The notes below the pieces were generated by a model that worked only from the letters and a program-made list of their open reading frames with translations, made no database searches and was not told the DNA's origin. Positions 1 through 64,000 of a stretch of DNA of 64,000 nt are shown here, in pieces (positions within the stretch are counted from its first letter, which is position 1; each line of letters starts with the position of its first letter). The translations under genes and the position numbers were made by a program. Source of the stretch: Sphingobium ummariense RL-3 (GTDB lineage Bacteria > Pseudomonadota > Alphaproteobacteria > Sphingomonadales > Sphingomonadaceae); NCBI RefSeq assembly GCF_000447205.1, contig NZ_AUWY01000120.1:124001-188000 (forward strand), in the 5' to 3' direction.

Positions 1-32
1 CCGTGATCGACGACAGGGTGGCGGCGCCGTGA
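1..32 (+). CDS. 3' end of an upstream gene (partial, product unknown)
   Basis: The first bases can be read as the last nine codons of a plus-strand gene ending in TGA at 30-32. This stop overlaps the GTG start of the next gene in a GTGA arrangement, the usual sign of translational coupling. Only the tail VIDDRVAAP is visible, so no function can be given. The reading frame is inferred from the overlap alone. Confidence 0.3.
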   Translation, partial: VIDDRVAAP

Positions 33-646
33 TCGCGCTTTTCCTTTCTGCCTTCGTGACGCTGTTCGTCGTCATCGACCCGCCGGGCTGCGCGCCCATC
101 TACGCCAGCCTGACCACCGGCGCGAGCCAGGCGCAGCGGCGCGCCATGGCGATCCGCGCGACGGGCATTGCGGCGGCGATCCTGCTGGTCTTTGCGCTCT
201 GGGGCAAGCAGCTGCTGGGCGTGCTGGGCATCCAGCTCGACAGCTTCCGCATCGCCGGCGGCATCATGCTGTTCATCATCGCGATGGACATGGTGTTCGA
301 AAAGCGCACCCAGCGGCGCGAGGACCGGGCGCAGAAGATCGCGGACACGCCCGAGATCGAGGATGTGTCGGTCTTTCCCATGGCGATGCCGATGATCGCG
401 GGGCCGGGCTCCATCGCGACGGTCATGCTGCTGATGTCGCGTGCCGACGGCCTTGCGGAACGGGGCGTAGTGCTGGGCGCCGTGGTGCTGACGCTGGCGC
501 TGATGCTGGGTTCGCTGCTCGCCGCCGGGCCGATCATGGCGCTTCTGGGCGCGAAGATCGAGGCGGTCATCACGCGTCTCCTGGGCGTCCTGCTCGCGGC
601 GCTGGCCGCCCAGTTCGTGATCGACGGGCTGAAGGCGAGCTTCTAG
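29..646 (+). CDS. MarC family integral membrane protein
   Basis: A 205-residue, very hydrophobic protein with about six membrane segments. It matches the MarC family in length and in the N-terminal pattern around DPPGCAPIYASLT, followed by a polar middle loop (about residues 90-115, with EKRTQRRE) and a second membrane half starting near FPMAMPMIAGPGSIAT. MarC proteins sit in the inner membrane; their transported substrate is unknown, and the old link to multiple antibiotic resistance has not held up. The start is GTG at 29, preceded by a GGGTGG stretch and overlapping the stop of the preceding gene. The 3' end overlaps the convergent DUF4188 gene by four bases. Confidence 0.88.
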   Translation: MIALFLSAFVTLFVVIDPPGCAPIYASLTTGASQAQRRAMAIRATGIAAAILLVFALWGKQLLGVLGIQLDSFRIAGGIMLFIIAMDMVFEKRTQRREDRAQKIADTPEIEDVSVFPMAMPMIAGPGSIATVMLLMSRADGLAERGVVLGAVVLTLALMLGSLLAAGPIMALLGAKIEAVITRLLGVLLAALAAQFVIDGLKASF

Positions 647-1113
647 GCGGCAGCGCGCCGCTCCATCCGGGCGCGGGCTGTCAGGAACGGGCCGGTCGGA
701 TCGAGCGGCGGGGCGAAGCGGCCGAAGCCGATCGGGCCTGGCATGTTGGTGTAAAGCGCCTCCATCGCGCCCGATCGCGCATAGGTTTCATGCCAGAAGC
801 CGGCGCCCTTGCTGAGCTTTGCAAAGTCGCGCCACCAGTGCGAATGCGGGGCAGACCGGGTGAAGCGCTCCAGGCTGTCCAGATCGCGCCAATATTGGCG
901 GATACCGACATGGTTGAGCGCGAACAGGCATTGTTCATGAGCGAGCAGCCCGTCCGGCGGCGCATCCTGAATGCCACGCAGCCCCTTGCCGATGCCGAGC
1001 AGAGACAGAAAGCCGCGCCAACTCGACACGCGAAAGCCGAGCATGACGACGATGAGGTGGGGATAGGCGGCAAGGTCAACGGACTGGCGGGACTGGAACT
1101 GGCGGGCTTGCAT
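643..1113 (-). CDS. DUF4188-type protein
   Basis: A 156-residue soluble protein. The line RQFQSRQSVDLAAYPHLIVVMLGFRV, followed by a region rich in W, H and Y (HVGIRQYWRDLDSLERFTRS, then HSHWWRDF), resembles DUF4188 proteins, a dimeric alpha/beta-barrel-like family sometimes compared with monooxygenases of the ABM type. No catalytic mechanism is established. The ATG at 1113 has a strong GGAAGGAG ribosome-binding site. The gene is divergent from a TetR regulator, and two operator-like repeats lie between them, so it is probably the regulator's target. The family assignment is from memory of the pattern. Confidence 0.65.
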   Translation of the reverse strand: MQARQFQSRQSVDLAAYPHLIVVMLGFRVSSWRGFLSLLGIGKGLRGIQDAPPDGLLAHEQCLFALNHVGIRQYWRDLDSLERFTRSAPHSHWWRDFAKLSKGAGFWHETYARSGAMEALYTNMPGPIGFGRFAPPLDPTGPFLTARARMERRAAA

Positions 1114-1129
1114 CGACTGGCTCCTTCCG

Positions 1130-1171
1130 GTTTATACTGTAAACATAGAGCCTGATGATTACGGTGTAAAC
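1130..1171. promoter_or_regulatory. Two tandem TetR operator-like sites
   Basis: Two 15-base sites of form GTTTA-N5-TAAAC lie between the divergent DUF4188 and TetR genes. The first (1130-1144, GTTTATACTGTAAAC) is a perfect inverted repeat in its arms. The second (1157-1171, GATTACGGTGTAAAC) differs at one arm base. They start 27 bases apart. The second ends one base before the regulator's ATG, which suggests autorepression together with repression of the divergent gene. Binding by this regulator is inferred. Confidence 0.6.
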
Positions 1172-1744
1172 ATGCCCCGAACAGACGCCGCTATTCCGCC
1201 CGAAGCCCCGCTACACGACCGGCTGGTCGATTGCGCGCTGGCGCTGCTGGAACGCGGGGAAGCGGAGGTCAGCTTGCGCGCGGTGGCGCGGGCGGCGGGC
1301 GTCTCCGCCATGGCGCCCTATCGGCATTTCCACGACAAGAGCGCGCTGATGGCGGCGGTCGCGCTACGCGGTTTCGCGATGATGGAAGCGAACGCGCGCG
1401 CCGCGGACGAGAAAGATGACGCCGCTGCCGCGCTGGCGGCGCAGGGCGAAGCCTATATCGCCTTTGCCCGTGCCCATCCCGCGCTGTTCCGGCTGATGTT
1501 CGCCGATGGGGCGGGGATGACCCTGCCGCCCGATCAATGCAAGGGCGGTTATGCGTTGATGGCCCGGCGCGTCGCGCACCTGGCGCCTGACAGGGCCGAA
1601 GCCGGGGCGCTTGCCTGCTGGGGACTGGTGCATGGTTTGGCGACGCTGGCGCTCGACGGCAGGCTGCCGCCCGATCCGGCAGCGGAACGGGCGGCACTGG
1701 AGTTGATGGCGCGGGCGCTCACCACCCGCGCCCGAGAGCGCTGA
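1172..1744 (+). CDS. TetR/AcrR family transcriptional regulator
   Basis: A 190-residue protein. An N-terminal helix-turn-helix of TetR type is visible at about residues 20-60 (SLRAVARAAGVSAMAPYRHFHDKSALM), followed by an all-helical ligand domain of the WHG-like sort with ARAHPALFRLMFA near residue 100. It most likely represses itself and the divergent DUF4188 gene through the two operator-like sites at 1130-1171. The ATG at 1172 abuts the second operator, and no Shine-Dalgarno sequence precedes it, so the message may be leaderless. The inducing ligand is unknown. Confidence 0.85.
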   Translation: MPRTDAAIPPEAPLHDRLVDCALALLERGEAEVSLRAVARAAGVSAMAPYRHFHDKSALMAAVALRGFAMMEANARAADEKDDAAAALAAQGEAYIAFARAHPALFRLMFADGAGMTLPPDQCKGGYALMARRVAHLAPDRAEAGALACWGLVHGLATLALDGRLPPDPAAERAALELMARALTTRARER

Positions 1745-2425
1745 TCAGCCGCGCACGTCGCCTTCGGTCACGGGCGCGACCTTGATTTCGACGCGGCGGT
1801 TGGCGGCCTTTCCTTCCTCGGTCGCGTTGGATGCGATCGGCTGGGTCTCGCCGAAGCCGCGGGTGGCGATGCGGGCCGACTGCACGCCGTGGCCGACCAG
1901 ATAATTGGCGACGGACTGGGCGCGACGTTCCGAAAGGGTCTGGTTGTAGGCGTCGGAGCCGTCGCTGTCGGTATGGCCGTACACGTCGATATAGGTCTTG
2001 GGATATTGCGCCAGCACGGAGGCGACGTCGTTCAGCGTCGGCTGGAACTGCGGCTGCACGTCCGCCTTGTCATAGGCGAAGGTGATGCCGGAGGGCATGC
2101 GCAGCACCAGATTGTCGCCGTCGCGAATCACGTCCACGCCGGTACCGGCGGTTTCCGCGCGCAGCTTGCGCTCCTGCTCGTCCATATAGGCACCGATGCC
2201 GGCACCAGCGATCGCGCCGATGCCCGCGCCTAGGATCTTTTCGGTACGGTCGTTGCGGCCGCCGACCAGATCGCCCAGCAGATATCCGCCGAGCGCGCCG
2301 CCGATGCCTCCGATCGCCGCCTTCGAAATGCTGCGCTGGCCGGTATTGGGGTCGGTGGTGCAGGCCGTGGTGGCGAGCATGGCGGCCAGGCCTGCTGCGC
2401 CGATGATGCGGTGAGAAATCTTCAT
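1745..2425 (-). CDS. OmpA-family lipoprotein with glycine zipper
   Basis: A 226-residue protein. A lipoprotein signal ends at Cys22 (ATTAC), followed by a glycine-rich hydrophobic zipper (about residues 37-82, with GGIGGALGGYLLGD and AGIGAIAGAGIGAYM) and a C-terminal OmpA peptidoglycan-binding domain (about 110-220, with YGHTDSDGSDAYNQTLSERRAQSV). This YiaD-like layout suggests an outer-membrane lipoprotein that touches the cell wall. The ATG at 2425 is chosen over an upstream in-frame start because it begins the signal peptide and has an AGGAG ribosome-binding site. It is divergent from the CorC-type transporter gene. Confidence 0.88.
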   Translation of the reverse strand: MKISHRIIGAAGLAAMLATTACTTDPNTGQRSISKAAIGGIGGALGGYLLGDLVGGRNDRTEKILGAGIGAIAGAGIGAYMDEQERKLRAETAGTGVDVIRDGDNLVLRMPSGITFAYDKADVQPQFQPTLNDVASVLAQYPKTYIDVYGHTDSDGSDAYNQTLSERRAQSVANYLVGHGVQSARIATRGFGETQPIASNATEEGKAANRRVEIKVAPVTEGDVRG

Positions 2426-2568
2426 GCTCCTGTTTCCCTTGTCTATCCGTGCGGGACATGGTCCCCAAATTGTCGGAGGCGACGATTTGTTCCACAAGCG
2501 AACTGAACTGCAAATGATGCAGCGGTTGTGGAATTGAAAGAATCGCGGTTATAAGGGCGGCGACCACC

Positions 2569-3885
2569 ATGGCCACACCTCCCCCCGCATCGCTTTCGCC
2601 CTTTCCCTGGGTCGACCTGCTCATCATCCTGGCGCTGGTCGCGCTGAACGGCGTCTTTGCGATGTCGGAGCTGGCGATCGTGTCGGCCCGCAAGCCGCGC
2701 CTGCAGGCGCTGGAGAAAGCGGGGCGCAGCGGCGCCCGCACCGCGCTGGCGCTGGCGGCCGATCCGGGCAAGTTCCTGTCCACCGTGCAGATCGGCATCA
2801 CGCTGATCGGCATCGTGGCGGGCGCCTATTCCGGCGCGAGCCTGGGCGGGCCGGTGGGTGAACGCCTGCAGGGGTTGGGCCTGTCGCCCAACAGTGCCGA
2901 AAATCTGGGTTTCGCGCTGGTGATCGGCCTGACCACCTATGCGTCGCTGATCGTTGGCGAGCTGGTGCCCAAGCAGTTCGCGCTGCGCGCGCCCGAGCCG
3001 ATCGCGGTGCTGGTGGCGACGCCGATGCTGTGGCTGGCGAAGCTGACCGCGCCGATCGTGTGGGTGCTCGACGGATCGAGCGCGCTGATCTTCCGCTTGC
3101 TGGGATTGAAGCGCGAATCGGAAAGCCACGTGACCGCCGAGGAACTGCACCTGATCGTCGCCGAGGCGAGCCGTTCGGGCGTGATCGAGGAAAGTGAGCG
3201 GGCGATCATTTCGGGCGTCGTCCGCCTGGCTGACCGACCGGTGCGGGAGGTGATGACGCAGCGCATGGACGTCGACTGGATCGACATTGGCGCCGACGAG
3301 GCGGTGATCCGCGCCAAGCTGCTCGAGACGCCGCACACCCGCCTGCCGGTCGGGCGCGGGTCGGTGGAGGAGATCTGTGGGATCGTCCAGGCGCGCGACA
3401 TCATGGCGGCGCTGTTCCGGGGCGAGGCCCTGAACCTGCAGGTCCTGATGCGCCGGGCTGAGGTCGTCCCCGACCAGGTGGATGCGATGGACGCGCTGGA
3501 AGTGCTGCGCCGGTCCGATGTGCCGATGGTGATGGTCCATGACGAATATGGCCATTTCGAGGGGATCGTGACCCCCGCCGACCTGCTGTCCGCCATCGCC
3601 GGGCAATTCGCGTCCGACCGCGATGCCTATGAGGAACCGGACCTGGTCGAGCGCGAGGACGGCAGCCTGCTGGTATCCGGCCAGATGCCGGTCGACCAGC
3701 TGGCCGACCGGATCGGCATCGACCTGCCCGAGGACCGCGACTATGCGACTGTAGCGGGCCATGCGCTGTGGCTGCTGCGCCGCCTGCCCGAAGTGGGCGA
3801 CTATGTCGAGGACCAGGGATGGCGATTCGAGATCGTCGATATGGACGGACGCAAGATCGACAAGCTGCTGGTGGCGGCGCAATAG
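2569..3885 (+). CDS. Hemolysin-C/CorC-type transporter (CNNM domain, CBS pair)
   Basis: A 438-residue protein. An N-terminal DUF21/CNNM membrane domain (about 10-200, beginning WVDLLIILALVALNGVFAMSELAIV) is followed by a CBS-domain pair (about 215-340, with REVMTQRMDVDWID and MVMVHDEYGHFEGIVTPADLL) and a C-terminal CorC-associated domain (about 355-435). The family is linked to magnesium or cobalt efflux and metal resistance; the name hemolysin is historical. The ATG at 2569 follows a GGGCGG stretch. The next gene starts one base after the stop, which suggests co-transcription. Confidence 0.88.
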   Translation: MATPPPASLSPFPWVDLLIILALVALNGVFAMSELAIVSARKPRLQALEKAGRSGARTALALAADPGKFLSTVQIGITLIGIVAGAYSGASLGGPVGERLQGLGLSPNSAENLGFALVIGLTTYASLIVGELVPKQFALRAPEPIAVLVATPMLWLAKLTAPIVWVLDGSSALIFRLLGLKRESESHVTAEELHLIVAEASRSGVIEESERAIISGVVRLADRPVREVMTQRMDVDWIDIGADEAVIRAKLLETPHTRLPVGRGSVEEICGIVQARDIMAALFRGEALNLQVLMRRAEVVPDQVDAMDALEVLRRSDVPMVMVHDEYGHFEGIVTPADLLSAIAGQFASDRDAYEEPDLVEREDGSLLVSGQMPVDQLADRIGIDLPEDRDYATVAGHALWLLRRLPEVGDYVEDQGWRFEIVDMDGRKIDKLLVAAQ

Positions 3886-3886
3886 C

Positions 3887-4687
3887 ATGGCGGAGCCGGC
3901 CGGCGCCCTGGGCCGGGTGGATAAGCTGGTGCGCGATGCCCTGGTGGGGCGGGACGCGCTGCTGGTCCTTGGGCTGTGCGGGGCGCAGGGCAGTGGCAAG
4001 TCGACGCTGGCCGCCGGGTTGCGCGACCGGCTGGTTCGGGACGGCGTGCCATCCGCGATCCTGTCGATCGACGACCTCTATCTGACACGGGGGGAGCGCG
4101 AGGCGCTGGCGCGCGACGTCCACCCGCTGCTGCGCACGCGCGGCGTGCCGGGGACGCATGACGTGGCGCTGGGCCTTGCGACGATCGACGCGCTGGCGCG
4201 GGGCGAGGCGGCAGCGCTGCCCCGGTTCGACAAGGCGGCGGATGACCGTCTGCCATCCAATCTGTGGGATCGGGCGGAAGCGGGGACGCGCGTGCTGATC
4301 TTCGAGGGCTGGTGCGTGGGCGCTCGGCCGCAGACAGAGGCGGCGCTGGCCGAGCCGGTCAATGTGTTGGAACGGGAGGATGACCCGGAAGGCGTGTGGC
4401 GCCGCTTCGCCAATGACGCTCTGGCCGGGCCTTATCAGGCGCTGTTCGCGCGGGTAGACCGGCTGGTGCTGCTGGCCGCGCCGGGATTCGAGACGGTGCT
4501 GCACTGGCGGACCGAGCAGGAACATGCGCTGCGCGCCCAGGCCGGGAACGGCGCCGGGGTGATGAGCGATGCCGAGGTTGCGCGCTTCATCAGCCATTAT
4601 GAGCGGCTGACGCGGCACATATCGAGCGAGATGCCGGCGCGCGCCGACCTGGTGCTGGCACTCGATCAGAAGCGGCGGGTTCGGTAG
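3887..4687 (+). CDS. P-loop kinase related to D-glycerate 3-kinase
   Basis: A 266-residue P-loop NTPase. The Walker A motif GAQGSGKST spans residues 32-40, and SIDDLYLTRGER and the glycine-rich RGVPGTHD follow. This pattern belongs to the kinase group containing plant-type glycerate kinase (GLYK) and yeast YGR205w, so phosphorylation of D-glycerate to 3-phosphoglycerate is a reasonable guess. LIFEGWCVG (about 138-146) fits the substrate-lid region. The ATG at 3887 lies one base past the stop of the CorC-type gene. The substrate is not proven; a uridine- or pantothenate-kinase-like role is less likely because the DDLYLT segment is typical of the glycerate group. Confidence 0.72.
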   Translation: MAEPAGALGRVDKLVRDALVGRDALLVLGLCGAQGSGKSTLAAGLRDRLVRDGVPSAILSIDDLYLTRGEREALARDVHPLLRTRGVPGTHDVALGLATIDALARGEAAALPRFDKAADDRLPSNLWDRAEAGTRVLIFEGWCVGARPQTEAALAEPVNVLEREDDPEGVWRRFANDALAGPYQALFARVDRLVLLAAPGFETVLHWRTEQEHALRAQAGNGAGVMSDAEVARFISHYERLTRHISSEMPARADLVLALDQKRRVR

Positions 4688-4710
4688 GAACGCCGCCGGC
4701 AGTTTTCCAC

Positions 4711-4734
4711 ATCCCAGCTTTCGCTGGGATGACG
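4711..4734. repeat. REP-like palindrome (ATCCCAGC-GCTGGGAT type)
   Basis: A perfect 8-base stem ATCCCAGC / GCTGGGAT around a TTTC loop, flanked by GACG, in the gap between the kinase and GNAT genes. The same core recurs at 39989-40014, at 40041-40064 with base-paired changes, and as a diverged form at 58974-58998. It may act as a terminator for the two convergent genes but has no T-tract. Confidence 0.7.
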
Positions 4735-4758
4735 ACGGTGGGTTGACGGAGGAGTCTC

Positions 4759-5415
4759 TCACTCCGCCAGCCGCTTCATCCAGAACTGCATCGGGTGGTG
4801 GCTTTCCGCCTCCTCGCCCACATCCTTCCAAGCGAAATGGCAAACGAGGCCATCGACCGGAGCGAAGCCGTGCCTGCGCCAGAGGGGATCGAGCGGCGAA
4901 TAGTCGGTGGGGCGGGCAGGGTGGTCGGGCGGACGGATGACGGCGCAGAAGGCGGCGAGGTCGAAGCCCAGTTCCCGCGCCTTCGCCTCGCGACGGTCGA
5001 GGAAGGCGTGGCCGATCCCCCGGCCGCGCCAGCCGGGAAGCAGGACGGATTCGCCGAAATAATAGACCCGGTCGATGGGGATGCCCTGCGCCGCCAATGG
5101 CTCGGCAAAGGCTTCGGCATGATCGGCCATGGGCGCGGCGGTGGCTGCGCCCACCAGCCGGTCGCCGTCATAGGCGCCGACCACGATGGCACCGGGGCTG
5201 CGCGCATAGGCGCCGAGATAGTCGCGCTCATAGGCGCGATCGCCATCATAGAGATAGGGGAAGTCGCGGAAGACGGCGATGCGCAGGGCCGCCAAAGAAT
5301 CGAGCGCGGCAACCAGCGCCGCGCCCGTCAGATCCGCGATGCGGACAGTGTTGCCCGAAGGATTATTCAGCTGCGTTGGCAGCGTTTTCCGCCGGTGCGG
5401 CGGCGTTGGCCGCAT
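4759..5415 (-). CDS. GNAT family N-acetyltransferase
   Basis: A roughly 218-residue protein whose acetyl-CoA-binding core is visible near YFGESVLLPGWRGRGIGHAFLDRRE, with the Q/R-x-x-G-x-G/A signature RGRGIG. The segment IAVFRDFPYLYDGD near the N-terminus and the C-terminal HHPMQFWMKRL are typical of a sphingomonad GNAT subgroup whose substrate is unknown. The gene follows the cytochrome c gene on the same strand and overlaps it. The start is uncertain: ATG at 5415 gives a 53-base overlap, another ATG at 5457 gives more, and homology-like sequence begins only around VRIADL (near 5343), so a non-ATG start close to the cytochrome stop is possible. Confidence 0.75.
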   Translation of the reverse strand: MRPTPPHRRKTLPTQLNNPSGNTVRIADLTGAALVAALDSLAALRIAVFRDFPYLYDGDRAYERDYLGAYARSPGAIVVGAYDGDRLVGAATAAPMADHAEAFAEPLAAQGIPIDRVYYFGESVLLPGWRGRGIGHAFLDRREAKARELGFDLAAFCAVIRPPDHPARPTDYSPLDPLWRRHGFAPVDGLVCHFAWKDVGEEAESHHPMQFWMKRLAE

Positions 5416-5980
5416 TGTCCGCGGCATTGCCACCCTCCGCCGCGGCGGGCGCCGCATCGGCGGCGGGCAGCGGCAGGTTGGAGCCCTGGGTGTTGAGCCA
5501 GGCGATCAGGTTCGCGCGATCGGCCGGGTTGCCGAGGCCCGCGAAGGTCATCTTGGTGCCCGGGGCGAACTCGCGGGGGCTGGTCAGCCAGTGGTCGAGA
5601 TTCTCGAAGGTCCAGTTGCCGCCCTTGCTCTTGAGCGCGTCGGAGAAGGCGAAGCCGCCTTTGCCCTGGCCGATCGGCTCTCCGACAGTGCCGTAGAGAT
5701 TGGGGCCGATGCCGTTCGCGCCGCCCTGATTGACGGTGTGGCAGGCCGCGCACTTGGCGAAGACCTTTTCGCCCGCCGCGACGTCAGCGCTGGCGAGCAG
5801 GGTGTTGAGGCCGGGACCGCTGGCGGCGCCTTCGCCCTCCGCTTCGACGCCCTCGATCGCGTAGCCCATCTTCTCGGGCCGCTCGTCGTGGAAATATTTG
5901 GAACTGACGATCGCGCCACCCAGCGCAATGATACCCGCGAACAACGCCCAGCCCGCAACGGTGTTGAAACGATCGCCCAT
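5363..5980 (-). CDS. Membrane-anchored class I cytochrome c
   Basis: A 205-residue protein. One uncleaved membrane anchor (about residues 8-27, GWALFAGIIALGGAIV) precedes a periplasmic class I cytochrome c domain. The haem motif is CAACH, a glycine-rich IGPNLYGTVGEPIG follows, and the axial methionine is probably in TKMTFAG. This is the CycM/cytochrome c552 type that shuttles electrons between complex III and oxidases. The C-terminus ends in a low-complexity Ala/Asn/Glu tail (about 165-205), common in sphingomonad versions. ATG at 5978-5980 is chosen because it directly precedes the anchor. It is divergent from pheA. Confidence 0.88.
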   Translation of the reverse strand: MGDRFNTVAGWALFAGIIALGGAIVSSKYFHDERPEKMGYAIEGVEAEGEGAASGPGLNTLLASADVAAGEKVFAKCAACHTVNQGGANGIGPNLYGTVGEPIGQGKGGFAFSDALKSKGGNWTFENLDHWLTSPREFAPGTKMTFAGLGNPADRANLIAWLNTQGSNLPLPAADAAPAAAEGGNAADNAANAAAPAENAANAAE

Positions 5981-6140
5981 TCGCTCGCTATCCCTTGAAT
6001 TTCTGTTCTGGCGGCTTGTGTTCCGCGCCCCCTCTAGCGCGCTGCCATAATGGCGCAAGCGCGAAGGTGCAAGCTTTTGGAGCATGGCCCGGAGGCGGCG
6101 CTTGCACGGGGGCGGGCAACGGCCTAAGCGCCCTTTCGCC

Positions 6141-7031
6141 ATGGAGAATTATCCCGCACCCGCGCGCGCCCTGGTCGCCGAAATGGCGGAAAAGGCCGCG
6201 ACCGATCCCGCCCGTGCCGTCGCCTATCAGGGCGCGCCGGGCGCGAACTCGCATCTCGCGGCGCTGGGCTATGCGCCCGACTGCGTGCCGCTGCCCTGCT
6301 TTTCCTTCGAGGATGCGATTGACGCGGTGCGGAATGGCCTGGCGGCGCGCGCGATCATCCCGATCGAGAACAGCCTGCACGGGCGCGTTGCCGACATGCA
6401 TTTCCTGCTGCCCGAATCGGGGCTGCGCATCGTCGATGAATATTTCCTGCGTATCCGCCATTGCCTGATGGCGGCCGACACGGTGCCGGTGACGAGCGCG
6501 ATCAGCCATCCGCAGGCGCTGGGCCAGTGCCGCCATTATCTGCGCGAGCGCGGCATCCAACCGGTGAGCTATGCCGACACGGCGGGCGCGGCGGCGCTGG
6601 TGGCCGAGCGGCGGACGCCGGGAGAAGGCGCGATCGCGCCCTATCTGGCGGCGGAGCTCTATGGCCTGCGCCTGATCGCCGAGAATATCGAGGACAGCGA
6701 CGACAACATGACCCGCTTCCTGGTGCTGGCGCAGGAGCCCAGGGTGCCCCAGCCCGGCGTCGGGCCGGTGATGACGACGTTCCTGTTCGAGGTGAAGAAC
6801 GTCCCGGCTGCGTTGTACAAGGCCATGGGCGGCTTTGCGACCAATGGCGTCAACATGACCAAGCTGGAAAGCTACCAGCGCGGGGCAAGCTTCGCCGCGA
6901 CCGAATTCTATTGCGATATCGAGGGGATGCCGGGTGATCCTGCTATCGATCGTGCACTCGCCGAGCTGGAGTTCCACACCAAATGGGTTCGGATGCTGGG
7001 CAGTTACCGCCAGGCGCGGCCGCGAACATAG
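6141..7031 (+). CDS. pheA: Prephenate dehydratase
   Basis: A 296-residue single-function prephenate dehydratase that makes phenylpyruvate for phenylalanine synthesis. The catalytic domain (about 22-200) starts with VAYQGAPGANSHLAA and contains IPIENSLHGRV and the DNMTRFLVL motif that holds the catalytic Thr-Arg-Phe. A C-terminal ACT domain (about 210-290) has the phenylalanine-binding KLESYQ segment. There is no chorismate mutase domain, as is usual in alphaproteobacteria. ATG at 6141 is chosen over an in-frame start at 6084, whose extra residues are Arg/Gly-rich and look non-coding. Confidence 0.95.
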   Translation: MENYPAPARALVAEMAEKAATDPARAVAYQGAPGANSHLAALGYAPDCVPLPCFSFEDAIDAVRNGLAARAIIPIENSLHGRVADMHFLLPESGLRIVDEYFLRIRHCLMAADTVPVTSAISHPQALGQCRHYLRERGIQPVSYADTAGAAALVAERRTPGEGAIAPYLAAELYGLRLIAENIEDSDDNMTRFLVLAQEPRVPQPGVGPVMTTFLFEVKNVPAALYKAMGGFATNGVNMTKLESYQRGASFAATEFYCDIEGMPGDPAIDRALAELEFHTKWVRMLGSYRQARPRT

Positions 7032-7104
7032 GGTAGGGGGACTTTTCTCTCCCTTCGCCCAGCTTTCGCAGGGACGCCGGGAGCCCGTTGAGTTAATATA
7101 GGAC

Positions 7105-7833
7105 ATGCTCGCCGCCATCCTCCTCTCCGCGCTTGCGATGAGCCTGATCGTCGGGGTGCGCTATCTGCTGGCGAGCGGGGGATTCGCGCTGGCGACGGCA
7201 GTTCGTCAGCCGGGGCTCTACCGGGGCCTGGGATCGCAGATCCGGCGGGAGATCGGCTGGTCGCTCGCCTCCGCGCTGATCTACGGCGTGCCGGCGGGGA
7301 TCGTCGCCTGGGGGTGGCAGGCGCGGGGATGGACGCGCATCTATGCCGACGTTCACGCTTTTCCGCTCTGGTACCTGCCGCTGTCGGTGCTGCTGTACCT
7401 GATCGCGCATGACACATGGTTCTACTGGACGCACCGCTGGATGCACCGGCCCCGGCTGTTCCGCATCGCCCATGCCGTGCACCATGCCAGCCGTCCGCCC
7501 ACGGCCTGGGCGGCGATGAGCTTCCATCCCTGGGAGGCGCTGACCGGGGCGGTGGTGATCCCGGCGCTGGTGTTCCTGATCCCGATCCATGTCGGCGCGC
7601 TGGGCGTGGTGCTGACGATCATGACGGTGATGGGCGTCAGCAATCATATGGGGTGGGAGATGTTTCCCCGCTGGATGGTGCGGGGACCGATCGGCCGATG
7701 GCTCATCACCGCCAGCCATCACCAGCGGCACCATGACCTCTATCGCTGCAATTACGGGCTCTATTTCAGGCTTTGGGACCGGTTGTGCGGCACCGACCGG
7801 GGACTGGGCGATTTTCACGGGGTGAAGGCATGA
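7105..7833 (+). CDS. Fatty acid hydroxylase/sterol desaturase superfamily protein
   Basis: A 242-residue membrane protein with four or so hydrophobic segments and the histidine boxes of a non-haem di-iron enzyme: HDTWFYWTHRWMH, then HAVHHASRP, a lone His in SNHMGWE, and ASHHQRHHDLY. Family members hydroxylate or desaturate lipids, sterols or carotenoids at the membrane face; the substrate here cannot be told. Its stop overlaps the start of the DUF2141 gene by four bases (ATGA), so the two are translationally coupled and probably act together. Confidence 0.88.
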   Translation: MLAAILLSALAMSLIVGVRYLLASGGFALATAVRQPGLYRGLGSQIRREIGWSLASALIYGVPAGIVAWGWQARGWTRIYADVHAFPLWYLPLSVLLYLIAHDTWFYWTHRWMHRPRLFRIAHAVHHASRPPTAWAAMSFHPWEALTGAVVIPALVFLIPIHVGALGVVLTIMTVMGVSNHMGWEMFPRWMVRGPIGRWLITASHHQRHHDLYRCNYGLYFRLWDRLCGTDRGLGDFHGVKA

Positions 7834-8267
7834 AGGCGGGCGGGGCGGCATTGCTGGCGGGGATGATGGCGTTGACCGGCGCCGCGCCGACCGACCTGCC
7901 GCAGCCGCTGAGCATCGACCTGCTTGGCCTGCGGTCGGAACGGGGCCAGGTGCTCATCTGCGTCACGCGCCGGCCGGATCATTTTCCCGATTGCCGGGAC
8001 GATCCGGAAAAGCGCCATTTTTCCGTTCCCGCCAAGGGCGGCGACGTCGCGCTGGGGCTGGTGGACCCGGGCAATTACGCGATAGCGATCATTCATGATG
8101 AGAATGGCAACGGCCGGCTCGACACGTTCGTCGGTATTCCGCGTGAAGGCGTGGGCTTCTCGCGCAATCCGGCGCTGCGCTTCGGCGCGCCGAGCTTTCG
8201 GTCGGCGAGCTTCCCCATCGCCGCGTCGGCCGTGGAACAGGATGTACGGCTCAAATATTTCCTCTGA
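7830..8267 (+). CDS. DUF2141 domain-containing exported protein
   Basis: A 145-residue protein with a hydrophobic N-terminal signal-like segment and a beta-sandwich DUF2141 pattern: LLGLRSERGQVLICVTRRPDHF, then VDPGNYAIAIIHDENGNGRLDTFVGIPREGVGFSRN. The DENGNGRLD loop looks like a calcium-binding EF-hand-style loop, which is typical of the family. The function is unknown. It starts inside the stop of the hydroxylase gene, and in other sphingomonads such genes are often close to lipid or pigment enzymes (family knowledge, not shown here). Confidence 0.85.
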   Translation: MKAGGAALLAGMMALTGAAPTDLPQPLSIDLLGLRSERGQVLICVTRRPDHFPDCRDDPEKRHFSVPAKGGDVALGLVDPGNYAIAIIHDENGNGRLDTFVGIPREGVGFSRNPALRFGAPSFRSASFPIAASAVEQDVRLKYFL

Positions 8268-8355
8268 GGGCGGCGCCCATGCGCTGGCGCTGTCCCTTGC
8301 GCCTATGGGGTGACGCGCCCCATATGGCAGGCTATGGGCGGGCGAACCCGCAAGC

Positions 8356-9285
8356 ATGACAGGAGATGAAAGCGTGGCGACCCTGGGATTGAGCGACACC
8401 GAGAAGGCGGCCGTAGAGGCGTTCCGCCGTGACGTGGTGGAGCCTTCGCGCACGCAGCTGGTGATCGTGGACTTCTGGGCCGAATGGTGCGGGCCGTGCA
8501 AGCAGCTTGCCCCGGTGATCGAGAAGGTATGCGCCGAATATGAGCCAAAGGGCGTCAAGCTGGTCAAGGTCAATGTCGACGAGAATGGCTTCATCGCGAG
8601 CCAGTTCCGCGTGCAGTCGATCCCGACCGTCTATGCCGTGTTCCAGGGCCAGCCGGTCGCCGACCTGTCGCAGGCGCGGACTGAAGGGCAGCTGAAGCAG
8701 TATCTGGACCAGATACTGGCGCAGCTGCCGATCGAATCCGATGAGAAGGCCCAGGCGGCCGAGCTGGAACCGTTGATCGCCATGGGCGAGGAGCTGCTGG
8801 CAGGCGGCGAGACCGAGCGCGCCCTTTCGGTGTTCGAGCAGATTGCGGAGATGGCGCCCGACCATGCGGAAGTTGCCGCCGGACGGGCGCGGGCACTGAC
8901 AGCACTGGGGCGGCTGGATGAGGCGGAGGCGGTGCTGAACGCGCTGCCGGCCGAAAGCGCGAAGGGCGCGCAGGTGGACCAGGCGCGCGCGGCGATCGCG
9001 CTGGCGCGCGACGCGAAGCCCGTCGCCGACCTGTCGGGCGTGCAGGCGCGCGTGGCCGCCGACCCCGACGATCATGAGGCGCGTTTCGAACTGGCGGGCG
9101 GGTTGATGGCCAATGGCGACCGTGACGGCGCGGCCGAGGCGCTGCTGGAGATCGTCCGGCGTGACCGGGCGTGGAACGAGGGCGCGGCGCGGGCGCAACT
9201 GCTCAAGATCTTCGAGGCCGTCGGGCTGGAAGATCCGTGGGTGGCGGCGCAGCGGCGCAGGCTGTCGCAGATCCTGTTTTCCTGA
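8356..9285 (+). CDS. Thioredoxin-TPR protein (YbbN/CnoX-like)
   Basis: A 309-residue cytoplasmic protein. An N-terminal thioredoxin domain (about 10-125) has the intact redox site WAEWCGPCK and the cis-proline segment VQSIPTVYAV. A C-terminal tetratricopeptide region (about 135-309) is rich in ALTALGRLDEAEAVL-type helices. This is the layout of YbbN/CnoX co-chaperones, which protect proteins and hand them to GroEL; unlike E. coli YbbN, this one keeps both cysteines, as alphaproteobacterial versions do. It is followed ten bases later by a LON-substrate-domain protein and Trm112, a plausible three-gene operon. Confidence 0.9.
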   Translation: MTGDESVATLGLSDTEKAAVEAFRRDVVEPSRTQLVIVDFWAEWCGPCKQLAPVIEKVCAEYEPKGVKLVKVNVDENGFIASQFRVQSIPTVYAVFQGQPVADLSQARTEGQLKQYLDQILAQLPIESDEKAQAAELEPLIAMGEELLAGGETERALSVFEQIAEMAPDHAEVAAGRARALTALGRLDEAEAVLNALPAESAKGAQVDQARAAIALARDAKPVADLSGVQARVAADPDDHEARFELAGGLMANGDRDGAAEALLEIVRRDRAWNEGAARAQLLKIFEAVGLEDPWVAAQRRRLSQILFS

Positions 9286-9295
9286 CGCGGGCACG

Positions 9296-9907
9296 ATGGC
9301 GCGAGTCTCGATCTTTCCCCTGTCCGGGGCGCTGTTGCTGCCGGGCATGGACCTGCCGCTGCACATTTTCGAGCCGCGCTACCGCGCCCTGATCCATGAC
9401 GCGATGGCGCGCGATCGGCGGATCGGCATGATCCAGCCGCGCGGGGGTGGGCTGACGCCAGCGCTCTACGACATGGGGTGCCTGGGGCATATCGGCCATA
9501 TCGAGGCGTTGGACGACGGGCGGTTCAACATCGTCCTGCGCGGGCTGGCGCGCTTCCGCCTGGTGCGGGAGCTGGACGTCGCAACCGCCTTCCGCCAGAT
9601 CGAGGCGGATGTCGAGGCGGCGCCCGACCCCGACGAGGAGATCCTTTCCGCTGTCGAGCGCGCGGCGCTGGAGCAGGAAGCGCGGCGCTTTGCCGACATG
9701 CTGGGCTATGTGGTCGACTGGACGGCGGTGTCGCGGCTGGACGATGCCTCGCTGGTGAACGGCATCGCGCAGATCGCGCCCTTCGATCCCGCCGCCAAGC
9801 AGACGCTGCTGGAGGCGGACACGCTGCCGGAGCGATCGGAGCGGATCATCCAGCTGATGCAGTTCGCCGGCCGGGCGCAGCGGGATGGCGGGGCGACGCT
9901 GCAATGA
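9296..9907 (+). CDS. LON peptidase substrate-binding domain protein
   Basis: A 203-residue protein consisting of just the Lon N-terminal (LAN/ASCH-like) substrate-binding domain. It starts [29 protein letters not shown] and contains GCLGHI and [17 protein letters not shown]. It has no AAA+ or protease module, so it cannot degrade proteins itself and may be an adaptor or a separate enzyme. ATG at 9296 follows the thioredoxin-TPR gene after ten bases, and its stop overlaps the Trm112 start (ATGA). The order trx-TPR, LON domain, Trm112 is common in alphaproteobacteria as I recall. Confidence 0.9.
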
Positions 9908-10077
9908 AGGCGGTCGACGATCCCTGGCTGATGGCGAAGCTGGTGTGCCCGGTGACGCGGACACCCCTGCGGTATGACGCGGCGGCGCAGGAATTGATAT
10001 CGGAGGCGGCAGGGCTGGCCTATCCGGTGCGGGACGGGACGCCGGTGCTGCTGGTGCGGGAAGCGCGGGCGTTGTGA
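9904..10077 (+). CDS. Trm112 family protein
   Basis: A 57-residue protein of Trm112/YcaR type. The visible pattern is [23 protein letters not shown], then [13 protein letters not shown]. Trm112 proteins in eukaryotes and archaea activate methyltransferases that modify tRNA, rRNA and release factors; the bacterial role is less clear. Only one cysteine is visible (LVCPVT), so the zinc site of the eukaryotic form is absent, as in many bacterial copies. Its ATG overlaps the stop of the LON-domain gene. Confidence 0.88.
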
Positions 10078-10094
10078 GGCGAGGGGCGAAATGC

Positions 10095-10164
10095 CCACCC
10101 CGCTGCGGCTAGCTTCGCCTTCGGCTCAGCAAGGCTCGCTGCCCCTCCCGCAAGCGGGAGGGGG
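10095..10164. repeat. Dispersed intergenic repeat with CCCCTCCCGC/GCGGGAGGGG hairpin
   Basis: The gap between convergent genes holds a Gly/Cys-like GC-rich segment ending in a 10-base perfect inverted repeat: 10142-10151 pairs with 10154-10163 around AA. I recognise this kind of element as a dispersed intergenic repeat in sphingomonads, but copy number cannot be checked here. It could double as a bidirectional terminator for the Trm112 and RidA genes. Confidence 0.5.
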
Positions 10165-10178
10165 GAAATTCGGGTCGT

Positions 10179-10607
10179 TCACTTGAACGCGGCGATGCAT
10201 TCCACTTCGAGCGGGGCGCCCATGGCGAGGCCATCGGCGCCGAAGGCGCTGCGGGCGGGCAGGCGCTTGCCGTCGAAATAGGGGACATAGACCGCATTGA
10301 AGCGGGGCCAGTCGGTCATGTCGTCCAGCATCACCGTGCATTTGACGACGTTGCCGAAGTCGAGGCCGTTGTCCTTCAGGATCTTGCCGATCGAATCCAT
10401 CGAGGCGCGGACGGCGGCGTCGAAGCCTTCCTTGTGCGGGTCCATGCCCTGCGGCACCTGGCCGATCTGGCCCGACATGTAGAGCATGTCGCCCACGCGC
10501 ACGGAGGGGGAGAAGGGCAGCTTCGCGGGCATCGCCTGCTGTGCGTGGGCCGGCGTGGTGGCGAGGCCGAGCAGCAGGGCGGCGGCAGCGATCGGGGTCT
10601 TCTTCAT
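10179..10607 (-). CDS. Exported RidA family protein (second copy)
   Basis: A 142-residue RidA/YjgF-type protein with a clear Sec signal peptide (MKKTPIAAAALLLGLATTPAHAQQ). RidA proteins hydrolyse reactive enamine/imine products of PLP enzymes or flavin amine oxidases to ketone plus ammonia. The fold markers are visible (VRVGDMLYMSGQIGQVPQG, NVVKCTVMLDDM, LEVECIAAF), and the catalytic arginine is present in PARSAFG. It is the last gene of the seven-gene minus-strand cluster, 22 bases after a Tat-exported class V PLP enzyme. ATG at 10607 is chosen because it starts the signal peptide. Confidence 0.9.
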   Translation of the reverse strand: MKKTPIAAAALLLGLATTPAHAQQAMPAKLPFSPSVRVGDMLYMSGQIGQVPQGMDPHKEGFDAAVRASMDSIGKILKDNGLDFGNVVKCTVMLDDMTDWPRFNAVYVPYFDGKRLPARSAFGADGLAMGAPLEVECIAAFK

Positions 10608-10629
10608 CGGATTGTCTCTCCTTGGTGGG

Positions 10630-11886
10630 TCAGGCGCGCGGCAGCGCGGCGAGCAGGCGGTCCACATCCTTCGCATCGTTGAAGACGGAGGGCGAGATGC
10701 GGAAATGATGGTCGTGCAGCGCGATCCGGACCTGCGCTTTCGCCAGCGGTTCGGCAAGGCGCTGCTGCGCGCTGGGCAGGACGCAGCTGAGGATCGGCGC
10801 GCCGCTGTCCGATGGGGTGACGATGGCGTAGCCCTTTGCCGCCAGTCCTTCGCGGAACTGGCCGATCAACGTCTGGGCATGGGCCTGGATCGCGGCCGGA
10901 CCGATCCGTTCGATATAGCCGAGCGAATGGTCGAGCTGGGCGATAACCGATTGCGCATAGGTGCCCGTCGCGAAATGACCGATGGCGCCGGGACGGCTGC
11001 TGTAGCTGACGGGACCGGGGCCGGGCGGATCGAGCGGATAGACATGGGTTTCGGGCGGCGACAGGCCGATGCCGGGCGGCGCGCCGGGCGCGGCGAAGCC
11101 ATAATAGCCATATTCGGTGCGCGGCAGCCGGTCCGCCACGTCGCGGCGGACATAGAGAAAGCCGAGGCCGAAATCCCCCATCAGCCATTTGTAGCTGGCG
11201 CCGGCAGCGAAATCGACGCCGCTGCCATGCAGGTCCACCGGCATCGCACCCGCGGCGTGGATGATGTCGGCATAGACCAGCGCGCCGGCCTTATGCGCGA
11301 GATCACACACCGCCTTCAGGTCGTGGCGGAAGCCGTTATAGGTAGAGACCAGCGACAGGCAGACGAGCTTCGTGCCGGGCACGATCGCTTTGGCCATGTC
11401 CTCCATCGCGATGCGGTTGTCGCGCGCCTGGACCCAGGCGACATCGACGCCCTGCTTCGCCATTTCCATGTACATGGGGAAGGCGGCATAGAAATGGAGC
11501 GTGTCGGTGACGATCCGGCCGCCCGCGTGGGGAAAGCCCATGACGCGCAGCACGGCCTGTTCGCCCATGGTGGTGCTCTGAGTCCAGGTGATCTCGTCCG
11601 GGTCGGCATTTACCAGCCGGGCGAAGCGGGCGATGACGGCGGTGCGGTCGACCGGTGGGCGCGCGGCGGCCACGGGATCGAGCGTGCGGCCGGCGAGATA
11701 GGCATCGACGGCGGCGCGGGCGCCCAGGCTGACCGGATGGGTGGCGGCGTTGTCGAAATAGGCCACCGGCGAGGCGGCGAAGCTGGCCTTGTCGGGAAGG
11801 AGGCCGGCGGGCGTCGCGCGCGCCGCCTGTGCCGCGAGCGGAACGGCCAGCGCCGCGCCCAGCGCTTCGCGGCGGCTGAGCGTCAT
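10630..11886 (-). CDS. Tat-exported class V aminotransferase-fold PLP enzyme
   Basis: A 418-residue PLP enzyme of the class V aminotransferase/cysteine-desulfurase fold. It opens with a Tat-type signal (MTLSRREALGAALAVPLAAQ). The fold begins at VAYFDNAATHPVSLGARAAV; the cofactor aspartate lies in YADIIHAAG (near 207), and the Schiff-base lysine is probably Lys233 in GASYKWLMGDFG. The reaction is unknown: relatives include isopenicillin-N-epimerase-like proteins, desulfurases, lyases and epimerases. It overlaps the preceding HisC-like gene by four bases (ATGA), so both exported PLP enzymes are made together. Export via Tat fits an enzyme that folds around PLP before leaving the cytoplasm. Confidence 0.88.
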   Translation of the reverse strand: MTLSRREALGAALAVPLAAQAARATPAGLLPDKASFAASPVAYFDNAATHPVSLGARAAVDAYLAGRTLDPVAAARPPVDRTAVIARFARLVNADPDEITWTQSTTMGEQAVLRVMGFPHAGGRIVTDTLHFYAAFPMYMEMAKQGVDVAWVQARDNRIAMEDMAKAIVPGTKLVCLSLVSTYNGFRHDLKAVCDLAHKAGALVYADIIHAAGAMPVDLHGSGVDFAAGASYKWLMGDFGLGFLYVRRDVADRLPRTEYGYYGFAAPGAPPGIGLSPPETHVYPLDPPGPGPVSYSSRPGAIGHFATGTYAQSVIAQLDHSLGYIERIGPAAIQAHAQTLIGQFREGLAAKGYAIVTPSDSGAPILSCVLPSAQQRLAEPLAKAQVRIALHDHHFRISPSVFNDAKDVDRLLAALPRA

Positions 11887-13025
11887 GCCAGGACCTTGAG
11901 GAAGGCGGTCTTGAAAGCCTGCATTTCCTGCGGCGTGCCGAAGGAGACGCGGACCCAGTCCTCCATATGCTTGCGCGGGCCGCCGATGAAGACGCCTTCC
12001 TTCGCCAGCGCGGCGGTGACGTCTGCGCCCGGGCGGCCGACATGGATCATCGCGAAGCTCGCCTGCGAGGGAAGGTAGCGCATCCCCTTCGCATCCAGCC
12101 AGGCGAAGAGGTCGTCGCGCACTGCCCTGTTATAGGCCTTGCGCTGGGGGACGAGATCGCTGTCGAGCAGGCTTGCTTCGGCCGCGACGACGGCGGGCAT
12201 CGGCGTGATGTTGACGCCATAGTCGGCCATGCCGTCGAGCAGATCCTTGCGCGCGGCGATCAACCCGCAGCGCAGGCCGGCAAGGCCGTAGATCTTCGAG
12301 AAGGTGCGCGCGACGAGCACGTCCGCGCCCTTCGCCACGAGGTCGAGGCAGCTCTGCGCATCGCTGAACTGGATATAGGCCTCGTCGATCAGCAGCACCG
12401 ATCCGGCCGGCTTGTGGGCGAGCAGCCATTCGATGTCGGCGCGGGAGGTGACGAGGCCGGTCGGGTTGTTGGGGTTGCAGAGATAATAAACGCCCGCGTT
12501 CGGCGCGGCGGCGAGCAGCTTGCGCACGTCGACCGCATAGTCGCCGCCGAGCGGTAGGGTGACGGCGCGAGTCACGCACTGGTCGGACCTGCCGATGAAG
12601 CCGCTGTCGAAGGTGGGTTCGAACCAGGCGATCGGGCGGTCCTTCGACGAATAGGCGAGCGCGACCGAGCGCAGCGGCATGTAGGAGCCGGGATGGACCT
12701 GCACCTGGTCGGGCGAAAGGCCATTCTGCCGCGCGAACAGGCTTTCGAGTTTGGTGGCGAACGCCATCCCGTAGCGGCCGGAGAGCTTTTCGAGGCCAGC
12801 CAGCGCCTGCCGCGCGGCCGGGCAGGGGCCGAGCGGGTTCTCGTTGGAATTGATGTAGACGGCGTCGGTCAGGGTGGCGACCATGCCGGCGGGATCGTCC
12901 GGCAGGGCGACCTTGCGCCCTCGCTGCGCGACGGCGGGGGCCGCGCCCGCGAGTGCGGAGGCGGCGAGGGCGCCGCGCATCAGCATGCGGCGGGAGAGGA
13001 TGGCGCTTTCCGGCACTTCGGTCAT
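11883..13025 (-). CDS. Tat-exported aminotransferase (histidinol-phosphate aminotransferase-like)
   Basis: A 380-residue fold-type I aminotransferase of the HisC-like branch. It has a Tat-type N-terminus (SRRMLMRG at 11-18, then a hydrophobic stretch to about 33). Visible landmarks are NSNENPLGPCP (substrate end), CNPNNPTG (183-190), DEAY (214-217, the cofactor aspartate) and the PLP lysine Lys244 in TFSKIYGLAGLRCG. Cytoplasmic HisC enzymes make histidine, but a Tat-exported copy beside an amine oxidase and RidA points to amino-acid or amine catabolism in the periplasm. It lies 25 bases after the cytochrome c gene. Confidence 0.88.
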   Translation of the reverse strand: MTEVPESAILSRRMLMRGALAASALAGAAPAVAQRGRKVALPDDPAGMVATLTDAVYINSNENPLGPCPAARQALAGLEKLSGRYGMAFATKLESLFARQNGLSPDQVQVHPGSYMPLRSVALAYSSKDRPIAWFEPTFDSGFIGRSDQCVTRAVTLPLGGDYAVDVRKLLAAAPNAGVYYLCNPNNPTGLVTSRADIEWLLAHKPAGSVLLIDEAYIQFSDAQSCLDLVAKGADVLVARTFSKIYGLAGLRCGLIAARKDLLDGMADYGVNITPMPAVVAAEASLLDSDLVPQRKAYNRAVRDDLFAWLDAKGMRYLPSQASFAMIHVGRPGADVTAALAKEGVFIGGPRKHMEDWVRVSFGTPQEMQAFKTAFLKVLA

Positions 13026-13050
13026 GGCACGCTCCTGCTGGGACTGGGTG

Positions 13051-13437
13051 TCAGGGCTTCCCGAGGCGCTTCACGTCGGCCTCGGTCACCGGCTGGGGAT
13101 AGGCGTTGCCGAAATTGGTGCGGACATAGGTGATGACGGCGGCCATTTGCGCCGGGGTCAGGATGTCGTCCATCGGCGGCATCGCACCCTTGCCCTTGGC
13201 AAGCACGCCGATCGGATAGGCGGGATCGGCCAGATTGGCGTCCTTGGCAAGCGCGGGAATGGCGCCTGTGCCCCGGGCGTCGGGCAGGTGGCATGCGGCG
13301 CAGATCTCCTTGAAGATCTTTCCGCCTTCCGCCGTGTTGTTCTTCGCCTGCATGCTGCCCGGCATGTCCTGCGCCGAGGCGATGAACGGCAAGGCCAGCA
13401 TCGCGAGCGGCGGCAGGAGCAAGAGGCCACGCCTCAT
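13051..13437 (-). CDS. Small periplasmic class I cytochrome c
   Basis: A 128-residue c-type cytochrome with a Sec signal (MRRGLLLLPPLAMLALPFIASAQ). The haem site is CAACH at 46-50, and the axial methionine is probably in KGAMPPM near 86. The TYVRTNFGN segment is typical of short class I cytochromes that accept electrons from periplasmic dehydrogenases. Its start codon overlaps the stop of the flavin amine oxidase gene (ATGA), which makes it the obvious electron acceptor for that enzyme. ATG at 13437 is chosen as the start of the signal peptide; no other start in frame gives one. Confidence 0.9.
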   Translation of the reverse strand: MRRGLLLLPPLAMLALPFIASAQDMPGSMQAKNNTAEGGKIFKEICAACHLPDARGTGAIPALAKDANLADPAYPIGVLAKGKGAMPPMDDILTPAQMAAVITYVRTNFGNAYPQPVTEADVKRLGKP

Positions 13438-15020
13438 GCCGCGCTCGCGCGCTTGTGGATCTGGGCGATGGCGTCGAGGCCCGAGAGCATCGACCCTTCC
13501 ATCCAACCGCCATAATAGCTGGCATGTTCGCCCGCCAGCACGACCCGGCCGTCGAGGGCGACGAGGTTCTGGTAATGCGCCGCGCGGTTCTCCTCGCTCC
13601 AGCGCGAGGTGCAGCCCAGGATCCACGGCACGCGGGTCCAGGGGACCGACACGCCGCTCAGATATTCCTTGCGATATTGCGGGTGGAAGACCTCGCCCTG
13701 CTTCAGCGCCGCCTCGATCCGCTCGGCCGGGGTCATGCCGGCAAGCTGGAAGGCGCCCGCCCCGCTGGTGAAGGCGCCCAGCAGCACGGCGGGGCCGTTG
13801 GAGAAGAAGCGATCATTGGGATAGGACAGCTGGCCGATCGCCTGATCGGTGAAGCTGTGGCCGCCATAGATGGCATCGTCCTCCTCCCAGAAGCGGCGCT
13901 TGAATTCCAGGCCCATCTTGATGTGACCGGCATAGGGCACCGCCTTCATCGCGGCGGCGAGCTTCGGCCCGACCTGCATCTCCACCTGGCGGATGATCGA
14001 CAGCGGAATGGTGCACACACACCAGTCGGCGCTGACCGTGTTCACCTTGCCGGAGGGGACGTCCTGATAGCTGACGGTCACGCCCTTGCCGTTCTGGGCG
14101 ACCTTCGTGACCTTTGCATTATAGGTGATGGACTTGCCGACATGCTTGGCGAAGGCCTTGCCGATCATGTCCATGCCGCCCACCGGCTGGAACATCGTCG
14201 TCTGCATCACATAGTTGAAATAGAAGGACATCGCCGTCCACACTTGCGGCGAGAACACGTCCGACAGCTTGGCGATCTGCGAGGGCGTGGGCGCGCCGTT
14301 GATGCCGCCGCCGGGCGGCCGGTCATAGCCGCGCTGCGAGGACACGTGGACGCTGCTGGTATAGGCCATGTTCGCGTCGAGCAGGCCCCAGTTCCGCAAC
14401 GCCTCCAGCAGCTTTTCCTTGTCCTCCGCCGTCACGCTCTGGTCCAGCGCACCGGCGCCCAGCGCCTTGGCCAGAAGTTCCGACGTGTGGCCCTTGAAGT
14501 CGACGGCGACTTCCCGATAGCGCATCGGCTTGCCGCCGAAGGCGTCCGACGAATGGATGAAGCCATTGTGATTGAGCTGGATGAACGGTTCCAGCGCGAC
14601 GCCGAATTGGCGGCAATAATGCAGCAGGCACTTATGATGGTGCGGGATGCGCCAGGGACCGGGATTGACATAGTTGCCGGGCGCGAATGTCACCTTCTGC
14701 ACCGTGCCGTCGCTTTCGGTGAAGCTGTCGCCGCCGCGCAACGAATAATTGCGCCCGCCTGGCCGGTCCTGGAATTCCAGGATCTTCACGCTGTAGCCGG
14801 CCTTCTCCAGCTCATAGGCAGCGACCATCCCAGCGAGGCCCGCGCCCAGCACTACGACCGAGGCACCCGGTTTTGCGCCCGACAGGACGGGCGGACCGGT
14901 GAACTGGGTTTCGGCGGCATGGCCGAGCGCGGTCATCGCCTGGTACATGGCGGCGGCGCCCCCCATCCTGCCGATGAGGGTCAGCAGCTGGCGGCGGCTG
15001 GGTTGCGTGACGTCGTTCAT
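13434..15020 (-). CDS. Tat-exported flavin monoamine oxidase family enzyme
   Basis: A 528-residue FAD enzyme of the monoamine oxidase/L-amino-acid oxidase family. The Tat signal is SRRQLLTLIGRMGG (8-21). The FAD dinucleotide fold is VVVLGAGLAGMVAAYELEKAG (about 55-75), with the ribose-binding Glu and RPGGR at 82-90. The C-terminal FAD-binding segment is near RVVLAGEHASYYGGWMEGSMLSGLDA. The enzyme should oxidise an amine or amino acid to an imine. Its coupling with a cytochrome c gene suggests it is a dehydrogenase passing electrons to cytochrome c rather than to oxygen, as known for NicA2 with CycN in Pseudomonas nicotine degradation. The substrate is unknown. Confidence 0.92.
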   Translation of the reverse strand: MNDVTQPSRRQLLTLIGRMGGAAAMYQAMTALGHAAETQFTGPPVLSGAKPGASVVVLGAGLAGMVAAYELEKAGYSVKILEFQDRPGGRNYSLRGGDSFTESDGTVQKVTFAPGNYVNPGPWRIPHHHKCLLHYCRQFGVALEPFIQLNHNGFIHSSDAFGGKPMRYREVAVDFKGHTSELLAKALGAGALDQSVTAEDKEKLLEALRNWGLLDANMAYTSSVHVSSQRGYDRPPGGGINGAPTPSQIAKLSDVFSPQVWTAMSFYFNYVMQTTMFQPVGGMDMIGKAFAKHVGKSITYNAKVTKVAQNGKGVTVSYQDVPSGKVNTVSADWCVCTIPLSIIRQVEMQVGPKLAAAMKAVPYAGHIKMGLEFKRRFWEEDDAIYGGHSFTDQAIGQLSYPNDRFFSNGPAVLLGAFTSGAGAFQLAGMTPAERIEAALKQGEVFHPQYRKEYLSGVSVPWTRVPWILGCTSRWSEENRAAHYQNLVALDGRVVLAGEHASYYGGWMEGSMLSGLDAIAQIHKRASAA

Positions 15021-15099
15021 GGTCCACCCTGTTGCAGGACGGGCGAAGACTGCGCGGCAGGGGTTTCGCCCCCGATCCCCTGCCGCGGGGCGCCGGTTC

Positions 15100-15588
15100 C
15101 TACGGCGCCTTGGCTGCGATCGCCTCGATCTCCACCAGTTGCTGCGGACGCGCGAGCGCCGCGATCTGGAAGGCGGAGCGGGTGGGCAGATTGGGCTGAT
15201 CGGCGGTGCCGAAAAATTTCTTGTAGGCGCGGGTCAGCCCGTCCCGGTCCATCTTGCCACCGTTTTTGGGATCACCGACCAGGAAAACGGTGAGCTTGAT
15301 GACGTCGCCCATGCCGAGGCCCATCTCGGCGAGCTGTGCCTTCATCTTGGTGAGGATGCTGAAGGTCTGTGTCTCCGTATCGCCATAGGCGTCGGGGCTT
15401 TCGGTGTCGGCCGGACTGACGGGCGAGGCGGTGGCGCCCGACAGATAGTAGAAGGTGCTGCCCGGCGGCACGATGGCCGCGCTGGCGATCATCGCGCCAG
15501 GCGCCTGCCTGTGCTCGACGCCTGCCGCGTGGGCGGGGGTGGCAGACAACGCCAGCAGGACGGACAGGGTGGCAAGTGCGTGCTTCAT
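15100..15588 (-). CDS. Exported RidA family protein (first copy)
   Basis: A 162-residue RidA-type protein with a Sec signal (MKHALATLSVLLALSATPAHAAG). The RidA core is seen in STFYYLSGATASPVSP, MGDVIKLTVFLVGDP and the C-terminal LVEIEAIAAKAP, with the catalytic Arg in LPTRSAFQIAAL. The insert around SPADTESPDAYGDTETQTFSIL is typical of a RidA subgroup with a longer first half. It lies between the TonB receptor and the flavin oxidase and probably hydrolyses the oxidase's imine product. The two RidA copies of the cluster differ clearly, so they are not a recent duplication. Confidence 0.9.
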   Translation of the reverse strand: MKHALATLSVLLALSATPAHAAGVEHRQAPGAMIASAAIVPPGSTFYYLSGATASPVSPADTESPDAYGDTETQTFSILTKMKAQLAEMGLGMGDVIKLTVFLVGDPKNGGKMDRDGLTRAYKKFFGTADQPNLPTRSAFQIAALARPQQLVEIEAIAAKAP

Positions 15589-15656
15589 ATCGCGATCCTT
15601 ATCCGCTGAAGGAAAAAGGGCCGGCCCATGCGGACCGGCCCCCCTTCGTGACCTCG

Positions 15657-18272
15657 TCAGAACTTGAAGTCGATGCGAGCGTAATAGTAGCCGCCCGCCG
15701 TGCTGTAGGGGCCATGACCATAGGGGCTGTCATAGGCACCAGAGCCGTTGATATAGGGCGACTGGCCGACGGGCACGGTCACGCCCGTCAGCAGCTTGGG
15801 CACCTCCGGCTTCTTGTTGAACAGGTTGTTCGCGCCCACCGAGAAGGTGACGGCGTCGGTGAAGTCGTAGCTTGCCTCGAGGTCGGTGATCGGGGCTGCC
15901 TTGACCACGCCGTTGAAGTAGAGCTGGTTCGCTCCGCCGGCGGCGTCCGGAATGAGGAAGCCGCCCTGCGGAACGACGATGTTCCCGCTGCTGTCCCGCG
16001 CGGTGAAGCCCGGCCGAACCAGCATGCTGGTCTTGCCATAATAGGTTTCGCGCAGGTTCAGCGAGAACGGGCCGCTCTTGAACAGGGCGCTCGCGACGAT
16101 TTTGTAGTCCGGCGTCGAGTCCTCGATATTGCTTTCCGACGCCGCGTTGAACAGCGGATAGCCGACCTGATTGTTGGTGATCTTGGTCTTGTTGTAGTTC
16201 GCGTTGAGCGACAGGTTGAGCGTGCCGAAATCGAGCGCGACTGGGTAGCTGGCGGAGAAGTCGATGCCCCACGTCCGGGTGTCGATGCCGTTGGTGAAGC
16301 TCTGCACGCCCACGGTCTGCAGTGCGGTGTCGAGCACGATGCCCGCCGCCGCCAGTGCATCGAAAATCGCCGCCGCGCCGGGCTGGATCACGCCACCCTG
16401 GACCGCATTGCGCGATGCGGTCGCGGTGATGCGGTCCTTGATCTTGATGAGATAGGCATCGACCGTAATCGCGAGCTTCGGCACCGGCCGCAGCACGATG
16501 CCGCCCGAGAAGTTCTTCGACTTTTCCGGACCCAGGGGACCGAAGCCGAGCAGCTGCGCGGCCGGCGTGCCGGCGGGTAGCTGGGCAACGGCGCTGGTCG
16601 GGCCAACGTTGATCGTCGAATATTTCTGTTCGGCAAGCGTCGGGGCGCGGAAGCCGGTGCTGGCCGTGCCGCGGATCGCAAAGGCATCGCTGAAGTCGTA
16701 GCGTGTCGTGATCTTGCCGATCAGCGTGTCGCCGAAGTCCGAATAGTCCTCGTAGCGGCCCGCGATGTCAACGCTCCAGCCATCGACCGGCTCCGCGATG
16801 AAGTTCACGTAGCCAGCCTTGGAATTGCGGGTGTAGCGTCCGGCGTCGGTGGACTTGTAGCCGGGGAATGATTGCACGCCCGTCTTGTAGGTCGAGTAGA
16901 AATCACCCTCGACGATCTCGTACATGTCCTTGCGATATTCGCCGCCGAAGGCGAAGGTTAGAGGCCCGGCCATGCCGACGTCGAATTCCCTGCGGATGTC
17001 GGCGTTGATCGTCGTCTGGCTCAAGCGGAAGCCGCCGTCATAAGCCTTATCGGGCGTGTTGGGTACGCCGATGCCGGCGCGCGCTGCTGCATAGCTTTCC
17101 TGCCAGACTTCGCGATGGGCTGACCTTTCGGTCCAGATCTCGTTCTTCTGGTAGCCATAGGTGCCGCTGAGGTCGTAGTTCCAGTCGCTCCCGAACTCGC
17201 CTTTTGCGCCGATGGTGAAGCTGTATTCATCTTCGATCACATGCTGGAGCGGCACCATGCCCCACACGCCGGTATCGCTGTAACAGATCGAGGGATCGTA
17301 GGCCGCAGGAGTTACGCTGCCGCCGAGGTTGCCGGTTTCGTAGCAGATGCGCTTGGGATGGCGGTAGCCCTGCTTGGCCCAGCCTTCGCGGCGGGCATAA
17401 TCGCCGAAGCTGTACAGTTCCACGCCACCGAAATCATAGCCCATATTGTAGAAGGCGACGTTGAGCCTCGATTTGGGCTGGCCGCCATTGATATTGGCCA
17501 GCGCATCGCCGGTAAGGTTGGACCATTGCGCCGGCGCGTTGGGCTGAAGCGTACCGTCGGGCTTCGTGACCTGGACCTGGCCCTTGCCTAGCGTGGTGTA
17601 GTCCTGGCGCCGATGGAACAGCGTCAGGTCGAAATAGCCATCCTCGCCCAGCTTGAAGCCGACATTGCCCGAAGCCGAGAAGAGTTCGCCCTGGCTGTTA
17701 TAATATTGCCCTCCGGTGACCTTGAACGTGCCGCCGTCGGTCTGATCCTTCAGGATGAAGTTGATCACGCCGGCGATGGCGTCGGTGCCGTAGACGGCCG
17801 CAGCACCTTCCTGGAAAACCTCGACGCGCGAGATGGCGTCCGGCGGAATCAGGTCGATGCTGGGGGCGGCGGAACCGGAGAAGGCGCCGAGCACCTGGAG
17901 GATGCCGTTGCCGTGACGGCGCTTGCCATTGACCAGGACCAGCGTGTGGTTCGGGCTGAGGCCACGCAGGCGGGCCGACAGCGAGAAACTGGACATGTCG
18001 GTGCCCTGCGTCTGCGCCGTGAAGCTCGGTACTATCTGGGTCAGCACCTGGTTGAGGTTCGGCTGGCCGACGTGGCTGATGGCTTCTTCGCTCAGCACCT
18101 GGATCGGCGCGGCGCTTTCGGCGGCTGACATGCCCACGGCACGGGTGCCGGTGACGATGATGGCGGTGCCGTCATCGGCCTGCGGCGCCTGTTGCGGCTC
18201 TTGTGCGGCTGCACAGGCCGACCAAGACGATGCGAGGATGAGTGATAGGCGAAGTGCGGAAAATCTCGTCAT
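15657..18272 (-). CDS. TonB-dependent outer-membrane receptor
   Basis: An 871-residue receptor. It has a signal peptide (to about AAAQ at residue 24), a plug domain (about 45-165, with AIIVTGTRAVG, LVLVNGKRRHGNGI and AVYGTDAIAGVINFILK) and a 22-strand barrel ending in the aromatic YYYARIDFKF. It should bring a small, non-siderophore nutrient across the outer membrane using TonB energy. It is the first gene of the cluster with the exported RidA, amine oxidase, cytochrome c and PLP enzymes, so the nutrient is probably an amine, amino acid or peptide. ATG at 18272 has an AGGGGG ribosome-binding site. Confidence 0.92.
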   Translation of the reverse strand: MTRFSALRLSLILASSWSACAAAQEPQQAPQADDGTAIIVTGTRAVGMSAAESAAPIQVLSEEAISHVGQPNLNQVLTQIVPSFTAQTQGTDMSSFSLSARLRGLSPNHTLVLVNGKRRHGNGILQVLGAFSGSAAPSIDLIPPDAISRVEVFQEGAAAVYGTDAIAGVINFILKDQTDGGTFKVTGGQYYNSQGELFSASGNVGFKLGEDGYFDLTLFHRRQDYTTLGKGQVQVTKPDGTLQPNAPAQWSNLTGDALANINGGQPKSRLNVAFYNMGYDFGGVELYSFGDYARREGWAKQGYRHPKRICYETGNLGGSVTPAAYDPSICYSDTGVWGMVPLQHVIEDEYSFTIGAKGEFGSDWNYDLSGTYGYQKNEIWTERSAHREVWQESYAAARAGIGVPNTPDKAYDGGFRLSQTTINADIRREFDVGMAGPLTFAFGGEYRKDMYEIVEGDFYSTYKTGVQSFPGYKSTDAGRYTRNSKAGYVNFIAEPVDGWSVDIAGRYEDYSDFGDTLIGKITTRYDFSDAFAIRGTASTGFRAPTLAEQKYSTINVGPTSAVAQLPAGTPAAQLLGFGPLGPEKSKNFSGGIVLRPVPKLAITVDAYLIKIKDRITATASRNAVQGGVIQPGAAAIFDALAAAGIVLDTALQTVGVQSFTNGIDTRTWGIDFSASYPVALDFGTLNLSLNANYNKTKITNNQVGYPLFNAASESNIEDSTPDYKIVASALFKSGPFSLNLRETYYGKTSMLVRPGFTARDSSGNIVVPQGGFLIPDAAGGANQLYFNGVVKAAPITDLEASYDFTDAVTFSVGANNLFNKKPEVPKLLTGVTVPVGQSPYINGSGAYDSPYGHGPYSTAGGYYYARIDFKF

Positions 18273-18498
18273 TCATGCCCCCTGTTTTGCATTTTTTGAC
18301 AAGGGGGCTAACGAGGTAAGTGCGGAAATCCGCTATTGCGGCGCACAAATTTTACAGAAAAGTGAATTGTGTCCGGTGACTTCCGGAAGGTTTGGCGAAT
18401 ACGCATCACGATGATTGTCAGGCCGTGATCGCATTGCTTTCATTATCTTTTGTGATGTGGCATGGCGGTTTTTCTACTGGCGCTCGTCTTTATCCCAT

Positions 18499-19125
18499 TC
18501 AGCTCTTCACGGCGGCCTCGAGCAGGGCCTGGCCTTCCTTGCTGCTCCAGTCCATCGCGCCGACGATCCGAAGCATCTCCTTGCCCTGTGCGTCGTAGAG
18601 GACGGTCGTAGGCAGCTGCGCCGCGCCATAATGCTGGGCGAGACGGTTTTCCGGATCCACCCAGCCCTTCAGATGGGCGAGCTTCCTCTGCTTGAAGAAG
18701 GGGGCGATGACTTTCTGACCCTGGATATCCTGGGAGACGGTCAGCACGGCGAGGCCGCGCGCGCTGTATTCGGCGGCGACCTTGTCGAGCTCCGGCATCT
18801 CGGCGACGCAGGGCGCGCACCAGGTGGCCCAGAGATTGACGAGCACCGGCTTGCCCGCGAAGTCCTTCAGGCTCGCGTCGCCGCCGTCGGGATCCTGGAA
18901 GGCGATGTCCGGGGCGGGCGTGCCGGCCTTCGACCGGTCGATCGAATAGGCGAAGGCGCCGCCGCCGTTCTGTCCGCCGCTTTCGCTGGCGCCCTGCACC
19001 TCCTCGCTGCCCGGCGGAACCTGAGCCGCGGCGTTCGCCGCCGCTTGCTCCTTGGGCGGCGATTGCCTATCGCACGCGGCGAGGCCCGCCAGCAGGAGCA
19101 GTGTCATTACGGATCGCGAGGACAT
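18499..19125 (-). CDS. TlpA-like thioredoxin-fold lipoprotein
   Basis: A 208-residue periplasmic thiol-disulfide protein. A lipoprotein signal ends at Cys18 ([11 protein letters not shown]), a low-complexity Ala/Gly/Glu linker follows (about 20-65), and then a TlpA/ResA-type thioredoxin domain with the redox motif WATWCAPC and the cis-proline segment [17 protein letters not shown]. Such proteins reduce disulfides of periplasmic targets, for example in cytochrome c assembly. The ATG at 19125 is favoured because it gives a positively charged start to the signal; ATG at 19107 is the alternative. The start codon overlaps that of argH on the other strand, so no separate promoter region exists between them. 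Confidence 0.88.
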
Positions 19126-20521
19126 GAGCAAGGTTTCCAGCTCCAACAGCATGTGGGGCGGCCGTTTCGCGGGCGGCCCGGCTTCGGTCATGCGGGAGAT
19201 AAATGCCTCGATCCCCTTCGACAAGCGATTGTGGAAGCAGGACATCGCCGGGTCCAAGGCGCATGTCGCGATGCTGGCGAAACAGGGCATCGTCGAGGGC
19301 GAGGACGCGCAGGCGATCACCGAGGGACTGAACCGCATCGCAGCCGAATATGAGGCCGACGGCGTGCCGGTGAACATGGATCTGGAAGACATCCACATGG
19401 TCACGGAATCGCGCCTGGCCGAACTGATCGGGCCGGCAGCCGGCCGGCTGCACACGGCGCGGTCGCGCAACGATCAGGTGGCGACCGATTTCCGCCTGTG
19501 GGTGCGCGATGCCATCGACGAGGTGCAAGCGGGGCTGGAAGCGCTGCAGGCGGCGCTGCTGGCGCGGGCGGAGGAACATGTCGGGGCGGTGATGCCGGGT
19601 TTCACCCATCTGCAATCCGCGCAGCCGGTGACGCTGGGGCATCACCTGATGGCCTATTTCGAGATGATCCGGCGCGATCGCAGCCGCTTCGCTGACGCAC
19701 GGGCGCGGATGAACGAATGTCCGCTCGGCGCGGCGGCGCTGGCGGGGACGGGGTTTCCCATCGACCGGCACGCGACGGCGGCGGCGCTGGGCTTCGACCG
19801 GCCGACCGACAACAGCCTGGACAGCGTGTCGGACCGCGACTTCGCGCTCGACTATCTGATGGCGGCCACCCAGTGCAGCCTGCACCTGTCGCGCCTGGCC
19901 GAGGAGTTCATCATCTGGGCGAGCCAACCCTTCGGCTTCGTCAAGCTGCCCGACGCCTATTCGACCGGCAGCTCGATCATGCCGCAGAAGCGCAATCCCG
20001 ACGCGGCCGAGCTGGTGCGGGGCCATGCCGGGCGCATCATGGGCTGCATGACCGCGCTGTGCGTGACGATGAAGGGGCTGCCACTGGCCTATTCCAAGGA
20101 CATGCAGGACGATAAGCCGCCGGTGTTCGAGGCGCATGACCTGCTGGGCCTTTCCATCGCGGCGATGACCGGCATGATCGGCACCGTGACGTTCCGCACC
20201 GACCGGATGCGCGCTCTGGCGGAGAGCGGCTTCGCGACCGCCACCGACCTGGCGGACTGGCTGGTGCGCGAGGCGAACGTGCCGTTCCGCGAGGCGCATC
20301 ACATCACCGGGCGCGCCGTGGCGGCGGCGGAGGCGGCGGGAACGCCGCTCGCCGAACTGTCGATCGAGACGTTGAAGGCCATTGACCCGCGCATCGACGA
20401 TCGCATCTATGCCGTGCTGACGGTCGATGCGTCGGTCGCCAGCCGCAGGAGCCATGGCGGCACCGCGCCGGACCAGGTTCGCGCCCGCATCGCGCAGGCG
20501 CGGGAGGAGATGAGCCGATGA
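19124..20521 (+). CDS. argH: Argininosuccinate lyase
   Basis: A 465-residue enzyme that splits argininosuccinate into arginine and fumarate. The signature [12 protein letters not shown] is present, and the N-terminus has the usual [11 protein letters not shown] and the helix pair [15 protein letters not shown] at 19124 has a GAGG ribosome-binding site that lies inside the divergent tlpA-like gene; ATG at 19151 (MWGGRF) is a weaker alternative. Its stop overlaps the start of the following small lipoprotein gene (ATGA), and lysA follows, so arginine and lysine genes are in one unit. Confidence 0.96.
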
Positions 20522-20790
20522 CCCGAACGATCGCCAAGGGCGCTCTGCTGGCCGCGCTGCTGCTGGGCGTGGCGGCCTGCGGTGGCCGCCAGCCGCTGCG
20601 GCCGCTGAAGGACCAGAAGCTGCCGGCCGTGCCGATCGGCGCCGCAACCGCGCCCACGGCGCAGGACCTGACCACCGCGCCCAGCCAGGCGCGGCCGGAA
20701 CGCAATGTGGAACTGCTGACCCAGTCGCGCCAGCGCGACGCCGATCCGTTCGACCTGCCGCCGCCCAGCAACCCCGACGAGAACCCTTAA
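20518..20790 (+). CDS. Small lipoprotein resembling LptM (YifL)
   Basis: A 90-residue lipoprotein with lipobox VAAC at Cys21 followed by GGRQPLRPL, which resembles the CGLKGPLYFPP start of E. coli LptM. The rest is Pro/Ala/Gln-rich and probably disordered. LptM helps the LPS translocon LptD fold and form the right disulfides. In E. coli its gene also lies in the lysine/diaminopimelate region (beside dapF), and here it sits between argH and lysA. The assignment rests on the short motif and the context, so it is tentative; LptD itself is encoded at 54016-56292. Confidence 0.6.
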
Positions 20791-20800
20791 GGACCGCCAG

Positions 20801-22066
20801 TTGGACCATTTCGACTATGTGGACGGCGCCATGCATGTGGAGCAGGTGCCGATGGAGGCCATCGCCGCCGCGGTGGGCACGCCCGTCTATGTCTATTCGA
20901 CCGCGACCCTGAGCCGCCATGTAGGGGTGTTCCGCGAGGCGCTGTCGGCGCTGGAGAACCCGCTGATCGCCTTCGCGGTCAAGGCCAACCCGAATGCGGC
21001 GGTGCTCGCCACGCTGGGAAGGCTGGGCCTGGGCGCGGACGTGGTGTCGGGTGGCGAGCTGCTGCGCGCCATTGCGGCGGGCATCCCGGCCGATCGCATC
21101 GTCTTTTCCGGCGTCGGCAAGACCGCCGAGGAGATGCGCGTCGCGCTGGAGAAGGGCATCTACCAGTTCAATCTGGAGAGCGAGCCGGAGGCAGAGATGC
21201 TGTCGGAGGTGGCGTTGTCCATGGGTCGGCGCGCACCGGTCGCCTATCGCATCAACCCGGACGTGGACGCGGGCACCCATGCCAAGATTTCCACCGGTAA
21301 GTCCGAGAACAAGTTCGGCATCCCCTATGACCGCGCGTTGGAGAGCTATGCCGCCGCGCGCGACCTGCCCGGCCTGGACGTGCAGGGGGTGGCCGTTCAT
21401 ATCGGCAGCCAGCTGACCGACCTCGCCCCGCTGGAGGCAGCCTTCGTCAAGGTCGGCGCGCTGATCGAGGCGCTGCGTGGCGCGGGACATGCGATCCGCA
21501 CCGCCGACTTGGGCGGTGGCCTGGGCGTGCCCTATGATCCGGCGCAGCCGATGCCGCCAAGCCCTGCCGACTATGGCGCGATGGTGACCCGCGTGACGCA
21601 GGGCTGGGACGTCCGCCTGATGTTCGAGCCGGGGCGCGTGATCGTGGGCAATGCCGGCGCGCTGCTGTCGCGCGTGGTGCGGGTGAAGCAGGGCGCGCAG
21701 GCGCCGTTCGTCATCGTCGATGCGGCGATGAACGACCTGCTGCGTCCCAGCCTCTACGACGCCTGGCACGACATTCGCGCCGTGCGGCCAGCGGGCGACA
21801 AGGCAAAGGCCAATGTCGTGGGGCCGGTGTGCGAGACCGGCGACACCTTCGCGATGGGCCGGGACATGGATGTGGTGCAGGCCGACGACCTGGTCGCCTT
21901 CATGACCGCCGGGGCCTATGGCGCGACCATGGCGAGCACCTACAACAGCCGGGCGCTGACGCCCGAGGTACTCGTGTCGGGCGACAAGTGGGCGGTGGTG
22001 CGCGCGCGGCCGCCGATCGAAGCGCTGATCGCGGGCGATTCCATTCCGGACTGGGTCGCGGACTGA
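20801..22066 (+). CDS. lysA: Diaminopimelate decarboxylase
   Basis: A 421-residue fold-type III PLP enzyme making lysine from meso-diaminopimelate. The PLP lysine is Lys61 in FAVKANPNA; VAVHIGSQLTDLAPLEAAF, the glycine-rich DLGGGLGVPY and GPVCETGDTFA follow. The start is TTG at 20801, chosen because an AAGGA ribosome-binding site sits seven bases upstream and MDHFDY is the usual family N-terminus; an ATG at 20831 would cut off the first strand. Its stop overlaps the next gene by one base. Confidence 0.95.
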   Translation: MDHFDYVDGAMHVEQVPMEAIAAAVGTPVYVYSTATLSRHVGVFREALSALENPLIAFAVKANPNAAVLATLGRLGLGADVVSGGELLRAIAAGIPADRIVFSGVGKTAEEMRVALEKGIYQFNLESEPEAEMLSEVALSMGRRAPVAYRINPDVDAGTHAKISTGKSENKFGIPYDRALESYAAARDLPGLDVQGVAVHIGSQLTDLAPLEAAFVKVGALIEALRGAGHAIRTADLGGGLGVPYDPAQPMPPSPADYGAMVTRVTQGWDVRLMFEPGRVIVGNAGALLSRVVRVKQGAQAPFVIVDAAMNDLLRPSLYDAWHDIRAVRPAGDKAKANVVGPVCETGDTFAMGRDMDVVQADDLVAFMTAGAYGATMASTYNSRALTPEVLVSGDKWAVVRARPPIEALIAGDSIPDWVAD

Positions 22067-22830
22067 TGCACAGCCTGCCCGTCTTCCTGCGGTTGACGGG
22101 GCGCCCCGTGATCCTGGTGGGCGACGGCGAGGCGGCGGACGCCAAGAGGCGGCTGCTGGAACGTGCGGGCGCGCAGGTGGTGGGCGAGGAGGCGCCGGCC
22201 GCGATCGCCATCGTTGTCGATGACGAGGAAGCGGTGGCCAGGCTGCGCGCGCGCGGCGTGCTGGTGAACGCGACCGACCGGCCGGACCTGTGCGATTTCA
22301 CCCTGCCTGCGATCGTGGATCGCAATCCGGTGCTGGTCGCCATCGGCACGGGCGGCGCCTCCGCCGGCCTTGCCAAGGCTCTGCGGCAGCGGATCGAGGC
22401 TGTGCTGCCCGAGGGATTGGGAAGGCTGGCGCTGGCTTTGAAGGGGGCGCGGCAGGCGATGCGCGCGCGCTGGCCCGACGCGGCCGGACGGCGGCGGGCA
22501 ATCGACGCCGCTTTGGCGGAAGGCGGGCTGCTCGACCCGTTGCGCGAGGGCGCGGCGGAGGCGGTCGAGGGCTGGCTTGCGGGCGGGGACGCTGCGGTCG
22601 GGACGGGGCTGGTCACCATCCGGCTTCTGTCCGATGATCCCGACGACCTTACGCTGCGCGCGGCGCGGCTGCTGGGGCAGGCGGACCGGGTCTATCACTG
22701 GCCCGGGGTGTCGGCGGCGATCCTGGACCGGGCGCGCGCGGACGCGATGCGGATCAGCGCGGAGGCACCGCCGGAAGAGAGTGGCGAGGGGCTTTGGCTG
22801 TGGCTGGAGCGGTCTGACGCTCAGCCCTGA
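22066..22830 (+). CDS. Siroheme synthase-like protein (precorrin-2 dehydrogenase) with vestigial methyltransferase tail
   Basis: A 254-residue protein. The NAD-binding domain (about 1-105, VILVGDGEAADAKRRLLERAGA, then VLVNATDRPDLCDFTLPAIVDR and IGTGGASAGLAK) and the dimerisation/chelatase domain (about 105-175) match the N-terminal half of CysG, which makes siroheme from precorrin-2 for sulfite and nitrite reductases. After this, residues about 180-232 (LVTIRLLSDDPDDLTLRAARLLGQADRVYHW) line up with the start of a uroporphyrinogen methyltransferase domain, but the glycine-rich GAGPGD loop is gone and the domain stops after about 50 residues. It overlaps lysA by one base and runs tail-to-tail into the response regulator (10-base overlap). 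Confidence 0.82.
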   Translation: MHSLPVFLRLTGRPVILVGDGEAADAKRRLLERAGAQVVGEEAPAAIAIVVDDEEAVARLRARGVLVNATDRPDLCDFTLPAIVDRNPVLVAIGTGGASAGLAKALRQRIEAVLPEGLGRLALALKGARQAMRARWPDAAGRRRAIDAALAEGGLLDPLREGAAEAVEGWLAGGDAAVGTGLVTIRLLSDDPDDLTLRAARLLGQADRVYHWPGVSAAILDRARADAMRISAEAPPEESGEGLWLWLERSDAQP

Positions 22831-23432
22831 GCGGCGTTCAGCCGTTCGATTTCATCATGCAGCGCCTGGATCGAGGAGACCAGGCGCGCGCGGTCCGCCT
22901 GCAGCGCCTCCAGCGCGTCGCGGGTCTCGCCCAACTCCACCGCGCGGCGGGCGATGCGCGCATCGAGTTCGGCATTGTGGCGACTGAGCGCGCCCAGCTT
23001 TTCCGCACGGGCATGGACATGGCGCAGCCGCGCGTCGAGCAGGTCGAAGTCGATCGGCTTCAGGACATGGTCGTCGGCGCCGGCATCCAGCGCCTCGACC
23101 GCCCACTGGCTGTCGAGCCGGCCCGCGATCATCACGAAACAGGCGTTGCCTGCAAGACCCGCGGCCCGGATCTTCTGCATCGTCGTGATCGGCGGGAGCA
23201 GGGTTAGGCCCCGGTCGATCAGGATGATGTCGACGGGCCGTGTCACCAGCAGCGCCAGCGGCGCGAAGCCGTTTTCCGCCACCGCGACATCGTAATTCAT
23301 ATGCGACAGGCGGCGCGCCAGCACCGCGCGCGCGGTCGGATCCTCATCGACGATCAGGACACGCAGCCGCCGCTGCGGCGCGCGGAATGCGGCCTGCTCG
23401 TCGGTGTCGCGGTTGCGCTTGAAGAATTGCAT
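22821..23432 (-). CDS. Response regulator receiver protein with coiled coil
   Basis: A 203-residue protein. A CheY-like receiver domain (about 22-140) has the acidic pair in VLIVDEDPTARAVL, the phosphoacceptor Asp in VDIILIDRGLTL, and the conserved Lys in DDHVLKPIDFDLLDARL. A C-terminal coiled coil (about 145-200, rich in ELDARIAR, ELGETRDALEALQADRARL) replaces a DNA-binding domain. It therefore probably acts through protein contacts. No partner histidine kinase is in this window. The cognate pathway is unknown; motility or division-related single receivers are common in this group. Confidence 0.85.
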   Translation of the reverse strand: MQFFKRNRDTDEQAAFRAPQRRLRVLIVDEDPTARAVLARRLSHMNYDVAVAENGFAPLALLVTRPVDIILIDRGLTLLPPITTMQKIRAAGLAGNACFVMIAGRLDSQWAVEALDAGADDHVLKPIDFDLLDARLRHVHARAEKLGALSRHNAELDARIARRAVELGETRDALEALQADRARLVSSIQALHDEIERLNAAQG

Positions 23433-23574
23433 GGGCGGTCCTCCTGCCGTCCGCGACCCTAGAAAAGCATGGCAAAGAAAAGGTTAATGCCCGGCCGAGC
23501 GATTAACGGATTTAATGGGTTCCGCCCTGTCCGCTGCATAGCCTGTTCCTGACAATGCAATGGAGGAGACCAAC

Positions 23575-23715
23575 ATGCAGGAAGACATCACCCAGCTTTC
23601 GATCGAGGACATCGTGGATTTCGGCGAGACGGCTGGCCTGTTCGGGCTGGGCGTGGGCGACGCGCTGGAGATCGGCCTGATGGACGTCGTGATCGCGGTC
23701 ATCAGCCGTCCGTGA
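23575..23715 (+). CDS. 46-residue peptide of unknown function
   Basis: A very short gene with an excellent ribosome-binding site (GGAGGAG at 23562-23568). The peptide starts with an acidic stretch (MQEDITQLSIEDIVDFGE) and ends in a Gly-rich hydrophobic stretch (TAGLFGLGVGDALEIGLMDVVIAVISRP). I do not recognise it. The last stop overlaps a GTG (GTGA) that would start the following gene, which now looks broken. It could be a small membrane-active peptide, a regulatory peptide, or a ribosomally made precursor, but no modification enzyme is nearby. Confidence 0.55.
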   Translation: MQEDITQLSIEDIVDFGETAGLFGLGVGDALEIGLMDVVIAVISRP

Positions 23716-24099
23716 CCCTGGAGGCTTGGGCGCCGCTGTCGCAAGGGCGGAGGCGGTCGGCCTGATCCGGCCGTTTCTGCAGGACATCGGCTGGCTGACG
23801 GAGTTGCTGGAAGAAAGATGCCGGGCGATGGCGGCCGATCCGCTCCACCTGCGGCCCTTTCGCGCCACGCGCAGCGGCAGCGTGAGGCACCTGGTGCTTG
23901 CGCGGACCGAGAGGGTGTGGATGACGGCGACGGTCATCGACGCCGCGCCGCCTTCAGAAGCGAACGGGCGCGTGCAGTTTTCGGGGAGGAGCGCACGGGC
24001 GCGCCGGTGCCCGTGCTGGCGCGCGAATATGTCGCGCCTTCGGGCGGAGCTGGACCGTGGCTTCGACTGGCCGAGGCCGCGGACGGTGAAGGGCAGGGG
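23712..24099 (+). pseudogene. Frame-shifted gene remnant, family unknown
   Basis: Coding-like sequence appears in three successive frames. A GTG overlapping the upstream stop opens MTLEAWAPLSQG, then the frame moves to one containing AEAVGLIRPFLQDIGWLTELLEE and VRHLVLARTERVWMTATVIDAAP, and later to a third containing GAPVPVLAREYVAPSGGAGPWLRLAEAADG. Each piece has codon use like its neighbours, but none continues to a sensible C-terminus before the convergent TetR gene at 24100. At least two frameshifts and a 3' truncation are implied. Its former function is unknown; coupling to the 46-residue peptide suggests they worked together. Confidence 0.5.
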
Positions 24100-24786
24100 C
24101 TATGCCCTTTGCGCGTCGCCTCCAGGCTCATGGCCGGCGGGAGCCGGGGCGCCTCCCGGTCCGTAAGCGCGCATGAAGACGTCCAGCGCCACCGAGGCAT
24201 CCTTCATGATCATTTCCGGCGTCGCCTTATCGATCTGCCCGAAGACAAGCTTCTGGTGGCAGCCCGACATGCACAGCACCGTCAGGATACGCGACGCTTC
24301 CTCGGCGTCCGCCCGGCGTAGCTGGCCACGATCCATCGCCCCTTTCAGGAAGGTGGCGATCAACTGGCGCGTATGGCGCGGGGCATGCTTGTAGAATATC
24401 CGGCCCATCTCCGGGAAGCGGCTTGCTTCGGAGATTACCAGCCGGTGCAGCGCGATCGCCTGGGGCGAGGTGAGCTTCTCCATCAGGCTGATGCACGCGC
24501 GACGAAGAGTAGGAACCAGTTCGCCGCACGGGTCGAGGATTTCGGAGAGCCGCGCGCGATAGGCGGTCGTCGCCTGGTCCAGTACGGCCGAGAACAGCTC
24601 CTCCTTCGACGGGAAGTAGCTCCAGAGCGTGCCCTTCGATCCGCCGAGCGCCGCGGCGATCCCGGACATGGTGGTGCCGGCATAGCCATGTTCGAGGAAG
24701 TAGCCGGCGGCCACGTCCAATATGGCTTCGCGCCGATCGCGGCGCTTCGCCTCGCGGCGGCTGAGGATGGGGCAGTCGGACGTCAT
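24100..24786 (-). CDS. TetR/AcrR family regulator of the efflux operon
   Basis: A 228-residue TetR repressor. The helix-turn-helix is at about 15-60 (RREAILDVAAGYFLEHGYAGTTMSGIAAALGGSKGTLWSYFPSKEELFSAV), and the C-terminal TetR_C_7-like ligand domain has RLVISEASRFPEMGRIFYKHAP. It is divergent from the NodT-EmrA-EmrB genes and is probably their local repressor, using the inverted repeats between the genes. ATG at 24786 is chosen as the last start before the helix-turn-helix; the upstream in-frame part runs into the divergent promoter. It ends where the remnant of the previous gene stops. Confidence 0.9.
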   Translation of the reverse strand: MTSDCPILSRREAKRRDRREAILDVAAGYFLEHGYAGTTMSGIAAALGGSKGTLWSYFPSKEELFSAVLDQATTAYRARLSEILDPCGELVPTLRRACISLMEKLTSPQAIALHRLVISEASRFPEMGRIFYKHAPRHTRQLIATFLKGAMDRGQLRRADAEEASRILTVLCMSGCHQKLVFGQIDKATPEMIMKDASVALDVFMRAYGPGGAPAPAGHEPGGDAQRA

Positions 24787-24793
24787 TTGAAAT

Positions 24794-24870
24794 CGTACTC
24801 TACAGTACGCTAAATTGGTTGACAAGGCCATGCGAGCGGGGCATGGCACATTCCCATACCAAATAGTACG
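24794..24870. promoter_or_regulatory. TetR operator-like palindrome and second half-site in efflux promoter
   Basis: A perfect inverted repeat CGTACT-CTAC-AGTACG lies at 24794-24809 in the 97-base gap between the divergent tetR and efflux genes. The same half-site AGTACG recurs at 24865-24870, just before the efflux start, within AAATAGTACGGTTT. Both are likely binding sites for the divergent TetR protein, by position and symmetry. Confidence 0.6.
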
Positions 24871-24883
24871 GTTTTCTATCTCC

Positions 24884-26383
24884 ATGAGTCGCACCGCTTT
24901 TTCCGCACGAAAGCTGATGATGGTGGCCGCCCTGCTGCTGTCGGGCTGCGCCGTGCCTGATCTGGGGCCACGCCCCGAACCCCGTACGGCCGCCTCCGTC
25001 GAATCGCGCCAGAGCCTGGCCGCAGATGCCACCGACTGGCCCGCCGAGGACTGGTGGTCGGTCTATGGCGATACGCAGCTTTCCACCCTGATGGAGGAGG
25101 GGATCCGCAACGCGCCGGACATGGCCGCCGCCGCTGCGCGGTTCAGTCAGGCGGCCGCCGCGGCGCGCCAGGCGGGCGCCGCGCTGGCGCCTACGGTCGA
25201 TCTCAACGCTTCGGCCGGGGGAACCAAGCAAAGCTACAATATGGGCATGCCCAAGGAGTTCGTGCCGAAGGGGATATTGGGCACCGGCAACATCGCGCTC
25301 GATTTCGGCTTCGATCTTGACCTGTGGGGCAGGAACCGCGCCGCGCTGGCCGCCGCCACGTCGCAGGCGCGGGCCGCGGAGATCGACCAGCGGCAGGCGC
25401 GGCTGGTCCTGACCACCGGCATCGCCGACGCCTATGCCGACCTTGCCCGCCTGTTCGACGAGCGCGACATCCGGCAGCGCGCGCTGGACATCCGCCTGTC
25501 CAGCCAGAAGCTGGTGTCGGATCGGCAGAAGAACGGGCTGGAGACCCGGGGCAACCTGCGCCAGTCCGATGCGACCGTGGCGTCCGCCCGCGCACAGCTG
25601 TCGGCCATCGACCAGCAGATTGCGCTGCGCCGGCACCAGATCGCGGCGCTGATCGGCGCCGGCCCGGATCGGGGCCTGTCTATCGCGCGGCCGCAGGTCG
25701 GCGCGCTGCGCCCGCTGGGCCTGCCCGCCGATGTCACGACAAATCTTGTGGTCCGCCGGCCTGATGTCGCTGCTGCGCTGGCCCGCACCGAGGCTGCCGC
25801 AAAGCGTATCGACGTGGCGCGGGCGGACTTCTTCCCGGCCATCCGCCTCAGCGCACTGGTGGGGGTGCAGTCGCTGGGCTACGAGACGTTGTTCAACGGC
25901 GCAGGCATCTCCGGCAGCTCCACTCCCTTCGTGAACAACCTGTTCGAAAAGGACTCGCTATACGGCAATGCCGGGCCTGCGATCAGCCTGCCAATCTTTC
26001 ACGGCGGTGCGATCAAGGCGCAGTATCGCAACGCCCGCGCGCAATATGACGAGGCGGTGGCAACCTATGACAAGGCCGTGCTCGGCGCCTATCAGGAGGT
26101 GGCGGATGCCGTCACGTCGCGCCGCATGATCGACCAGCGGCTGGTGGACGCCCGCGCCGCGGTCACCGCTTCGGAGGATGCCTATGCCATAGCGCGCAAG
26201 CGCTACGAAGGCGGCCTTTCCACCTATCTCGATGTCCTGAACGTGGAAAACCAGCTGCTTGATACGCGCCAGACGGTCGCGGATCTGGAAGCCAGCGCAT
26301 TTTCCACCGACATTGCCCTCATTCGCGCGCTGGGCGGCGGCTTCGCCGCCGGCGCCTTGCCCAAGGATCAACCCCATGGCTGA
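24884..26383 (+). CDS. NodT-type outer-membrane efflux lipoprotein
   Basis: A 499-residue TolC-like outer-membrane factor of the OprM/NodT family. The lipobox is LLSGC with Cys22; a repeated helical/strand pattern follows, with WWSVYGDTQLSTLMEEG and, in the second half, ARADFFPAIRLSALVGVQ and the conserved RYEGGLSTYLDVLNVENQLLDTRQ. It forms the exit duct of the efflux complex with the EmrA- and EmrB-type proteins encoded next. Its stop overlaps the next start, so they are coupled. Regulation is probably by the divergent TetR protein. Confidence 0.92.
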   Translation: MSRTAFSARKLMMVAALLLSGCAVPDLGPRPEPRTAASVESRQSLAADATDWPAEDWWSVYGDTQLSTLMEEGIRNAPDMAAAAARFSQAAAAARQAGAALAPTVDLNASAGGTKQSYNMGMPKEFVPKGILGTGNIALDFGFDLDLWGRNRAALAAATSQARAAEIDQRQARLVLTTGIADAYADLARLFDERDIRQRALDIRLSSQKLVSDRQKNGLETRGNLRQSDATVASARAQLSAIDQQIALRRHQIAALIGAGPDRGLSIARPQVGALRPLGLPADVTTNLVVRRPDVAAALARTEAAAKRIDVARADFFPAIRLSALVGVQSLGYETLFNGAGISGSSTPFVNNLFEKDSLYGNAGPAISLPIFHGGAIKAQYRNARAQYDEAVATYDKAVLGAYQEVADAVTSRRMIDQRLVDARAAVTASEDAYAIARKRYEGGLSTYLDVLNVENQLLDTRQTVADLEASAFSTDIALIRALGGGFAAGALPKDQPHG

Positions 26384-27527
26384 TGCCGCCCCCGAATTCA
26401 CCGCCGATGCCGGCCAGACCGACGAGAAGGCCAGCCGCATGGCGACGCGCCGGACCTGGCTGCTGCGCCTGGCGGCCGCGATCGCGATCGTCGGTCTGAT
26501 CTATGCCGCCTGGTACTTTCTGGTCGGGCGCAACCATGTCAGCACCGACAACGCCTATGTGAACGCCGAAATGGCGCAGGTGACGCCGCTGATTTCCGCC
26601 CAGGTGACGCAGGTGCTGGTCAGCGACACCCAGACGGTGAAGCGGGGCGACGTGCTCGTGCGTCTCGACCCCACCGATGCCCGCATCGCCGTGGCCCAGG
26701 CGGAGGCGGACCTGGCCGAGGCACGGCGGCGCTTCCGTCAGACTTCGGCGACCAGCAGCTCGCTCGCGGCGCAGGTGACGGCGCGGGGTTCCGACATCGC
26801 GCAGGCACGCGCACAGCTCGCCACCGCCCAGGCCGATTACGAGAAGGCGCGCATCGACCTGCAGCGTCGCGAGGCGCTGGCGCCCGATGGCGCCGTGTCG
26901 GGCGAGGAACTGACCAGTGCGCGCAACACCTTTGCATCGGCCAAGGCGGCGCTCGACCTTGCCCGAGCCGCGGTGGCGCAGGCCCAGGCCACGCGCGGCG
27001 CGGCTGAAGGGCAGCTGGAGGCCAATGATGCACTGGTGCGCGGATCGACCGAGGATACCGACCCGGCGGTGATGGCGGCCAAGGCGCGGCTCGACAATGC
27101 GAGGCTGGGCCTGGTCCGCACCGTCATCCGCGCACCGATCGACGGCGTGGTGACCCGGCGCCAGGTCCAGGTGGGGCAGCGCGTCGGCCAGGGTTCGCCG
27201 ATCATGAGCATCGTTCCGCTGTCGCAGGTCTATGTCGACGCCAACTTCAAGGAACGCCAGCTTCGCCGCGTGAAGGTGGGCATGCCCGCCACCGTCGTGG
27301 CGGACATCTATGGCGGCGGCGTGGTGTATCATGGCAAGGTCGTCGGCTTTTCCGGCGGCACCGGTTCCTCGCTGTCGCTGATTCCGGCGCAGAACGCGAC
27401 CGGCAACTGGATCAAGGTGGTGCAGCGCCTGCCGGTGCGGATCGCGCTCGACCCCAGGGAACTGGCGGAACATCCCTTGCGCGTGGGCCTGTCGACCGAG
27501 GTCGAGATCGACCTTTCGGGTAATTGA
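26376..27527 (+). CDS. HlyD/EmrA-type membrane fusion protein
   Basis: A 383-residue periplasmic adaptor. A single N-terminal membrane anchor (about 25-47, LAAAIAIVGLIYAAWYFLV) precedes a biotinyl-lipoyl half (NHVSTDNAYVNAEMAQVTPLISAQV), a long coiled-coil hairpin (about 105-210), and the returning lipoyl and beta-barrel parts (TVIRAPIDGVVTRRQVQVGQRVGQG, VYVDANFKERQL). It links the inner-membrane MFS pump to the NodT duct. ATG at 26376 overlaps the end of the NodT gene by eight bases. Confidence 0.93.
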   Translation: MADAAPEFTADAGQTDEKASRMATRRTWLLRLAAAIAIVGLIYAAWYFLVGRNHVSTDNAYVNAEMAQVTPLISAQVTQVLVSDTQTVKRGDVLVRLDPTDARIAVAQAEADLAEARRRFRQTSATSSSLAAQVTARGSDIAQARAQLATAQADYEKARIDLQRREALAPDGAVSGEELTSARNTFASAKAALDLARAAVAQAQATRGAAEGQLEANDALVRGSTEDTDPAVMAAKARLDNARLGLVRTVIRAPIDGVVTRRQVQVGQRVGQGSPIMSIVPLSQVYVDANFKERQLRRVKVGMPATVVADIYGGGVVYHGKVVGFSGGTGSSLSLIPAQNATGNWIKVVQRLPVRIALDPRELAEHPLRVGLSTEVEIDLSGN

Positions 27528-27535
27528 GGCCTCCC

Positions 27536-29068
27536 GTGGCAGACATCCCGTCCTGGGAGAGGCTTTCGCCCCGGCAGCGCACGCTCGCCGGACTGACGCT
27601 GGCCCTCGCCAACTTCATCGTCGTCCTAGACCTGACGATCGCCAATGTGTCGGTGCCGCATATCGCCGGCAATCTGGGCATCTCGCCCGATCAGGGCACA
27701 TGGGTGATCACGTCCTATGCCGTGGCGGAGGCGATCTGCGTGCCGCTGACGGGCTGGCTGGCGCAGCGCTTCGGTGCGCTTCGGCTGTTCGCGTTCGGCA
27801 TGGCGGGCTTCGGGCTTTTCTCGCTGCTCTGCGGCCTGTCCACGACGCTGGGCATGATCGTGGTATGCCGCATCGGCCAGGGGCTGTGCGGCGGGCCGCT
27901 GATGCCGATGTCCCAGACCCTGCTGCTGCGCGTCTTCCCGCCGGATCAACGCGGGCGGGCGATGGGCATGTGGGCGATGACGACGCTGCTGGGCCCCGCC
28001 ATCGGACCGATCGTCGGCGGCTACATCAGCGATAATTGGAGCTGGCACTGGATTTTCTTCATCAACGTCCCGATCACGGTGGTCTGCGTCCTGGCGGCCT
28101 TTGCCCTGCTGCGGCCGGTGGATACCGAAACCAGCAGGCAGCCCATCGACCGGGTCGGCCTGGCGCTGCTGATCTTCTGGATCGGCTCCCTTCAGATCAT
28201 GCTGGACATCGGGCGCGACCATGACTGGTTCGGCGATCCGCTGATCGTGATGCTCGCGGTCTTCGCGGGGATCGGCTTCTGCGTGTTCCTGATCTGGGAA
28301 GCGACGCAGGATCATCCGATCGTCGACCTGCGCGTATTCCGCCATTCCGGCTTCTCGTTCGGCGTGTTCGCGCTCTCGCTGTGTTTCGGCGCTTACTTCG
28401 CCAGCATCGTAGCCATCCCGCAATGGCTGCAGATATCCATGGGCTATACCGCCACGGACGCCGGGATCGTCACCGCCTTTACCGCGATGACCGCGCTCAC
28501 CACCTCCCCGATCGCCGCCCGGCTGCTGGGGAAGGTCGATTCGCGGGTGATGGTGGCGTGCGCCATCCTGTGGCTGGCCTGCATGTCGGTGCTCCGCGCT
28601 CACTGGAACACGTCGGCCGACTTCTGGACGCTTGCCCTGCCGCAGATATTGCAGGGTTTCGCCATGCCCTTCTTCTTCATTCCAATGACGACGCTGACGC
28701 TGGGCGCGGTCGAGCCGCAAGAAACGGCATCCGCCGCGGGCCTCCAAAATTTCCTGCGGACGATGGGGTCGGCAGTCGCGACGTCGCTGGTGCTGACCGG
28801 CTGGGGCGACGCGCAACGGGTGTCGCACAGCGAACTGGCGGGGGCGATCCAGCCCGAGCAGGCGCAGGCGCTGTTGTCCGGCGCCGGATTCTCCTCCGAA
28901 CAGATTCGTCAGACCATCGACAATCTGGTGAACCAGCAGGCCGCCGTCGTCGGGTTGAACTATATCTTCCTGATCACGGCCCTGGTGCTGGTGGCGAGCG
29001 CGACCCTGGTCATCCTGTCTCCCCGCCCCAAGCCGCCCGGTCAGGTCGACACGTCCGCCGCGCACTGA
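27536..29068 (+). CDS. DHA2-family drug efflux MFS transporter (EmrB-type)
   Basis: A 510-residue proton antiporter with 14 membrane segments. The family signatures include LANFIVVLDLTIANVSVPHIAGNLG in segment 1, GWLAQRFGALRLF, and GPLMPMSQTLLLRVFPPDQRGRAMG. As the third gene of the tripartite set it should pump hydrophobic compounds or antibiotics straight out of the cell. The start is taken as GTG at 27536, with a TGAGG ribosome-binding site; a TTG at 27524 overlapping the previous stop is the alternative. A TetR-controlled NodT-EmrA-EmrB set is a common alphaproteobacterial resistance module. Confidence 0.93.
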   Translation: MADIPSWERLSPRQRTLAGLTLALANFIVVLDLTIANVSVPHIAGNLGISPDQGTWVITSYAVAEAICVPLTGWLAQRFGALRLFAFGMAGFGLFSLLCGLSTTLGMIVVCRIGQGLCGGPLMPMSQTLLLRVFPPDQRGRAMGMWAMTTLLGPAIGPIVGGYISDNWSWHWIFFINVPITVVCVLAAFALLRPVDTETSRQPIDRVGLALLIFWIGSLQIMLDIGRDHDWFGDPLIVMLAVFAGIGFCVFLIWEATQDHPIVDLRVFRHSGFSFGVFALSLCFGAYFASIVAIPQWLQISMGYTATDAGIVTAFTAMTALTTSPIAARLLGKVDSRVMVACAILWLACMSVLRAHWNTSADFWTLALPQILQGFAMPFFFIPMTTLTLGAVEPQETASAAGLQNFLRTMGSAVATSLVLTGWGDAQRVSHSELAGAIQPEQAQALLSGAGFSSEQIRQTIDNLVNQQAAVVGLNYIFLITALVLVASATLVILSPRPKPPGQVDTSAAH

Positions 29069-29071
29069 CCG

Positions 29072-29611
29072 TCAGGATCGGTCCCGCTGCAGCGTTTCAA
29101 GGTCGGCGGGACGGTTGATATTGGGTAGCACCATGTCGGGCAGGGTGATGGTGCGCGCACCCGCCCGGCTGACCCATGCGCGGATCGACCGGTCCTCCGT
29201 CGCGGCGAGATGCGCGTCCAGCGCGTCAGAGAAGCCAACGGGCCAGCAGCCGGCGAGCGGCTGTCCCTGGAGCACGGCCGGCGCGTTGTCGATCAGCGCC
29301 GCCGCGAGCCGGGCGGGAAACACCGGCATATCGCAGCCGGTCGTCAGCACCGCGTCGAAGCCTCGTTCCCGCGCATGATGCAGCGCTGCTGCCAGCCCCC
29401 CGAGCGGCCCCAGATCGGGCGCCGGCCGGTCGGCCAAGGACAGCAGCCCCTCGACCGCCCGCCCGCACACCGCCACCGCTTCGACATGCGGCGCCAGCGC
29501 GGCGACGGCATGGTCCAGCAGGCTGCGCCCGTCCGCCATCAGCGCCCGCGCCTTGTCGCTCCCGAAGCGGCTGGATCGCCCGCCTGCCAGCACCGCGCCG
29601 AGCAGCCTCAT
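29072..29611 (-). CDS. mobA: Molybdenum cofactor guanylyltransferase
   Basis: A 179-residue nucleotidyltransferase. The N-terminal LGAVLAGGRSSRFGSDKA loop binds GTP, and TGCDMPVFPARLAA carries the metal-binding Asp. MobA attaches GMP to molybdopterin to give the bis-MGD form used by formate dehydrogenase, nitrate reductase and DMSO-reductase-type enzymes. The protein is short (usual size 190-210), with all of the core present. It overlaps the dehydratase gene upstream by four bases. FdhD, which also serves bis-MGD formate dehydrogenases, is encoded close by on the other strand. Confidence 0.9.
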   Translation of the reverse strand: MRLLGAVLAGGRSSRFGSDKARALMADGRSLLDHAVAALAPHVEAVAVCGRAVEGLLSLADRPAPDLGPLGGLAAALHHARERGFDAVLTTGCDMPVFPARLAAALIDNAPAVLQGQPLAGCWPVGFSDALDAHLAATEDRSIRAWVSRAGARTITLPDMVLPNINRPADLETLQRDRS

Positions 29612-30600
29612 CGCGCGTCCCCGGTCAGGATCGCGGCATAGGCGGCGGGATCGACATTGGCACCGGACACGACCACGACCGTCGCTCCCTCGGTTTCTGG
29701 CGCTAGACCCGCCAGCACGGCCGCCAGCGCCACCGCTCCGCCGGGCTCCACCACCAGCTTCAGCGCGGAGAAGGCGAAGCGCATCGCCTCCTTCACCTGT
29801 TCGTCGGTCACGGTGAGGCCACCCGACAGCAGCGCCCGGTTGATCGGGAAGGTAAGCGCGCCCGGCATCGGCGACAGCAGCGCATCGCAGATCGATCGAG
29901 CATCCGACGGCACGCTTTCCCGCACGCCGCTGCGCAGCGACCGCGCGGTGTCGTCGAAGGCGGTGGGTTCCACCGCATAGACGTCGATATCCGGCTGCCC
30001 GGCCTTCGCCGCCGTGGCGATGCCGGCGACGAGGCCGCCTCCGCCGCAGCAGACCAGGATCTGGCCCACCCGCGCGCCGGCCGCTTGCGCCTGTTCCAGG
30101 ATCTCCAGCCCTGCCGTGCCCTGGCCGGCTATGATATATGGGTCGTCGAAGGAAGGTACCAGTGTCGCTCCGCGTGCCTGCGCCAATGCGGTGGCGATTT
30201 CCTCGCGGCTCTGGGTGAAGCGGTCATAGGGCACGACCTCCGCACCCAGCGCGCGGGTGTTCGCGGTCTTGATGGCGGGCGCGTCGGACGGCATCACGAT
30301 CGTCGCGGGAATGCCCAGCATCCGCGCCGCGAAGGCGACGCCCTGGGCATGGTTGCCGGACGACCAGGCGACCACGCCCGCCGCTCGTTCGCGGGCATCC
30401 AGCCGGGCGAGCCGGTTGTAGGCACCGCGAAACTTGAATGACCCGCAATGCTGTGCGCCTTCGAATTTCACCAGCACGTGCCGTCCGCAGCGCTCGTTCA
30501 GCGCGGCATTCTCCACCAGCGGCGTGCGCACCGCCACCGGGGCGAGCAGCCGGGCGGCATCGGCGACATCGGCGGCGGAGATGGCGAGCGAATCGGACAT
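29608..30600 (-). CDS. Threonine/serine dehydratase family PLP enzyme
   Basis: A 330-residue fold-type II PLP enzyme. The cofactor lysine is in CGSFKFRGAYNRL, the asparagine loop is SSGNHAQGVAFAA, and the glycine-rich phosphate loop is CCGGGGLVAGIA. This is the catabolic threonine-dehydratase/serine-racemase type without a regulatory ACT domain, which makes 2-oxobutyrate or pyruvate plus ammonia. Serine racemase activity cannot be ruled out. ATG at 30600 is chosen because it starts the family N-terminus (SLAISAADVADAARLLAP). It is divergent from fdhD and overlaps mobA. Confidence 0.9.
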   Translation of the reverse strand: MSDSLAISAADVADAARLLAPVAVRTPLVENAALNERCGRHVLVKFEGAQHCGSFKFRGAYNRLARLDARERAAGVVAWSSGNHAQGVAFAARMLGIPATIVMPSDAPAIKTANTRALGAEVVPYDRFTQSREEIATALAQARGATLVPSFDDPYIIAGQGTAGLEILEQAQAAGARVGQILVCCGGGGLVAGIATAAKAGQPDIDVYAVEPTAFDDTARSLRSGVRESVPSDARSICDALLSPMPGALTFPINRALLSGGLTVTDEQVKEAMRFAFSALKLVVEPGGAVALAAVLAGLAPETEGATVVVVSGANVDPAAYAAILTGDAR

Positions 30601-30705
30601 GCGGCTTTCCCTTGTTGCTGCATCCGTCAGTAAGGGGGCAGCGGCGGTCCGCAACAGCCGGGGAGGGGGCATTGGCATCGCGCCGGGGCGGGCTATATCC
30701 GGCGG

Positions 30706-31512
30706 ATGGCGACACAAGCGATCGATCCCGCGGGCGAGCGGCCCTTCACCCAGCTGACCCCCGATGGAGATGCGGCGCCGATCAGGCGCATGCTGGCGGA
30801 GGAGGTGCCCGTCGCCATCGAGTTCGACGGGGTCGGCTATGCCGTGCTGATGGCAACGCCGCAGCATGTCGAAGAGCTGGTGCAAGGCTTTGCGCTGTCC
30901 GAGCGGCTTGTCGAGCCCCAGGACGCGCCTTTCGATGTCGATGTCCATATCGCGCCGCAGGGGCTGGTCGCGCGCGCGACCCTGCCCGCCGGGCGGGCGG
31001 AAAGGCTGCTGGCGCGGGTCCGGCACCGGGCGACCGATTCCTCCTGCGGGCTTTGCGGCATAGAGAATCTCGAGCAGGCGCTGCGCCCTCTGCCCCAGGT
31101 CGAGGCACGCAGTTGCGCGGACCGCGTCGCGATCTTCCGCGCGCTAGCGGGTCTGGAGGCGCAGCAGCCGCTCAACCGCGCGACCGGCGCTGCCCATGCC
31201 GCCGCCTGGGCCGATGCCACGGGTACGATCCGGCTGGTGCGGGAGGATGTCGGGCGCCACAACGCCTTTGACAAGCTGGTGGGCTCCATGCGCCGGACGG
31301 ATGCGGATTGGGACGGCGGCTTTGCGCTGCTGTCCTCGCGCTGTTCCTACGAACTGGTCGAGAAGGCGGTGCTGAGTGGATGTCCGTTGCTGGTCACCAT
31401 CTCCGCCCCCACCAGTCTTGCCGTTGAGCGCGCCGCCGTCGCCGGCTTGCCGTTGGTAGTGCTGGCGCGGGGTGATGCGGTGCTGGCGAGCCCGGGGGCG
31501 GCGACTGGATAG
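30706..31512 (+). CDS. fdhD: Formate dehydrogenase accessory sulfurtransferase FdhD
   Basis: A 268-residue FdhD protein. The sulfur-carrying cysteine motif is DSSCGLCGIENLEQAL (about 105-120), and the C-terminal half has REDVGRHNAFDKLVG and LSSRCSYELVEKAVLSGCPLLVTISAPTSLAVE. FdhD moves sulfur from a cysteine desulfurase to the molybdenum cofactor so that formate dehydrogenase becomes active. No formate dehydrogenase structural gene is in this window; the partner gene must be elsewhere. The mobA gene nearby supports a molybdoenzyme maturation role. Confidence 0.94.
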   Translation: MATQAIDPAGERPFTQLTPDGDAAPIRRMLAEEVPVAIEFDGVGYAVLMATPQHVEELVQGFALSERLVEPQDAPFDVDVHIAPQGLVARATLPAGRAERLLARVRHRATDSSCGLCGIENLEQALRPLPQVEARSCADRVAIFRALAGLEAQQPLNRATGAAHAAAWADATGTIRLVREDVGRHNAFDKLVGSMRRTDADWDGGFALLSSRCSYELVEKAVLSGCPLLVTISAPTSLAVERAAVAGLPLVVLARGDAVLASPGAATG

Positions 31513-31630
31513 CGGATGACATTCGAAGACCAGCCGATACGGACGACACGGCCTTCCGGCGCGGTGATCCCAAGCGTTGGCATCCGGCTTGGCAACGCCG
31601 CGTCATTCCCCTATGGGCCACCGCATAGCG

Positions 31631-31818
31631 CGCCGGTGCCCTTTATGGGCTGAAAACGGGAATGCGGTGCGGGCCTTGCAAGGCCCCATTCCGCGGCTGT
31701 CCCTGCAACTGTGAGCGGTGAGTGCGATGTGCCGTGGTCCGCAAGGACCGGCCACTGGGCGAGGCCCGGGAAGGCTGGCGCATCGTGCCCTGACCCGCGA
31801 GCCAGGAGACCTGCCGGA
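31631..31818 (+). promoter_or_regulatory. Cobalamin riboswitch (B12 element)
   Basis: The 493-base gap between fdhD and btuB holds a classic cobalamin element. The conserved blocks are, in order: GGTGCC near 31635, GGGCTGAAAACGGGAA (31648 onward), GGCTGTCCCTGCAACTGTGAGC (31695 onward), GCCACTGG near 31751, GGGAAGGCTGG near 31768, and the B12 box GCCAGGAGACCTGCC at 31801-31815. B12 binding should stop btuB expression. The remaining bases to 32005 are GC-rich leader with the btuB ribosome-binding site (GGGGGAAGAG); no further gene is seen there. Confidence 0.95.
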
Positions 31819-32005
31819 GCGTGTCGCTCTTGCCCACGCGTCCAGGGGATGGCCGGGGCACGGTGTCTTTCCGTCTGAGCGACGACCGAGCGGCATGGGG
31901 CCGCACGGCGCGCGGAACGGACGGTGGCGTCCCGTCGGTCCCGCATGCCGGCCGCTCAGGCGGTGCCCCGCCGCAGTCGCGTGGCGCCGGGGGGAAGAGA
32001 CTTAC

Positions 32006-33853
32006 ATGCTGAAGACCGGACTATCGCTCGTCGCGCTGATCGCCGCCGCGCCCGCGCTGGCGCAGGAGGACGACATCGTCGTCACCGCGTCGGGCATCGC
32101 GCAGCCGCGCGACGAGGTGGGGCAGGCGATCACCGTCATCGACGCCCAGACCATCGAAACGCGGCAGGCCGTGGATGTCGTCGACCTGCTGGCCACCACG
32201 CCGGGCGTGCGGTTCAACCGCAACGGATCGGTCGGCGGCGCGACCGGGGTGTCGCTGCGCGGCGCGGAGACGACGCAGACGCTGGTGTTGATCGACGGGG
32301 TCAAGGTGAATGATCCGAGCGGCATCGGCGACGGCTATGATTTCGGCCACCTGCTGACCGGCAATATCCGCCGGATCGAGGTGCTGCGCGGTTCCAACTC
32401 CGTGGTTTACGGCAGCCAGGCTATCGGGGGCGTGGTGAACGTGATGACCGGCACGCCGGCGGAAGGGTTCGAGGCGAATGCCTCGGCCGACTACGGCTAT
32501 AGCGACACGCTGAACGCGAAAGCCGATGTGTCGGGCAGCAGCGGGATCGCTTCCGGCGGAGTCGGCGTCGCCTATTTCGACACGGACGGCATATCGTCGG
32601 CCGCGCGGTCGTTCGGCGCGACCGAGAAGGACGGCTATGAGAATGTCGCGGCGAACGCCAAGCTGAAGCTCGCCTTCACCGACACGCTCAGTCTCGACCT
32701 GCGCGGCTATTATATTCATGCCGATCTTGACTATGACAGCTTCTTCGGCGCGCCGGCCGACAGCGCGGACGTCAGCAAGCTCGACCAATATGTCGGCTAT
32801 GCCGGGATCAATCTTGCCCTGCTCGACGGCAAGCTGACCAATCGGGCGGCGGTGACTTGGCTGCGGAACGACCGCGACTATTATTTCGTGCGCGGGACCG
32901 ACCCGGATTACGGCTATTCCGGCACCAACCTGCGCTTCGAATATGAGGGGGTCTATACGCCCGTCGAGCAGGCGAAGCTGATTTTCGGCTATGAGCATGA
33001 GCGGCCGGATTATGACTTTTTCGGCTTCGGCGACACGGGCAGTGCGAGGGCGAACATCGACAGCGTCTATGGCCTTGCCATCGTCAAGCCGGTCGAGGGC
33101 CTGTCGCTGACCGGCGGCCTGCGTCATGACGACCACAGCCAGTTCGGGGGCGCCACGACCTTCGGCGCGAACGCCAACTACACGCCCAACCGTGGTGCGA
33201 CCAACCTGCGCCTGAGCTATGGCGAGGGCTTCAAGGCGCCGTCGCTCTACCAGCTCTACGACAGTTTCAGCGGCAACAGCGCGCTGCGACCGGAGCGGTC
33301 GAAGAGCTATGACATCGGGATCGACCAGAGCCTGGACGATGGGCGGGCGGTGCTGTCCGTGACGGCGTTCCGGCGCGACACGCGCAACCAGATCAATTTC
33401 GACAATGCCACGTTCGTCTATGGCAATCTCGACCGCACCCGCGCCAAGGGGGTGGAGGCGACCGTGACGCTGAAGCCCGTGGAGGCGCTGACGGTCACCG
33501 GTTCCTACAGCTATGTCGACGCGCGCGACCGGTCCGACCTGTCGCCCGATCGCGGCAATCGGCTGGCGCGGCGGGCGGCCAATGCGGTGAGCGTGTCGGC
33601 CGACTATGCCTGGTCCTTCGGCCTGTCGACCGGCGCAACGCTGACCATGGTGGGGGACAGCTTCGACGATGCGGCAAACCTGCGGCGGCTGGACGGCTAT
33701 GCGCTGGCCGGAGTCAGGGCGTCGTTGCCGCTGGGCGAGCATCTGGAGCTGTACGGCCGGATCGACAATCTGTTCGATGCGAATTACGCCACCGCCTATG
33801 GCTATGGCACCTATGGGCGATCGGCCTATGGCGGCGTGCGTGTGCGCTTCTGA
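32006..33853 (+). CDS. btuB: TonB-dependent vitamin B12 receptor
   Basis: A 615-residue outer-membrane receptor of BtuB size. The signal peptide ends near APALAQ; the TonB-box/plug start is DDIVVTASGIAQPRDEVGQAITV; and the plug contains LVLIDGVKVNDP and RGSNSVVYGSQAIGGVVNVMTG. The barrel ends in an aromatic residue (GGVRVRF). The cobalamin riboswitch directly upstream identifies the substrate. ATG at 32006 is chosen because it starts the signal peptide. It converges on btuF with a 13-base gap. Confidence 0.94.
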   Translation: MLKTGLSLVALIAAAPALAQEDDIVVTASGIAQPRDEVGQAITVIDAQTIETRQAVDVVDLLATTPGVRFNRNGSVGGATGVSLRGAETTQTLVLIDGVKVNDPSGIGDGYDFGHLLTGNIRRIEVLRGSNSVVYGSQAIGGVVNVMTGTPAEGFEANASADYGYSDTLNAKADVSGSSGIASGGVGVAYFDTDGISSAARSFGATEKDGYENVAANAKLKLAFTDTLSLDLRGYYIHADLDYDSFFGAPADSADVSKLDQYVGYAGINLALLDGKLTNRAAVTWLRNDRDYYFVRGTDPDYGYSGTNLRFEYEGVYTPVEQAKLIFGYEHERPDYDFFGFGDTGSARANIDSVYGLAIVKPVEGLSLTGGLRHDDHSQFGGATTFGANANYTPNRGATNLRLSYGEGFKAPSLYQLYDSFSGNSALRPERSKSYDIGIDQSLDDGRAVLSVTAFRRDTRNQINFDNATFVYGNLDRTRAKGVEATVTLKPVEALTVTGSYSYVDARDRSDLSPDRGNRLARRAANAVSVSADYAWSFGLSTGATLTMVGDSFDDAANLRRLDGYALAGVRASLPLGEHLELYGRIDNLFDANYATAYGYGTYGRSAYGGVRVRF

Positions 33854-33866
33854 CGGGCCGGACCGG

Positions 33867-34661
33867 TCAGCGGTTCGCCTGCGCGACGATGCTGCGCGCG
33901 GCCTGCACATAGGCGGGGCCGCCGCAGACCGTCCACGCCTGCGGCAGCCGGATACGCGGGATGCCGGCGAGTACGGGGTGGTGCAGCATCTCGGTGCCCT
34001 GGTCGACCACCGCCTCGCTGCCGCTTTCGACCATCAGCCAGTCAGGGCGCGCAGCGATCATTTCCTCCAGCGAAACCTGCGCCAGCGCCGGCTTGCCGAG
34101 CTTGCCGGCGAGGTTGGTGAGGCCGGCCCGGCGCATCAGATCGTCGACCAGCGTGCCCGTGCCGGTCATATAGCCGCGCCGCTGGTAATAGGCGGCGACC
34201 CCGCCGCGCCGGGTGCGGGGCAGGGCGGCGAGATCGCGATCCATCCGCGCGACCAGCGCCTCGCCGCGCGCGGGATGGCCGACCGCGCGGGCGACGTCGC
34301 GGATCTGGCCGCGGATCATGGCATAGCTGTCGGCGCTCGCGACGCCCTGCGTGCGCCAGCGGCCCGGCGGGGCACCGACGACCGCGTTTTCCCCCGCTGG
34401 AAAGCCGACCAACAGGTCGGGGCGGATATCCAGCACCTCCTCGGCCGGGCGGCGCAGCGATCGGAAGGCGCGGGCCTTGTCCGCCGCCGCCGAAAGCTCG
34501 GGATCATGGGCATAGGCGCTGAGCGCGGCGATCTGCCCCGGATCGGCGAGCGCCAGCACCAGCTGATCCGCGCAGACGTTGAGCGATACGATCCGCCGTG
34601 GCGGCGCGGGCGCTGCGGCGGTGAGGGCCAGGGCGGCGAGGGCGGCGATCGGGCGGCGCAT
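33867..34661 (-). CDS. btuF: Periplasmic cobalamin-binding protein
   Basis: A 264-residue substrate-binding protein with a Sec signal (MRRPIAALAALALTAAAPAP) and the two-lobed TroA/BtuF-type fold: RIVSLNVCADQLVLALADP at the start, PDLLVGFPAG, then TLVDDLMRRAGLTNLA and ARPDWLMVESGS. It should deliver cobalamin to the BtuCD importer. The gene lies between btuB and btuCD but on the opposite strand. ATG at 34661 is favoured; ATG at 34682 is seven codons longer. It is annotated as BtuF because of the B12 riboswitch-linked neighbourhood; an iron-compound role would be the alternative. Confidence 0.85.
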   Translation of the reverse strand: MRRPIAALAALALTAAAPAPPRRIVSLNVCADQLVLALADPGQIAALSAYAHDPELSAAADKARAFRSLRRPAEEVLDIRPDLLVGFPAGENAVVGAPPGRWRTQGVASADSYAMIRGQIRDVARAVGHPARGEALVARMDRDLAALPRTRRGGVAAYYQRRGYMTGTGTLVDDLMRRAGLTNLAGKLGKPALAQVSLEEMIAARPDWLMVESGSEAVVDQGTEMLHHPVLAGIPRIRLPQAWTVCGGPAYVQAARSIVAQANR

Positions 34662-34711
34662 GGTGCCGGCCTTAGCCTGCATGGGAAGAGAACGGAAGGC
34701 GAAGGGACAGC

Positions 34712-35704
34712 GTGACCGTTCGCCATCCCCTGCTGCTCCCCATGCTCGTCGCGCTACTGCTTCTGGGTGCGGTCGGCTCGCTCGCACTCGGCGTCGTTCC
34801 CTTGTCGCCGGCCCGCATCCTCGCGGTGCTGACCGGCCATGGCGACGAGACCGCGCGGGCCATCCTGCTGGACCTGCGCCTGCCAAGGATGGTGCTGGGG
34901 ATCGCCGTGGGCGGGATGCTGGGCCTCGCAGGGGCTTCGCTTCAGGGCTATCTGCGCAATCCGCTCGCGGAGCCCTCGGTGCTGGGCGCCTCCAACGCGG
35001 CCGCGCTGGGGGCGGTCGCGGCGCTTTATTTCGGCCTGTCGCAGCTTCATCCGGTGGTCCTGCCGCTGCTCGCCATCCTGGCCGCGCTGGTCGCGCTGGG
35101 GGTGCTGTTCCTGCTCGCCGGTCCGGCGGAAAGCCCGCTGACTCTGATCCTGGCGGGCATCGCCGTCGCGACCCTGGCGGGTGCGGGGATCAGCCTGGCG
35201 CTCAACCTGTCCCCCAATCCCTTCGCGGCGATGGAGATCATGACCTGGCTGATGGGCAGTCTGGAAAACCGCAGCATGGCGCATGTCCTTGTCGCGATGC
35301 CCTGCGTGGCGGCGGGAGCGGCCCTGCTGCTTGCCGACGGGCGCACGCTCGACGCGCTTACCCTGGGAGAGGATGGTGCGCAGGCGCTGGGGATCGACCT
35401 GGGGGGCGCGCGGTTGCGGTTGATGCTGGGCGTCGCCATCGGCGTCGGCGGCGCGGTGGCGGTGTCGGGGGCGATCGGCTTTGTCGGGCTGATCGTGCCG
35501 CATCTGGTGCGGCCGCTGACCGACCGCTCTCCCTCGGCGATCCTGCTGCCCTCGCTGCTGGGCGGCGCGGCGCTGCTGACCTTCGCCGACATCGCCGTGC
35601 GGCTGATCCCGACGAGCAGCGAGTTGAAGCTGGGCGTGCTGACTGCGATCCTGGGCGTGCCGGTCTTCCTGGTTCACCTGATGCGGGAACGGCGGCTATG
35701 GTAA
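34712..35704 (+). CDS. btuC: FecCD-type ABC permease for cobalamin
   Basis: A 330-residue inner-membrane permease with about ten membrane segments. Typical family lines are LRLPRMVLGIAVGGMLGLAGASLQGYLRNPLAEPSVLGAS and SGAIGFVGLIVPHLVRPL. Starting with GTG at 34712, it has an AAGGGA ribosome-binding site. It is head-to-head with btuF (50-base gap) and overlaps the ATPase gene by seven bases. BtuC/FecCD proteins import B12 or ferric siderophores; the btuB context favours B12. Confidence 0.9.
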   Translation: MTVRHPLLLPMLVALLLLGAVGSLALGVVPLSPARILAVLTGHGDETARAILLDLRLPRMVLGIAVGGMLGLAGASLQGYLRNPLAEPSVLGASNAAALGAVAALYFGLSQLHPVVLPLLAILAALVALGVLFLLAGPAESPLTLILAGIAVATLAGAGISLALNLSPNPFAAMEIMTWLMGSLENRSMAHVLVAMPCVAAGAALLLADGRTLDALTLGEDGAQALGIDLGGARLRLMLGVAIGVGGAVAVSGAIGFVGLIVPHLVRPLTDRSPSAILLPSLLGGAALLTFADIAVRLIPTSSELKLGVLTAILGVPVFLVHLMRERRLW

Positions 35705-36471
35705 CGATCGCGACCGAAGGGCTGGAGGTGCGGCTGGGCCGCCATGCCGCAGTGCGGGGCGTCGACGTGACGCTGGAGCCCGGCCGGCTGGTGGGCATCA
35801 TCGGCCCCAATGGAGCGGGCAAGTCCAGTCTGATCCGCGCCATGCTGGGCCTGATCCGCGCCGATGCCGGGCGCGTGCTGATCGACGGGAAAGAAGGAAT
35901 GGACCGGCGCGAGATCGCCCGACGTATCGCCTATCTGCCGCAGGGCCAGACGCTGCACTGGCCGCTGGCGGTCGAGCGGCTGGTGGCGCTGGGTCGCTTG
36001 CCGCATCTGGGGCCGCTGTCCCGCCTGCGTGGCGAGGATGAGGCGGCCATCGAAGCGGCCATGGTGCGCGCCGACGTGCTGTCGCTTAAGGACCGGGTCG
36101 CGACCGAGCTGTCGGGTGGCGAGCGGGCGCGCGTGCTTCTCGCAAGGGCGCTGGCCGTCGGCGCGCCGGCACTGATTGCGGATGAGCCGCTCGCCGCGCT
36201 CGATCCGGGGCATCAGATCGACGTGATGGCGTTGCTGCAGGCGGAGGCGCAGGCGGGATCGCTGGTCGTCACCGTGCTGCACGACCTTGCCATGGCAGCG
36301 CGCTGGTGCGACCGGCTGCTGCTGATGGAGGAAGGGCGCCTGGTCGTCGACGGGGCGCCGCGGGATGTCCTCACAGCCGACAATCTCGCGCGGGTCTATG
36401 GCATCGCCGCGCGGATCGATCTTGAAGGCGACTGGCCGCTGGTGTTGCCGGTCGGTCGACTGGAGAACTAG
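35698..36471 (+). CDS. btuD: ABC transporter ATPase for cobalamin
   Basis: A 257-residue ATPase. Walker A is GPNGAGKSS (about 37-45), the Q-loop is in AYLPQGQTLHWPLAV, the signature is ELSGGERARVLLARAL, Walker B is PALIADEPLAALDP, and the switch His is in VLHDLAMAARWCDR. It powers the BtuC permease. ATG at 35698 overlaps the permease stop, so both are translated together. The 3' end is seven bases from the convergent penicillin-binding-protein activator gene. Confidence 0.92.
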   Translation: MVTIATEGLEVRLGRHAAVRGVDVTLEPGRLVGIIGPNGAGKSSLIRAMLGLIRADAGRVLIDGKEGMDRREIARRIAYLPQGQTLHWPLAVERLVALGRLPHLGPLSRLRGEDEAAIEAAMVRADVLSLKDRVATELSGGERARVLLARALAVGAPALIADEPLAALDPGHQIDVMALLQAEAQAGSLVVTVLHDLAMAARWCDRLLLMEEGRLVVDGAPRDVLTADNLARVYGIAARIDLEGDWPLVLPVGRLEN

Positions 36472-36478
36472 GCGGGGG

Positions 36479-37684
36479 CTATTCGCCGAAGCTGCGCGGG
36501 GCGGGGGAGACGACGTTGAACGTGCCCGCGCCTACCTCGCTCACCTCCAGCGCGCGCTCCGCTATGCCGTTGCGGCCGAAGCGGAAGGCGCCGTCGATGC
36601 CCGCGAAGCCGCCGGGATCGCGCAGCCGTGCCGCTGGGAAGACCGTGCCCGGTTTCCAGTCGCGCGCGATCCGCACGGTCAGCAACACCGCGTCATAGCC
36701 GAGAGCCGACAGACGGAAGGGCGCGCCGCCGAAGCGTGCGCGATATTTGGTGGCGAGCTGGCGATAGAGCCCGTCCGACACGCTGGCGAACCAGGCGCCG
36801 CGCAGCACGGGGCTGGCGGCGAGCGACGCGTCGGTATTCCACAGCTCGGTACCCAGCAGGCGCGCGGTCGCGCCGCCATTCTTGCGTACCACCGGCGCGA
36901 TCTGCATCGCCACCCGGCCGCTGTCGGCGATCAGCAGCGCGTCATAGCTGGAAGAGGCCTGCAGTTTCTTGACCGCGGCATTGATCGAGGCGGGCGTCCG
37001 GTCGAAGGTCTGGAGCGACACCACCGTGCCGCCCGCCTGCTCGACCGCGCGCAGCAGCGAGGTGTCCGACCGTTCGCCATAGACGCCCTTGGGCACCAGC
37101 GCGGCGAAGTTGGACAGCCCCTTGCCGCGCGCGAACTCCACCACCCGCTCGATCGACTGGTTGGGATTATATCCCATGACATAGACGCCGCTGCCGGCGA
37201 TGCTGACATCGTTGGAGAAGCTGAGCACCGGTACGTTGGCGCGCGCGGCGATCGGCCCGACGATGCGTGCGTCCTCCGCCAACAACGGTCCGAGGATCAG
37301 CTTGTTGCCGTCTGCCACTGCGCGGCTGGCGGCAGCAGCGGCGCCCTGTGCGGTGTCATAGGTGGTGATGCGGACCTTGTCGGCCTTGGTATCGAGCAGC
37401 GCGAGGGTCGTCGCGTTGGCGATCGACTGGCCCACGCCGGCATTGGAGCCGCTCATGGGCACCAGCAGCGCAACGCGATGCCGTTCGGTGTCGGTGGGCA
37501 GGCCCTGGCTGACGTCGGGGCCGCTCGGCTGGGTGGGGGCCGTGGGCTGGGTCGGCGCCGGCCCCTTGGGCACGATCGACTGGCAGGCGGCGACCAGCAG
37601 GGCCGTCGCGGCGAAGAGGATTCGCCCGGCGCGTTTCATCGAAGCGAACAAGTCCGCTTGCCGGGGGGCATCCGTCTCTGTCAT
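36479..37684 (-). CDS. Penicillin-binding protein activator (LpoA-like lipoprotein)
   Basis: A 401-residue lipoprotein with lipobox LVAAC at Cys34, a Pro/Thr linker (TQPTAPTQPSGP), and a periplasmic-binding-protein-like domain (about 60-395) that begins RHRVALLVPMSGSNAGVGQSIANATTLALLD. This is the alphaproteobacterial form of the LpoA family, whose E. coli member activates PBP1A. ATG at 37684 has an AAGGA ribosome-binding site, but gives a 16-residue leader before the signal; ATG at 37639 would start right at it. It is head-to-head with rsmI, just 11 bases apart. Confidence 0.85.
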   Translation of the reverse strand: MTETDAPRQADLFASMKRAGRILFAATALLVAACQSIVPKGPAPTQPTAPTQPSGPDVSQGLPTDTERHRVALLVPMSGSNAGVGQSIANATTLALLDTKADKVRITTYDTAQGAAAAASRAVADGNKLILGPLLAEDARIVGPIAARANVPVLSFSNDVSIAGSGVYVMGYNPNQSIERVVEFARGKGLSNFAALVPKGVYGERSDTSLLRAVEQAGGTVVSLQTFDRTPASINAAVKKLQASSSYDALLIADSGRVAMQIAPVVRKNGGATARLLGTELWNTDASLAASPVLRGAWFASVSDGLYRQLATKYRARFGGAPFRLSALGYDAVLLTVRIARDWKPGTVFPAARLRDPGGFAGIDGAFRFGRNGIAERALEVSEVGAGTFNVVSPAPRSFGE

Positions 37685-37695
37685 CTGGCATCCTT

Positions 37696-38541
37696 ATGGA
37701 AACTGCTGCTTCTGGGCTTGAACCCGGGCTTTACATCGTTGCGGGGCCGATCGGCAACCTCGGAGACCTTACGCCCCGCGCGGCCGAAGTCCTGCGCCTT
37801 GCCGATGTGGTCGCCGTGGAAGATACACGGGTGAGCGCACGGCTGCTGCGCCACGCCGGGTCCGACCGGCCGATGATCCCCTATCACGATCACAGCGCAG
37901 AAGGCGTCCGCGCGCGATTGGTCGAGCGGATGGCGGCCGAATCGGTGGCGCTGCTGTCGGATGCGGGCACGCCGCTGATCTCCGACCCCGGCTACAAGCT
38001 GGTGCGCGACGCGCGGGCGGCCGGGCGCAAGGTGACGACGCTGCCCGGTCCCAGCGCGGCGATCGCGGCGCTGACGCTTTCCGGGCTTCCGACCGATCGC
38101 TTCCTGTTCATGGGCTTCCTGCCCGCCAAGGCCAAGGCGCGCGGCGATGCGCTGGACGAGGTGGCGGCGCTGCGCGCCACGCTGGTCTTCTACGAAAGCG
38201 GGCCGCGCCTGTCGGAAAGCCTGGCGGCAATGGCGGAGCATCTGGGCGACCGGGAGGCGACGGTGAGCCGTGAGATCAGCAAGGCGTTCGAGGAGACCGC
38301 GACGGGCATGCTGACAACGCTTTCCGCCCGCTATGCCGACGCGCCGCCCAAGGGCGAGATCGTCGTCATCGTCGGTCCGCCCGGAGAAGCGCCGCCCGCG
38401 AGTGCCGAGGATGCCGACGCGGCGCTGCGCGAGGCGCTGGAGCGCCTGCCCGTATCCAAGGCGGCGGGCGAGGTGGCGAAGAAGCTGGGGCTCGATCGCC
38501 GGGCGCTCTATGCCCGTGCGATGGAGATCAAGGGTGAATAA
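37696..38541 (+). CDS. rsmI: 16S rRNA (cytidine-2'-O) methyltransferase
   Basis: A 281-residue tetrapyrrole-methylase-fold enzyme that methylates C1402 of 16S rRNA. Landmarks are GLYIVAGPIGNLGDLTPRAAEVL at the start, VALLSDAGTPLISDPG and VTTLPGPSAAIAALTLSGLPTDRFLFMGFLP. The C-terminal part (ALERLPVSKAAGEVAKKLGLDRRALYARAM) is the small RsmI helical domain. It overlaps yraN by eight bases; this rsmI-yraN pair is conserved in many bacteria, as is the neighbouring LpoA gene. Confidence 0.95.
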   Translation: METAASGLEPGLYIVAGPIGNLGDLTPRAAEVLRLADVVAVEDTRVSARLLRHAGSDRPMIPYHDHSAEGVRARLVERMAAESVALLSDAGTPLISDPGYKLVRDARAAGRKVTTLPGPSAAIAALTLSGLPTDRFLFMGFLPAKAKARGDALDEVAALRATLVFYESGPRLSESLAAMAEHLGDREATVSREISKAFEETATGMLTTLSARYADAPPKGEIVVIVGPPGEAPPASAEDADAALREALERLPVSKAAGEVAKKLGLDRRALYARAMEIKGE

Positions 38542-38887
38542 GCAGGCCGCCGAGAAGCGCGGGCGGCAGGCGGAGCGAATCGCCGGCTGGTGGCTGCGCC
38601 TCAAGGGCTGGCAGATCGTCGGGCGGCGGATGCGCACGCCGGCGGGCGAGGTCGACCTGGTCGCGAGGCGTGGATCGATGCTCGCTTTCGTCGAGGTGAA
38701 GGCCCGTGCGAGCGGCGCGGAGCTGGCGCTGGCGATCGACGAGCGGCGGCTGGCCCGGGTCGCGGCAGCGGCGGAAATCCTGTGGCACGACCTCGCAAAG
38801 CCGGGCGACGACATGCGAATCGACGTCATCCTCCTTGCGCCGGGCCGCGCGCCACGCCATCTGGCGAACGTCTGGCATGGGGGGTGA
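38534..38887 (+). CDS. YraN family putative endonuclease-fold protein
   Basis: A 117-residue protein with the UPF0102/YraN pattern: RGRQAERIAGWWLRLKGWQIVGRRMRTPAGEVDLVARRGSMLAFVEVKAR. The D...E-V-K arrangement is that of a restriction-endonuclease-like (Holliday-junction-resolvase-type) fold, but nuclease activity is not established for the family. The start is GTG at 38534, overlapping rsmI by eight bases. Confidence 0.92.
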   Translation: MNKQAAEKRGRQAERIAGWWLRLKGWQIVGRRMRTPAGEVDLVARRGSMLAFVEVKARASGAELALAIDERRLARVAAAAEILWHDLAKPGDDMRIDVILLAPGRAPRHLANVWHGG

Positions 38888-38898
38888 GCCACCTCCAA

Positions 38899-38977
38899 CC
38901 GTTCGGGCTGAGCTTGTCGAAGCCCAGTCCTTTTCTTGAAGAGAAGTGCGGCCCTTCGACAGGCTCAGGGCGAACGG
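38899..38977. repeat. Inverted pair of CTTCGACAGGCTCAG-type repeats
   Basis: The gap between yraN and gshB holds two 24-base repeats in opposite orientation: 38899-38922 starts CCGTTCGGGCTGAGC, and the complement of 38954-38977 starts CCGTTCGCCCTGAGC. They match at 21 of 24 positions and could fold into a long stem around a 31-base loop. This is a REP/BIME-like element. The gshB start follows 19 bases later. Confidence 0.75.
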
Positions 38978-38996
38978 AAGAAGGAAAGCGTAGCGC

Positions 38997-39971
38997 ATGA
39001 CTGAACTCAACCCCCTGACCGTCGCCGTCCAGATGGACCCCATGGAGGGCATCAAGATCGGCGGCGATTCGACGTTCCACATCATGCTGGCGGCGCAGGC
39101 GCGGGGGCATCGGCTCTATCACTATCTCGCGCCCGACCTGACCTATCGCGAAGGGCGGGTGCTGGCGAAGGCGCGGCCGGTCAAGGTGCAGAAGGTTGAG
39201 GGGGACCATTTCGCCTTCGGCGACTGGGAGATGCTCGATCTCGGCCGCGACGTCGATGTGGTGCTGATGCGGCAGGACCCGCCCTTCGACCTCAGCTACA
39301 TCACCGCGACCCATCTGCTGGAGCGGGTGCAGGCCGAAACGCTGGTGGTGAACGACCCGGCAAGCGTCCGCAACGCGCCGGAAAAGCTATTCGTGCTCGA
39401 TTATGCGCGCTTCATGCCGCCGACGATGATCACCCGCGACCTCGACGAGGTGAAGAGCTTCCTCGCCCAGCATGGCGAGATCGTGGTGAAGCCGCTCTAC
39501 GGCAATGCCGGCAATGCGGTCTTCCACGTCGGGCAGTCGGGCGCGAACCTGTCCGCGCTGGTGGAACTCTTCAAGGCGTCATGGGTCGAGCCCTTCATGG
39601 TCCAGGCCTTCATCCCCGGTGTCGCGCAGGGCGACAAGCGCATCGTGCTGGTCGATGGAGAGGTGGCGGGCGCGGTCAACCGCATCCCGGGACAGGGCGA
39701 GATCCGCTCCAACCTGGCGGTCGGCGGATCGGCCGCCAAGACCGAGCTGACGGAGCGAGAGCTGGAGATCTGCGAGGCGCTGGGGCCGGAACTGAGGCGC
39801 CGCGGGTTGCTGTTCGTGGGCATCGACGTGATCGGCGGCGAATGGCTGACGGAGATCAATGTGACGTCGCCCACCGGCATCGTGTCGATCGACGCCTTCA
39901 ACGGCACTGACACCGGCGGCATGATCTGGGACGCGATCGACGCCCGGCTGGCCGCGCGCGCCGCGGCCTAG
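38997..39971 (+). CDS. gshB: Glutathione synthase
   Basis: A 324-residue ATP-grasp enzyme joining gamma-glutamylcysteine and glycine. The prokaryotic GSH-S N-terminal domain (about 5-125, LTVAVQMDPMEGIKIGGDSTFHIMLAAQARGH) is followed by the ATP-grasp domain with EIVVKPLYGNAGNAVFHV and the DVIGGEWLTEINVTSPTG metal-binding end. ATG at 38997 starts right after the inverted repeat pair. Probably in one transcript with rsmI and yraN, unless the repeat ends it. Confidence 0.95.
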   Translation: MTELNPLTVAVQMDPMEGIKIGGDSTFHIMLAAQARGHRLYHYLAPDLTYREGRVLAKARPVKVQKVEGDHFAFGDWEMLDLGRDVDVVLMRQDPPFDLSYITATHLLERVQAETLVVNDPASVRNAPEKLFVLDYARFMPPTMITRDLDEVKSFLAQHGEIVVKPLYGNAGNAVFHVGQSGANLSALVELFKASWVEPFMVQAFIPGVAQGDKRIVLVDGEVAGAVNRIPGQGEIRSNLAVGGSAAKTELTERELEICEALGPELRRRGLLFVGIDVIGGEWLTEINVTSPTGIVSIDAFNGTDTGGMIWDAIDARLAARAAA

Positions 39972-39988
39972 CATCCATGTGCATGTTG

Positions 39989-40064
39989 CGTCATCCCAGC
40001 GAAAGCTGGGATCCCCCTGCCATCCACTGGAAGAAGAGGGATTCCAGCTTACGCTGGAATGACG
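39989..40064. repeat. Paired REP-like palindromes
   Basis: Two hairpins stand in mirror orientation between gshB and the DedA gene. The first (39989-40014) has GTCATCCCAGC-GAAA-GCTGGGATC. The second (40041-40064) has ATTCCAGC-TTAC-GCTGGAAT followed by GACG. The compensatory change keeps the second stem paired. The same family occurs at 4711-4734 and, diverged, at 58974-58998. Confidence 0.75.
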
Positions 40065-40086
40065 GCGCAAAGTTGGGCCCGACGCG

Positions 40087-40713
40087 ATGACCGACTGGGT
40101 GCTCCGCCTGATCGACGCGGGGGGATATTGGGGCATCTTCCTGCTGATGGTGCTGGAGAATGTCTTTCCGCCCATCCCGTCGGAGCTGATCATGGGGATC
40201 GGCGGCATCCGCGTGGGACAGGGGCGGATGGACATGGTCTGGCTGCAGGTGGCGGGCACGCTCGGCACCGTGGTCGGCAACTATTTCTGGTATCTCGTCG
40301 GCCACATATTGGGTTTCCGGCGTCTGAAGCCGCTGGTCGACCGCTACGGCCGCTGGGCCACGCTGGAATGGCACGACGTCATGGTGCTGGACCGGCTGTT
40401 CGGCAAATATGGCGAAGCGGTCGTCTTCGTCTTCCGCTTCATGCCCGCATTCCGCACGATGATCTCCCTGCCGGCCGGGCTTTTCCGCATGGGCCATGTC
40501 CGCTTCCTGCTGTGGACCGGTGGCGGCGCGTTGGTGTGGAACCTGATCCTGGCCTATGCCGGCTATGTGCTGGGGCAGAATTTCCGCGACATCGACAAAT
40601 ATGTCGGACCGGTCGCGACCGCCTGCGTCGTCGGGGCGGCAGTTCTCTATCTCTGGCGACTTTTCACCTGGAGGCCCCGGAAGAACGAGGCGTCGGAGGA
40701 AGACATCATCTGA
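40087..40713 (+). CDS. DedA family membrane protein
   Basis: A 208-residue membrane protein. The family line is GYWGIFLLMVLENVFPPIPSELIMGIGG near residues 12-40, then GNYFWYLVGHILGFRRL, and the GEAVVFVFRFMPAFRTMISLPAGLFRM segment with its conserved Arg and Pro. DedA proteins are undecaprenyl-phosphate or phospholipid flippase-like proteins needed for membrane homeostasis. The C-terminus is charged (EASEEDII). Confidence 0.92.
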   Translation: MTDWVLRLIDAGGYWGIFLLMVLENVFPPIPSELIMGIGGIRVGQGRMDMVWLQVAGTLGTVVGNYFWYLVGHILGFRRLKPLVDRYGRWATLEWHDVMVLDRLFGKYGEAVVFVFRFMPAFRTMISLPAGLFRMGHVRFLLWTGGGALVWNLILAYAGYVLGQNFRDIDKYVGPVATACVVGAAVLYLWRLFTWRPRKNEASEEDII

Positions 40714-40808
40714 GGCCACATCGCGTGGGCATGCGGGCAACCGGGATTGTCCTTTCTCGCCCCGCCGCTAGGTTGGCGCTCGACCGACAGAGACCGGAGC
40801 GCCCCTGC

Positions 40809-41345
40809 ATGATCGCCGTCCTTCCCGCATTCCTCCTCCTCGCCGCCGCCAATGGCGCTCCCGCTCCGGCGCCGGCTGCCCCCGCGGCAGCCGTCACCGC
40901 CGCCGACCTGGACTATCGGAAGGACGGGACAGGTTACCTGCTGGTGCTGCATCGCGGCCAGCCTGTGGTCGCCAGCCTCAATGCCATCATCGAGAAGGAG
41001 CGCATTCCCGGCGCTCTCATTTCCGGCATCGGGGCGGTGGAGAAGGCGGAGGTCGCCTATTACGACCTCAACGCCAAGCGCTACCGCACCACCGTATTCG
41101 AGCCGTCGATGGAGGTGCTGTCGCTGAGCGGCAATCTGGGCACGCTCGACGGCAAGCCGATCGTGCACCCGCATGTCGTCCTGGGCGGGCCGGACTTCAA
41201 CGCCCATGGCGGTCATCTGCGCGAGGCGACGGTCTCGCTGATCCTGGAGATTTTCATCATCCCCACCGCAGAGCCGATCACGCGTGAGCTGAGCAAGGAT
41301 TTCCCCGAACTGCGCACGATGAAGCCGCTGCGGCCGGGCAGCTGA
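40809..41345 (+). CDS. Exported PPC/DUF296 domain protein
   Basis: A 178-residue protein with a Sec-like signal (MIAVLPAFLLLAAANGAPAPAPAAP) followed by a PPC (DUF296) domain: GYLLVLHRGQPVVASLNAIIEKERIPGALISGIGAVEKAEVAYYD, then GKPIVHPHVVLGGPDFNAHGGHLREATVS. PPC domains occur in plant AT-hook proteins and in bacterial cytoplasmic proteins, and the two His of the HPHV and GGH parts usually hold a metal. An exported version is odd; DNA binding is then unlikely. The function is unknown. ATG at 40809 is the only start giving this signal. Confidence 0.82.
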   Translation: MIAVLPAFLLLAAANGAPAPAPAAPAAAVTAADLDYRKDGTGYLLVLHRGQPVVASLNAIIEKERIPGALISGIGAVEKAEVAYYDLNAKRYRTTVFEPSMEVLSLSGNLGTLDGKPIVHPHVVLGGPDFNAHGGHLREATVSLILEIFIIPTAEPITRELSKDFPELRTMKPLRPGS

Positions 41346-41367
41346 GCGACTTCCCCGAGGGCTGCGG

Positions 41368-43278
41368 TCAGTCCTGCGCGACCGGCAGCCAGACGGCGCT
41401 GGCGGCGTCGCCGCCCCGGTGGATCGTCTCGGTCGCCTTCACATAATCCGCTGCCTTGGCCTCCATGATGGAGGGCACCCAGCTTTGCGGATTGCGGTCG
41501 TAGAGCGGGAACAGGCTCGACTGCACCTGGACCATGATCTTGTGGCCCGGCAGGAACACATGGTCGACATTGGGCAGCGACCACTGGAAGGCATAGGTCT
41601 TGCCGGGCTCCAGCGGCGCGGGGCTGGAGAAGCCGTGGACGTAGCGGCCGCGGAAGATTTCTATGCCGATGCCGAGCTGGTAGCCCGCCATGGTGGGATT
41701 GGCCGAATCCTCCTGCGGATAGACGTCGATCAGCTTGACCACGAAGTCGCTGTCGCGGCCGGTGGTCGCCGCTCGCAGGTCGACCTTGGGCGCGCCCTTG
41801 ATGTGCACCGGCTTGTCGAGCACGCCGGTCGTGTAGCTCAGCACGTCGGGACGGCCGTCGACGAAGCGCTGGTCGTGCACCAGCCAGGTGCGCCATTCCT
41901 CACCCTGCATGTGGATCGGCCGAGGCAGCATCGGCACGGGCTTCGCGGGGTCCGAAACATAGCTGTCGCTGCCCGCCTCCGGCTTCGTCCAGGACAGGCC
42001 GAAATTGGCGCCCAGATAGAGCGGGGTATAGTTGCCCGCCGGCCATTGCTGCGAAACCTCCCAGCGGTCCTCGCCGGTCGCATAGGTCAGCACCGGCGGC
42101 GTGGCGCATTGGGGCGGATTGGTCTTGAGGTGACAGTCGAGAAACGGCTTCATGTAGCGCGTGCGGAACTGGAGGCCGGTGTCGCCCTCCCAGGTCAGTG
42201 GTCCCAGCGCGCGCGCTTCGTAATTGACCTGGGAATGGCGCCACGGGCCGATGACCAGGCTGACCATGTCATTGGCCGTGTCCTGCTTTTCCAACGCCTG
42301 GTAGACCGCCGGGGCACCGTAGCTGTCCTCCTGGTCCCACTGGCCGACGACCAGCATGGTAGGGACGGTCAGCTTGCGCTCGGCCAGCAGCTTGTCGACC
42401 GCCTGGCCCTGCCACCAGGCGTCATAGCTGGGATGCTCCAGCAGCTTGCGCACCACGGGAAGGTCGAACAGCCCGTAGGTCCGGGCATAGTCCGCGGCCG
42501 ATCCGGCCTCCAGATAGGCGGTATATTCGTCGCCGGTGCCCTTGGGCACCGAGCCGCCCCCCTTCTTCGCCGTCTGGCCGAGATCATAGTCGAAGCCGAA
42601 GGTGCGGAAGGCGCCGTTGTGGAACCAGTCGTCGCCCATCCAGCCGTCAACCATGGGGCTTTGCGGCACGGCCGCCTTGAGTGCCGGATGCGGATCGACC
42701 AGCGCCATCAGCGAGGTGAAGCCGAGATAGGAGGAGCCGGTGATGCCGACCTTCCCGTTGCTCTCCTTCACATTCTTCACCAGCCAGTCGATCGTGTCAT
42801 AGGCGTCGGTGGCGTGATCGACCTTGGTCGGGTTCAGCGGGCCGCGCAGGGGGCGGTTCATGACATAGTCGCCCTCCGACCCGTCGAGCCCCCGGACGTC
42901 CTGATAGACGCGGATATAGCCGTCATTGACGAACTCCGCGTCCATCACGGGCAGGATTTCCTCGATCCGCTGGCTGCGATTGCGGCTGGTTGCCTTGTCG
43001 GCATTGTAGGGGGTGCGACTGAGCAGGACCGGCGCGTCCTTGGTGCCCTTGCGGAAGACGATGACGGTGAAGAGCTTCTTGCCGTCGCGCATCGGGATCA
43101 TCACCGTGCGGCGGACGAAATCGGCCTGGGGACGGACCCAGTCATATTCCTTCACCTGCTCGTTCATCATCGTATCGGTAGGCCCGGATCCGGCGTTCTG
43201 GGCGGCGAGATGCGGGGCGGAGAGAGCAAGCGGTGCGAGGGCGAGCGCAGTCGCGACGGTCCGAAGAGTTTTTGTCAT
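41368..43278 (-). CDS. CocE/NonD family hydrolase (X-Pro dipeptidyl-peptidase type)
   Basis: A 636-residue secreted serine hydrolase. The signal peptide is MTKTLRTVATALALAPLALSAPHLAAQ. The alpha/beta-hydrolase domain has the nucleophile elbow GITGSSYLGFTSLMA (Ser in GxSYxG); a cap and a C-terminal jelly-roll (from about residue 430) complete the CocE/glutaryl-7-ACA acylase architecture. Such enzymes split esters, amides or X-Pro peptides; the substrate is unknown. ATG at 43278 is chosen as the start of the signal peptide. It is divergent from the region holding a candidate small RNA and the Crp/Fnr gene. Confidence 0.92.
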   Translation of the reverse strand: MTKTLRTVATALALAPLALSAPHLAAQNAGSGPTDTMMNEQVKEYDWVRPQADFVRRTVMIPMRDGKKLFTVIVFRKGTKDAPVLLSRTPYNADKATSRNRSQRIEEILPVMDAEFVNDGYIRVYQDVRGLDGSEGDYVMNRPLRGPLNPTKVDHATDAYDTIDWLVKNVKESNGKVGITGSSYLGFTSLMALVDPHPALKAAVPQSPMVDGWMGDDWFHNGAFRTFGFDYDLGQTAKKGGGSVPKGTGDEYTAYLEAGSAADYARTYGLFDLPVVRKLLEHPSYDAWWQGQAVDKLLAERKLTVPTMLVVGQWDQEDSYGAPAVYQALEKQDTANDMVSLVIGPWRHSQVNYEARALGPLTWEGDTGLQFRTRYMKPFLDCHLKTNPPQCATPPVLTYATGEDRWEVSQQWPAGNYTPLYLGANFGLSWTKPEAGSDSYVSDPAKPVPMLPRPIHMQGEEWRTWLVHDQRFVDGRPDVLSYTTGVLDKPVHIKGAPKVDLRAATTGRDSDFVVKLIDVYPQEDSANPTMAGYQLGIGIEIFRGRYVHGFSSPAPLEPGKTYAFQWSLPNVDHVFLPGHKIMVQVQSSLFPLYDRNPQSWVPSIMEAKAADYVKATETIHRGGDAASAVWLPVAQD

Positions 43279-43325
43279 GCCGCATCGGTGGCGTCTGCGC
43301 ACCGGGTGGTCAAGCATGATGTCGG

Positions 43326-43421
43326 GGAAGGGGGACCACGCAGTGGTGATCGCCCCTCTCGATAGGGGGACACCCCTCCGTCAGACGCGCCGCGCCTGCC
43401 ACCTCCCCTTCCAGGGGAGGA
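43326..43421. repeat. Dispersed intergenic repeat (CCTCCCC/GGGGAGG hairpin type)
   Basis: Upstream of the hydrolase gene lies a repeat-like segment with the hairpins CCCCTCTCGATAGGGG (43354-43369) and CCTCCCC-TTCCA-GGGGAGG (43402-43420), separated by a GC-rich link. I recognise this type from other sphingomonad intergenic regions, but no second full copy is in this window; 10095-10164 holds a related-looking hairpin. Confidence 0.5.
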
Positions 43422-43493
43422 TGAAAACTGACTATCCGTTCCCCACGCAAAGCGACCATTGCTGCCGTGATCCGCAGGCACGCGATAGGGTAT

Positions 43494-43526
43494 AAAAATA
43501 GCCCGGAGGCCGAAACCTCCGGGCTA
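43494..43526 (-). terminator. Rho-independent terminator
   Basis: A perfect 11-base stem, TAGCCCGGAGG (43499-43509) with CCTCCGGGCTA (43516-43526), around a six-base loop. On the minus strand it is followed by five U residues (AAAAA at 43494-43498 on the plus strand). There is no T-tract on the plus side, so it terminates leftward transcription only. Confidence 0.85.
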
Positions 43527-43566
43527 AGGAAGAGGTCACTCCTTGCGGAGTGCCTTCGGGTCGCAG
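43494..43566 (-). ncRNA. Candidate small RNA (about 73 nt) with terminator
   Basis: On the minus strand a strong Rho-independent terminator ends at 43494, yet no protein gene precedes it: both flanking genes point away. Reading leftwards from about 43566, the RNA would hold a CACTCC-GCAA-GGAGTG hairpin (43552-43537) and two GCACTCC copies (43572-43566 and 43553-43547) that are complementary to Shine-Dalgarno-like GGAGT. A TGTGA-N6-TCACA site is centred about 41 bases upstream of the proposed start, the class II activator position. The start site is inferred from that spacing; the -10 region (CTAGAG) is weak. Confidence 0.5.
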
Positions 43567-43598
43567 GAGTGCTCTAGGGGAATTGTTGCGGCTCTGCC

Positions 43599-43614
43599 TG
43601 TGATCAAGATCACA
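43599..43614. promoter_or_regulatory. Crp/Fnr-type operator
   Basis: TGTGATCAAGATCACA is a perfect 16-base palindrome. It fits the Crp consensus TGTGA-N6-TCACA exactly and the Fnr-type TGAT-N4-ATCA core. It lies 75 bases before the start of a Crp/Fnr family gene, so autoregulation is likely, and it also sits at an activating distance from the candidate small RNA on the other strand. Confidence 0.8.
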
Positions 43615-43688
43615 TATTTCAGCAGAATCATGCTCCCCTAGCTGTTTCTTCCGCCACAGGCTGGCTATGCGGAAGGAGAGGGGCGATC

Positions 43689-44366
43689 ATGTCCGTCGGG
43701 GAGCCGGGGATTTTGGACAGCGAGGAACAGATCGAAGCGATTGCGACGGTCTTCCGGTGTGACCGGACGTCCGCGCAATCGCTTCGCCGCGTCCTCATTC
43801 CCCAGCGTGTAAGCGCCAAACAGATATTGGCGCATCAGGGGGAGCCCTCGCATCATTGCTGGATCGTCATTGACGGCTGTGTGGTGGTGCAGACCTTCGG
43901 CGTTGACGGCCAGCGCCAGCAACTGGCGCGCCATGGCCCGGGCGAATTCTTCGGCGCCTATCCCGCGCCCACAGAGCATCGGGCCGAGATCGAGGCTCTG
44001 GTCGACAGCCAGTTCCTGCGCGCCGAGGCGCAGACGCTCGCCGCGCTGGTGGCGACCGATGCCCAGATCGGCGCCGGCATGGCGGGACTGCTGGCGCGCC
44101 AGCTCGACCGGGCGCTGGACCGGATGGCGACTCGCTCCACCTACAGCGCGGCGGGGCGGGTCTATTCGGAACTGCTCGCGCTGGCGGACGGGCGCGATCA
44201 TATCATGCCAGCGCCGCGAATCACGACCCTGGCCCTCAGCGCGAACACGACGCGGGAAACGGCGTCGCGCGCGGTGGCGGTGCTGATCCGGCGGGGAATT
44301 GTCGAACGAGAGGACGGCAGGCTGGTCATCCACGCGCCGCGCATGCTGCGTGACATGATCGTGTAG
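43689..44366 (+). CDS. Crp/Fnr family transcriptional regulator
   Basis: A 225-residue regulator. The cNMP-binding-type beta-roll (about 30-115, AKQILAHQGEPSHHCWIVIDGCVVV, then RHGPGEFFGAYPA) is followed by the dimer helix and a winged helix-turn-helix (about 150-220, TTLALSANTTRETASRAVAVLIRRGIVERE). The N-terminal cysteine cluster that would bind an iron-sulfur cluster in Fnr is missing, so it is more likely to sense a small ligand or redox state in another way. The ATG at 43689 has a GGAAGGAG ribosome-binding site. A Crp/Fnr site lies just upstream. Confidence 0.9.
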   Translation: MSVGEPGILDSEEQIEAIATVFRCDRTSAQSLRRVLIPQRVSAKQILAHQGEPSHHCWIVIDGCVVVQTFGVDGQRQQLARHGPGEFFGAYPAPTEHRAEIEALVDSQFLRAEAQTLAALVATDAQIGAGMAGLLARQLDRALDRMATRSTYSAAGRVYSELLALADGRDHIMPAPRITTLALSANTTRETASRAVAVLIRRGIVEREDGRLVIHAPRMLRDMIV

Positions 44367-44370
44367 AGGA

Positions 44371-45846
44371 TCAGTCCGCCCCGCCCGTCGGATAATAATG
44401 GCCCACAGGATATTCGCCATAGGCGGTCATGACGTCGCCCGCCATTTCGAAGCGGAACTGCGGCGCACGGATTTCCATCGCTGCCGCTTCGGGCCAGGGC
44501 GCGCAGACGCTGCCGGCCGGTGCGGCGCGGGCGAGCAGCACAGCCATACCGTCGTCCGCATCGATCCGGTCGGCAGGAGCGGAGGTGCGATATTCCAGCG
44601 CCAGCCCGCTGGCGGGCGCTGCCTGAAGGAAGCGGTCGGCGAGGAGCATCGCCGTCCCAAGGTCGTCGAGGGCTATCAGGAAAACGCCGCTTGCCGACTG
44701 CTGCACTGGCGGAGTGGAGTCGGTAACGGCAGGAAATGGTGCAACCGATGCGAGTATGGCCCGACTGACTGCGGTCGGGAGCGGTCGCCCGGTCCGCGGA
44801 GCCGACTGGTCCAGGGTTACGGTGTGAACCGGCATGCCCCGGTCCCGCCAGCGGCTTTCCGACGGGCTGGGAGCATCGGACCCGCGGCCCACATGCAGGG
44901 CCATGGCCTGCGTCTCCAGGGCCTTGGCGCGGCGCAGGGCCAGGCCCATGGCGATCTCCGCCCCTTTGGCCACTGCGGCATCCGACAGGTCGGTCTCGCT
45001 ATGTGGGGCCTCGACGCTCGCGGCCAGTTCCACCAGGCGGTTGAAGCGTTGCATCCATTGACCGCCGAACGCTCCGACCGAAAGCGAACGGAAAACGTCG
45101 GGAGTTGTCGGCAGGACGACGTGCAGTTCCACCCCACGTTCGACCGCCAGTTCCGCGATCAGGATGTCCGCGCCGGCCGCAAGGGCGCCGAAGACCGCCC
45201 CCGGCCGGATCGCGTCCAGCGCATCGCCGATCTGTCGCCGCGCCTGCGCCTCGTCCTCCGGCAGGCCGATGATGCCACTGAAATACAGGCTGGGGGGCGG
45301 GCGCAGATGGTCGAAAAGGGTCGGCGGCAGCCCGGTCCGCGTCAGGATCTGGCGGAGCTGACGCAGCGTCGCCGCATGATCCTCCCATGCCTCGGGCGCC
45401 ACGGCCATCGCCCGCTCCAGCGCGGCGCGGCTCGCTGCCTCGTCACCCAGCAGCAGATGCGCCTCGGCGGCGGTGGCGGCGAGCCAGTAGCGCGTTTCGG
45501 CTTCATGATCGCCGCTGTCGAGCAGCGTCAACACCCGGCGCGCCAGCAGACGGGCTTGGTCGGGCCGATCGTTCAGAAAGGCGAGGGTCGCCGCGTTGAT
45601 GAGCGGATAGGTGGCACGCCGCCCTCTCGCAGCCTCGAGATAGGCGCCTTCCGCTTCCTCCAGCAGTATACTGCGTTCGGCGGGCGCGCCGCTTAGCGCG
45701 CGATCCTTCAGCAGCCTGCCCTTGAGGCTCAGCGCTTCGGGATCGTCGGACAGCAGTAGCCCCGACCCGCTGAACATGCGCCAGGCCCGGTTGGTATCCC
45801 CGGCACGCGCGATCCCGCGAATCTGCGCCAAGCCCGAAACGATCAT
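44371..45846 (-). CDS. TPR protein with SLOG-like nucleotide-sensing domain
   Basis: A 491-residue protein. Residues about 1-180 are helical repeats of the TRAFs-binding/TPR type. Residues about 186-275 look like a SLOG Rossmannoid domain: SLYFSGIIGLPEDE, then AAGADILIAELAVERGVELHVVLP and LSVGAFGGQWMQRFNRLVELA. This follows the pattern seen beside cyclases and TIR proteins, in which the glycine loop and the GAD...E...G segment bind a nucleotide. The last 200 residues are unassigned (beta-rich, ending FEMAGDVMTAYGEYPVGHYYP). It is the third gene of an operon with a TIR protein, so it may sense the nucleotide signal the TIR protein makes. Confidence 0.65.
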   Translation of the reverse strand: MIVSGLAQIRGIARAGDTNRAWRMFSGSGLLLSDDPEALSLKGRLLKDRALSGAPAERSILLEEAEGAYLEAARGRRATYPLINAATLAFLNDRPDQARLLARRVLTLLDSGDHEAETRYWLAATAAEAHLLLGDEAASRAALERAMAVAPEAWEDHAATLRQLRQILTRTGLPPTLFDHLRPPPSLYFSGIIGLPEDEAQARRQIGDALDAIRPGAVFGALAAGADILIAELAVERGVELHVVLPTTPDVFRSLSVGAFGGQWMQRFNRLVELAASVEAPHSETDLSDAAVAKGAEIAMGLALRRAKALETQAMALHVGRGSDAPSPSESRWRDRGMPVHTVTLDQSAPRTGRPLPTAVSRAILASVAPFPAVTDSTPPVQQSASGVFLIALDDLGTAMLLADRFLQAAPASGLALEYRTSAPADRIDADDGMAVLLARAAPAGSVCAPWPEAAAMEIRAPQFRFEMAGDVMTAYGEYPVGHYYPTGGAD

Positions 45847-45861
45847 GCCGCCATTGCTCGC

Positions 45862-46341
45862 TCAGTCGTCCTTGGGCGGCGGATTCTTGATGTCCGGGTC
45901 GATCGACAGAGCGGTCCACTGCGGCTCGCCGGAGGGCGAAAGCTGCAGCAGGTCGACATTGACGTTGAACGCGTGCCGCGTGCCATATTTGCCGCCCTTG
46001 TTGAAGCGTGCGCGGAAGCGGGCGATCTTGTAGCGATCCAGCTTCTCGTCATAGCCATCATATTCCAGCCCGCCGTAAAAGGAAGCGAGTGGCTGCTTGG
46101 TCGTGATGCCATCGATGTCCTTGGAGAAATAGAGCTGGTCGCCCTTCAGAACGATTTCCACGATGGAATCCTTCTTGATGGCGATGTAGTCGCGGCCGGG
46201 CACGTCGGGCTGTTCGAAGCGCAGCACGATCCGGTCGTTCTGAGCCTTCAGGGTGACGTGGAAGCGGATCGGCTTGTCATCCGCGACGCCCAGCGGGAAC
46301 TGCGGGGCCAGCCCGCAATGCTGATAGTTCAGTGTCGACAT
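45862..46341 (-). CDS. Small conserved protein between TIR and SLOG genes (function unknown)
   Basis: A 159-residue soluble, beta-rich protein starting STLNYQHCGLAPQFPLGVADDKPIRFHVTLKAQNDRIVLRFEQPD. I recall relatives being found next to TIR and TRAFs-binding proteins, and some databases naming them nucleotide synthetase, but I cannot verify this and see no catalytic motif. ATG at 46341 is preferred because an AAGGGAG ribosome-binding site lies five bases before it; a GTG at 46347 is the alternative. It lies two bases after the TIR gene and 15 bases before the SLOG-like gene, so the three are one operon. Confidence 0.7.
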   Translation of the reverse strand: MSTLNYQHCGLAPQFPLGVADDKPIRFHVTLKAQNDRIVLRFEQPDVPGRDYIAIKKDSIVEIVLKGDQLYFSKDIDGITTKQPLASFYGGLEYDGYDEKLDRYKIARFRARFNKGGKYGTRHAFNVNVDLLQLSPSGEPQWTALSIDPDIKNPPPKDD

Positions 46342-46343
46342 GG

Positions 46344-47939
46344 TCACTCCCTTCGATTAGCCAGCGGCCTGGTCAGCTTGCGCTGCCAGACACGCCAGTC
46401 GTTGTTGTCCGGATCGGATGCGACCAGCCGGTCCACATCCTCCCGTGCCTCCGCCCGCAGCATCTCCGCCCGCTGCGTCTCGCCCAGCGCGTGAAGAAGC
46501 TTCGACATCGAATAGCGGGCAAGCATCCAGTCCTGCAGATAGCCCGCATTCTTCGGGTCGTCCTTGAGCAGCGACTGGAGGATTTCCCCCTGCCGCTTGC
46601 GTTGCTGAAGAGCGGCGGCATCTTCGCCCTGCAGCCGCAGCGCGTCGGCCATCCACGCGTGGCGGTTGGCGAGGTCGGCGGCGATGTCAGGATCGCCGGG
46701 GGCCATGCGATGGACGCGCTCCATGGTCGCCAGCGCGGCGCTGCAGTCCTTCAGCGCCTGCGCGCCCGCATTCCGGGTCACCGCGATGGTGCAGATATTG
46801 CCCTGCGCATAGCCCAGTTCCCGCCAATAGGCGCGGTTGCCCGGCTCCTGCCTGACGAGTTGCTGCGCGAGCGACTGATAGGAACGGAAACGCGGCAGCG
46901 CGGCGTCATACCGGTTCCGCATGAAGTCGACATAGCCCAGCCAGAACTCGCTTTGCGCATGGGCGAACAGCCGCTTGGGATCGTCGGGGTCGGCGGCCCG
47001 CAGCGCAGCCGTCACGCGATAGGCCTCCGCGAACTGCGCCAGGGCGCCGGCCGCGTCGCCGCGCTTGAAATCGTCCGCACCCATTGCCTGCAGGATGCGT
47101 GCGCGCCGCTCCAGCGAATCGGCGGGCAGGGCGGACAGGTCCGGCTGCTCCGCATAATAGCCCAGCGCCCGCTTGTTCACGGTCTGAAGAACGTCGAGCC
47201 GGCCCACCCCCTCCAGTTTCTCCCGCAGGTCGGTGAGCATGAATTCGATCAGTCCTTCGGCCTGCTGGCGCTGCTTTTCCGCCTCGCTCCGCGCACGCGC
47301 CACGAAGACCAGCATCAGCGCCATGAATAGGGCAAGAAGGACCAGCAAAAACGTGACGCCGATCACGCGCCGCAACTGTCTTTGCGCATCCCGCTGGATG
47401 ATCTGGTCCAGCGCGACGCCGGTCAGCCCGGCGACGATCTTCAGCCGCGCGAGCTTCGCGCCGTCCCGGTCGGGATGGAAATCGGCAGCGATCGGCTCCT
47501 GCTCGACGCCGTCGGGGTCGCGCGCCAGCAATGCCGGGGGGAAGCTATCGGCAGGCTCGCCCTGGATCAGCGCGGCGATGACGGGACGATCGGGATGAAG
47601 CTCCCGGAACAGCGCGATTTCGGCATCGACCCATCGCGATGCCTTGGCCGCGGGCGAGCAGAGTACGAGCAGCGCGTCGGACTGCGACAGCGCCAGGCGG
47701 ACTTCCCGGTCAAGGCTGGAGGCGGCGGGAAGCTCGGCCCGGTCGCGAAAGATCGGCGCGAGCCGCCGCGGTACCGGGCCACGCGGAGAAGGTGAACCGG
47801 CAAGGCGGGAAGGCAGGCGATAGGTTTCGAGCCAGCGATGGAGGCGGGCGGCGAAACGCTCATCGGCATGGCTGTAGCTGAGGAAGGCCCGGTACCGGCG
47901 ACGGTCCGCGGCGTCATCGCCGATGCTGCTCCCCGTCAT
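46344..47939 (-). CDS. Membrane TIR-domain TPR protein
   Basis: A 531-residue protein. The TIR domain (about 16-150) has box 1 YRAFLSYSHADERF and the segment LVLCSPAAKASRWVDAEI, with Glu107 in the place of the catalytic glutamate of TIR NAD hydrolases. One membrane helix (about 192-214, IGVTFLLVLLALFMALMLVFV) follows, then a coiled coil and TPR-like repeats (about 270-531). The TIR part is predicted on the cytoplasmic side. TIR enzymes can cleave NAD or make cyclic ADP-ribose signals. ATG at 47939 is used; GTG at 47948 is the alternative. It is the first gene of the operon. Confidence 0.85.
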   Translation of the reverse strand: MTGSSIGDDAADRRRYRAFLSYSHADERFAARLHRWLETYRLPSRLAGSPSPRGPVPRRLAPIFRDRAELPAASSLDREVRLALSQSDALLVLCSPAAKASRWVDAEIALFRELHPDRPVIAALIQGEPADSFPPALLARDPDGVEQEPIAADFHPDRDGAKLARLKIVAGLTGVALDQIIQRDAQRQLRRVIGVTFLLVLLALFMALMLVFVARARSEAEKQRQQAEGLIEFMLTDLREKLEGVGRLDVLQTVNKRALGYYAEQPDLSALPADSLERRARILQAMGADDFKRGDAAGALAQFAEAYRVTAALRAADPDDPKRLFAHAQSEFWLGYVDFMRNRYDAALPRFRSYQSLAQQLVRQEPGNRAYWRELGYAQGNICTIAVTRNAGAQALKDCSAALATMERVHRMAPGDPDIAADLANRHAWMADALRLQGEDAAALQQRKRQGEILQSLLKDDPKNAGYLQDWMLARYSMSKLLHALGETQRAEMLRAEAREDVDRLVASDPDNNDWRVWQRKLTRPLANRRE

Positions 47940-48062
47940 GCCGGCCACACCGTCACTGGATCATGCCCCCAATTCCCCGCTGCGATGGATGCACCTTTCG
48001 ACGCGCCAAGGCGAGGGGAATCATGGAAGCGGGCGCGGAAAGGGTGGCGGAACCGCCTCTGG

Positions 48063-48959
48063 TCAGCCGCCGGCGCGGGGGTGGGCGTGCCGATAGACGT
48101 CCAGCAGATGCGCGGCGTCCACCTGGGTATAGACCTGGGTCGAGGACAGGCTGGCATGGCCGAGCAATTCCTGCAGCGAACGCAGGTCGGCGCCGCGCCC
48201 CAGCAGGTGCGTCGCGAAGCTGTGGCGCAGCGCATGGGGTGTCGTGCGCTCCGACAGGCCGAGCCGTCCACGCGCGCCCTGGACGGCGCGGCGGACCAGC
48301 GCGGGGGAGAGCGGCCCGCCCCGTGCGCCGCGGAACAGAGCGTCCTCCCTTCCCATGGGAAAGGGACAGAGTGCGACATAACGATCGATCGCGTCGCGCA
48401 CCTGGGGCAGCAGCGGCACGATGCGCGTCTTGTTGCGCTTTCCGGTCACGCGCAGCGTCTCGCCCAGCGGGAGCACCGCGCCGGTCAGCCCCATCGCTTC
48501 GCCGATGCGCAGCCCGGCGCCATAGAGCAGCAGCAGCACGGCCCAATCGCGCGCGCCGATCCAGGGCTCTCGCGCCGTCTCGGCAATGTCGCCGGCGAGC
48601 GCCACCGCCTCGTCGGGGGAGATAGGGCGAGGCAGGCCTCGCTTGACCCGCGGGCCCTTCAACTGCGGCAGCCGCCCATCCTCGCCGCCGACGAACTTCA
48701 GGAAGCCCCGCACGGCCGATAGCTCCCGGGCGGCCGAGACATTGCCGATCCCGTCCAGCCGCCGGTGAGTGAGAAAAGCACGCAGGTCCGCCTGGCCAAG
48801 CGTGGCCAGTGTCGCCGCGCTCACTGCCTCGCCCCGATGTTCTGTCAGAAAGGCCGCCAGCCGCTCCGCCGTCGCCACATAAGCGCGCACCGTGTGCGTC
48901 GACCGTCGTCGGTCGAGCGCCAGATGTCGGCGCCAGCTTTCGATGATGTCAGCGGCCAT
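48063..48959 (-). CDS. xerC: Tyrosine recombinase XerC
   Basis: A 298-residue tyrosine recombinase. The N-terminal SAM-like domain (about 5-90) precedes the catalytic domain with Arg in YGAGLRIGEAMGL, HALRHSFATHLLGRGADLRSLQELLGHASLSSTQVYTQV (His-x-x-Arg, His, and nucleophile Tyr in QVYTQ). XerC with XerD resolves chromosome dimers at dif. Normal length and all catalytic residues suggest the housekeeping enzyme rather than a phage integrase. It lies upstream, on the same strand, of the TIR operon, with a 123-base gap. Confidence 0.9.
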   Translation of the reverse strand: MAADIIESWRRHLALDRRRSTHTVRAYVATAERLAAFLTEHRGEAVSAATLATLGQADLRAFLTHRRLDGIGNVSAARELSAVRGFLKFVGGEDGRLPQLKGPRVKRGLPRPISPDEAVALAGDIAETAREPWIGARDWAVLLLLYGAGLRIGEAMGLTGAVLPLGETLRVTGKRNKTRIVPLLPQVRDAIDRYVALCPFPMGREDALFRGARGGPLSPALVRRAVQGARGRLGLSERTTPHALRHSFATHLLGRGADLRSLQELLGHASLSSTQVYTQVDAAHLLDVYRHAHPRAGG

Positions 48960-49051
48960 GGCCCCCTTTTAGGGGAACGGCCAGCGGTTGGGAATGCGTG
49001 CTCTCCCCAATCGCCCTTGAATTTCCTCCCCGAATGGGCACATGGACCCCT

Positions 49052-49930
49052 ATGGACGCTCCCTTCGATCCGGCCGACCAGCCGACCGGGATCCTGATGA
49101 CGCTGTCCCCGCTGGTGGGGCGTGTGCTGGCTCCCAATCCATCGCCCTTCACCTATACGGGGACGCAGAGCTATCTGGTCGGCACCGATGACTTGGCGGT
49201 TATCGATCCCGGGCCGGCGGAACCCGCCCATCTCGATGCGCTGACATCCGCCATTGCCGGGCGCAAGGTCGTGGCGATCCTCTGCACCCACACGCATCGC
49301 GACCACAGCCCCGCCGCGCAGCCGCTGGGCGAGGCGACGGGTGCTCCGATCATCGGCTGTGCGCCGCTGACGCTGGATGACGACGGACCGCGTGCAGATG
49401 CAGCGTTCGACGCCTCCTATCGGCCCGACAGGGTACTCGCGGACGGCGAGCGGCTGACGGGAGAGGGATGGACGCTGGAAGCGGTGGCGACGCCCGGCCA
49501 CACATCCAACCATCTGTGCTTCGCCCTGCCGGAGGAAAAGGCCCTGTTCACCGGCGATCATGTGATGGGCTGGTCCACCAGTGTCATTTCGCCGCCCGAT
49601 GGCGACATGACCGCCTATATGCGGTCGATGCAGCGGCTGGCCGACCGCGACGACGCGATCTACTATCCTGCCCATGGCGAGCCGGTCGACAATCCGCAGC
49701 GGCTGGTGCGCGGCATGATGGGCCATCGCAAGCAGCGCGAGGGGCAGATCATCCGCTACCTGACGCGCAACGGCGCCAGCGGGATTCCGGACATGGTGTC
49801 GGAAATGTACCGGGGCATCGACCCACGCCTGCATGGTGCCGCCGGGCGATCGGTCCTGGCGCATCTGATCGACCTGGATCAGCGCGGCATGGCCGGGCCG
49901 CTGGGAGACGGGCGATGGCAGATGCGTTGA
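49052..49930 (+). CDS. MBL-fold metallo-hydrolase (LACTB2-like)
   Basis: A roughly 292-residue metallo-beta-lactamase-fold protein. The zinc motif is CTHTHRDHSPAA, the next ligands are in TPGHTSNHLCF and FTGDHVMGW, and the C-terminal winged domain contains REGQIIRYLTRNGASGIPDMV, as in LACTB2-type ribonucleases. The exact start is uncertain: ATG at 49052 (MDAPFDP) is used, but ATG at 49034 and GTG at 48998 are possible. Its 3' end overlaps the DUF4230 gene by 16 bases. The substrate is unknown. Confidence 0.85.
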   Translation: MDAPFDPADQPTGILMTLSPLVGRVLAPNPSPFTYTGTQSYLVGTDDLAVIDPGPAEPAHLDALTSAIAGRKVVAILCTHTHRDHSPAAQPLGEATGAPIIGCAPLTLDDDGPRADAAFDASYRPDRVLADGERLTGEGWTLEAVATPGHTSNHLCFALPEEKALFTGDHVMGWSTSVISPPDGDMTAYMRSMQRLADRDDAIYYPAHGEPVDNPQRLVRGMMGHRKQREGQIIRYLTRNGASGIPDMVSEMYRGIDPRLHGAAGRSVLAHLIDLDQRGMAGPLGDGRWQMR

Positions 49931-50646
49931 AGCGGCATGGCCTCGCGATTGCGGTCGCGCTCCTGATCCTTGCGGTCGGTGCGGCGATGCTGGTCGGCTG
50001 GCAGCGCTACAATCGCGACTATGTGGTGGCGGTCGAGGAAGACGGATCGGCCGTGACGAAGGTCATCGCCGAGAGGATCGCGGGCACCAGCAGCCTCAAG
50101 GTCTCCGAACTGAGCGGCACGATCCAGAGCACGGCGCAGGACGTGAGGGGCTTCGGCCTGCTGAAGTCCGACCAGGTCGTGAAGATGCCTTTCTCCGTCG
50201 ACTATTTCGTCGAGGTCGGCGCCCTTGGTCCGGACGACCTGGAATGGAATGCGCAGACACGCACCCTGATCGTCAACGCGCCCGATGTGAAGCCGGGCAA
50301 GCCCAATATCGACGAGAGCCGTCGCACGCTGGTCCGCACCAACGGGCTGTTCGTGACGCGGCAGGCGGGCGAGGAACTGAGTCGCCGCACCTCCGCCCAT
50401 GCGCAGGCGCGGGTCGGCGCATCCGCCCGGTCGCCCGAGCGCATGGCGCAGGCGCGCGAATATGGACGCGCCGCGCTTTCGAAGCTGATGCGCGCGCCGC
50501 TGGACGCGATGGGCTATGGCGATGCCCGCGTGCTGGTGACTTTTCCGCTCGAGCGGGAGGGAGCGAACCGGGAGCGGTGGGATGTCACTACCCCGATCAA
50601 CCAGGTGCTGGACGAGCGGGACAAGCGGCAGAAAAACGGGAACTAG
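49915..50646 (+). CDS. DUF4230 domain-containing membrane-anchored protein
   Basis: A 243-residue protein with one N-terminal membrane anchor (about 9-29, [20 protein letters not shown]) and a periplasmic DUF4230 domain: [37 protein letters not shown], then [15 protein letters not shown]. The function is unknown. ATG at 49915 lies inside the end of the MBL gene, and the stop overlaps the convergent rsmA by four bases. Confidence 0.85.
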
Positions 50647-51512
50647 GCGCCCGCGCCGGAACGCGATGCCGACTGGCTTCCCAGCGCGCGCGCCACTTCG
50701 ACGAATTCCTCGACGCTGACCGTTTCCGCGCGGCGCTGGGGGTCTATGCCCACCGTCTCCAGCGCGTCGAGCGCGCCGGGTAGGCCCTTGAGGCTCTGGC
50801 GGAGCATCTTGCGGCGCTGGCCGAAAGCTGCGGCGGTGAGCCGTTCGAGATGCTTGAGTTCGACGCCCTCGGGTGCCGGCTTCGGCGTGATGTGGACCAC
50901 CGCCGACATGACCTTGGGCGGCGGGGTGAAGGCGCTGCGGTGGACCTTCATCGCGATGCGCGCGTCGCCGCGCCATTGGGCGAGGACGGCGAGGCGGCCA
51001 TAATGGTCGCCGCCGGGCCGGGCGACGATGCGTTCGGCCACCTCCATCTGGAACATCAGCGTGAGGCTGGACCACCAGGGAAGCGGATTCCAGTCGGCCG
51101 AGAGCCAGCCGATCAGCAGCGCCGTACCCACATTATAGGGAAGATTGGCGATGATATGCGCGCCCTCGCCGGCCTCCGTGCGCGCATCCACCTGCATGGC
51201 GTCGCCGGACAGGACACGGAGCTGGCCGGGAAACGCCTCTGCCAGTTCGGCCAGCGCCGGAAGGCAGCGCTCGTCGCGCTCGACCGCGACGAGACGGGCC
51301 CCGGCGCGCAGGATCGCGCGGGTGAGACCGCCCGGACCCGGGCCGACCTCGAAGGCGGGCCTGTCGCGAAGGTCGCCGGGGATGGCCGCGATGCGGTCCA
51401 GCAATTGTTCGTCCAGCAGGAAATTCTGGCCCAGCGCCTTGCTGGCCTGAAGGCCGTGCGCGGCGATGACCTCGCGGAGCGGGGGAAGAGACGGGCGGAC
51501 GGGGCTGGTCAT
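50643..51512 (-). CDS. rsmA: 16S rRNA (adenine(1518)-N6/adenine(1519)-N6)-dimethyltransferase
   Basis: A 289-residue KsgA/RsmA methyltransferase. It has [21 protein letters not shown] at the start, the SAM loop [15 protein letters not shown], and the catalytic NLPYNV motif. It makes the two dimethyladenosines at the 3' end of 16S rRNA. It is last in the conserved lptD-surA-pdxA-rsmA run and follows pdxA by 27 bases. Confidence 0.96.
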
Positions 51513-51539
51513 GATTGGCGCGGCCTGATCACATCTGCC

Positions 51540-52565
51540 TCAGCCGGCATAGGCGAGACGGGATCGGGCGGCTTCGGCCGCCATCTTGAGCGCGGCCACC
51601 ATCGCGCCGGGATTGGCGCTGTCCGTGCCGGCGATGCCGAAGGCGGTGCCATGGTCGGGCGACGTGCGCACGATCGGCAGGCCCAGCGTGATGTTGACGC
51701 CCTCGTCGAAGTTCAGCGTCTTGATCGGGATCAACGCCTGATCGTGGTACATGCAGAGCGCCGCGTCATAGGTCTGGCGCGCGCGCGCGTGGAACAACGT
51801 GTCGGCGGCGAGCGGGCCGACGATGTCCATGTCCTCTTCCCGCAGGGACTCCACGGCGGGACGGATGACCTCTATCTCCTCGCGGCCGAGCGCGCCGCCT
51901 TCGCCCGCATGGGGGTTCAGCCCCGCGACGACGAGGCGGGGGCGGGCAATACCGAAATTGCGCTGCAGCCCCTTCACCGTGGTGAGCGCGCGGGCGCGGA
52001 TCAGATCGACGGTGAGGGCAGCGGGCACCTCCGCAAGCGGGATGTGGATGGTGACCGGCACGACCTTGAGCGAGGGGCCGGCGAGCATCATCACGGCGTT
52101 TTGCGGGGAAACGCCGCAGCGTTCGGCGACGAATTCGGTCTGGCCGGGATGGGTGAAGCCGACGCCGTAGAGCTGTTCCTTGCCGACGGGCGCCGTGACC
52201 AAGCCTGCCGCCGATCCGGCGCGGGCCAGGCCGACCGCCACCTCCAGCGCCTGGAAGGCGGTGCGGGCGCCATCGGTGCTGGGGACGCCGGGCACGACCT
52301 CCCCCGCATCGGCGACCTTCAGGCAGGGCAGGGCGTGGGGGAAGGCGGCCGCGGCCTGTGTCGGGGTTTCGATAACGGCGACCGGTCCGGACCAGACGGC
52401 GCGCAGCGATGCGGGATCGCCGATCGCGAAGAAGGGGGGTAGTCCCCACGCTTCGCGCATGACCCAGGATTTCGCGACGATCTCCGGCCCGATGCCAGCC
52501 GGATCGCCCAGTGTCACCGCGAAGGGGACGGAATGGGGGGCGTCAGTTATAATCGATGACCGCAT
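51540..52565 (-). CDS. pdxA: 4-hydroxythreonine-4-phosphate dehydrogenase
   Basis: A 341-residue enzyme of vitamin B6 (PLP) synthesis. It starts FAVTLGDPAGIGPEIVAKSW and has TAPVGKEQLYGVGFTHPGQTEF and the metal-binding MYHDQALIPIK segment near the end. ATG at 52565 overlaps the surA stop by 23 bases, which is longer than usual; the earliest conserved part begins only around FAVTLG, so the first 12-15 residues may be poorly conserved. It is co-transcribed with surA and rsmA. Confidence 0.94.
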   Translation of the reverse strand: MRSSIITDAPHSVPFAVTLGDPAGIGPEIVAKSWVMREAWGLPPFFAIGDPASLRAVWSGPVAVIETPTQAAAAFPHALPCLKVADAGEVVPGVPSTDGARTAFQALEVAVGLARAGSAAGLVTAPVGKEQLYGVGFTHPGQTEFVAERCGVSPQNAVMMLAGPSLKVVPVTIHIPLAEVPAALTVDLIRARALTTVKGLQRNFGIARPRLVVAGLNPHAGEGGALGREEIEVIRPAVESLREEDMDIVGPLAADTLFHARARQTYDAALCMYHDQALIPIKTLNFDEGVNITLGLPIVRTSPDHGTAFGIAGTDSANPGAMVAALKMAAEAARSRLAYAG

Positions 52566-53928
52566 CGCGCCGCAGGTCGCGCAGGTAGATGCGCGCACGC
52601 TTGTTGACCCGCTCCTCCTCCATCTGCGCCATGATCTGTTCCGAACTGGGGGCGTTGGCGTCGGGCGCCTGGTCGCGGCCGCACACGACGAGCACGCGCA
52701 CGCCGTCGGTGATCGAGCCGAAGGGCGGGGTCGCCTCGCCGACCTGGAGGTTGAGCAGGATGTCCTGAAGCTGCGGCGGCAGGTCGCGCAGCTTCACATT
52801 GTCGTTGTCGACGACATCCGCGCCGATGCGGCCGCCGACCTCGTTCGCCTGGCCGCAGCCCTTGATCTCCTTGATCGCGGCGGCGAAGGCGGCGGCCTTC
52901 TGGCTCGCCTGCTCCTTGGTGGTGCCGGTCGGAAAATTGACGGAAAGCTGCTTCAGGCTGAGCAGCGCATCGCGCGGATCGGCGGTCAGCACCTTGCGCT
53001 TGTCCATGACGTAGATCAGCGAAACGCCGCCCGCGACCGGGATCGGCCCTGCGATCTGGCCGACCTGCATCTCCGCGGCCGCCTGCGCCAGTTCCTCCGG
53101 AAGCTGGGCGGGGCGGACCCAGCCAAGGTCGCCGCCGACCGCAGCGGTCGATGCCTCGGAGAACTGCCGGGCATAGGCCTGGAAGCTGCCGCCCTGCTTG
53201 ATCTGTTCGATGATGTTCCGCGCATTGGCGGTGATCTGGTCCATATTCTCCGGCGTGGCCGATAGGTAGATCTCGCCGATGCGATATTCGTCGCTGCCCT
53301 TCGCCGCGTTGAGGCGGTCGACCACCGACTTCACCTCTTCTTCCGACACGTTGACGAAAGGCTGAATGTTGCGGCGGAGCAGGCGGCTCCAGGCGAGCTC
53401 GCCTTCGATCTGGCGCTTGATGCTGGCGGGCGAGCTGCCCTGCGTGCGCAAATACTGGTCGAACTGGGTGGGCGACTGGCGGAAATTGGCCGCCACGCGC
53501 TCATAGCTCTGGTTGATTTCCGCCGGGTCGATCTTGATGTCGTTGGCGGCGGCTTCCTGGATCTGGAGCGTTTCATCGATCAGGTTGCGCAGCACCTGCA
53601 CGCGCAGCCGCTCCTTCTCCTCGTCCGACACCTTGCCGCCATTTGCGGTGATGATGAGGGCCAGGCGCTGGTCGACGTCCGTGCCGGTGATGATGCGGCC
53701 GTTCACGATCGCGGTCGCCTTGCGGACGTTGGGATCGCTCTTGCCGAAGATGGTGAGATCACCCGGCAGGTTGAGCTGCTGCGTCTGCACGCCGCCGTCG
53801 TCGTCCACGGTCTGCGCCGCCACGCCGTCCAGCGCCGTTCCGGCGATCAGTGAAGCAAGGAGCACGGTGCGCAGGCCCCGGCGGACGGACGTGCCAAGCG
53901 AGGGGAACACGGAAACGACAGGCTGCAT
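52543..53928 (-). CDS. surA: Peptidyl-prolyl isomerase/chaperone SurA
   Basis: A 461-residue periplasmic chaperone for outer-membrane proteins. A signal peptide ends near GVAAQ; an N-terminal SurA domain (about 65-190, KATAIVNGRIITGTDVDQRLALI) is followed by parvulin-type PPIase domains (about 205-310 and 320-420) with EYRIGEIYLSATPENMDQI and GGDLGWVRPAQLPEEL. ATG at 53928 is chosen over a TTG nine bases upstream. It directly follows lptD, one of its best known clients. Confidence 0.95.
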   Translation of the reverse strand: MQPVVSVFPSLGTSVRRGLRTVLLASLIAGTALDGVAAQTVDDDGGVQTQQLNLPGDLTIFGKSDPNVRKATAIVNGRIITGTDVDQRLALIITANGGKVSDEEKERLRVQVLRNLIDETLQIQEAAANDIKIDPAEINQSYERVAANFRQSPTQFDQYLRTQGSSPASIKRQIEGELAWSRLLRRNIQPFVNVSEEEVKSVVDRLNAAKGSDEYRIGEIYLSATPENMDQITANARNIIEQIKQGGSFQAYARQFSEASTAAVGGDLGWVRPAQLPEELAQAAAEMQVGQIAGPIPVAGGVSLIYVMDKRKVLTADPRDALLSLKQLSVNFPTGTTKEQASQKAAAFAAAIKEIKGCGQANEVGGRIGADVVDNDNVKLRDLPPQLQDILLNLQVGEATPPFGSITDGVRVLVVCGRDQAPDANAPSSEQIMAQMEEERVNKRARIYLRDLRRDAVIDYN

Positions 53929-54015
53929 CGTCGACAAAACTCTCCAATACGAACCGGCGGGTGATGCGCCGATCCGCCTTAACCGGCCCTGAGCGGCGGA
54001 AGGGGACGCTGTTCC

Positions 54016-56292
54016 TTATATGCCAAGATTGCGAAAAGCGAGTCGTAGCTGGAAGCTGTTACCCTTTCGCGCGTCGCCGTTGGTCAGATAGTCGCGACGC
54101 CAGGTGAGGCCGATCGTCAGGCAGTCGTCCTCATAGGCGACGCCCAGGCGGTGGCGCACTGGTTCATAGCCGTCCGAGACGGAGACCGGATCCTCCTGCG
54201 CGTCGGTCAGGTCGATGACGGTCGAGCCGAAAACGGACCAGAAGCGGGCGAACTGGACACGGCCGCCGAGCCGCAGCTCCTCGCGATCCTGCAGGTCCTC
54301 CAGGCCGGCTCCGGCGTCGCGGTTCAGGCGCAGATAGCCGACCATTGCATAGGTCTTGCGGCTCCCCACGGTCGCATCGATCTCGTTGCGGCGGACGGCC
54401 AGGCTGTCCTTGTCCACCCGGAAACGGTGGGTGAAGCCAACGAAATCCTTGTAGCGGATGGTGGTGCGGCCGACGATGTCGGACAGACGACCGGTTAGAC
54501 CGGTCCCCTCGGGCAGGATGCTCGGCCGCGTGTCGAGCCGGTAGCTCTGGCCGATATTGCTGTCGAGCGAGAAGTCGGACAGCGTGAGGTTGTATTCGAG
54601 GCCATAGGTTACGCGGGAACTGTCCTCGAACCGGTCGTAGCCCGAAAAGCGGTTGAGCGCGAAAAGGTTGCTGTCTTCCAGGTCGACCGCGCGCGCATCC
54701 TCATTGGGGAGCGACAGGTTGGCGAGCTTCGGCGCGCCCACGATCTGGATGCGCGGCGTGATGCGCTGGACGCCGCCGAACGCCTCGCCCATGAAGGGCC
54801 AGCGCAGGTCGATCGCCGCCGCCGCGATGCCGCGCGCCTGCCAGCCGCGCTGCCCGCGATAGCTGAGCGTGTCGGTCAGTTCATTGTCGCCGCTGTGATA
54901 GACATCTCCGCGCAGATAGGTGGTGAAGGTCACCTCCTGGCCCAGCCCCGTCAGCTTGCGCAGGTTCCATTCGAACGCGGCGAAGGCGCGTTGGGTATCC
55001 TGCCCGGCGGTGCGGGTAATCGCGAGGCTGTTCGCCTGAAACTGTACGCGGCCGCCGAGCAGGGGATCGGTCATGCGCAGGCGATAGTCGATCACGGGCA
55101 GCGCAATCGGCGTCTGGCCCTGCGAATCGCCCTGCCGCAGGGTCTGGACCGCCCAGCCGGCAAGCGAGAAATAGCTGTTCTCGCCGATCCGCTGCGTGCC
55201 CAGGGTGGACCGGAGGCGATCGTCGCGGCTGATGTCGTAGCGGCGCAGGAAGGTGCGGTCGCTCGTCACCCGGACCGACCCGTTGACGCTCCATTCCGGC
55301 GTCAGCTGCAATCCGCCGCTGGCGTCAACATAGCCGCGGAAATCCTTCTGCGATTCGGCCGGCAGCGTAGAGCCCGGCGACGTCTCGCCGATGCCGACGC
55401 GGCGCCCGTGCGTGACATAGCCGGTGATCTGATAGGCGCCCCGGTCCAGAAGGTGTCGGAAGTTGGTTTCCAGCATCGGCAGCGTGTCGGAATAGACATG
55501 CGGCGTGATGGTGAGGTCGCGATTGGGGGCAAGCTTGAAATAATAGGGCAGCGCGACCTCGAACCCGTTGACCCGGTCGTAGCGCAGGTTGGGCATCAGC
55601 AGGCCGCTGCCGCCATTGTCGCCCACAGGATGCGACAGGCCGGGCAGCGGGATCAGCGGCAGGCCGAACAGTTCGATATTCGCGCGGGTATAGGTGACCC
55701 GCTCGCGCGTGGGGTCGTAGATGACCTTCACCGCATTGATCTGCCAGGTCGGCTCTTTCGGGCAACCGTCGCTATCCTCGACCGCGCAGCCGGTATAGGC
55801 GGCATGGTGCAGCGTATAGACCCCGTTGACGCGCTCGCCCTTTACCGAGGCAAGGCGGCCGCCGGACTGGAGCACCAGCAGCATGTTGTCGACCGCACCG
55901 TCCTTCAGCGTGTCGGTGACGTCGAAGCGGTCGCCATAGGCCGTGTTGCCGTCCGGATCGGTGACGGACACATTGCCCTGCGCCTCCACCTTCCCGTTGT
56001 TGCGATTCCACACGACATTGTCGGCGCGCAGGCGGTTGCCCTGGCGCAGCAGCTGGACGTTGCCGCTGGCGGTCACGATCTCCGTATTGCTGTCATATTC
56101 CAGCTTGTCGGCGGCAAAGCCGATCTCGTCGTCATTGTCCGGGACCGGTGCGTCGGGCGGGGCGACCGTGATCTGCGGCTCGTTCAGCACAGGTTCGGGC
56201 GCCTGCTGCGCGTGGGCGGCGACCAGGTACAGATTGGCTGCGCCCGCGAACAGGAAGCATTTCAGGGGCAAGGAAAGACAGGTCTTCGGCAA
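54016..56292 (-). CDS. lptD: LPS-assembly protein LptD
   Basis: A 758-residue outer-membrane protein that inserts lipopolysaccharide into the outer leaflet. After a signal (about residues 1-28, ending AHAQQ) come an OstA/LptA-like jelly-roll (about 55-170, FAADKLEYDSNTEIVTASGNVQLLRQGNRLRADNVVW) and a large 26-strand barrel. The cysteine pattern is reduced: CAVEDSDGCP (about 170-180) and CLTIGLTW near the C-terminus are the visible cysteines for the disulfide. The start is TTG at 56292 with a GAGG ribosome-binding site. It is divergent from pepA. Confidence 0.95.
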   Translation of the reverse strand: MPKTCLSLPLKCFLFAGAANLYLVAAHAQQAPEPVLNEPQITVAPPDAPVPDNDDEIGFAADKLEYDSNTEIVTASGNVQLLRQGNRLRADNVVWNRNNGKVEAQGNVSVTDPDGNTAYGDRFDVTDTLKDGAVDNMLLVLQSGGRLASVKGERVNGVYTLHHAAYTGCAVEDSDGCPKEPTWQINAVKVIYDPTRERVTYTRANIELFGLPLIPLPGLSHPVGDNGGSGLLMPNLRYDRVNGFEVALPYYFKLAPNRDLTITPHVYSDTLPMLETNFRHLLDRGAYQITGYVTHGRRVGIGETSPGSTLPAESQKDFRGYVDASGGLQLTPEWSVNGSVRVTSDRTFLRRYDISRDDRLRSTLGTQRIGENSYFSLAGWAVQTLRQGDSQGQTPIALPVIDYRLRMTDPLLGGRVQFQANSLAITRTAGQDTQRAFAAFEWNLRKLTGLGQEVTFTTYLRGDVYHSGDNELTDTLSYRGQRGWQARGIAAAAIDLRWPFMGEAFGGVQRITPRIQIVGAPKLANLSLPNEDARAVDLEDSNLFALNRFSGYDRFEDSSRVTYGLEYNLTLSDFSLDSNIGQSYRLDTRPSILPEGTGLTGRLSDIVGRTTIRYKDFVGFTHRFRVDKDSLAVRRNEIDATVGSRKTYAMVGYLRLNRDAGAGLEDLQDREELRLGGRVQFARFWSVFGSTVIDLTDAQEDPVSVSDGYEPVRHRLGVAYEDDCLTIGLTWRRDYLTNGDARKGNSFQLRLAFRNLGI

Positions 56293-56469
56293 GGGGTGGG
56301 CCTCTTTGGGGGCGCTTTCTTGGTCCGCCTATCGCATTGCTTGCGGCGCGCCGCAATCTTTCGCGGCGCGACACTGCGTGGAAATCGGTCGAACGCCTTT
56401 GCCAGACGGGGAAAGCCGCACTATCTGCCTAGCATCACCACCCACCAGCCGAAGAGAAAAGGCCCCTTG

Positions 56470-57915
56470 ATGGAAATCGCGTTCAACCCGGTCCGCCCCG
56501 ATGCCGACACCCTGGTCTTTGCCCTGCCCAAGGGCAGCGTCGATGCGCTGCCGGTGGCTGCGGCCGCTACGCTGGCGGCCGGCGCCGCGGCGAACCGCTT
56601 CGCGGGAGATGCGGGAACGAGCTTCGAAAGCTTCGTGGAGGAGGGTGGAAAGGTTGTCCGCGTGCTGCTGATCGGCACGGGAAGCGGCGGCGAGAGCGAC
56701 TACGAACGCGCCGGCGCGGCACTGACAGCGAAGCTGCTGACGAGCGGCGCCGCTCATGCCGCGGTCGAATTCCCCGGTGGCGCGAGCGGCGAGGATGCCG
56801 CCCGGCTGGCGCTGGGCGCTCTGCTGCGCGGCTGGCGGATCGACACCTATCGCACGCGCCAGCCGGAAAAGGCGAAGCCGACGCTAGCGAAGATCACGAT
56901 CGTGTCGGCGGACGGCGCCGACCTCTGGGAGCGGCAGTCGGCGGTGGCGGGGGGCGTCGCGTTCACCCGCGAGCTGGTGTCCGAGCCGGCAAACATCCTC
57001 TATCCCGAAAGCTTCGTCGAGCGCTGCCGCCCGCTGGAGGAGCTGGGCATTCGGATCACCGTGCTGGACAAGGCGGCGATGGCGGAGCTGGGAATGGGTG
57101 CTCTGCTGGGCGTCGCGCAGGGATCGGCGCGCGAGCCGCGCCTGATCGCGATGGAATGGGACGGCACCGGCGGTGCGCAGGACAAGCCCGTGGTCTTCGT
57201 CGGCAAGGGCGTGACTTTCGACACCGGCGGCATTTCGCTGAAGCCCGGCCCCGGCATGGAGGACATGAAGTGGGACATGGGCGGCGCGGGCGCGGTCGCC
57301 GGCGCGATGAAGGCCCTGGCGCTGCGCAAGGCGAAGGCGCGGGTCGTCGGCATCTGCGGTTTGGTCGAGAACATGCCCGACGGTAATGCCCAGCGTCCCG
57401 GCGATATCGTGACGTCGATGTCCGGCCAGACGATCGAGGTGCTGAACACCGACGCCGAAGGGCGGCTGGTGCTGTGCGATGCGATCACCTGGGCGCAGAA
57501 GACCTACGCGCCGGAGATCATCGTCGACCTCGCGACCCTGACCGGCGCGATGATCGTTTCGCTGGGCAATGAATATGCCGGGATCTTCTCCAACGACGAC
57601 GGACTGGCGGACGATCTGATCGCGGCGGGCAAGGCGGCGGGCGATCCGCTGTGGCGCTTCCCGCTGTCCGACGCCTACAACAAGCTGATCGACAGCCCGA
57701 TCGCTGACATGAAGAATATCGGGCCGCGCTTCGCCGGGTCGATCACCGCGGCGCAGTTCATCAAGCGCTTCGTCGACGACGGCGTCAAATGGGCGCATCT
57801 CGACATCGCCGGCATGGTGTGGGCGGACAAGCCTGGCGCTACGTGGGACAAGGGCGCGACCGGCTATGGCGTGCGGCTGCTCGACCGCTTCATCGCCGAC
57901 AAGTTCGAGGTCTGA
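56470..57915 (+). CDS. pepA: Leucyl aminopeptidase (M17)
   Basis: A 481-residue cytosol aminopeptidase with the M17 signature NTDAEGRLVL and the metal ligands in VVFVGKGVTFDTGGISLKPG (Lys and Asp) and DMGGAGAVAGAM. It removes N-terminal residues from peptides and in some bacteria binds DNA at recombination sites. ATG at 56470 is the natural start; a much longer in-frame opening upstream is antisense to lptD. Its stop overlaps the holC start. Confidence 0.95.
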   Translation: MEIAFNPVRPDADTLVFALPKGSVDALPVAAAATLAAGAAANRFAGDAGTSFESFVEEGGKVVRVLLIGTGSGGESDYERAGAALTAKLLTSGAAHAAVEFPGGASGEDAARLALGALLRGWRIDTYRTRQPEKAKPTLAKITIVSADGADLWERQSAVAGGVAFTRELVSEPANILYPESFVERCRPLEELGIRITVLDKAAMAELGMGALLGVAQGSAREPRLIAMEWDGTGGAQDKPVVFVGKGVTFDTGGISLKPGPGMEDMKWDMGGAGAVAGAMKALALRKAKARVVGICGLVENMPDGNAQRPGDIVTSMSGQTIEVLNTDAEGRLVLCDAITWAQKTYAPEIIVDLATLTGAMIVSLGNEYAGIFSNDDGLADDLIAAGKAAGDPLWRFPLSDAYNKLIDSPIADMKNIGPRFAGSITAAQFIKRFVDDGVKWAHLDIAGMVWADKPGATWDKGATGYGVRLLDRFIADKFEV

Positions 57916-58352
57916 TGCAGGTCGACTTCTACCAGCTGAGCCGCGATCCGGTCGACCAGGTGCTGCCCGCCATCGCGGCGCGCATCCTGGGGATGGGGGA
58001 ACGGCTGCTGGTGGTGGCCGACGATCCGGAGCAGCTGGAGCGAATCTCCGCGGGGCTGTGGGCCGGGCCGCCCGAAAGCTTCCTTGCGCATGGCCGCGCG
58101 GGAGAGGGGCGGGATGCGGTGCAGCCCGTGCTGCTGGCGCGCGACTGCTCGGCGGTGAACGGGGCGCGGCACATCGCCCTGGTGGACGGACTCTGGCGCG
58201 AGGAGGCACTGGGATTCGAGCGGGCCTTCTATTTCTTCGATGCCGTGACGATCGAGGGCGCTAGGGCGAGCTGGCGGGCGCTGGCGAAGCGGGAAGGCGT
58301 CACTCCCCGCTTCTGGCGGCAGGAAGGGCGCAAATGGGTGCAAGGCCCCTGA
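57915..58352 (+). CDS. holC: DNA polymerase III subunit chi
   Basis: A 145-residue clamp-loader accessory protein. The family shows in VDFYQLSRDPVDQVLPAIAARILGMGERLLVVADDPEQLERI and the C-terminal YFFDAVTIEGARASWRALAKREGVTPRFWRQ. Chi links the clamp loader to single-strand binding protein. The start overlaps the pepA stop by one base; the pepA-holC pair is conserved from enterics to alphaproteobacteria. Confidence 0.93.
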   Translation: MQVDFYQLSRDPVDQVLPAIAARILGMGERLLVVADDPEQLERISAGLWAGPPESFLAHGRAGEGRDAVQPVLLARDCSAVNGARHIALVDGLWREEALGFERAFYFFDAVTIEGARASWRALAKREGVTPRFWRQEGRKWVQGP

Positions 58353-58445
58353 GCCACGGCACGGTTAACGGCTCTTGCGGTGCAGAACTGGCCAGTCTAA
58401 AGGGCGCGCCATCTTATCCCCAACAATTCGGAGTTCATGAGGGCC

Positions 58446-58868
58446 ATGGCCGTCACTCGCACCTTCTCGATCATCAAGCCCGACGCGACCCGTCGCAACC
58501 TGACCGGCGCGGTCACCAAGAAGCTGGAGGAGGCGGGCCTGCGCGTCGTCGCGTCCAAGCGTATCCGCATGACCCGCGAGCAGGCTGAAGGCTTCTACGC
58601 GGTGCACAAGGAGCGTCCCTTCTTCGCTGACCTGGTCGCCTTCATGATTTCCGGCCCGGTGGTCGTGCAGGTGCTGGAAGGCGAGGAGGCCGTGAAGCGC
58701 AACCGCGACATCATGGGCGCCACCAACCCCGCGAACGCCGACGAGGGCACGATCCGCAAGGAATATGCCGAATCGATCGAGGCCAATTCGGTCCATGGCT
58801 CGGACAGCGACGAGAACGCCGCGATCGAGATCGCCTATTTCTTCAAGCCGGAAGAGATCGTCGGCTGA
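58446..58868 (+). CDS. ndk: Nucleoside diphosphate kinase
   Basis: A 140-residue kinase that equalises nucleoside triphosphate pools. [18 protein letters not shown] opens the protein, and the phosphorylated histidine is in SVHGSDS near residue 117. All catalytic parts are present. ATG at 58446 is chosen over one three codons earlier because MAVTRTFSI is the usual start. A strong terminator follows. Confidence 0.97.
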
Positions 58869-58903
58869 GCTGATTTCCTGCCGAGGCAGGGATGATACGG
58901 ATG

Positions 58904-58934
58904 ACCCGGTTCTCTGCGGAGAGCCGGGTTTTTC
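58904..58934 (+). terminator. Rho-independent terminator after ndk
   Basis: An 11-base stem, ACCCGGTTCTC (58904-58914) with GAGAGCCGGGT (58919-58929), around a TGCG loop and followed by five T residues (58929-58933). It ends the pepA-holC-ndk transcript. Confidence 0.9.
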
Positions 58935-58973
58935 GTGTTCGAGGTCGGTATGGCGGGGTTTCGGCCATTCCTC

Positions 58974-58998
58974 GTCATCCCGGCGAAAACCGGGATCC
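58974..58998. repeat. Diverged REP-like palindrome
   Basis: GTCATCCCGG-CGAAAA-CCGGGATCC, a stem of the same family as those at 4711-4734 and 39989-40064 but with GG/CC in place of AGC/GCT. It lies between the ndk terminator and the convergent exo/endonuclease gene. Confidence 0.6.
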
Positions 58999-59040
58999 GC
59001 TTTCTTTTCTTTGTTCGGGTGGAGCCGGAAGGGGCGGCGC

Positions 59041-59745
59041 CTATCCCGTCGCGAACTCCGCCCAGATCGGCAGGTGATCCGACGCCTTGCGCGCCGTCGC
59101 GCTGGCGTGGACGCCGCAGTCCAGCAGCTTCAGGCGCCCGCAGTGCATGATCCGGTCCAGCCGCGCCACCGGCCGCCGCGCGTGGAAGCTGCGGCCGCAG
59201 GGCGCGAAGCTGTAGTGCCGGGCGAAGTCGGCCAGGCAACCCCGGTCCGCGCTCCATTCGTTGAGGTCGCCCATCAGCACGGTGGGCATCGCCTCGCACT
59301 GCGCGGCGGCATGGATCACGGCCGCCGCCTGCCGGCGCCGCCACAGGCCCGACAGGTCGAGATGCATGCCGAAGACCCTGAGCGACGTGCGGGCCAGCGT
59401 CACTTCCGCCGTGATCGCGCCGCGCGGTTCCAGGCAGGGCAGGTGCAGCACGTCATGAGCCGCGACCTGCGCCTCCTTGCGCACCAGGATCGCATTGCCG
59501 TGCCAGCCCATGGAATCGGCCTGCACGTTCAGCGGCACTGCCTTGTATCCGCTCTGGCTGTCGAGCAGGAAGGGCGGGATCGCGGCGGATCGCACGCCGA
59601 AGCGCCGGTCCGCCTCCTGCAGGGCCACGACGTCGGCGTCGATCTCGTTCAGCACGTCGATCACCCTTTCGGGCATGCGGCGGCGGTCGGTGCCGATGGC
59701 CTTGCGGATATTGTAGCTGGCGACGCGAATCCGATGGGAGGACAT
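59041..59745 (-). CDS. Endonuclease/exonuclease/phosphatase family protein
   Basis: A 234-residue EEP-fold enzyme. RVASYNIRKAIG at the start, ADVVALQEADRRFG with the metal-binding Glu, MGDLNEWSADRG, and KASDHLPIWAEF with the final Asp-His pair match the fold's catalytic elements. Relatives include DNases, sphingomyelinase-like and inositol phosphatases, so the substrate is open. It overlaps nothing; a GNAT gene follows upstream on the same strand. Confidence 0.9.
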   Translation of the reverse strand: MSSHRIRVASYNIRKAIGTDRRRMPERVIDVLNEIDADVVALQEADRRFGVRSAAIPPFLLDSQSGYKAVPLNVQADSMGWHGNAILVRKEAQVAAHDVLHLPCLEPRGAITAEVTLARTSLRVFGMHLDLSGLWRRRQAAAVIHAAAQCEAMPTVLMGDLNEWSADRGCLADFARHYSFAPCGRSFHARRPVARLDRIMHCGRLKLLDCGVHASATARKASDHLPIWAEFATG

Positions 59746-59801
59746 CGTCTTTCAATGCGTCAGCCGCCTTCGGGTTTCCAGCCTTTCGACGGATGGGGCG
59801 T

Positions 59802-60332
59802 TCAGGGGCGAAGGGGCGTCCGGTCGAACAGCCGGATCGGCGCCTCGCCCAGCCTCGCCTCGCCCATCGCCTGGAAGCCCAGCCGCTCGGCGACGCGAAC
59901 CGATGCGGCATTGCCTGGCTCGATGATGCAGCGGATCGACGGAGCGTCCAGATGCGCGTCGGCCCAGCGCAGCACCGCGCCCACGGCTTCCGATGCGATC
60001 CCCTTGCCCCAGGCGGGCGGCGCCAGCACCCATCCCGCCTCGGGGACTCCCTCCAACTCGGCGATGCCGCGCGCGGCGCTCAGCAGGCCCGCTTCCCCCA
60101 GGAGGCCGCCCGTGGCGCGATCCTCGACCACCCACATGCCATAGCCCAGCAGCGACCACATGCCGGCATAGCGCAGCAGCCGGAACCACACCGCCTGCGC
60201 GTCCTGGGGCGTGCCGCCGATATGGCGGACCACGTCGGGATCGGCCCAGAGCGCGCGGCACTGCGGAAAATCGTCGATCCGGTGCGGGCGGAGCGTGAGG
60301 CGGTCGGTGCGAAGGATCGGGGCGCCGGTCAT
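59802..60332 (-). CDS. GNAT family N-acetyltransferase (RimJ-like)
   Basis: A 176-residue acetyltransferase of the RimJ/RimL-like group: ILRTDRLTLRPHRIDDFPQCRALWADPDVVRHIGG at the start, then GWVLAPPAWGKGIASEAVGAVLRWA with the acetyl-CoA loop, and GNAASVRVAERLGFQAMGEARLG. Its target is unknown; ribosomal proteins or small molecules are both possible. ATG at 60332 starts the conserved domain; upstream in-frame residues are Arg-rich and look non-coding. Confidence 0.9.
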   Translation of the reverse strand: MTGAPILRTDRLTLRPHRIDDFPQCRALWADPDVVRHIGGTPQDAQAVWFRLLRYAGMWSLLGYGMWVVEDRATGGLLGEAGLLSAARGIAELEGVPEAGWVLAPPAWGKGIASEAVGAVLRWADAHLDAPSIRCIIEPGNAASVRVAERLGFQAMGEARLGEAPIRLFDRTPLRP

Positions 60333-60363
60333 GCGAAACGCTATGGCGCGGCGCGCGCTGTGG

Positions 60364-61209
60364 TCAAGCCGCCGGTAACGGCGCACCTTCGGGCAGGGCG
60401 TGGGAAGGCCCCTCGGCCGCGATCAGTGCGCGGTCGTCCACCTGCCAGGGGTGAAAGCCGGGCAGGAAATAGCGGGCCCAGGGCAGCGCGACCCGCCGCA
60501 CCATGCCCGGCCGCAGCAGCACATGACGCAGCAGCCCGCCCCAGGCGCGCAGCCCGGTGACCCCGTCCTGCCGCAGCAGTTCGATCATGCCGCGCGTCCG
60601 GTGGTGCAGGAACTGCTTGGTCACGACCAGCATCATCAGCGACCGCACCCGCCAGCGCTGCCATGCGCTCCAGTCCCGGGTCGCGTGCAGCCAGGTGTCG
60701 CAGGCGACGCCCTTGTGCTCGATCTCCTCCACCGCATGCCAGCGCCACAGCGATGCGACATGCTCGTCGGCACCTGCCAGATGGCGGGGATCGGCCAGCA
60801 GCTCATGGGCGAGGATCGCGGTGAAATGCTCCAGCGCCATGGTTGCGGCCAGGTTCAGGATCGGCGCGCGCTGTGCCGCAAGGTCGAGCACTTTCGTCAC
60901 GTCCGCGTCCAGCAGCGTCACGTCATAGCCATGGTCCGTGACCTGGCGGTTGAAGGCCACATGCTCGCGGCTGTGCACCACCTCCTGCTTGATGAAGGCG
61001 GCGATCTCGCCGGCAAGCCGGTCGGGCACCCCGTCGCGGAACGCGCGGACGCTGTCGATGAAAAAGGCTTCCCCCCGGGGAAAGGTGACGGACAGGGCGT
61101 TGAAGAAGGCCGTGGCGAAGGGATCGCCGCCGACCCACAGGCGCGGCGCCCCTTCGCGCTGGAAGCGGCGATCGCGTGGCGTGATGGCAAGGTCCGTCGG
61201 GGTCGGCAT
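60364..61209 (-). CDS. PF10118-type predicted metal-dependent hydrolase
   Basis: A 281-residue helical protein. VTFPRGEAFFIDSVRAFRD, FIKQEVVHSREHVAFNRQV, LEHFTAILAHELL and WRWHAVEEIEHKGVACDTWL place Glu/His pairs as in ferritin-like di-iron proteins. The family has no proven reaction. It is divergent from a TetR gene, with an operator-like repeat between, so it is probably the regulator's target and may answer a lipid-like or hydrophobic signal. Confidence 0.85.
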   Translation of the reverse strand: MPTPTDLAITPRDRRFQREGAPRLWVGGDPFATAFFNALSVTFPRGEAFFIDSVRAFRDGVPDRLAGEIAAFIKQEVVHSREHVAFNRQVTDHGYDVTLLDADVTKVLDLAAQRAPILNLAATMALEHFTAILAHELLADPRHLAGADEHVASLWRWHAVEEIEHKGVACDTWLHATRDWSAWQRWRVRSLMMLVVTKQFLHHRTRGMIELLRQDGVTGLRAWGGLLRHVLLRPGMVRRVALPWARYFLPGFHPWQVDDRALIAAEGPSHALPEGAPLPAA

Positions 61210-61247
61210 TGCAGGCTCCTTTCCCCTGATCTAGGCAGATCATGGTC

Positions 61248-61261
61248 AATAAAGAGTTATT
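61248..61261. promoter_or_regulatory. TetR operator-like palindrome
   Basis: AATAA-AGAG-TTATT, a 14-base inverted repeat in the 59-base gap between the divergent hydrolase and TetR genes, placed just before the regulator's ATG at 61269. It is AT-rich against a GC-rich background. Binding by the TetR protein is inferred. Confidence 0.5.
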
Positions 61262-61268
61262 TACACTA

Positions 61269-61883
61269 ATGTCAATAAGACGCACCCGTCTGACCCCGGA
61301 CGAAAGCCGCCTCGTCGCATTGGAAGCGGCGCGGGGGCTGCTGATCGAGGCAGGGCCGCAGGCGGTGACGCTGAAGGCGGTGGCGGGACGTATCGGCCGC
61401 ACCCATGCCAACCTGCTGCACCATTTCGGATCGGCGGCGGGGCTGCAGAAGGCGCTGGCCGCGCATCTGGGCGACACCATCACTACGACGATCGGGGAGG
61501 CGGTGGACGCGGCGCGGCGAGGGGAGACCGACCCGCGCACGATCGTCGACATGACCTTCGACGCCTTCGACCGGGAAGGGGCGGGCGCGCTCGCCAGCTG
61601 GATGCTCGCCTCGGGCAATGAGGATGCGCTCGACCCCGTGGTGGAGGCGATCCACCGGCTGGTCGACAAGCTGGTGGCCACCGCGCTGACGCCCGATCTG
61701 GCGACCTTGATCCGCGAAAACACCCTGATGCTGGTGCTGCTGGCGCTCGGGGATTCGCAGGTCGGCGGGCCGATGGCATCGGCGCTCGGCCTGCCGCGGG
61801 AGAAGGCGCGGGAGATCGCGACCCGCAGCCTGGTCTTCGCGCTGGCGCAGGAGGCCGCTGCGGCGGCGCGGGGAAAGGTTTAA
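61269..61883 (+). CDS. TetR/AcrR family transcriptional regulator
   Basis: A 204-residue TetR-type protein. The helix-turn-helix is at about 18-55 (ALEAARGLLIEAGPQAVTLKAVAGRIGRTHANLLHHFGSAAGLQKAL). The C-terminal helical domain is unassigned. It is probably the repressor of the divergent metal-dependent hydrolase gene. The start is uncertain: ATG at 61269 follows the operator-like repeat but lacks a Shine-Dalgarno sequence; ATG at 61242 would put the operator inside the coding region. The gene ends 30 bases before obgE. Confidence 0.85.
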   Translation: MSIRRTRLTPDESRLVALEAARGLLIEAGPQAVTLKAVAGRIGRTHANLLHHFGSAAGLQKALAAHLGDTITTTIGEAVDAARRGETDPRTIVDMTFDAFDREGAGALASWMLASGNEDALDPVVEAIHRLVDKLVATALTPDLATLIRENTLMLVLLALGDSQVGGPMASALGLPREKAREIATRSLVFALAQEAAAAARGKV

Positions 61884-61913
61884 TTTTTGCGACGATGGCG
61901 CTATGGGCGCGCC

Positions 61914-63011
61914 ATGCATTTTCTCGATCAAGCAAAGATTTTCATCAAGTCCGGCTGGGGCGGACCCGGCGCGGTCAGCTTCCGGCGGGAGAAATATGTC
62001 GAATATGGCGGCCCCGACGGCGGCAATGGCGGAAAGGGCGGCGACATCATCTTCGAGGCGGTGGCTGGCCTCAACACGCTGATCGACTTCCGCTACACCC
62101 AGCATTTCAAGGCGCAGCGCGGCCTGCCGGGCGCCGGCAAGAACCGCTTCGGGGCGGGCGGCGAGGATCTGGTGATCAAGGTGCCCGTGGGCACGCAGAT
62201 CCTGTCCGACCCCCAGCCCATTCCCGGGACGGAGGATGAAAACGGCATCCCCGATTATGAGGACCAGGAACTGCTGGCCGACTTCACCGAAGTGGGGCAG
62301 CGCCTTGTCTTCCTGCGCGGCGGCGATGGCGGCCGGGGCAACATGTCCTACAAGACCAGCACCAACCGTGCCCCGCGCCAGCACGGCACGGGCTGGCCGG
62401 GCCAGGAGATGTGGGTGTGGTTGCGGCTCAAGCTGCTCGCCGATGTCGGCCTGGTCGGCATGCCCAATGCGGGCAAGTCGACCCTCATCAACCAGGTGAC
62501 CAATACCAAGGCGAAGGTGGGCGCCTATGCCTTCACCACCACCAAGCCGCAGCTCGGCGTGGTGCAGCATCGCGACCGCGAGTTCGTGGTGGCCGACATT
62601 CCCGGCCTGATCGAGGGCGCGGCCGAGGGGGCGGGCATCGGCGACCGCTTCCTGGGGCATATCGAGCGCTGCCGCGTCCTGCTCCACCTGATCGACGCGA
62701 CCAGCGACGACCCGGTCGATGCCTTCCGCATCGTGACTGACGAGCTCGCCGCCTATGGCGAGGGGCTGGACGAGAAGCCGCAGCTCGTCGCGCTCAACAA
62801 GGGCGACCTGCTGGGTCCGGAGCTGATGGAGGACATCGCCGCCCAGCTGCGCGACGAGGCCGGGGTGGAGGATGTCTTCCTGATCTCCGGCGCCACCGGC
62901 GAAGGCGTGCCGGCGCTGCTCGACGCCGTGCTGGAGGTCATCGACCAGGATCGCGAGGACGTGGCGGACGAGGGTGAGGTGGAGGACGAGCGCCCATGGT
63001 CGCCGCTCTGA
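61914..63011 (+). CDS. obgE: GTPase ObgE/CgtA
   Basis: A 365-residue GTPase. The glycine-rich Obg fold (about 1-158, MHFLDQAKIFIKSGWGGPGAVSFRREKYVEYGGPDGGNGG) is followed by the G domain with G1 GMPNAGKST, G3 ADIPGLIEGAAEGAGIG and G4 LNKGDLL. It takes part in 50S ribosome assembly and stress control. The acidic C-terminus is typical. ATG at 61914 starts the Obg fold. The proB gene follows after 47 bases, as in many bacteria. Confidence 0.97.
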   Translation: MHFLDQAKIFIKSGWGGPGAVSFRREKYVEYGGPDGGNGGKGGDIIFEAVAGLNTLIDFRYTQHFKAQRGLPGAGKNRFGAGGEDLVIKVPVGTQILSDPQPIPGTEDENGIPDYEDQELLADFTEVGQRLVFLRGGDGGRGNMSYKTSTNRAPRQHGTGWPGQEMWVWLRLKLLADVGLVGMPNAGKSTLINQVTNTKAKVGAYAFTTTKPQLGVVQHRDREFVVADIPGLIEGAAEGAGIGDRFLGHIERCRVLLHLIDATSDDPVDAFRIVTDELAAYGEGLDEKPQLVALNKGDLLGPELMEDIAAQLRDEAGVEDVFLISGATGEGVPALLDAVLEVIDQDREDVADEGEVEDERPWSPL

Positions 63012-63058
63012 CCACGGCTCATCTCCCCCGAACCGAACGGAAGTCCTCCTAGCTCGCC

Positions 63059-64000
63059 ATGACCCAGTCCCTCCCCGGCTTCCCTCCCTCCGTCATCCGC
63101 CGGCTGGTCATCAAGATCGGCTCCGCCCTGCTGGTCGACCCGGCGGGGGAGGTGCGGCTCGACTGGCTGCGCACGCTGGTCGCCGACGTCGCCGCCCGCC
63201 GTGCCGAAGGGCAGCAGGTCATCATCGTGTCCTCCGGCGCGATCGCGCTCGGCGCCCGCCGGCTGAAGCTGCCCAAGGGCGGGCGCGGCAGTCTGGAGGA
63301 TGCGCAGGCGGCCGCCGCCACCGGCCAGATCGCCCTGTCGCAATGCTGGGCGGCGCTGCTGCACGAACGGGGCATCACCGCCGCGCAGATGCTGGTGACG
63401 CTGGACGATCTGGAGAACCGGCGGCGCTATCTCAACGCCTCGGCCACGCTGGAGCGGCTGATGCAGCTCGGCGTGGTGCCCGTGGTGAACGAAAATGACA
63501 GCGTCGCCACGGCGGAGATCCGCTTCGGCGACAATGACCGGCTGGCGGCGCGCATCGGACAGGCGGCACGGGCCGACGCGGTTGTGCTGCTGTCCGACGT
63601 GGACGGTCTTTACACCGCCAACCCGCATGTCGATGCGGGCGCCATGCTGATAGAGACGATCGAGCGCATCGACGCGCGCATTGCCGCCATGGCGGACGGG
63701 GGGTCCGCTTCGGGCATGGGATCGGGCGGCATGACCTCCAAGATAGAGGCGGCGCGGATCGCGACCGGCGCCGGCGCGCATCTCGCCATCATCTCGGGCA
63801 AGATCAACGCGCCGCTTTCCCATTGGGAACAGGGGGGCAGGGGCTCCATCTTCCTCGCCGCCCCGGCGCAGCGCGCGCGCAAGGGCTGGCTCGCCGGGCG
63901 CCTCGCCGTGCGTGGGCGGATCACCGTCGATGCGGGCGCGGAAAAGGCACTGGAGCGCGGCAACAGCCTTCTGCCCGCAGGCGTCGCCCGGGTGGAAGGT
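63059..64000 (+). CDS. proB: Glutamate 5-kinase (3' end outside window)
   Basis: The first 314 codons are open to the end of the window, with no stop. The amino-acid-kinase domain (about 14-260) shows RRLVIKIGSALLVD, VSSGAIALGARRLKL, VPVVNENDSVATAEIRFGDNDRLAARI and MGSGGMTSKIEAARIA. After it the C-terminal PUA domain begins (RGRITVDAGAEKALERGNSLLPAGV). It phosphorylates glutamate in the first step of proline synthesis. The obgE-proB order supports the call. Confidence 0.95.
   Translation, partial: MTQSLPGFPPSVIRRLVIKIGSALLVDPAGEVRLDWLRTLVADVAARRAEGQQVIIVSSGAIALGARRLKLPKGGRGSLEDAQAAAATGQIALSQCWAALLHERGITAAQMLVTLDDLENRRRYLNASATLERLMQLGVVPVVNENDSVATAEIRFGDNDRLAARIGQAARADAVVLLSDVDGLYTANPHVDAGAMLIETIERIDARIAAMADGGSASGMGSGGMTSKIEAARIATGAGAHLAIISGKINAPLSHWEQGGRGSIFLAAPAQRARKGWLAGRLAVRGRITVDAGAEKALERGNSLLPAGVARVEG

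Follow-up and report, generated by a model that had tools for sequence, protein, structure and literature searches.

The locus comprises seven genes, all present and all on the minus strand, running from position 18272 (start of the receptor gene) to position 10179 (end of the RidA2 gene) of the window, the whole 64,000-nucleotide stretch of Sphingobium ummariense RL-3 DNA that was analysed. In gene order, they encode a TonB-dependent receptor of 871 aa with Pfam plug and barrel domains (15657..18272), an exported Rid protein of 162 aa (RidA1; 15100..15588), a Tat-type flavin L-amino-acid-oxidase-like enzyme of 528 aa (FAO; 13434..15020; PF01593, Amino_oxidase, 190.9 bits), a small exported mono-haem cytochrome c of 128 aa with one CXXCH motif (13051..13437; PF13442, Cytochrome_CBB3, 46 bits), a Tat-type HisC/PtaA-like aminotransferase of 380 aa (11883..13025; Pfam Aminotran_1_2), a Tat-type class V PLP enzyme of 418 aa (10630..11886; PF00266, Aminotran_5, 115.5 bits) and a second exported Rid protein of 142 aa, of the archetypal RidA type (RidA2; 10179..10607). 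Open reading frames and Pfam assignments confirmed the seven-gene run proposed in an earlier sequence-only reading. The "several" overlaps of four bases mentioned there also exist, but at exactly two of the six junctions (FAO/cytochrome c, 13434-13437; HisC-like/class V, 11883-11886), the remaining four having gaps of 68, 79, 25 and 22 bases. A search with Rfam found no RNA families between positions 9800 and 19600.

Protein families and export motifs

Export motifs were judged by sequence patterns alone, without SignalP, the AxA-like pattern being permissive. An RR motif was present near the N-terminus in all sequences of FAO (34/34), the HisC-like enzyme (26/26) and the class V enzyme (30/30), and an AxA-like pattern followed the hydrophobic leader in RidA1 (19/19), cytochrome c (20/20) and RidA2 (47/47); three of these 20 cytochromes had a match to the RR pattern as well. 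At motif level this bears out the claim of an export signal on every enzyme, as the motifs recur across relatives in all six non-receptor genes, and, together with the conserved gene order described below, it supports a predicted exported set of amino-acid or amine enzymes accompanied by Rid proteins.

FAO is closest to the bacterial L-amino acid oxidase 2jae (E 1.8e-87); the nicotine oxidoreductase name was absent among the 60 FAO matches listed, several of which are named just "amine oxidase". FAO R124 aligns with the carboxylate-binding arginine of the 2jae enzyme, which we take to be R84, and is arginine in all 67 homologues. Because of this closeness and the invariant carboxylate-type arginine, the substrate of FAO is likely an amino acid, as judged from the sequences, and of the amine, amino acid or peptide suggested earlier, the evidence favours an amino acid or peptide over a generic amine. 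Counting against the explanation that we favour below, FAO has F417 where the 2jae enzyme has a tyrosine (presumably Y371, helping to bind the carboxylate), the homologues being divided between phenylalanine (33) and tyrosine (34; n = 67). Cytochrome c was encoded directly downstream of FAO relatives in all seven plasmid records inspected, of 36 matching, and RidA was present in four of the seven. Such relatives occur on Rhodobacterales plasmids, for example of Sulfitobacter and Dinoroseobacter, and on the Dinoroseobacter plasmid the FAO-cytochrome c pair adjoins cytochrome c oxidase genes.

RidA1 and RidA2 scored 50.3 and 89.9 bits, respectively, for PF01042 (Ribonuc_L-PSP; cut-off 27.3) and 44.6 and 94.0 bits for NCBIfam TIGR00004, below its cut-off of 106.25, and both keep the catalytic arginine column. 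The best PDB match of RidA2 was the RidA 5hp7 (E 5.7e-19; both the Arg and the Glu column conserved), and those of RidA1 were 9bkc (E 1.3e-31) and 9bka (E 4e-28). The closest solved relatives of RidA1 are PFL_1385 and PSPTO_3006, Rid3 proteins described as hydrolysing imines from L-amino acid oxidase (PMC5619798), an activity also described for RidA proteins (PMC5619798, PMC4433059). RidA1 is therefore probably nearest to the Rid3 type, its subfamily being taken from the closest match.

The HisC-like enzyme scored just below the cut-off of NCBIfam PRK09105 (NF006580; 425.7 bits, cut-off 444) and below that of the PtaA family NF051461 (332.9 bits, cut-off 500); HisC-like paralogues exist elsewhere in the genome, for example at locus L331. 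The class V enzyme scored far below the cut-off of the PvdN family NF051467 (22.3 bits, cut-off 650). In a structure alignment of 40 sequences (that of the window and 39 others), its PLP lysine, K233, was invariant in 40/40. The predicted model (pLDDT 89.6) has the fold of SufS, C-DES and kynureninase, and the fold search returned many ties (SufS Z 41.2, C-DES Z 39.8), so that many reaction types are matched equally well, which also counts against our favoured explanation. PvdN was not among the fold matches listed, which carries no weight on likeness to PvdN. In cysteine desulfurases the catalytic cysteine lies in a C-terminal loop. When the class V profile was aligned to SufS 8d8s, this 13-residue cysteine loop was missing and the conserved cysteines lay away from its position; identification as a cysteine desulfurase (SufS/CsdA/IscS) was thus rejected.

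From the best 80 of 461 class V relatives, neighbours were examined in 61, those falling outside the Sphingobium-type set. A Rid open reading frame lay in the fetched stretch of 19 of the 61, and in 17 of the 51 loci longer than 16 kb, ten being 16 kb or shorter; for comparison, the whole 4.75-Mb genome of the window holds four Rid genes. The 20 neighbouring proteins assigned with Pfam, from five of the 61 loci, included seven S10 carboxypeptidases, three other peptidases, two amidohydrolases (one fused to a Rid), an amino-acid permease and an Lrp regulator, among others. Class V-RidA pairs stood alone on Sphingobium and Variovorax plasmids in three of the four records with a class V relative, and in the unannotated Novosphingobium PP1Y no Rid match was found within 6 kb of the class V relative.

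Conservation and modularity of the locus in Sphingobium

The search of other genomes for the seven-gene order, proposed in the sequence-only reading, recovered the complete order at 11 loci, the window included, among 94 Sphingobium genomes. The HisC-like/class V overlap of four bases was kept in 24/24 loci having both genes, and in 30/30 loci the class V gene was followed by the Rid gene after 15-31 bases. Taken together, these three regularities make the locus structure more than chance. All 19 genus loci with FAO at 80% or more, 13 at the receptor locus and six elsewhere, had an intact RidA1-FAO-cytochrome c unit, with RidA1 upstream and cytochrome c downstream of FAO. The receptor was matched at E ≤ 1e-150 in 67 of the 94 genomes and is adjoined by argH/lysA in the fetched loci covering that side; the HisC-like enzyme was found at 77% or more in 26/94 genomes, and the class V enzyme at 72% or more in 30/94.

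The receptor tree comprised 53 loci (identity ≥60%, coverage ≥90%); outside it were G254 (55%), unfetched receptor loci and G005, in which the receptor is split into two matches and is accompanied by the HisC-like, class V and RidA2 genes. Receptor loci carried the receptor alone, the receptor with RidA2, with class V-RidA2, with HisC-like-class V-RidA2, or all seven genes, and gene order was identical in all loci inspected. RidA2 was the sole partner of the receptor in 13 of the 53 loci, and nine had neither Rid nor enzymes, a tenth ending at a contig edge inside the class V gene. Searches of the nine enzyme-less loci for gene remnants gave weak matches only: part of the HisC-like gene in one (L208, E 0.035) and a 33-residue stretch of cytochrome c in four (E 0.23-0.44). 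The locus is thus modular, and the single fixed seven-gene pathway initially envisaged is unsupported. Since RidA2 occurs in 13 loci without any PLP gene, it cannot always be partnered by the class V enzyme, which counts against the explanation favoured below.

The many states of the receptor locus could mean that the enzymes do not form a single pathway. Independent exported amino-acid enzymes, acting on different amino acids, may instead share one expression site behind the receptor. Besides the range of subsets, this would fit the occurrence of the units elsewhere and the number of changes of state on the receptor tree, at least seven for FAO, at least seven for the HisC-like gene and at least ten for the class V gene. 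However, FAO at the receptor locus was always accompanied by a PLP gene (13/13, versus 17/40 FAO-less receptor loci; Fisher p 1.9e-4, kinship not corrected), and the constant order and the retained overlap also speak against mere neighbourhood, which we consider unlikely, if the most credible of the alternatives. The operon rather seems to be composed of two interchangeable enzyme units, each with its own detoxifying partner protein. Judging from the genes, every putative imine-producing unit comes with a Rid of its own, and the units are gained and lost separately. At least two changes between the receptor locus and elsewhere are needed in the FAO tree and likewise in the cytochrome c tree, unlike the RidA1 tree, in which a single change of place suffices, a result that counts against this explanation.

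Relation to described systems

The sequence-only reading knew of no described pathway of this form, which is too strong: lao-cccA-ridA, cytochrome c-using amine dehydrogenases, PvdN and PtaA are precedents, the RidA1-FAO-cytochrome c unit being already known in kind and exported PLP enzymes also precedented. The lao-cccA-ridA genes of Gluconacetobacter diazotrophicus PAL5 likewise combine an L-amino acid oxidase family protein bearing a Tat-type signal with a cytochrome c and a RidA, and, as described in PMC5053998, stand without a TonB receptor, PLP enzymes or a second Rid; unlike in that cluster, RidA1 is the first of the three in the Sphingobium unit. In NicA2, Pnao and their relatives, a Tat flavoenzyme is encoded next to a Sec cytochrome c, an arrangement that PMC12224317 tested as a predictor, and at motif level the FAO unit shows the same Tat signal and adjacent exported cytochrome c that mark cytochrome c-using FAO dehydrogenases. 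That study, by its own account, started from NicA2, whereas the best solved relative of FAO is an L-amino acid oxidase; it also describes some flavoenzyme-cytochrome pairs (clade 1) as reacting poorly together in solution, which counts against our favoured explanation. The periplasmic L-amino acid oxidases LAO1/LAO2 of Chlamydomonas have a RidA partner, but are described as eukaryotic oxidases making H2O2, and that account mentions neither a cytochrome c nor PLP enzymes (PMC10805672). As described in PMC6206403, PtaA is a Tat-exported HisC-like aminotransferase and PvdN a Tat-exported class V PLP enzyme; the Sphingobium operon is without pyoverdine genes, and its class V enzyme stands in another context, paired with a Rid. 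Neither an exported class V-RidA pair nor the joining of both units behind one receptor was found in the literature, our coverage of which was thin for subscription journals.

A proposed periplasmic deamination operon

We propose, with a probability of roughly one half, that the seven genes form a modular operon for amino-acid deamination in the periplasm, placed behind a single TonB-dependent receptor, in which peptide-derived amino acids would be converted into keto acids. The receptor would bring a peptide- or amino-acid-type ligand into this compartment. FAO would oxidise an alpha-amino acid to the imino acid and pass the electrons to the neighbouring cytochrome c, probably acting as a dehydrogenase and not as an oxidase because it joins a Tat signal to an adjacent cytochrome c (the predictor of PMC12224317), and RidA1 would release a keto acid and ammonia from the imino acid by hydrolysis. 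Periplasmic transamination would fall to the PtaA-like enzyme, and the class V enzyme may act on an alpha-amino acid, probably by an elimination-type reaction, releasing an enamine or imine that RidA2 would hydrolyse.

Receptor and PLP enzymes also bear on an iron-related role, in which the enzymes would tailor or break down an imported peptide siderophore in the periplasm, in the way that PvdN and PtaA act on the pyoverdine glutamyl group. The three PDB matches of the receptor are siderophore/colicin receptors, including Cir, which counts against amino-acid deamination; the nearest family of the HisC-like enzyme includes PtaA, a protein reported from species that lack pyoverdine (PMC6206403), and a putative nuo-lao operon of G. 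diazotrophicus reportedly has a Fur box upstream (PMC9368920). Against this, the E. coli-type Fur consensus scored no higher upstream of the 53 receptor genes than in shuffled sequences (at least 12 of 19 positions matched in 3/53 genes versus 162/1060 shuffles), the class V enzyme falls far short of the PvdN family and its relatives sit in peptidase clusters, and we judge a siderophore function improbable. Auxin formation, with FAO converting L-tryptophan into indole-3-pyruvate as proposed for Gluconacetobacter, where the unit has the same three families and Tn5 insertion in lao is described as abolishing IAA (PMC5053998), is more improbable still, given that the seven genes include no decarboxylase by Pfam, that FAO relatives reside on Rhodobacterales plasmids, and that the likeness to the Gluconacetobacter protein is at the level of the family.

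Within the proposed deamination operon, we suggest more tentatively, at somewhat less than even odds, that the Tat-exported class V enzyme and exported RidA form an undescribed pair for enamine- or imine-releasing amino-acid chemistry beyond the cytoplasm, conserved from Alpha- to Betaproteobacteria. In Sphingobium this pair would be joined, behind a single receptor, to the exported flavin/cytochrome c/Rid unit, yielding a periplasmic route of amino-acid catabolism in which every imine-producing enzyme has a Rid as its guard. Descriptions of PLP enzymes and Rid proteins come chiefly from the cytoplasm, where enamine damage is what Rid protects against. If true, conservation of an exported PLP-Rid pair would mean that the periplasm hosts this chemistry too and likewise requires a guard, and would suggest that bacteria can deaminate amino acids before import, with direct transfer of the electrons to cytochrome c. 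The family of the class V enzyme is sizeable (461 relatives) and uncharacterised, and since its annotation in the three annotated plasmid records is only generic ("aminotransferase V" or "class V-fold"), an activity assay could name the family.

Organization of the operon and export motifs

The seven genes named by the sequence-only reading are all present on the minus strand at 18272-10179, in the order TonB-dependent receptor, RidA1, flavin L-amino-acid-oxidase-like enzyme (FAO), cytochrome c, HisC-like aminotransferase, class V PLP enzyme and RidA2, and all seven proteins exceeded the Pfam cut-offs for their assigned families. The junction gaps, in the same order, are 68, 79, -4, 25, -4 and 22 bases, the four-base overlaps described as "several" thus being confined to two junctions. 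The export signals attributed to the enzymes, judged by sequence pattern tests rather than SignalP, held at motif level in every sequence tested: an RR motif in FAO (34/34), HisC-like (26/26) and class V (30/30) proteins, and, in RidA1 (19/19), RidA2 (47/47) and cytochrome c (20/20), a permissive AxA-like pattern behind a hydrophobic leader. The Variovorax class V protein carries SRR close to its N-terminus. In this protein and in its Rid the leader is followed by a lipoprotein-like cysteine, which would tether both to a membrane.

Some 230 bases upstream of the receptor, and likewise on the minus strand, lies a TlpA/AhpC-TSA-type thioredoxin gene (18502-19383); several loci without the enzymes also show a weak match there. 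Elsewhere in the window, three adjacent minus-strand genes (44374-47948) encoding a TIR-domain protein (TIR_2, ThsB-like TIR), a pNTSase1 predicted nucleotide synthetase and a TPR-S sensor protein look like a candidate nucleotide-signalling immune cassette; the sole PADLOC match, of the TIR-domain protein to SAVED_TIR, was weak.

Distribution at the receptor locus

The window belongs to a genome of 139 contigs totalling 4.75 Mb. Across 94 genomes of this genus, the receptor was matched in 67 (E≤1e-150), with orthologues of the class V enzyme in 30 (≥72% identity), of the HisC-like protein in 26 (≥77%) and of FAO in 19 (≥80%); class V relatives at 72-77% identity belonged to Sphingobium species in 17 of 19 entries, the remaining two being bins. 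The receptor adjoins lysA/argH in the fetched loci covering that side, and a thioredoxin-TPR gene forms the opposite flank in most cases but not all. Gene order was identical across the receptor loci listed, and the full set of seven was present in 11 of the 53 receptor loci compared. Six genes were present in two further loci, one lacking only the HisC-like gene and the other only the class V gene. The receptor was otherwise followed by HisC-like, class V and RidA2 (12 loci), by class V and RidA2 (4), by HisC-like and RidA2 (1) or by RidA2 (13), and stood with none of the other six genes in 10 loci, including one (L076) that stops at a contig edge inside a class V gene. FAO at the receptor locus was always accompanied by a PLP gene (13/13), whereas 17 of the 40 FAO-free receptor loci had one (Fisher p 1.9e-4, with no correction for kinship).

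The flavin and PLP units

The RidA1-FAO-cytochrome c block was intact in all 19 loci, 13 at the receptor locus and six elsewhere in the genome. In the FAO tree the window groups with two other receptor-locus and six outside loci, apart from the ten other receptor-locus copies. This topology calls for a minimum of two changes of place, such as an entry plus an exit or a pair of entries. The same holds for the cytochrome c tree, whereas a single change suffices for the RidA1 tree. The best solved relative of FAO is the Rhodococcus opacus L-amino acid oxidase 2jae (E 1.8e-87). All 67 FAO homologues keep the arginine that aligns with the carboxylate-binding arginine of that enzyme, but at the second carboxylate residue the window has Phe and the homologues have F (33) or Y (34). 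Plasmid FAO relatives from Rhizobiales, Rhodobacterales and Burkholderiales (48-56% identity; 7 of 36 matching records) are followed by cytochrome c in 7/7 records and by RidA in 4/7. On Dinoroseobacter shibae plasmid pDSHI02 (locus L344:1-6033), FAO-cytochrome c directly adjoins the coxB/ctaD genes of cytochrome c oxidase, which may complete the electron route.

RidA1 was closest to PFL_1385 and PSPTO_3006, which are Rid3-type proteins hydrolysing iminoarginine as well as the imines formed by L-amino acid oxidase (PMC5619798). A lao-cccA-ridA operon is described, with IAA lost in lao mutants (PMC5053998). A Tat signal combined with a neighbouring cytochrome c predicts cytochrome c-using dehydrogenases well, although the clade 1 pairs of that study showed poor mutual reactivity in solution (PMC12224317). 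In other genomes of the genus (loci L200, L201, L236, L239) the flavin unit is expanded: two FAO genes flanking a single cytochrome c gene lie downstream of a related receptor, from which another Rid gene diverges. Tandem arrays of at least three FAO paralogues (32-42% identity) occur in L087, L097 and L098, from one family of the order.

RidA2 lies 15-31 bases downstream of the class V gene in 30/30 cases, including one genome with the pair on another contig, and class V is followed by RidA in 3 of 4 plasmid records (one Sphingobium megaplasmid, two Variovorax plasmids). The class V model (mean pLDDT 89.6) folds like SufS, C-DES and kynureninase; tied fold matches do not separate reaction types. 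Its PLP lysine, K233, is invariant, the desulfurase-cysteine loop is missing in the alignment to SufS, and R396 aligns with a C-terminal Arg of SufS that has a carboxylate role. The HisC-like protein scored just under the PRK09105 cut-off and also below the PtaA cut-off. Tat-exported PLP enzymes already published include PtaA and PvdN (PMC6206403).

The operon parts and the flavin unit are of known kinds, contrary to part of the earlier statement that no pathway of this form is described; in the portions of the literature searched, no description was found of the exported class V-RidA pair or of an arrangement that combines it with the flavin unit downstream of one receptor.

Class V neighbourhoods and proposed function

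Outside the Sphingobium-type set, 61 class V relatives (from the best 80 of 461) were surveyed. A Rid ORF lay within the fetched stretch of 19 (17/51 among loci >16 kb); for comparison, the whole genome of the window has four Rid genes, two of them in the operon. Seven of the 19 matches, in related and hence not independent loci, fell in ORFs of about 2.5 kb (Henriciella, Hyphomonas and one alphaproteobacterial bin), of which the one at L303:3740-6232 (minus strand, Hyphomonas bin) encodes an 831-aa amidohydrolase with a C-terminal Rid domain by Pfam; the other six loci have a comparably long ORF matching Rid. Clustering revealed recurrent neighbours. Pfam analysis of 20 neighbouring proteins from five loci (L286, L287, L299, L303, L316) assigned seven S10 carboxypeptidases, two M61 and one S9 peptidases, two amidohydrolases, and one each of ornithine cyclodeaminase/mu-crystallin, amino-acid permease, Lrp/AsnC regulator, class I/II aminotransferase, Rid and MFS transporter, with no Pfam match for two. 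Of the substrates first proposed (amine, amino acid or peptide), this family content favours peptides and amino acids over free amines.

A less probable alternative is that the operon is a shared site of independent exported amino-acid enzymes rather than one pathway. It stays plausible because two observations count against a strict two-unit reading: in 13 loci RidA2 occurs with no PLP gene, and the enzymes were gained and lost on the receptor tree, a gene tree rather than a species tree, with minima of seven changes each for FAO and HisC-like and ten for class V. The operon is most simply read as a system for deamination in the periplasm, in which two units would produce imines and each is paired with a Rid of its own; we infer its substrate, reactions and receptor ligand. 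FAO with the Rid3-type RidA1 would yield keto acid, ammonia and reduced cytochrome c, while the class V enzyme, whose unit the HisC-like aminotransferase accompanies, may release an enamine or imine to be hydrolysed by the RidA-type RidA2.
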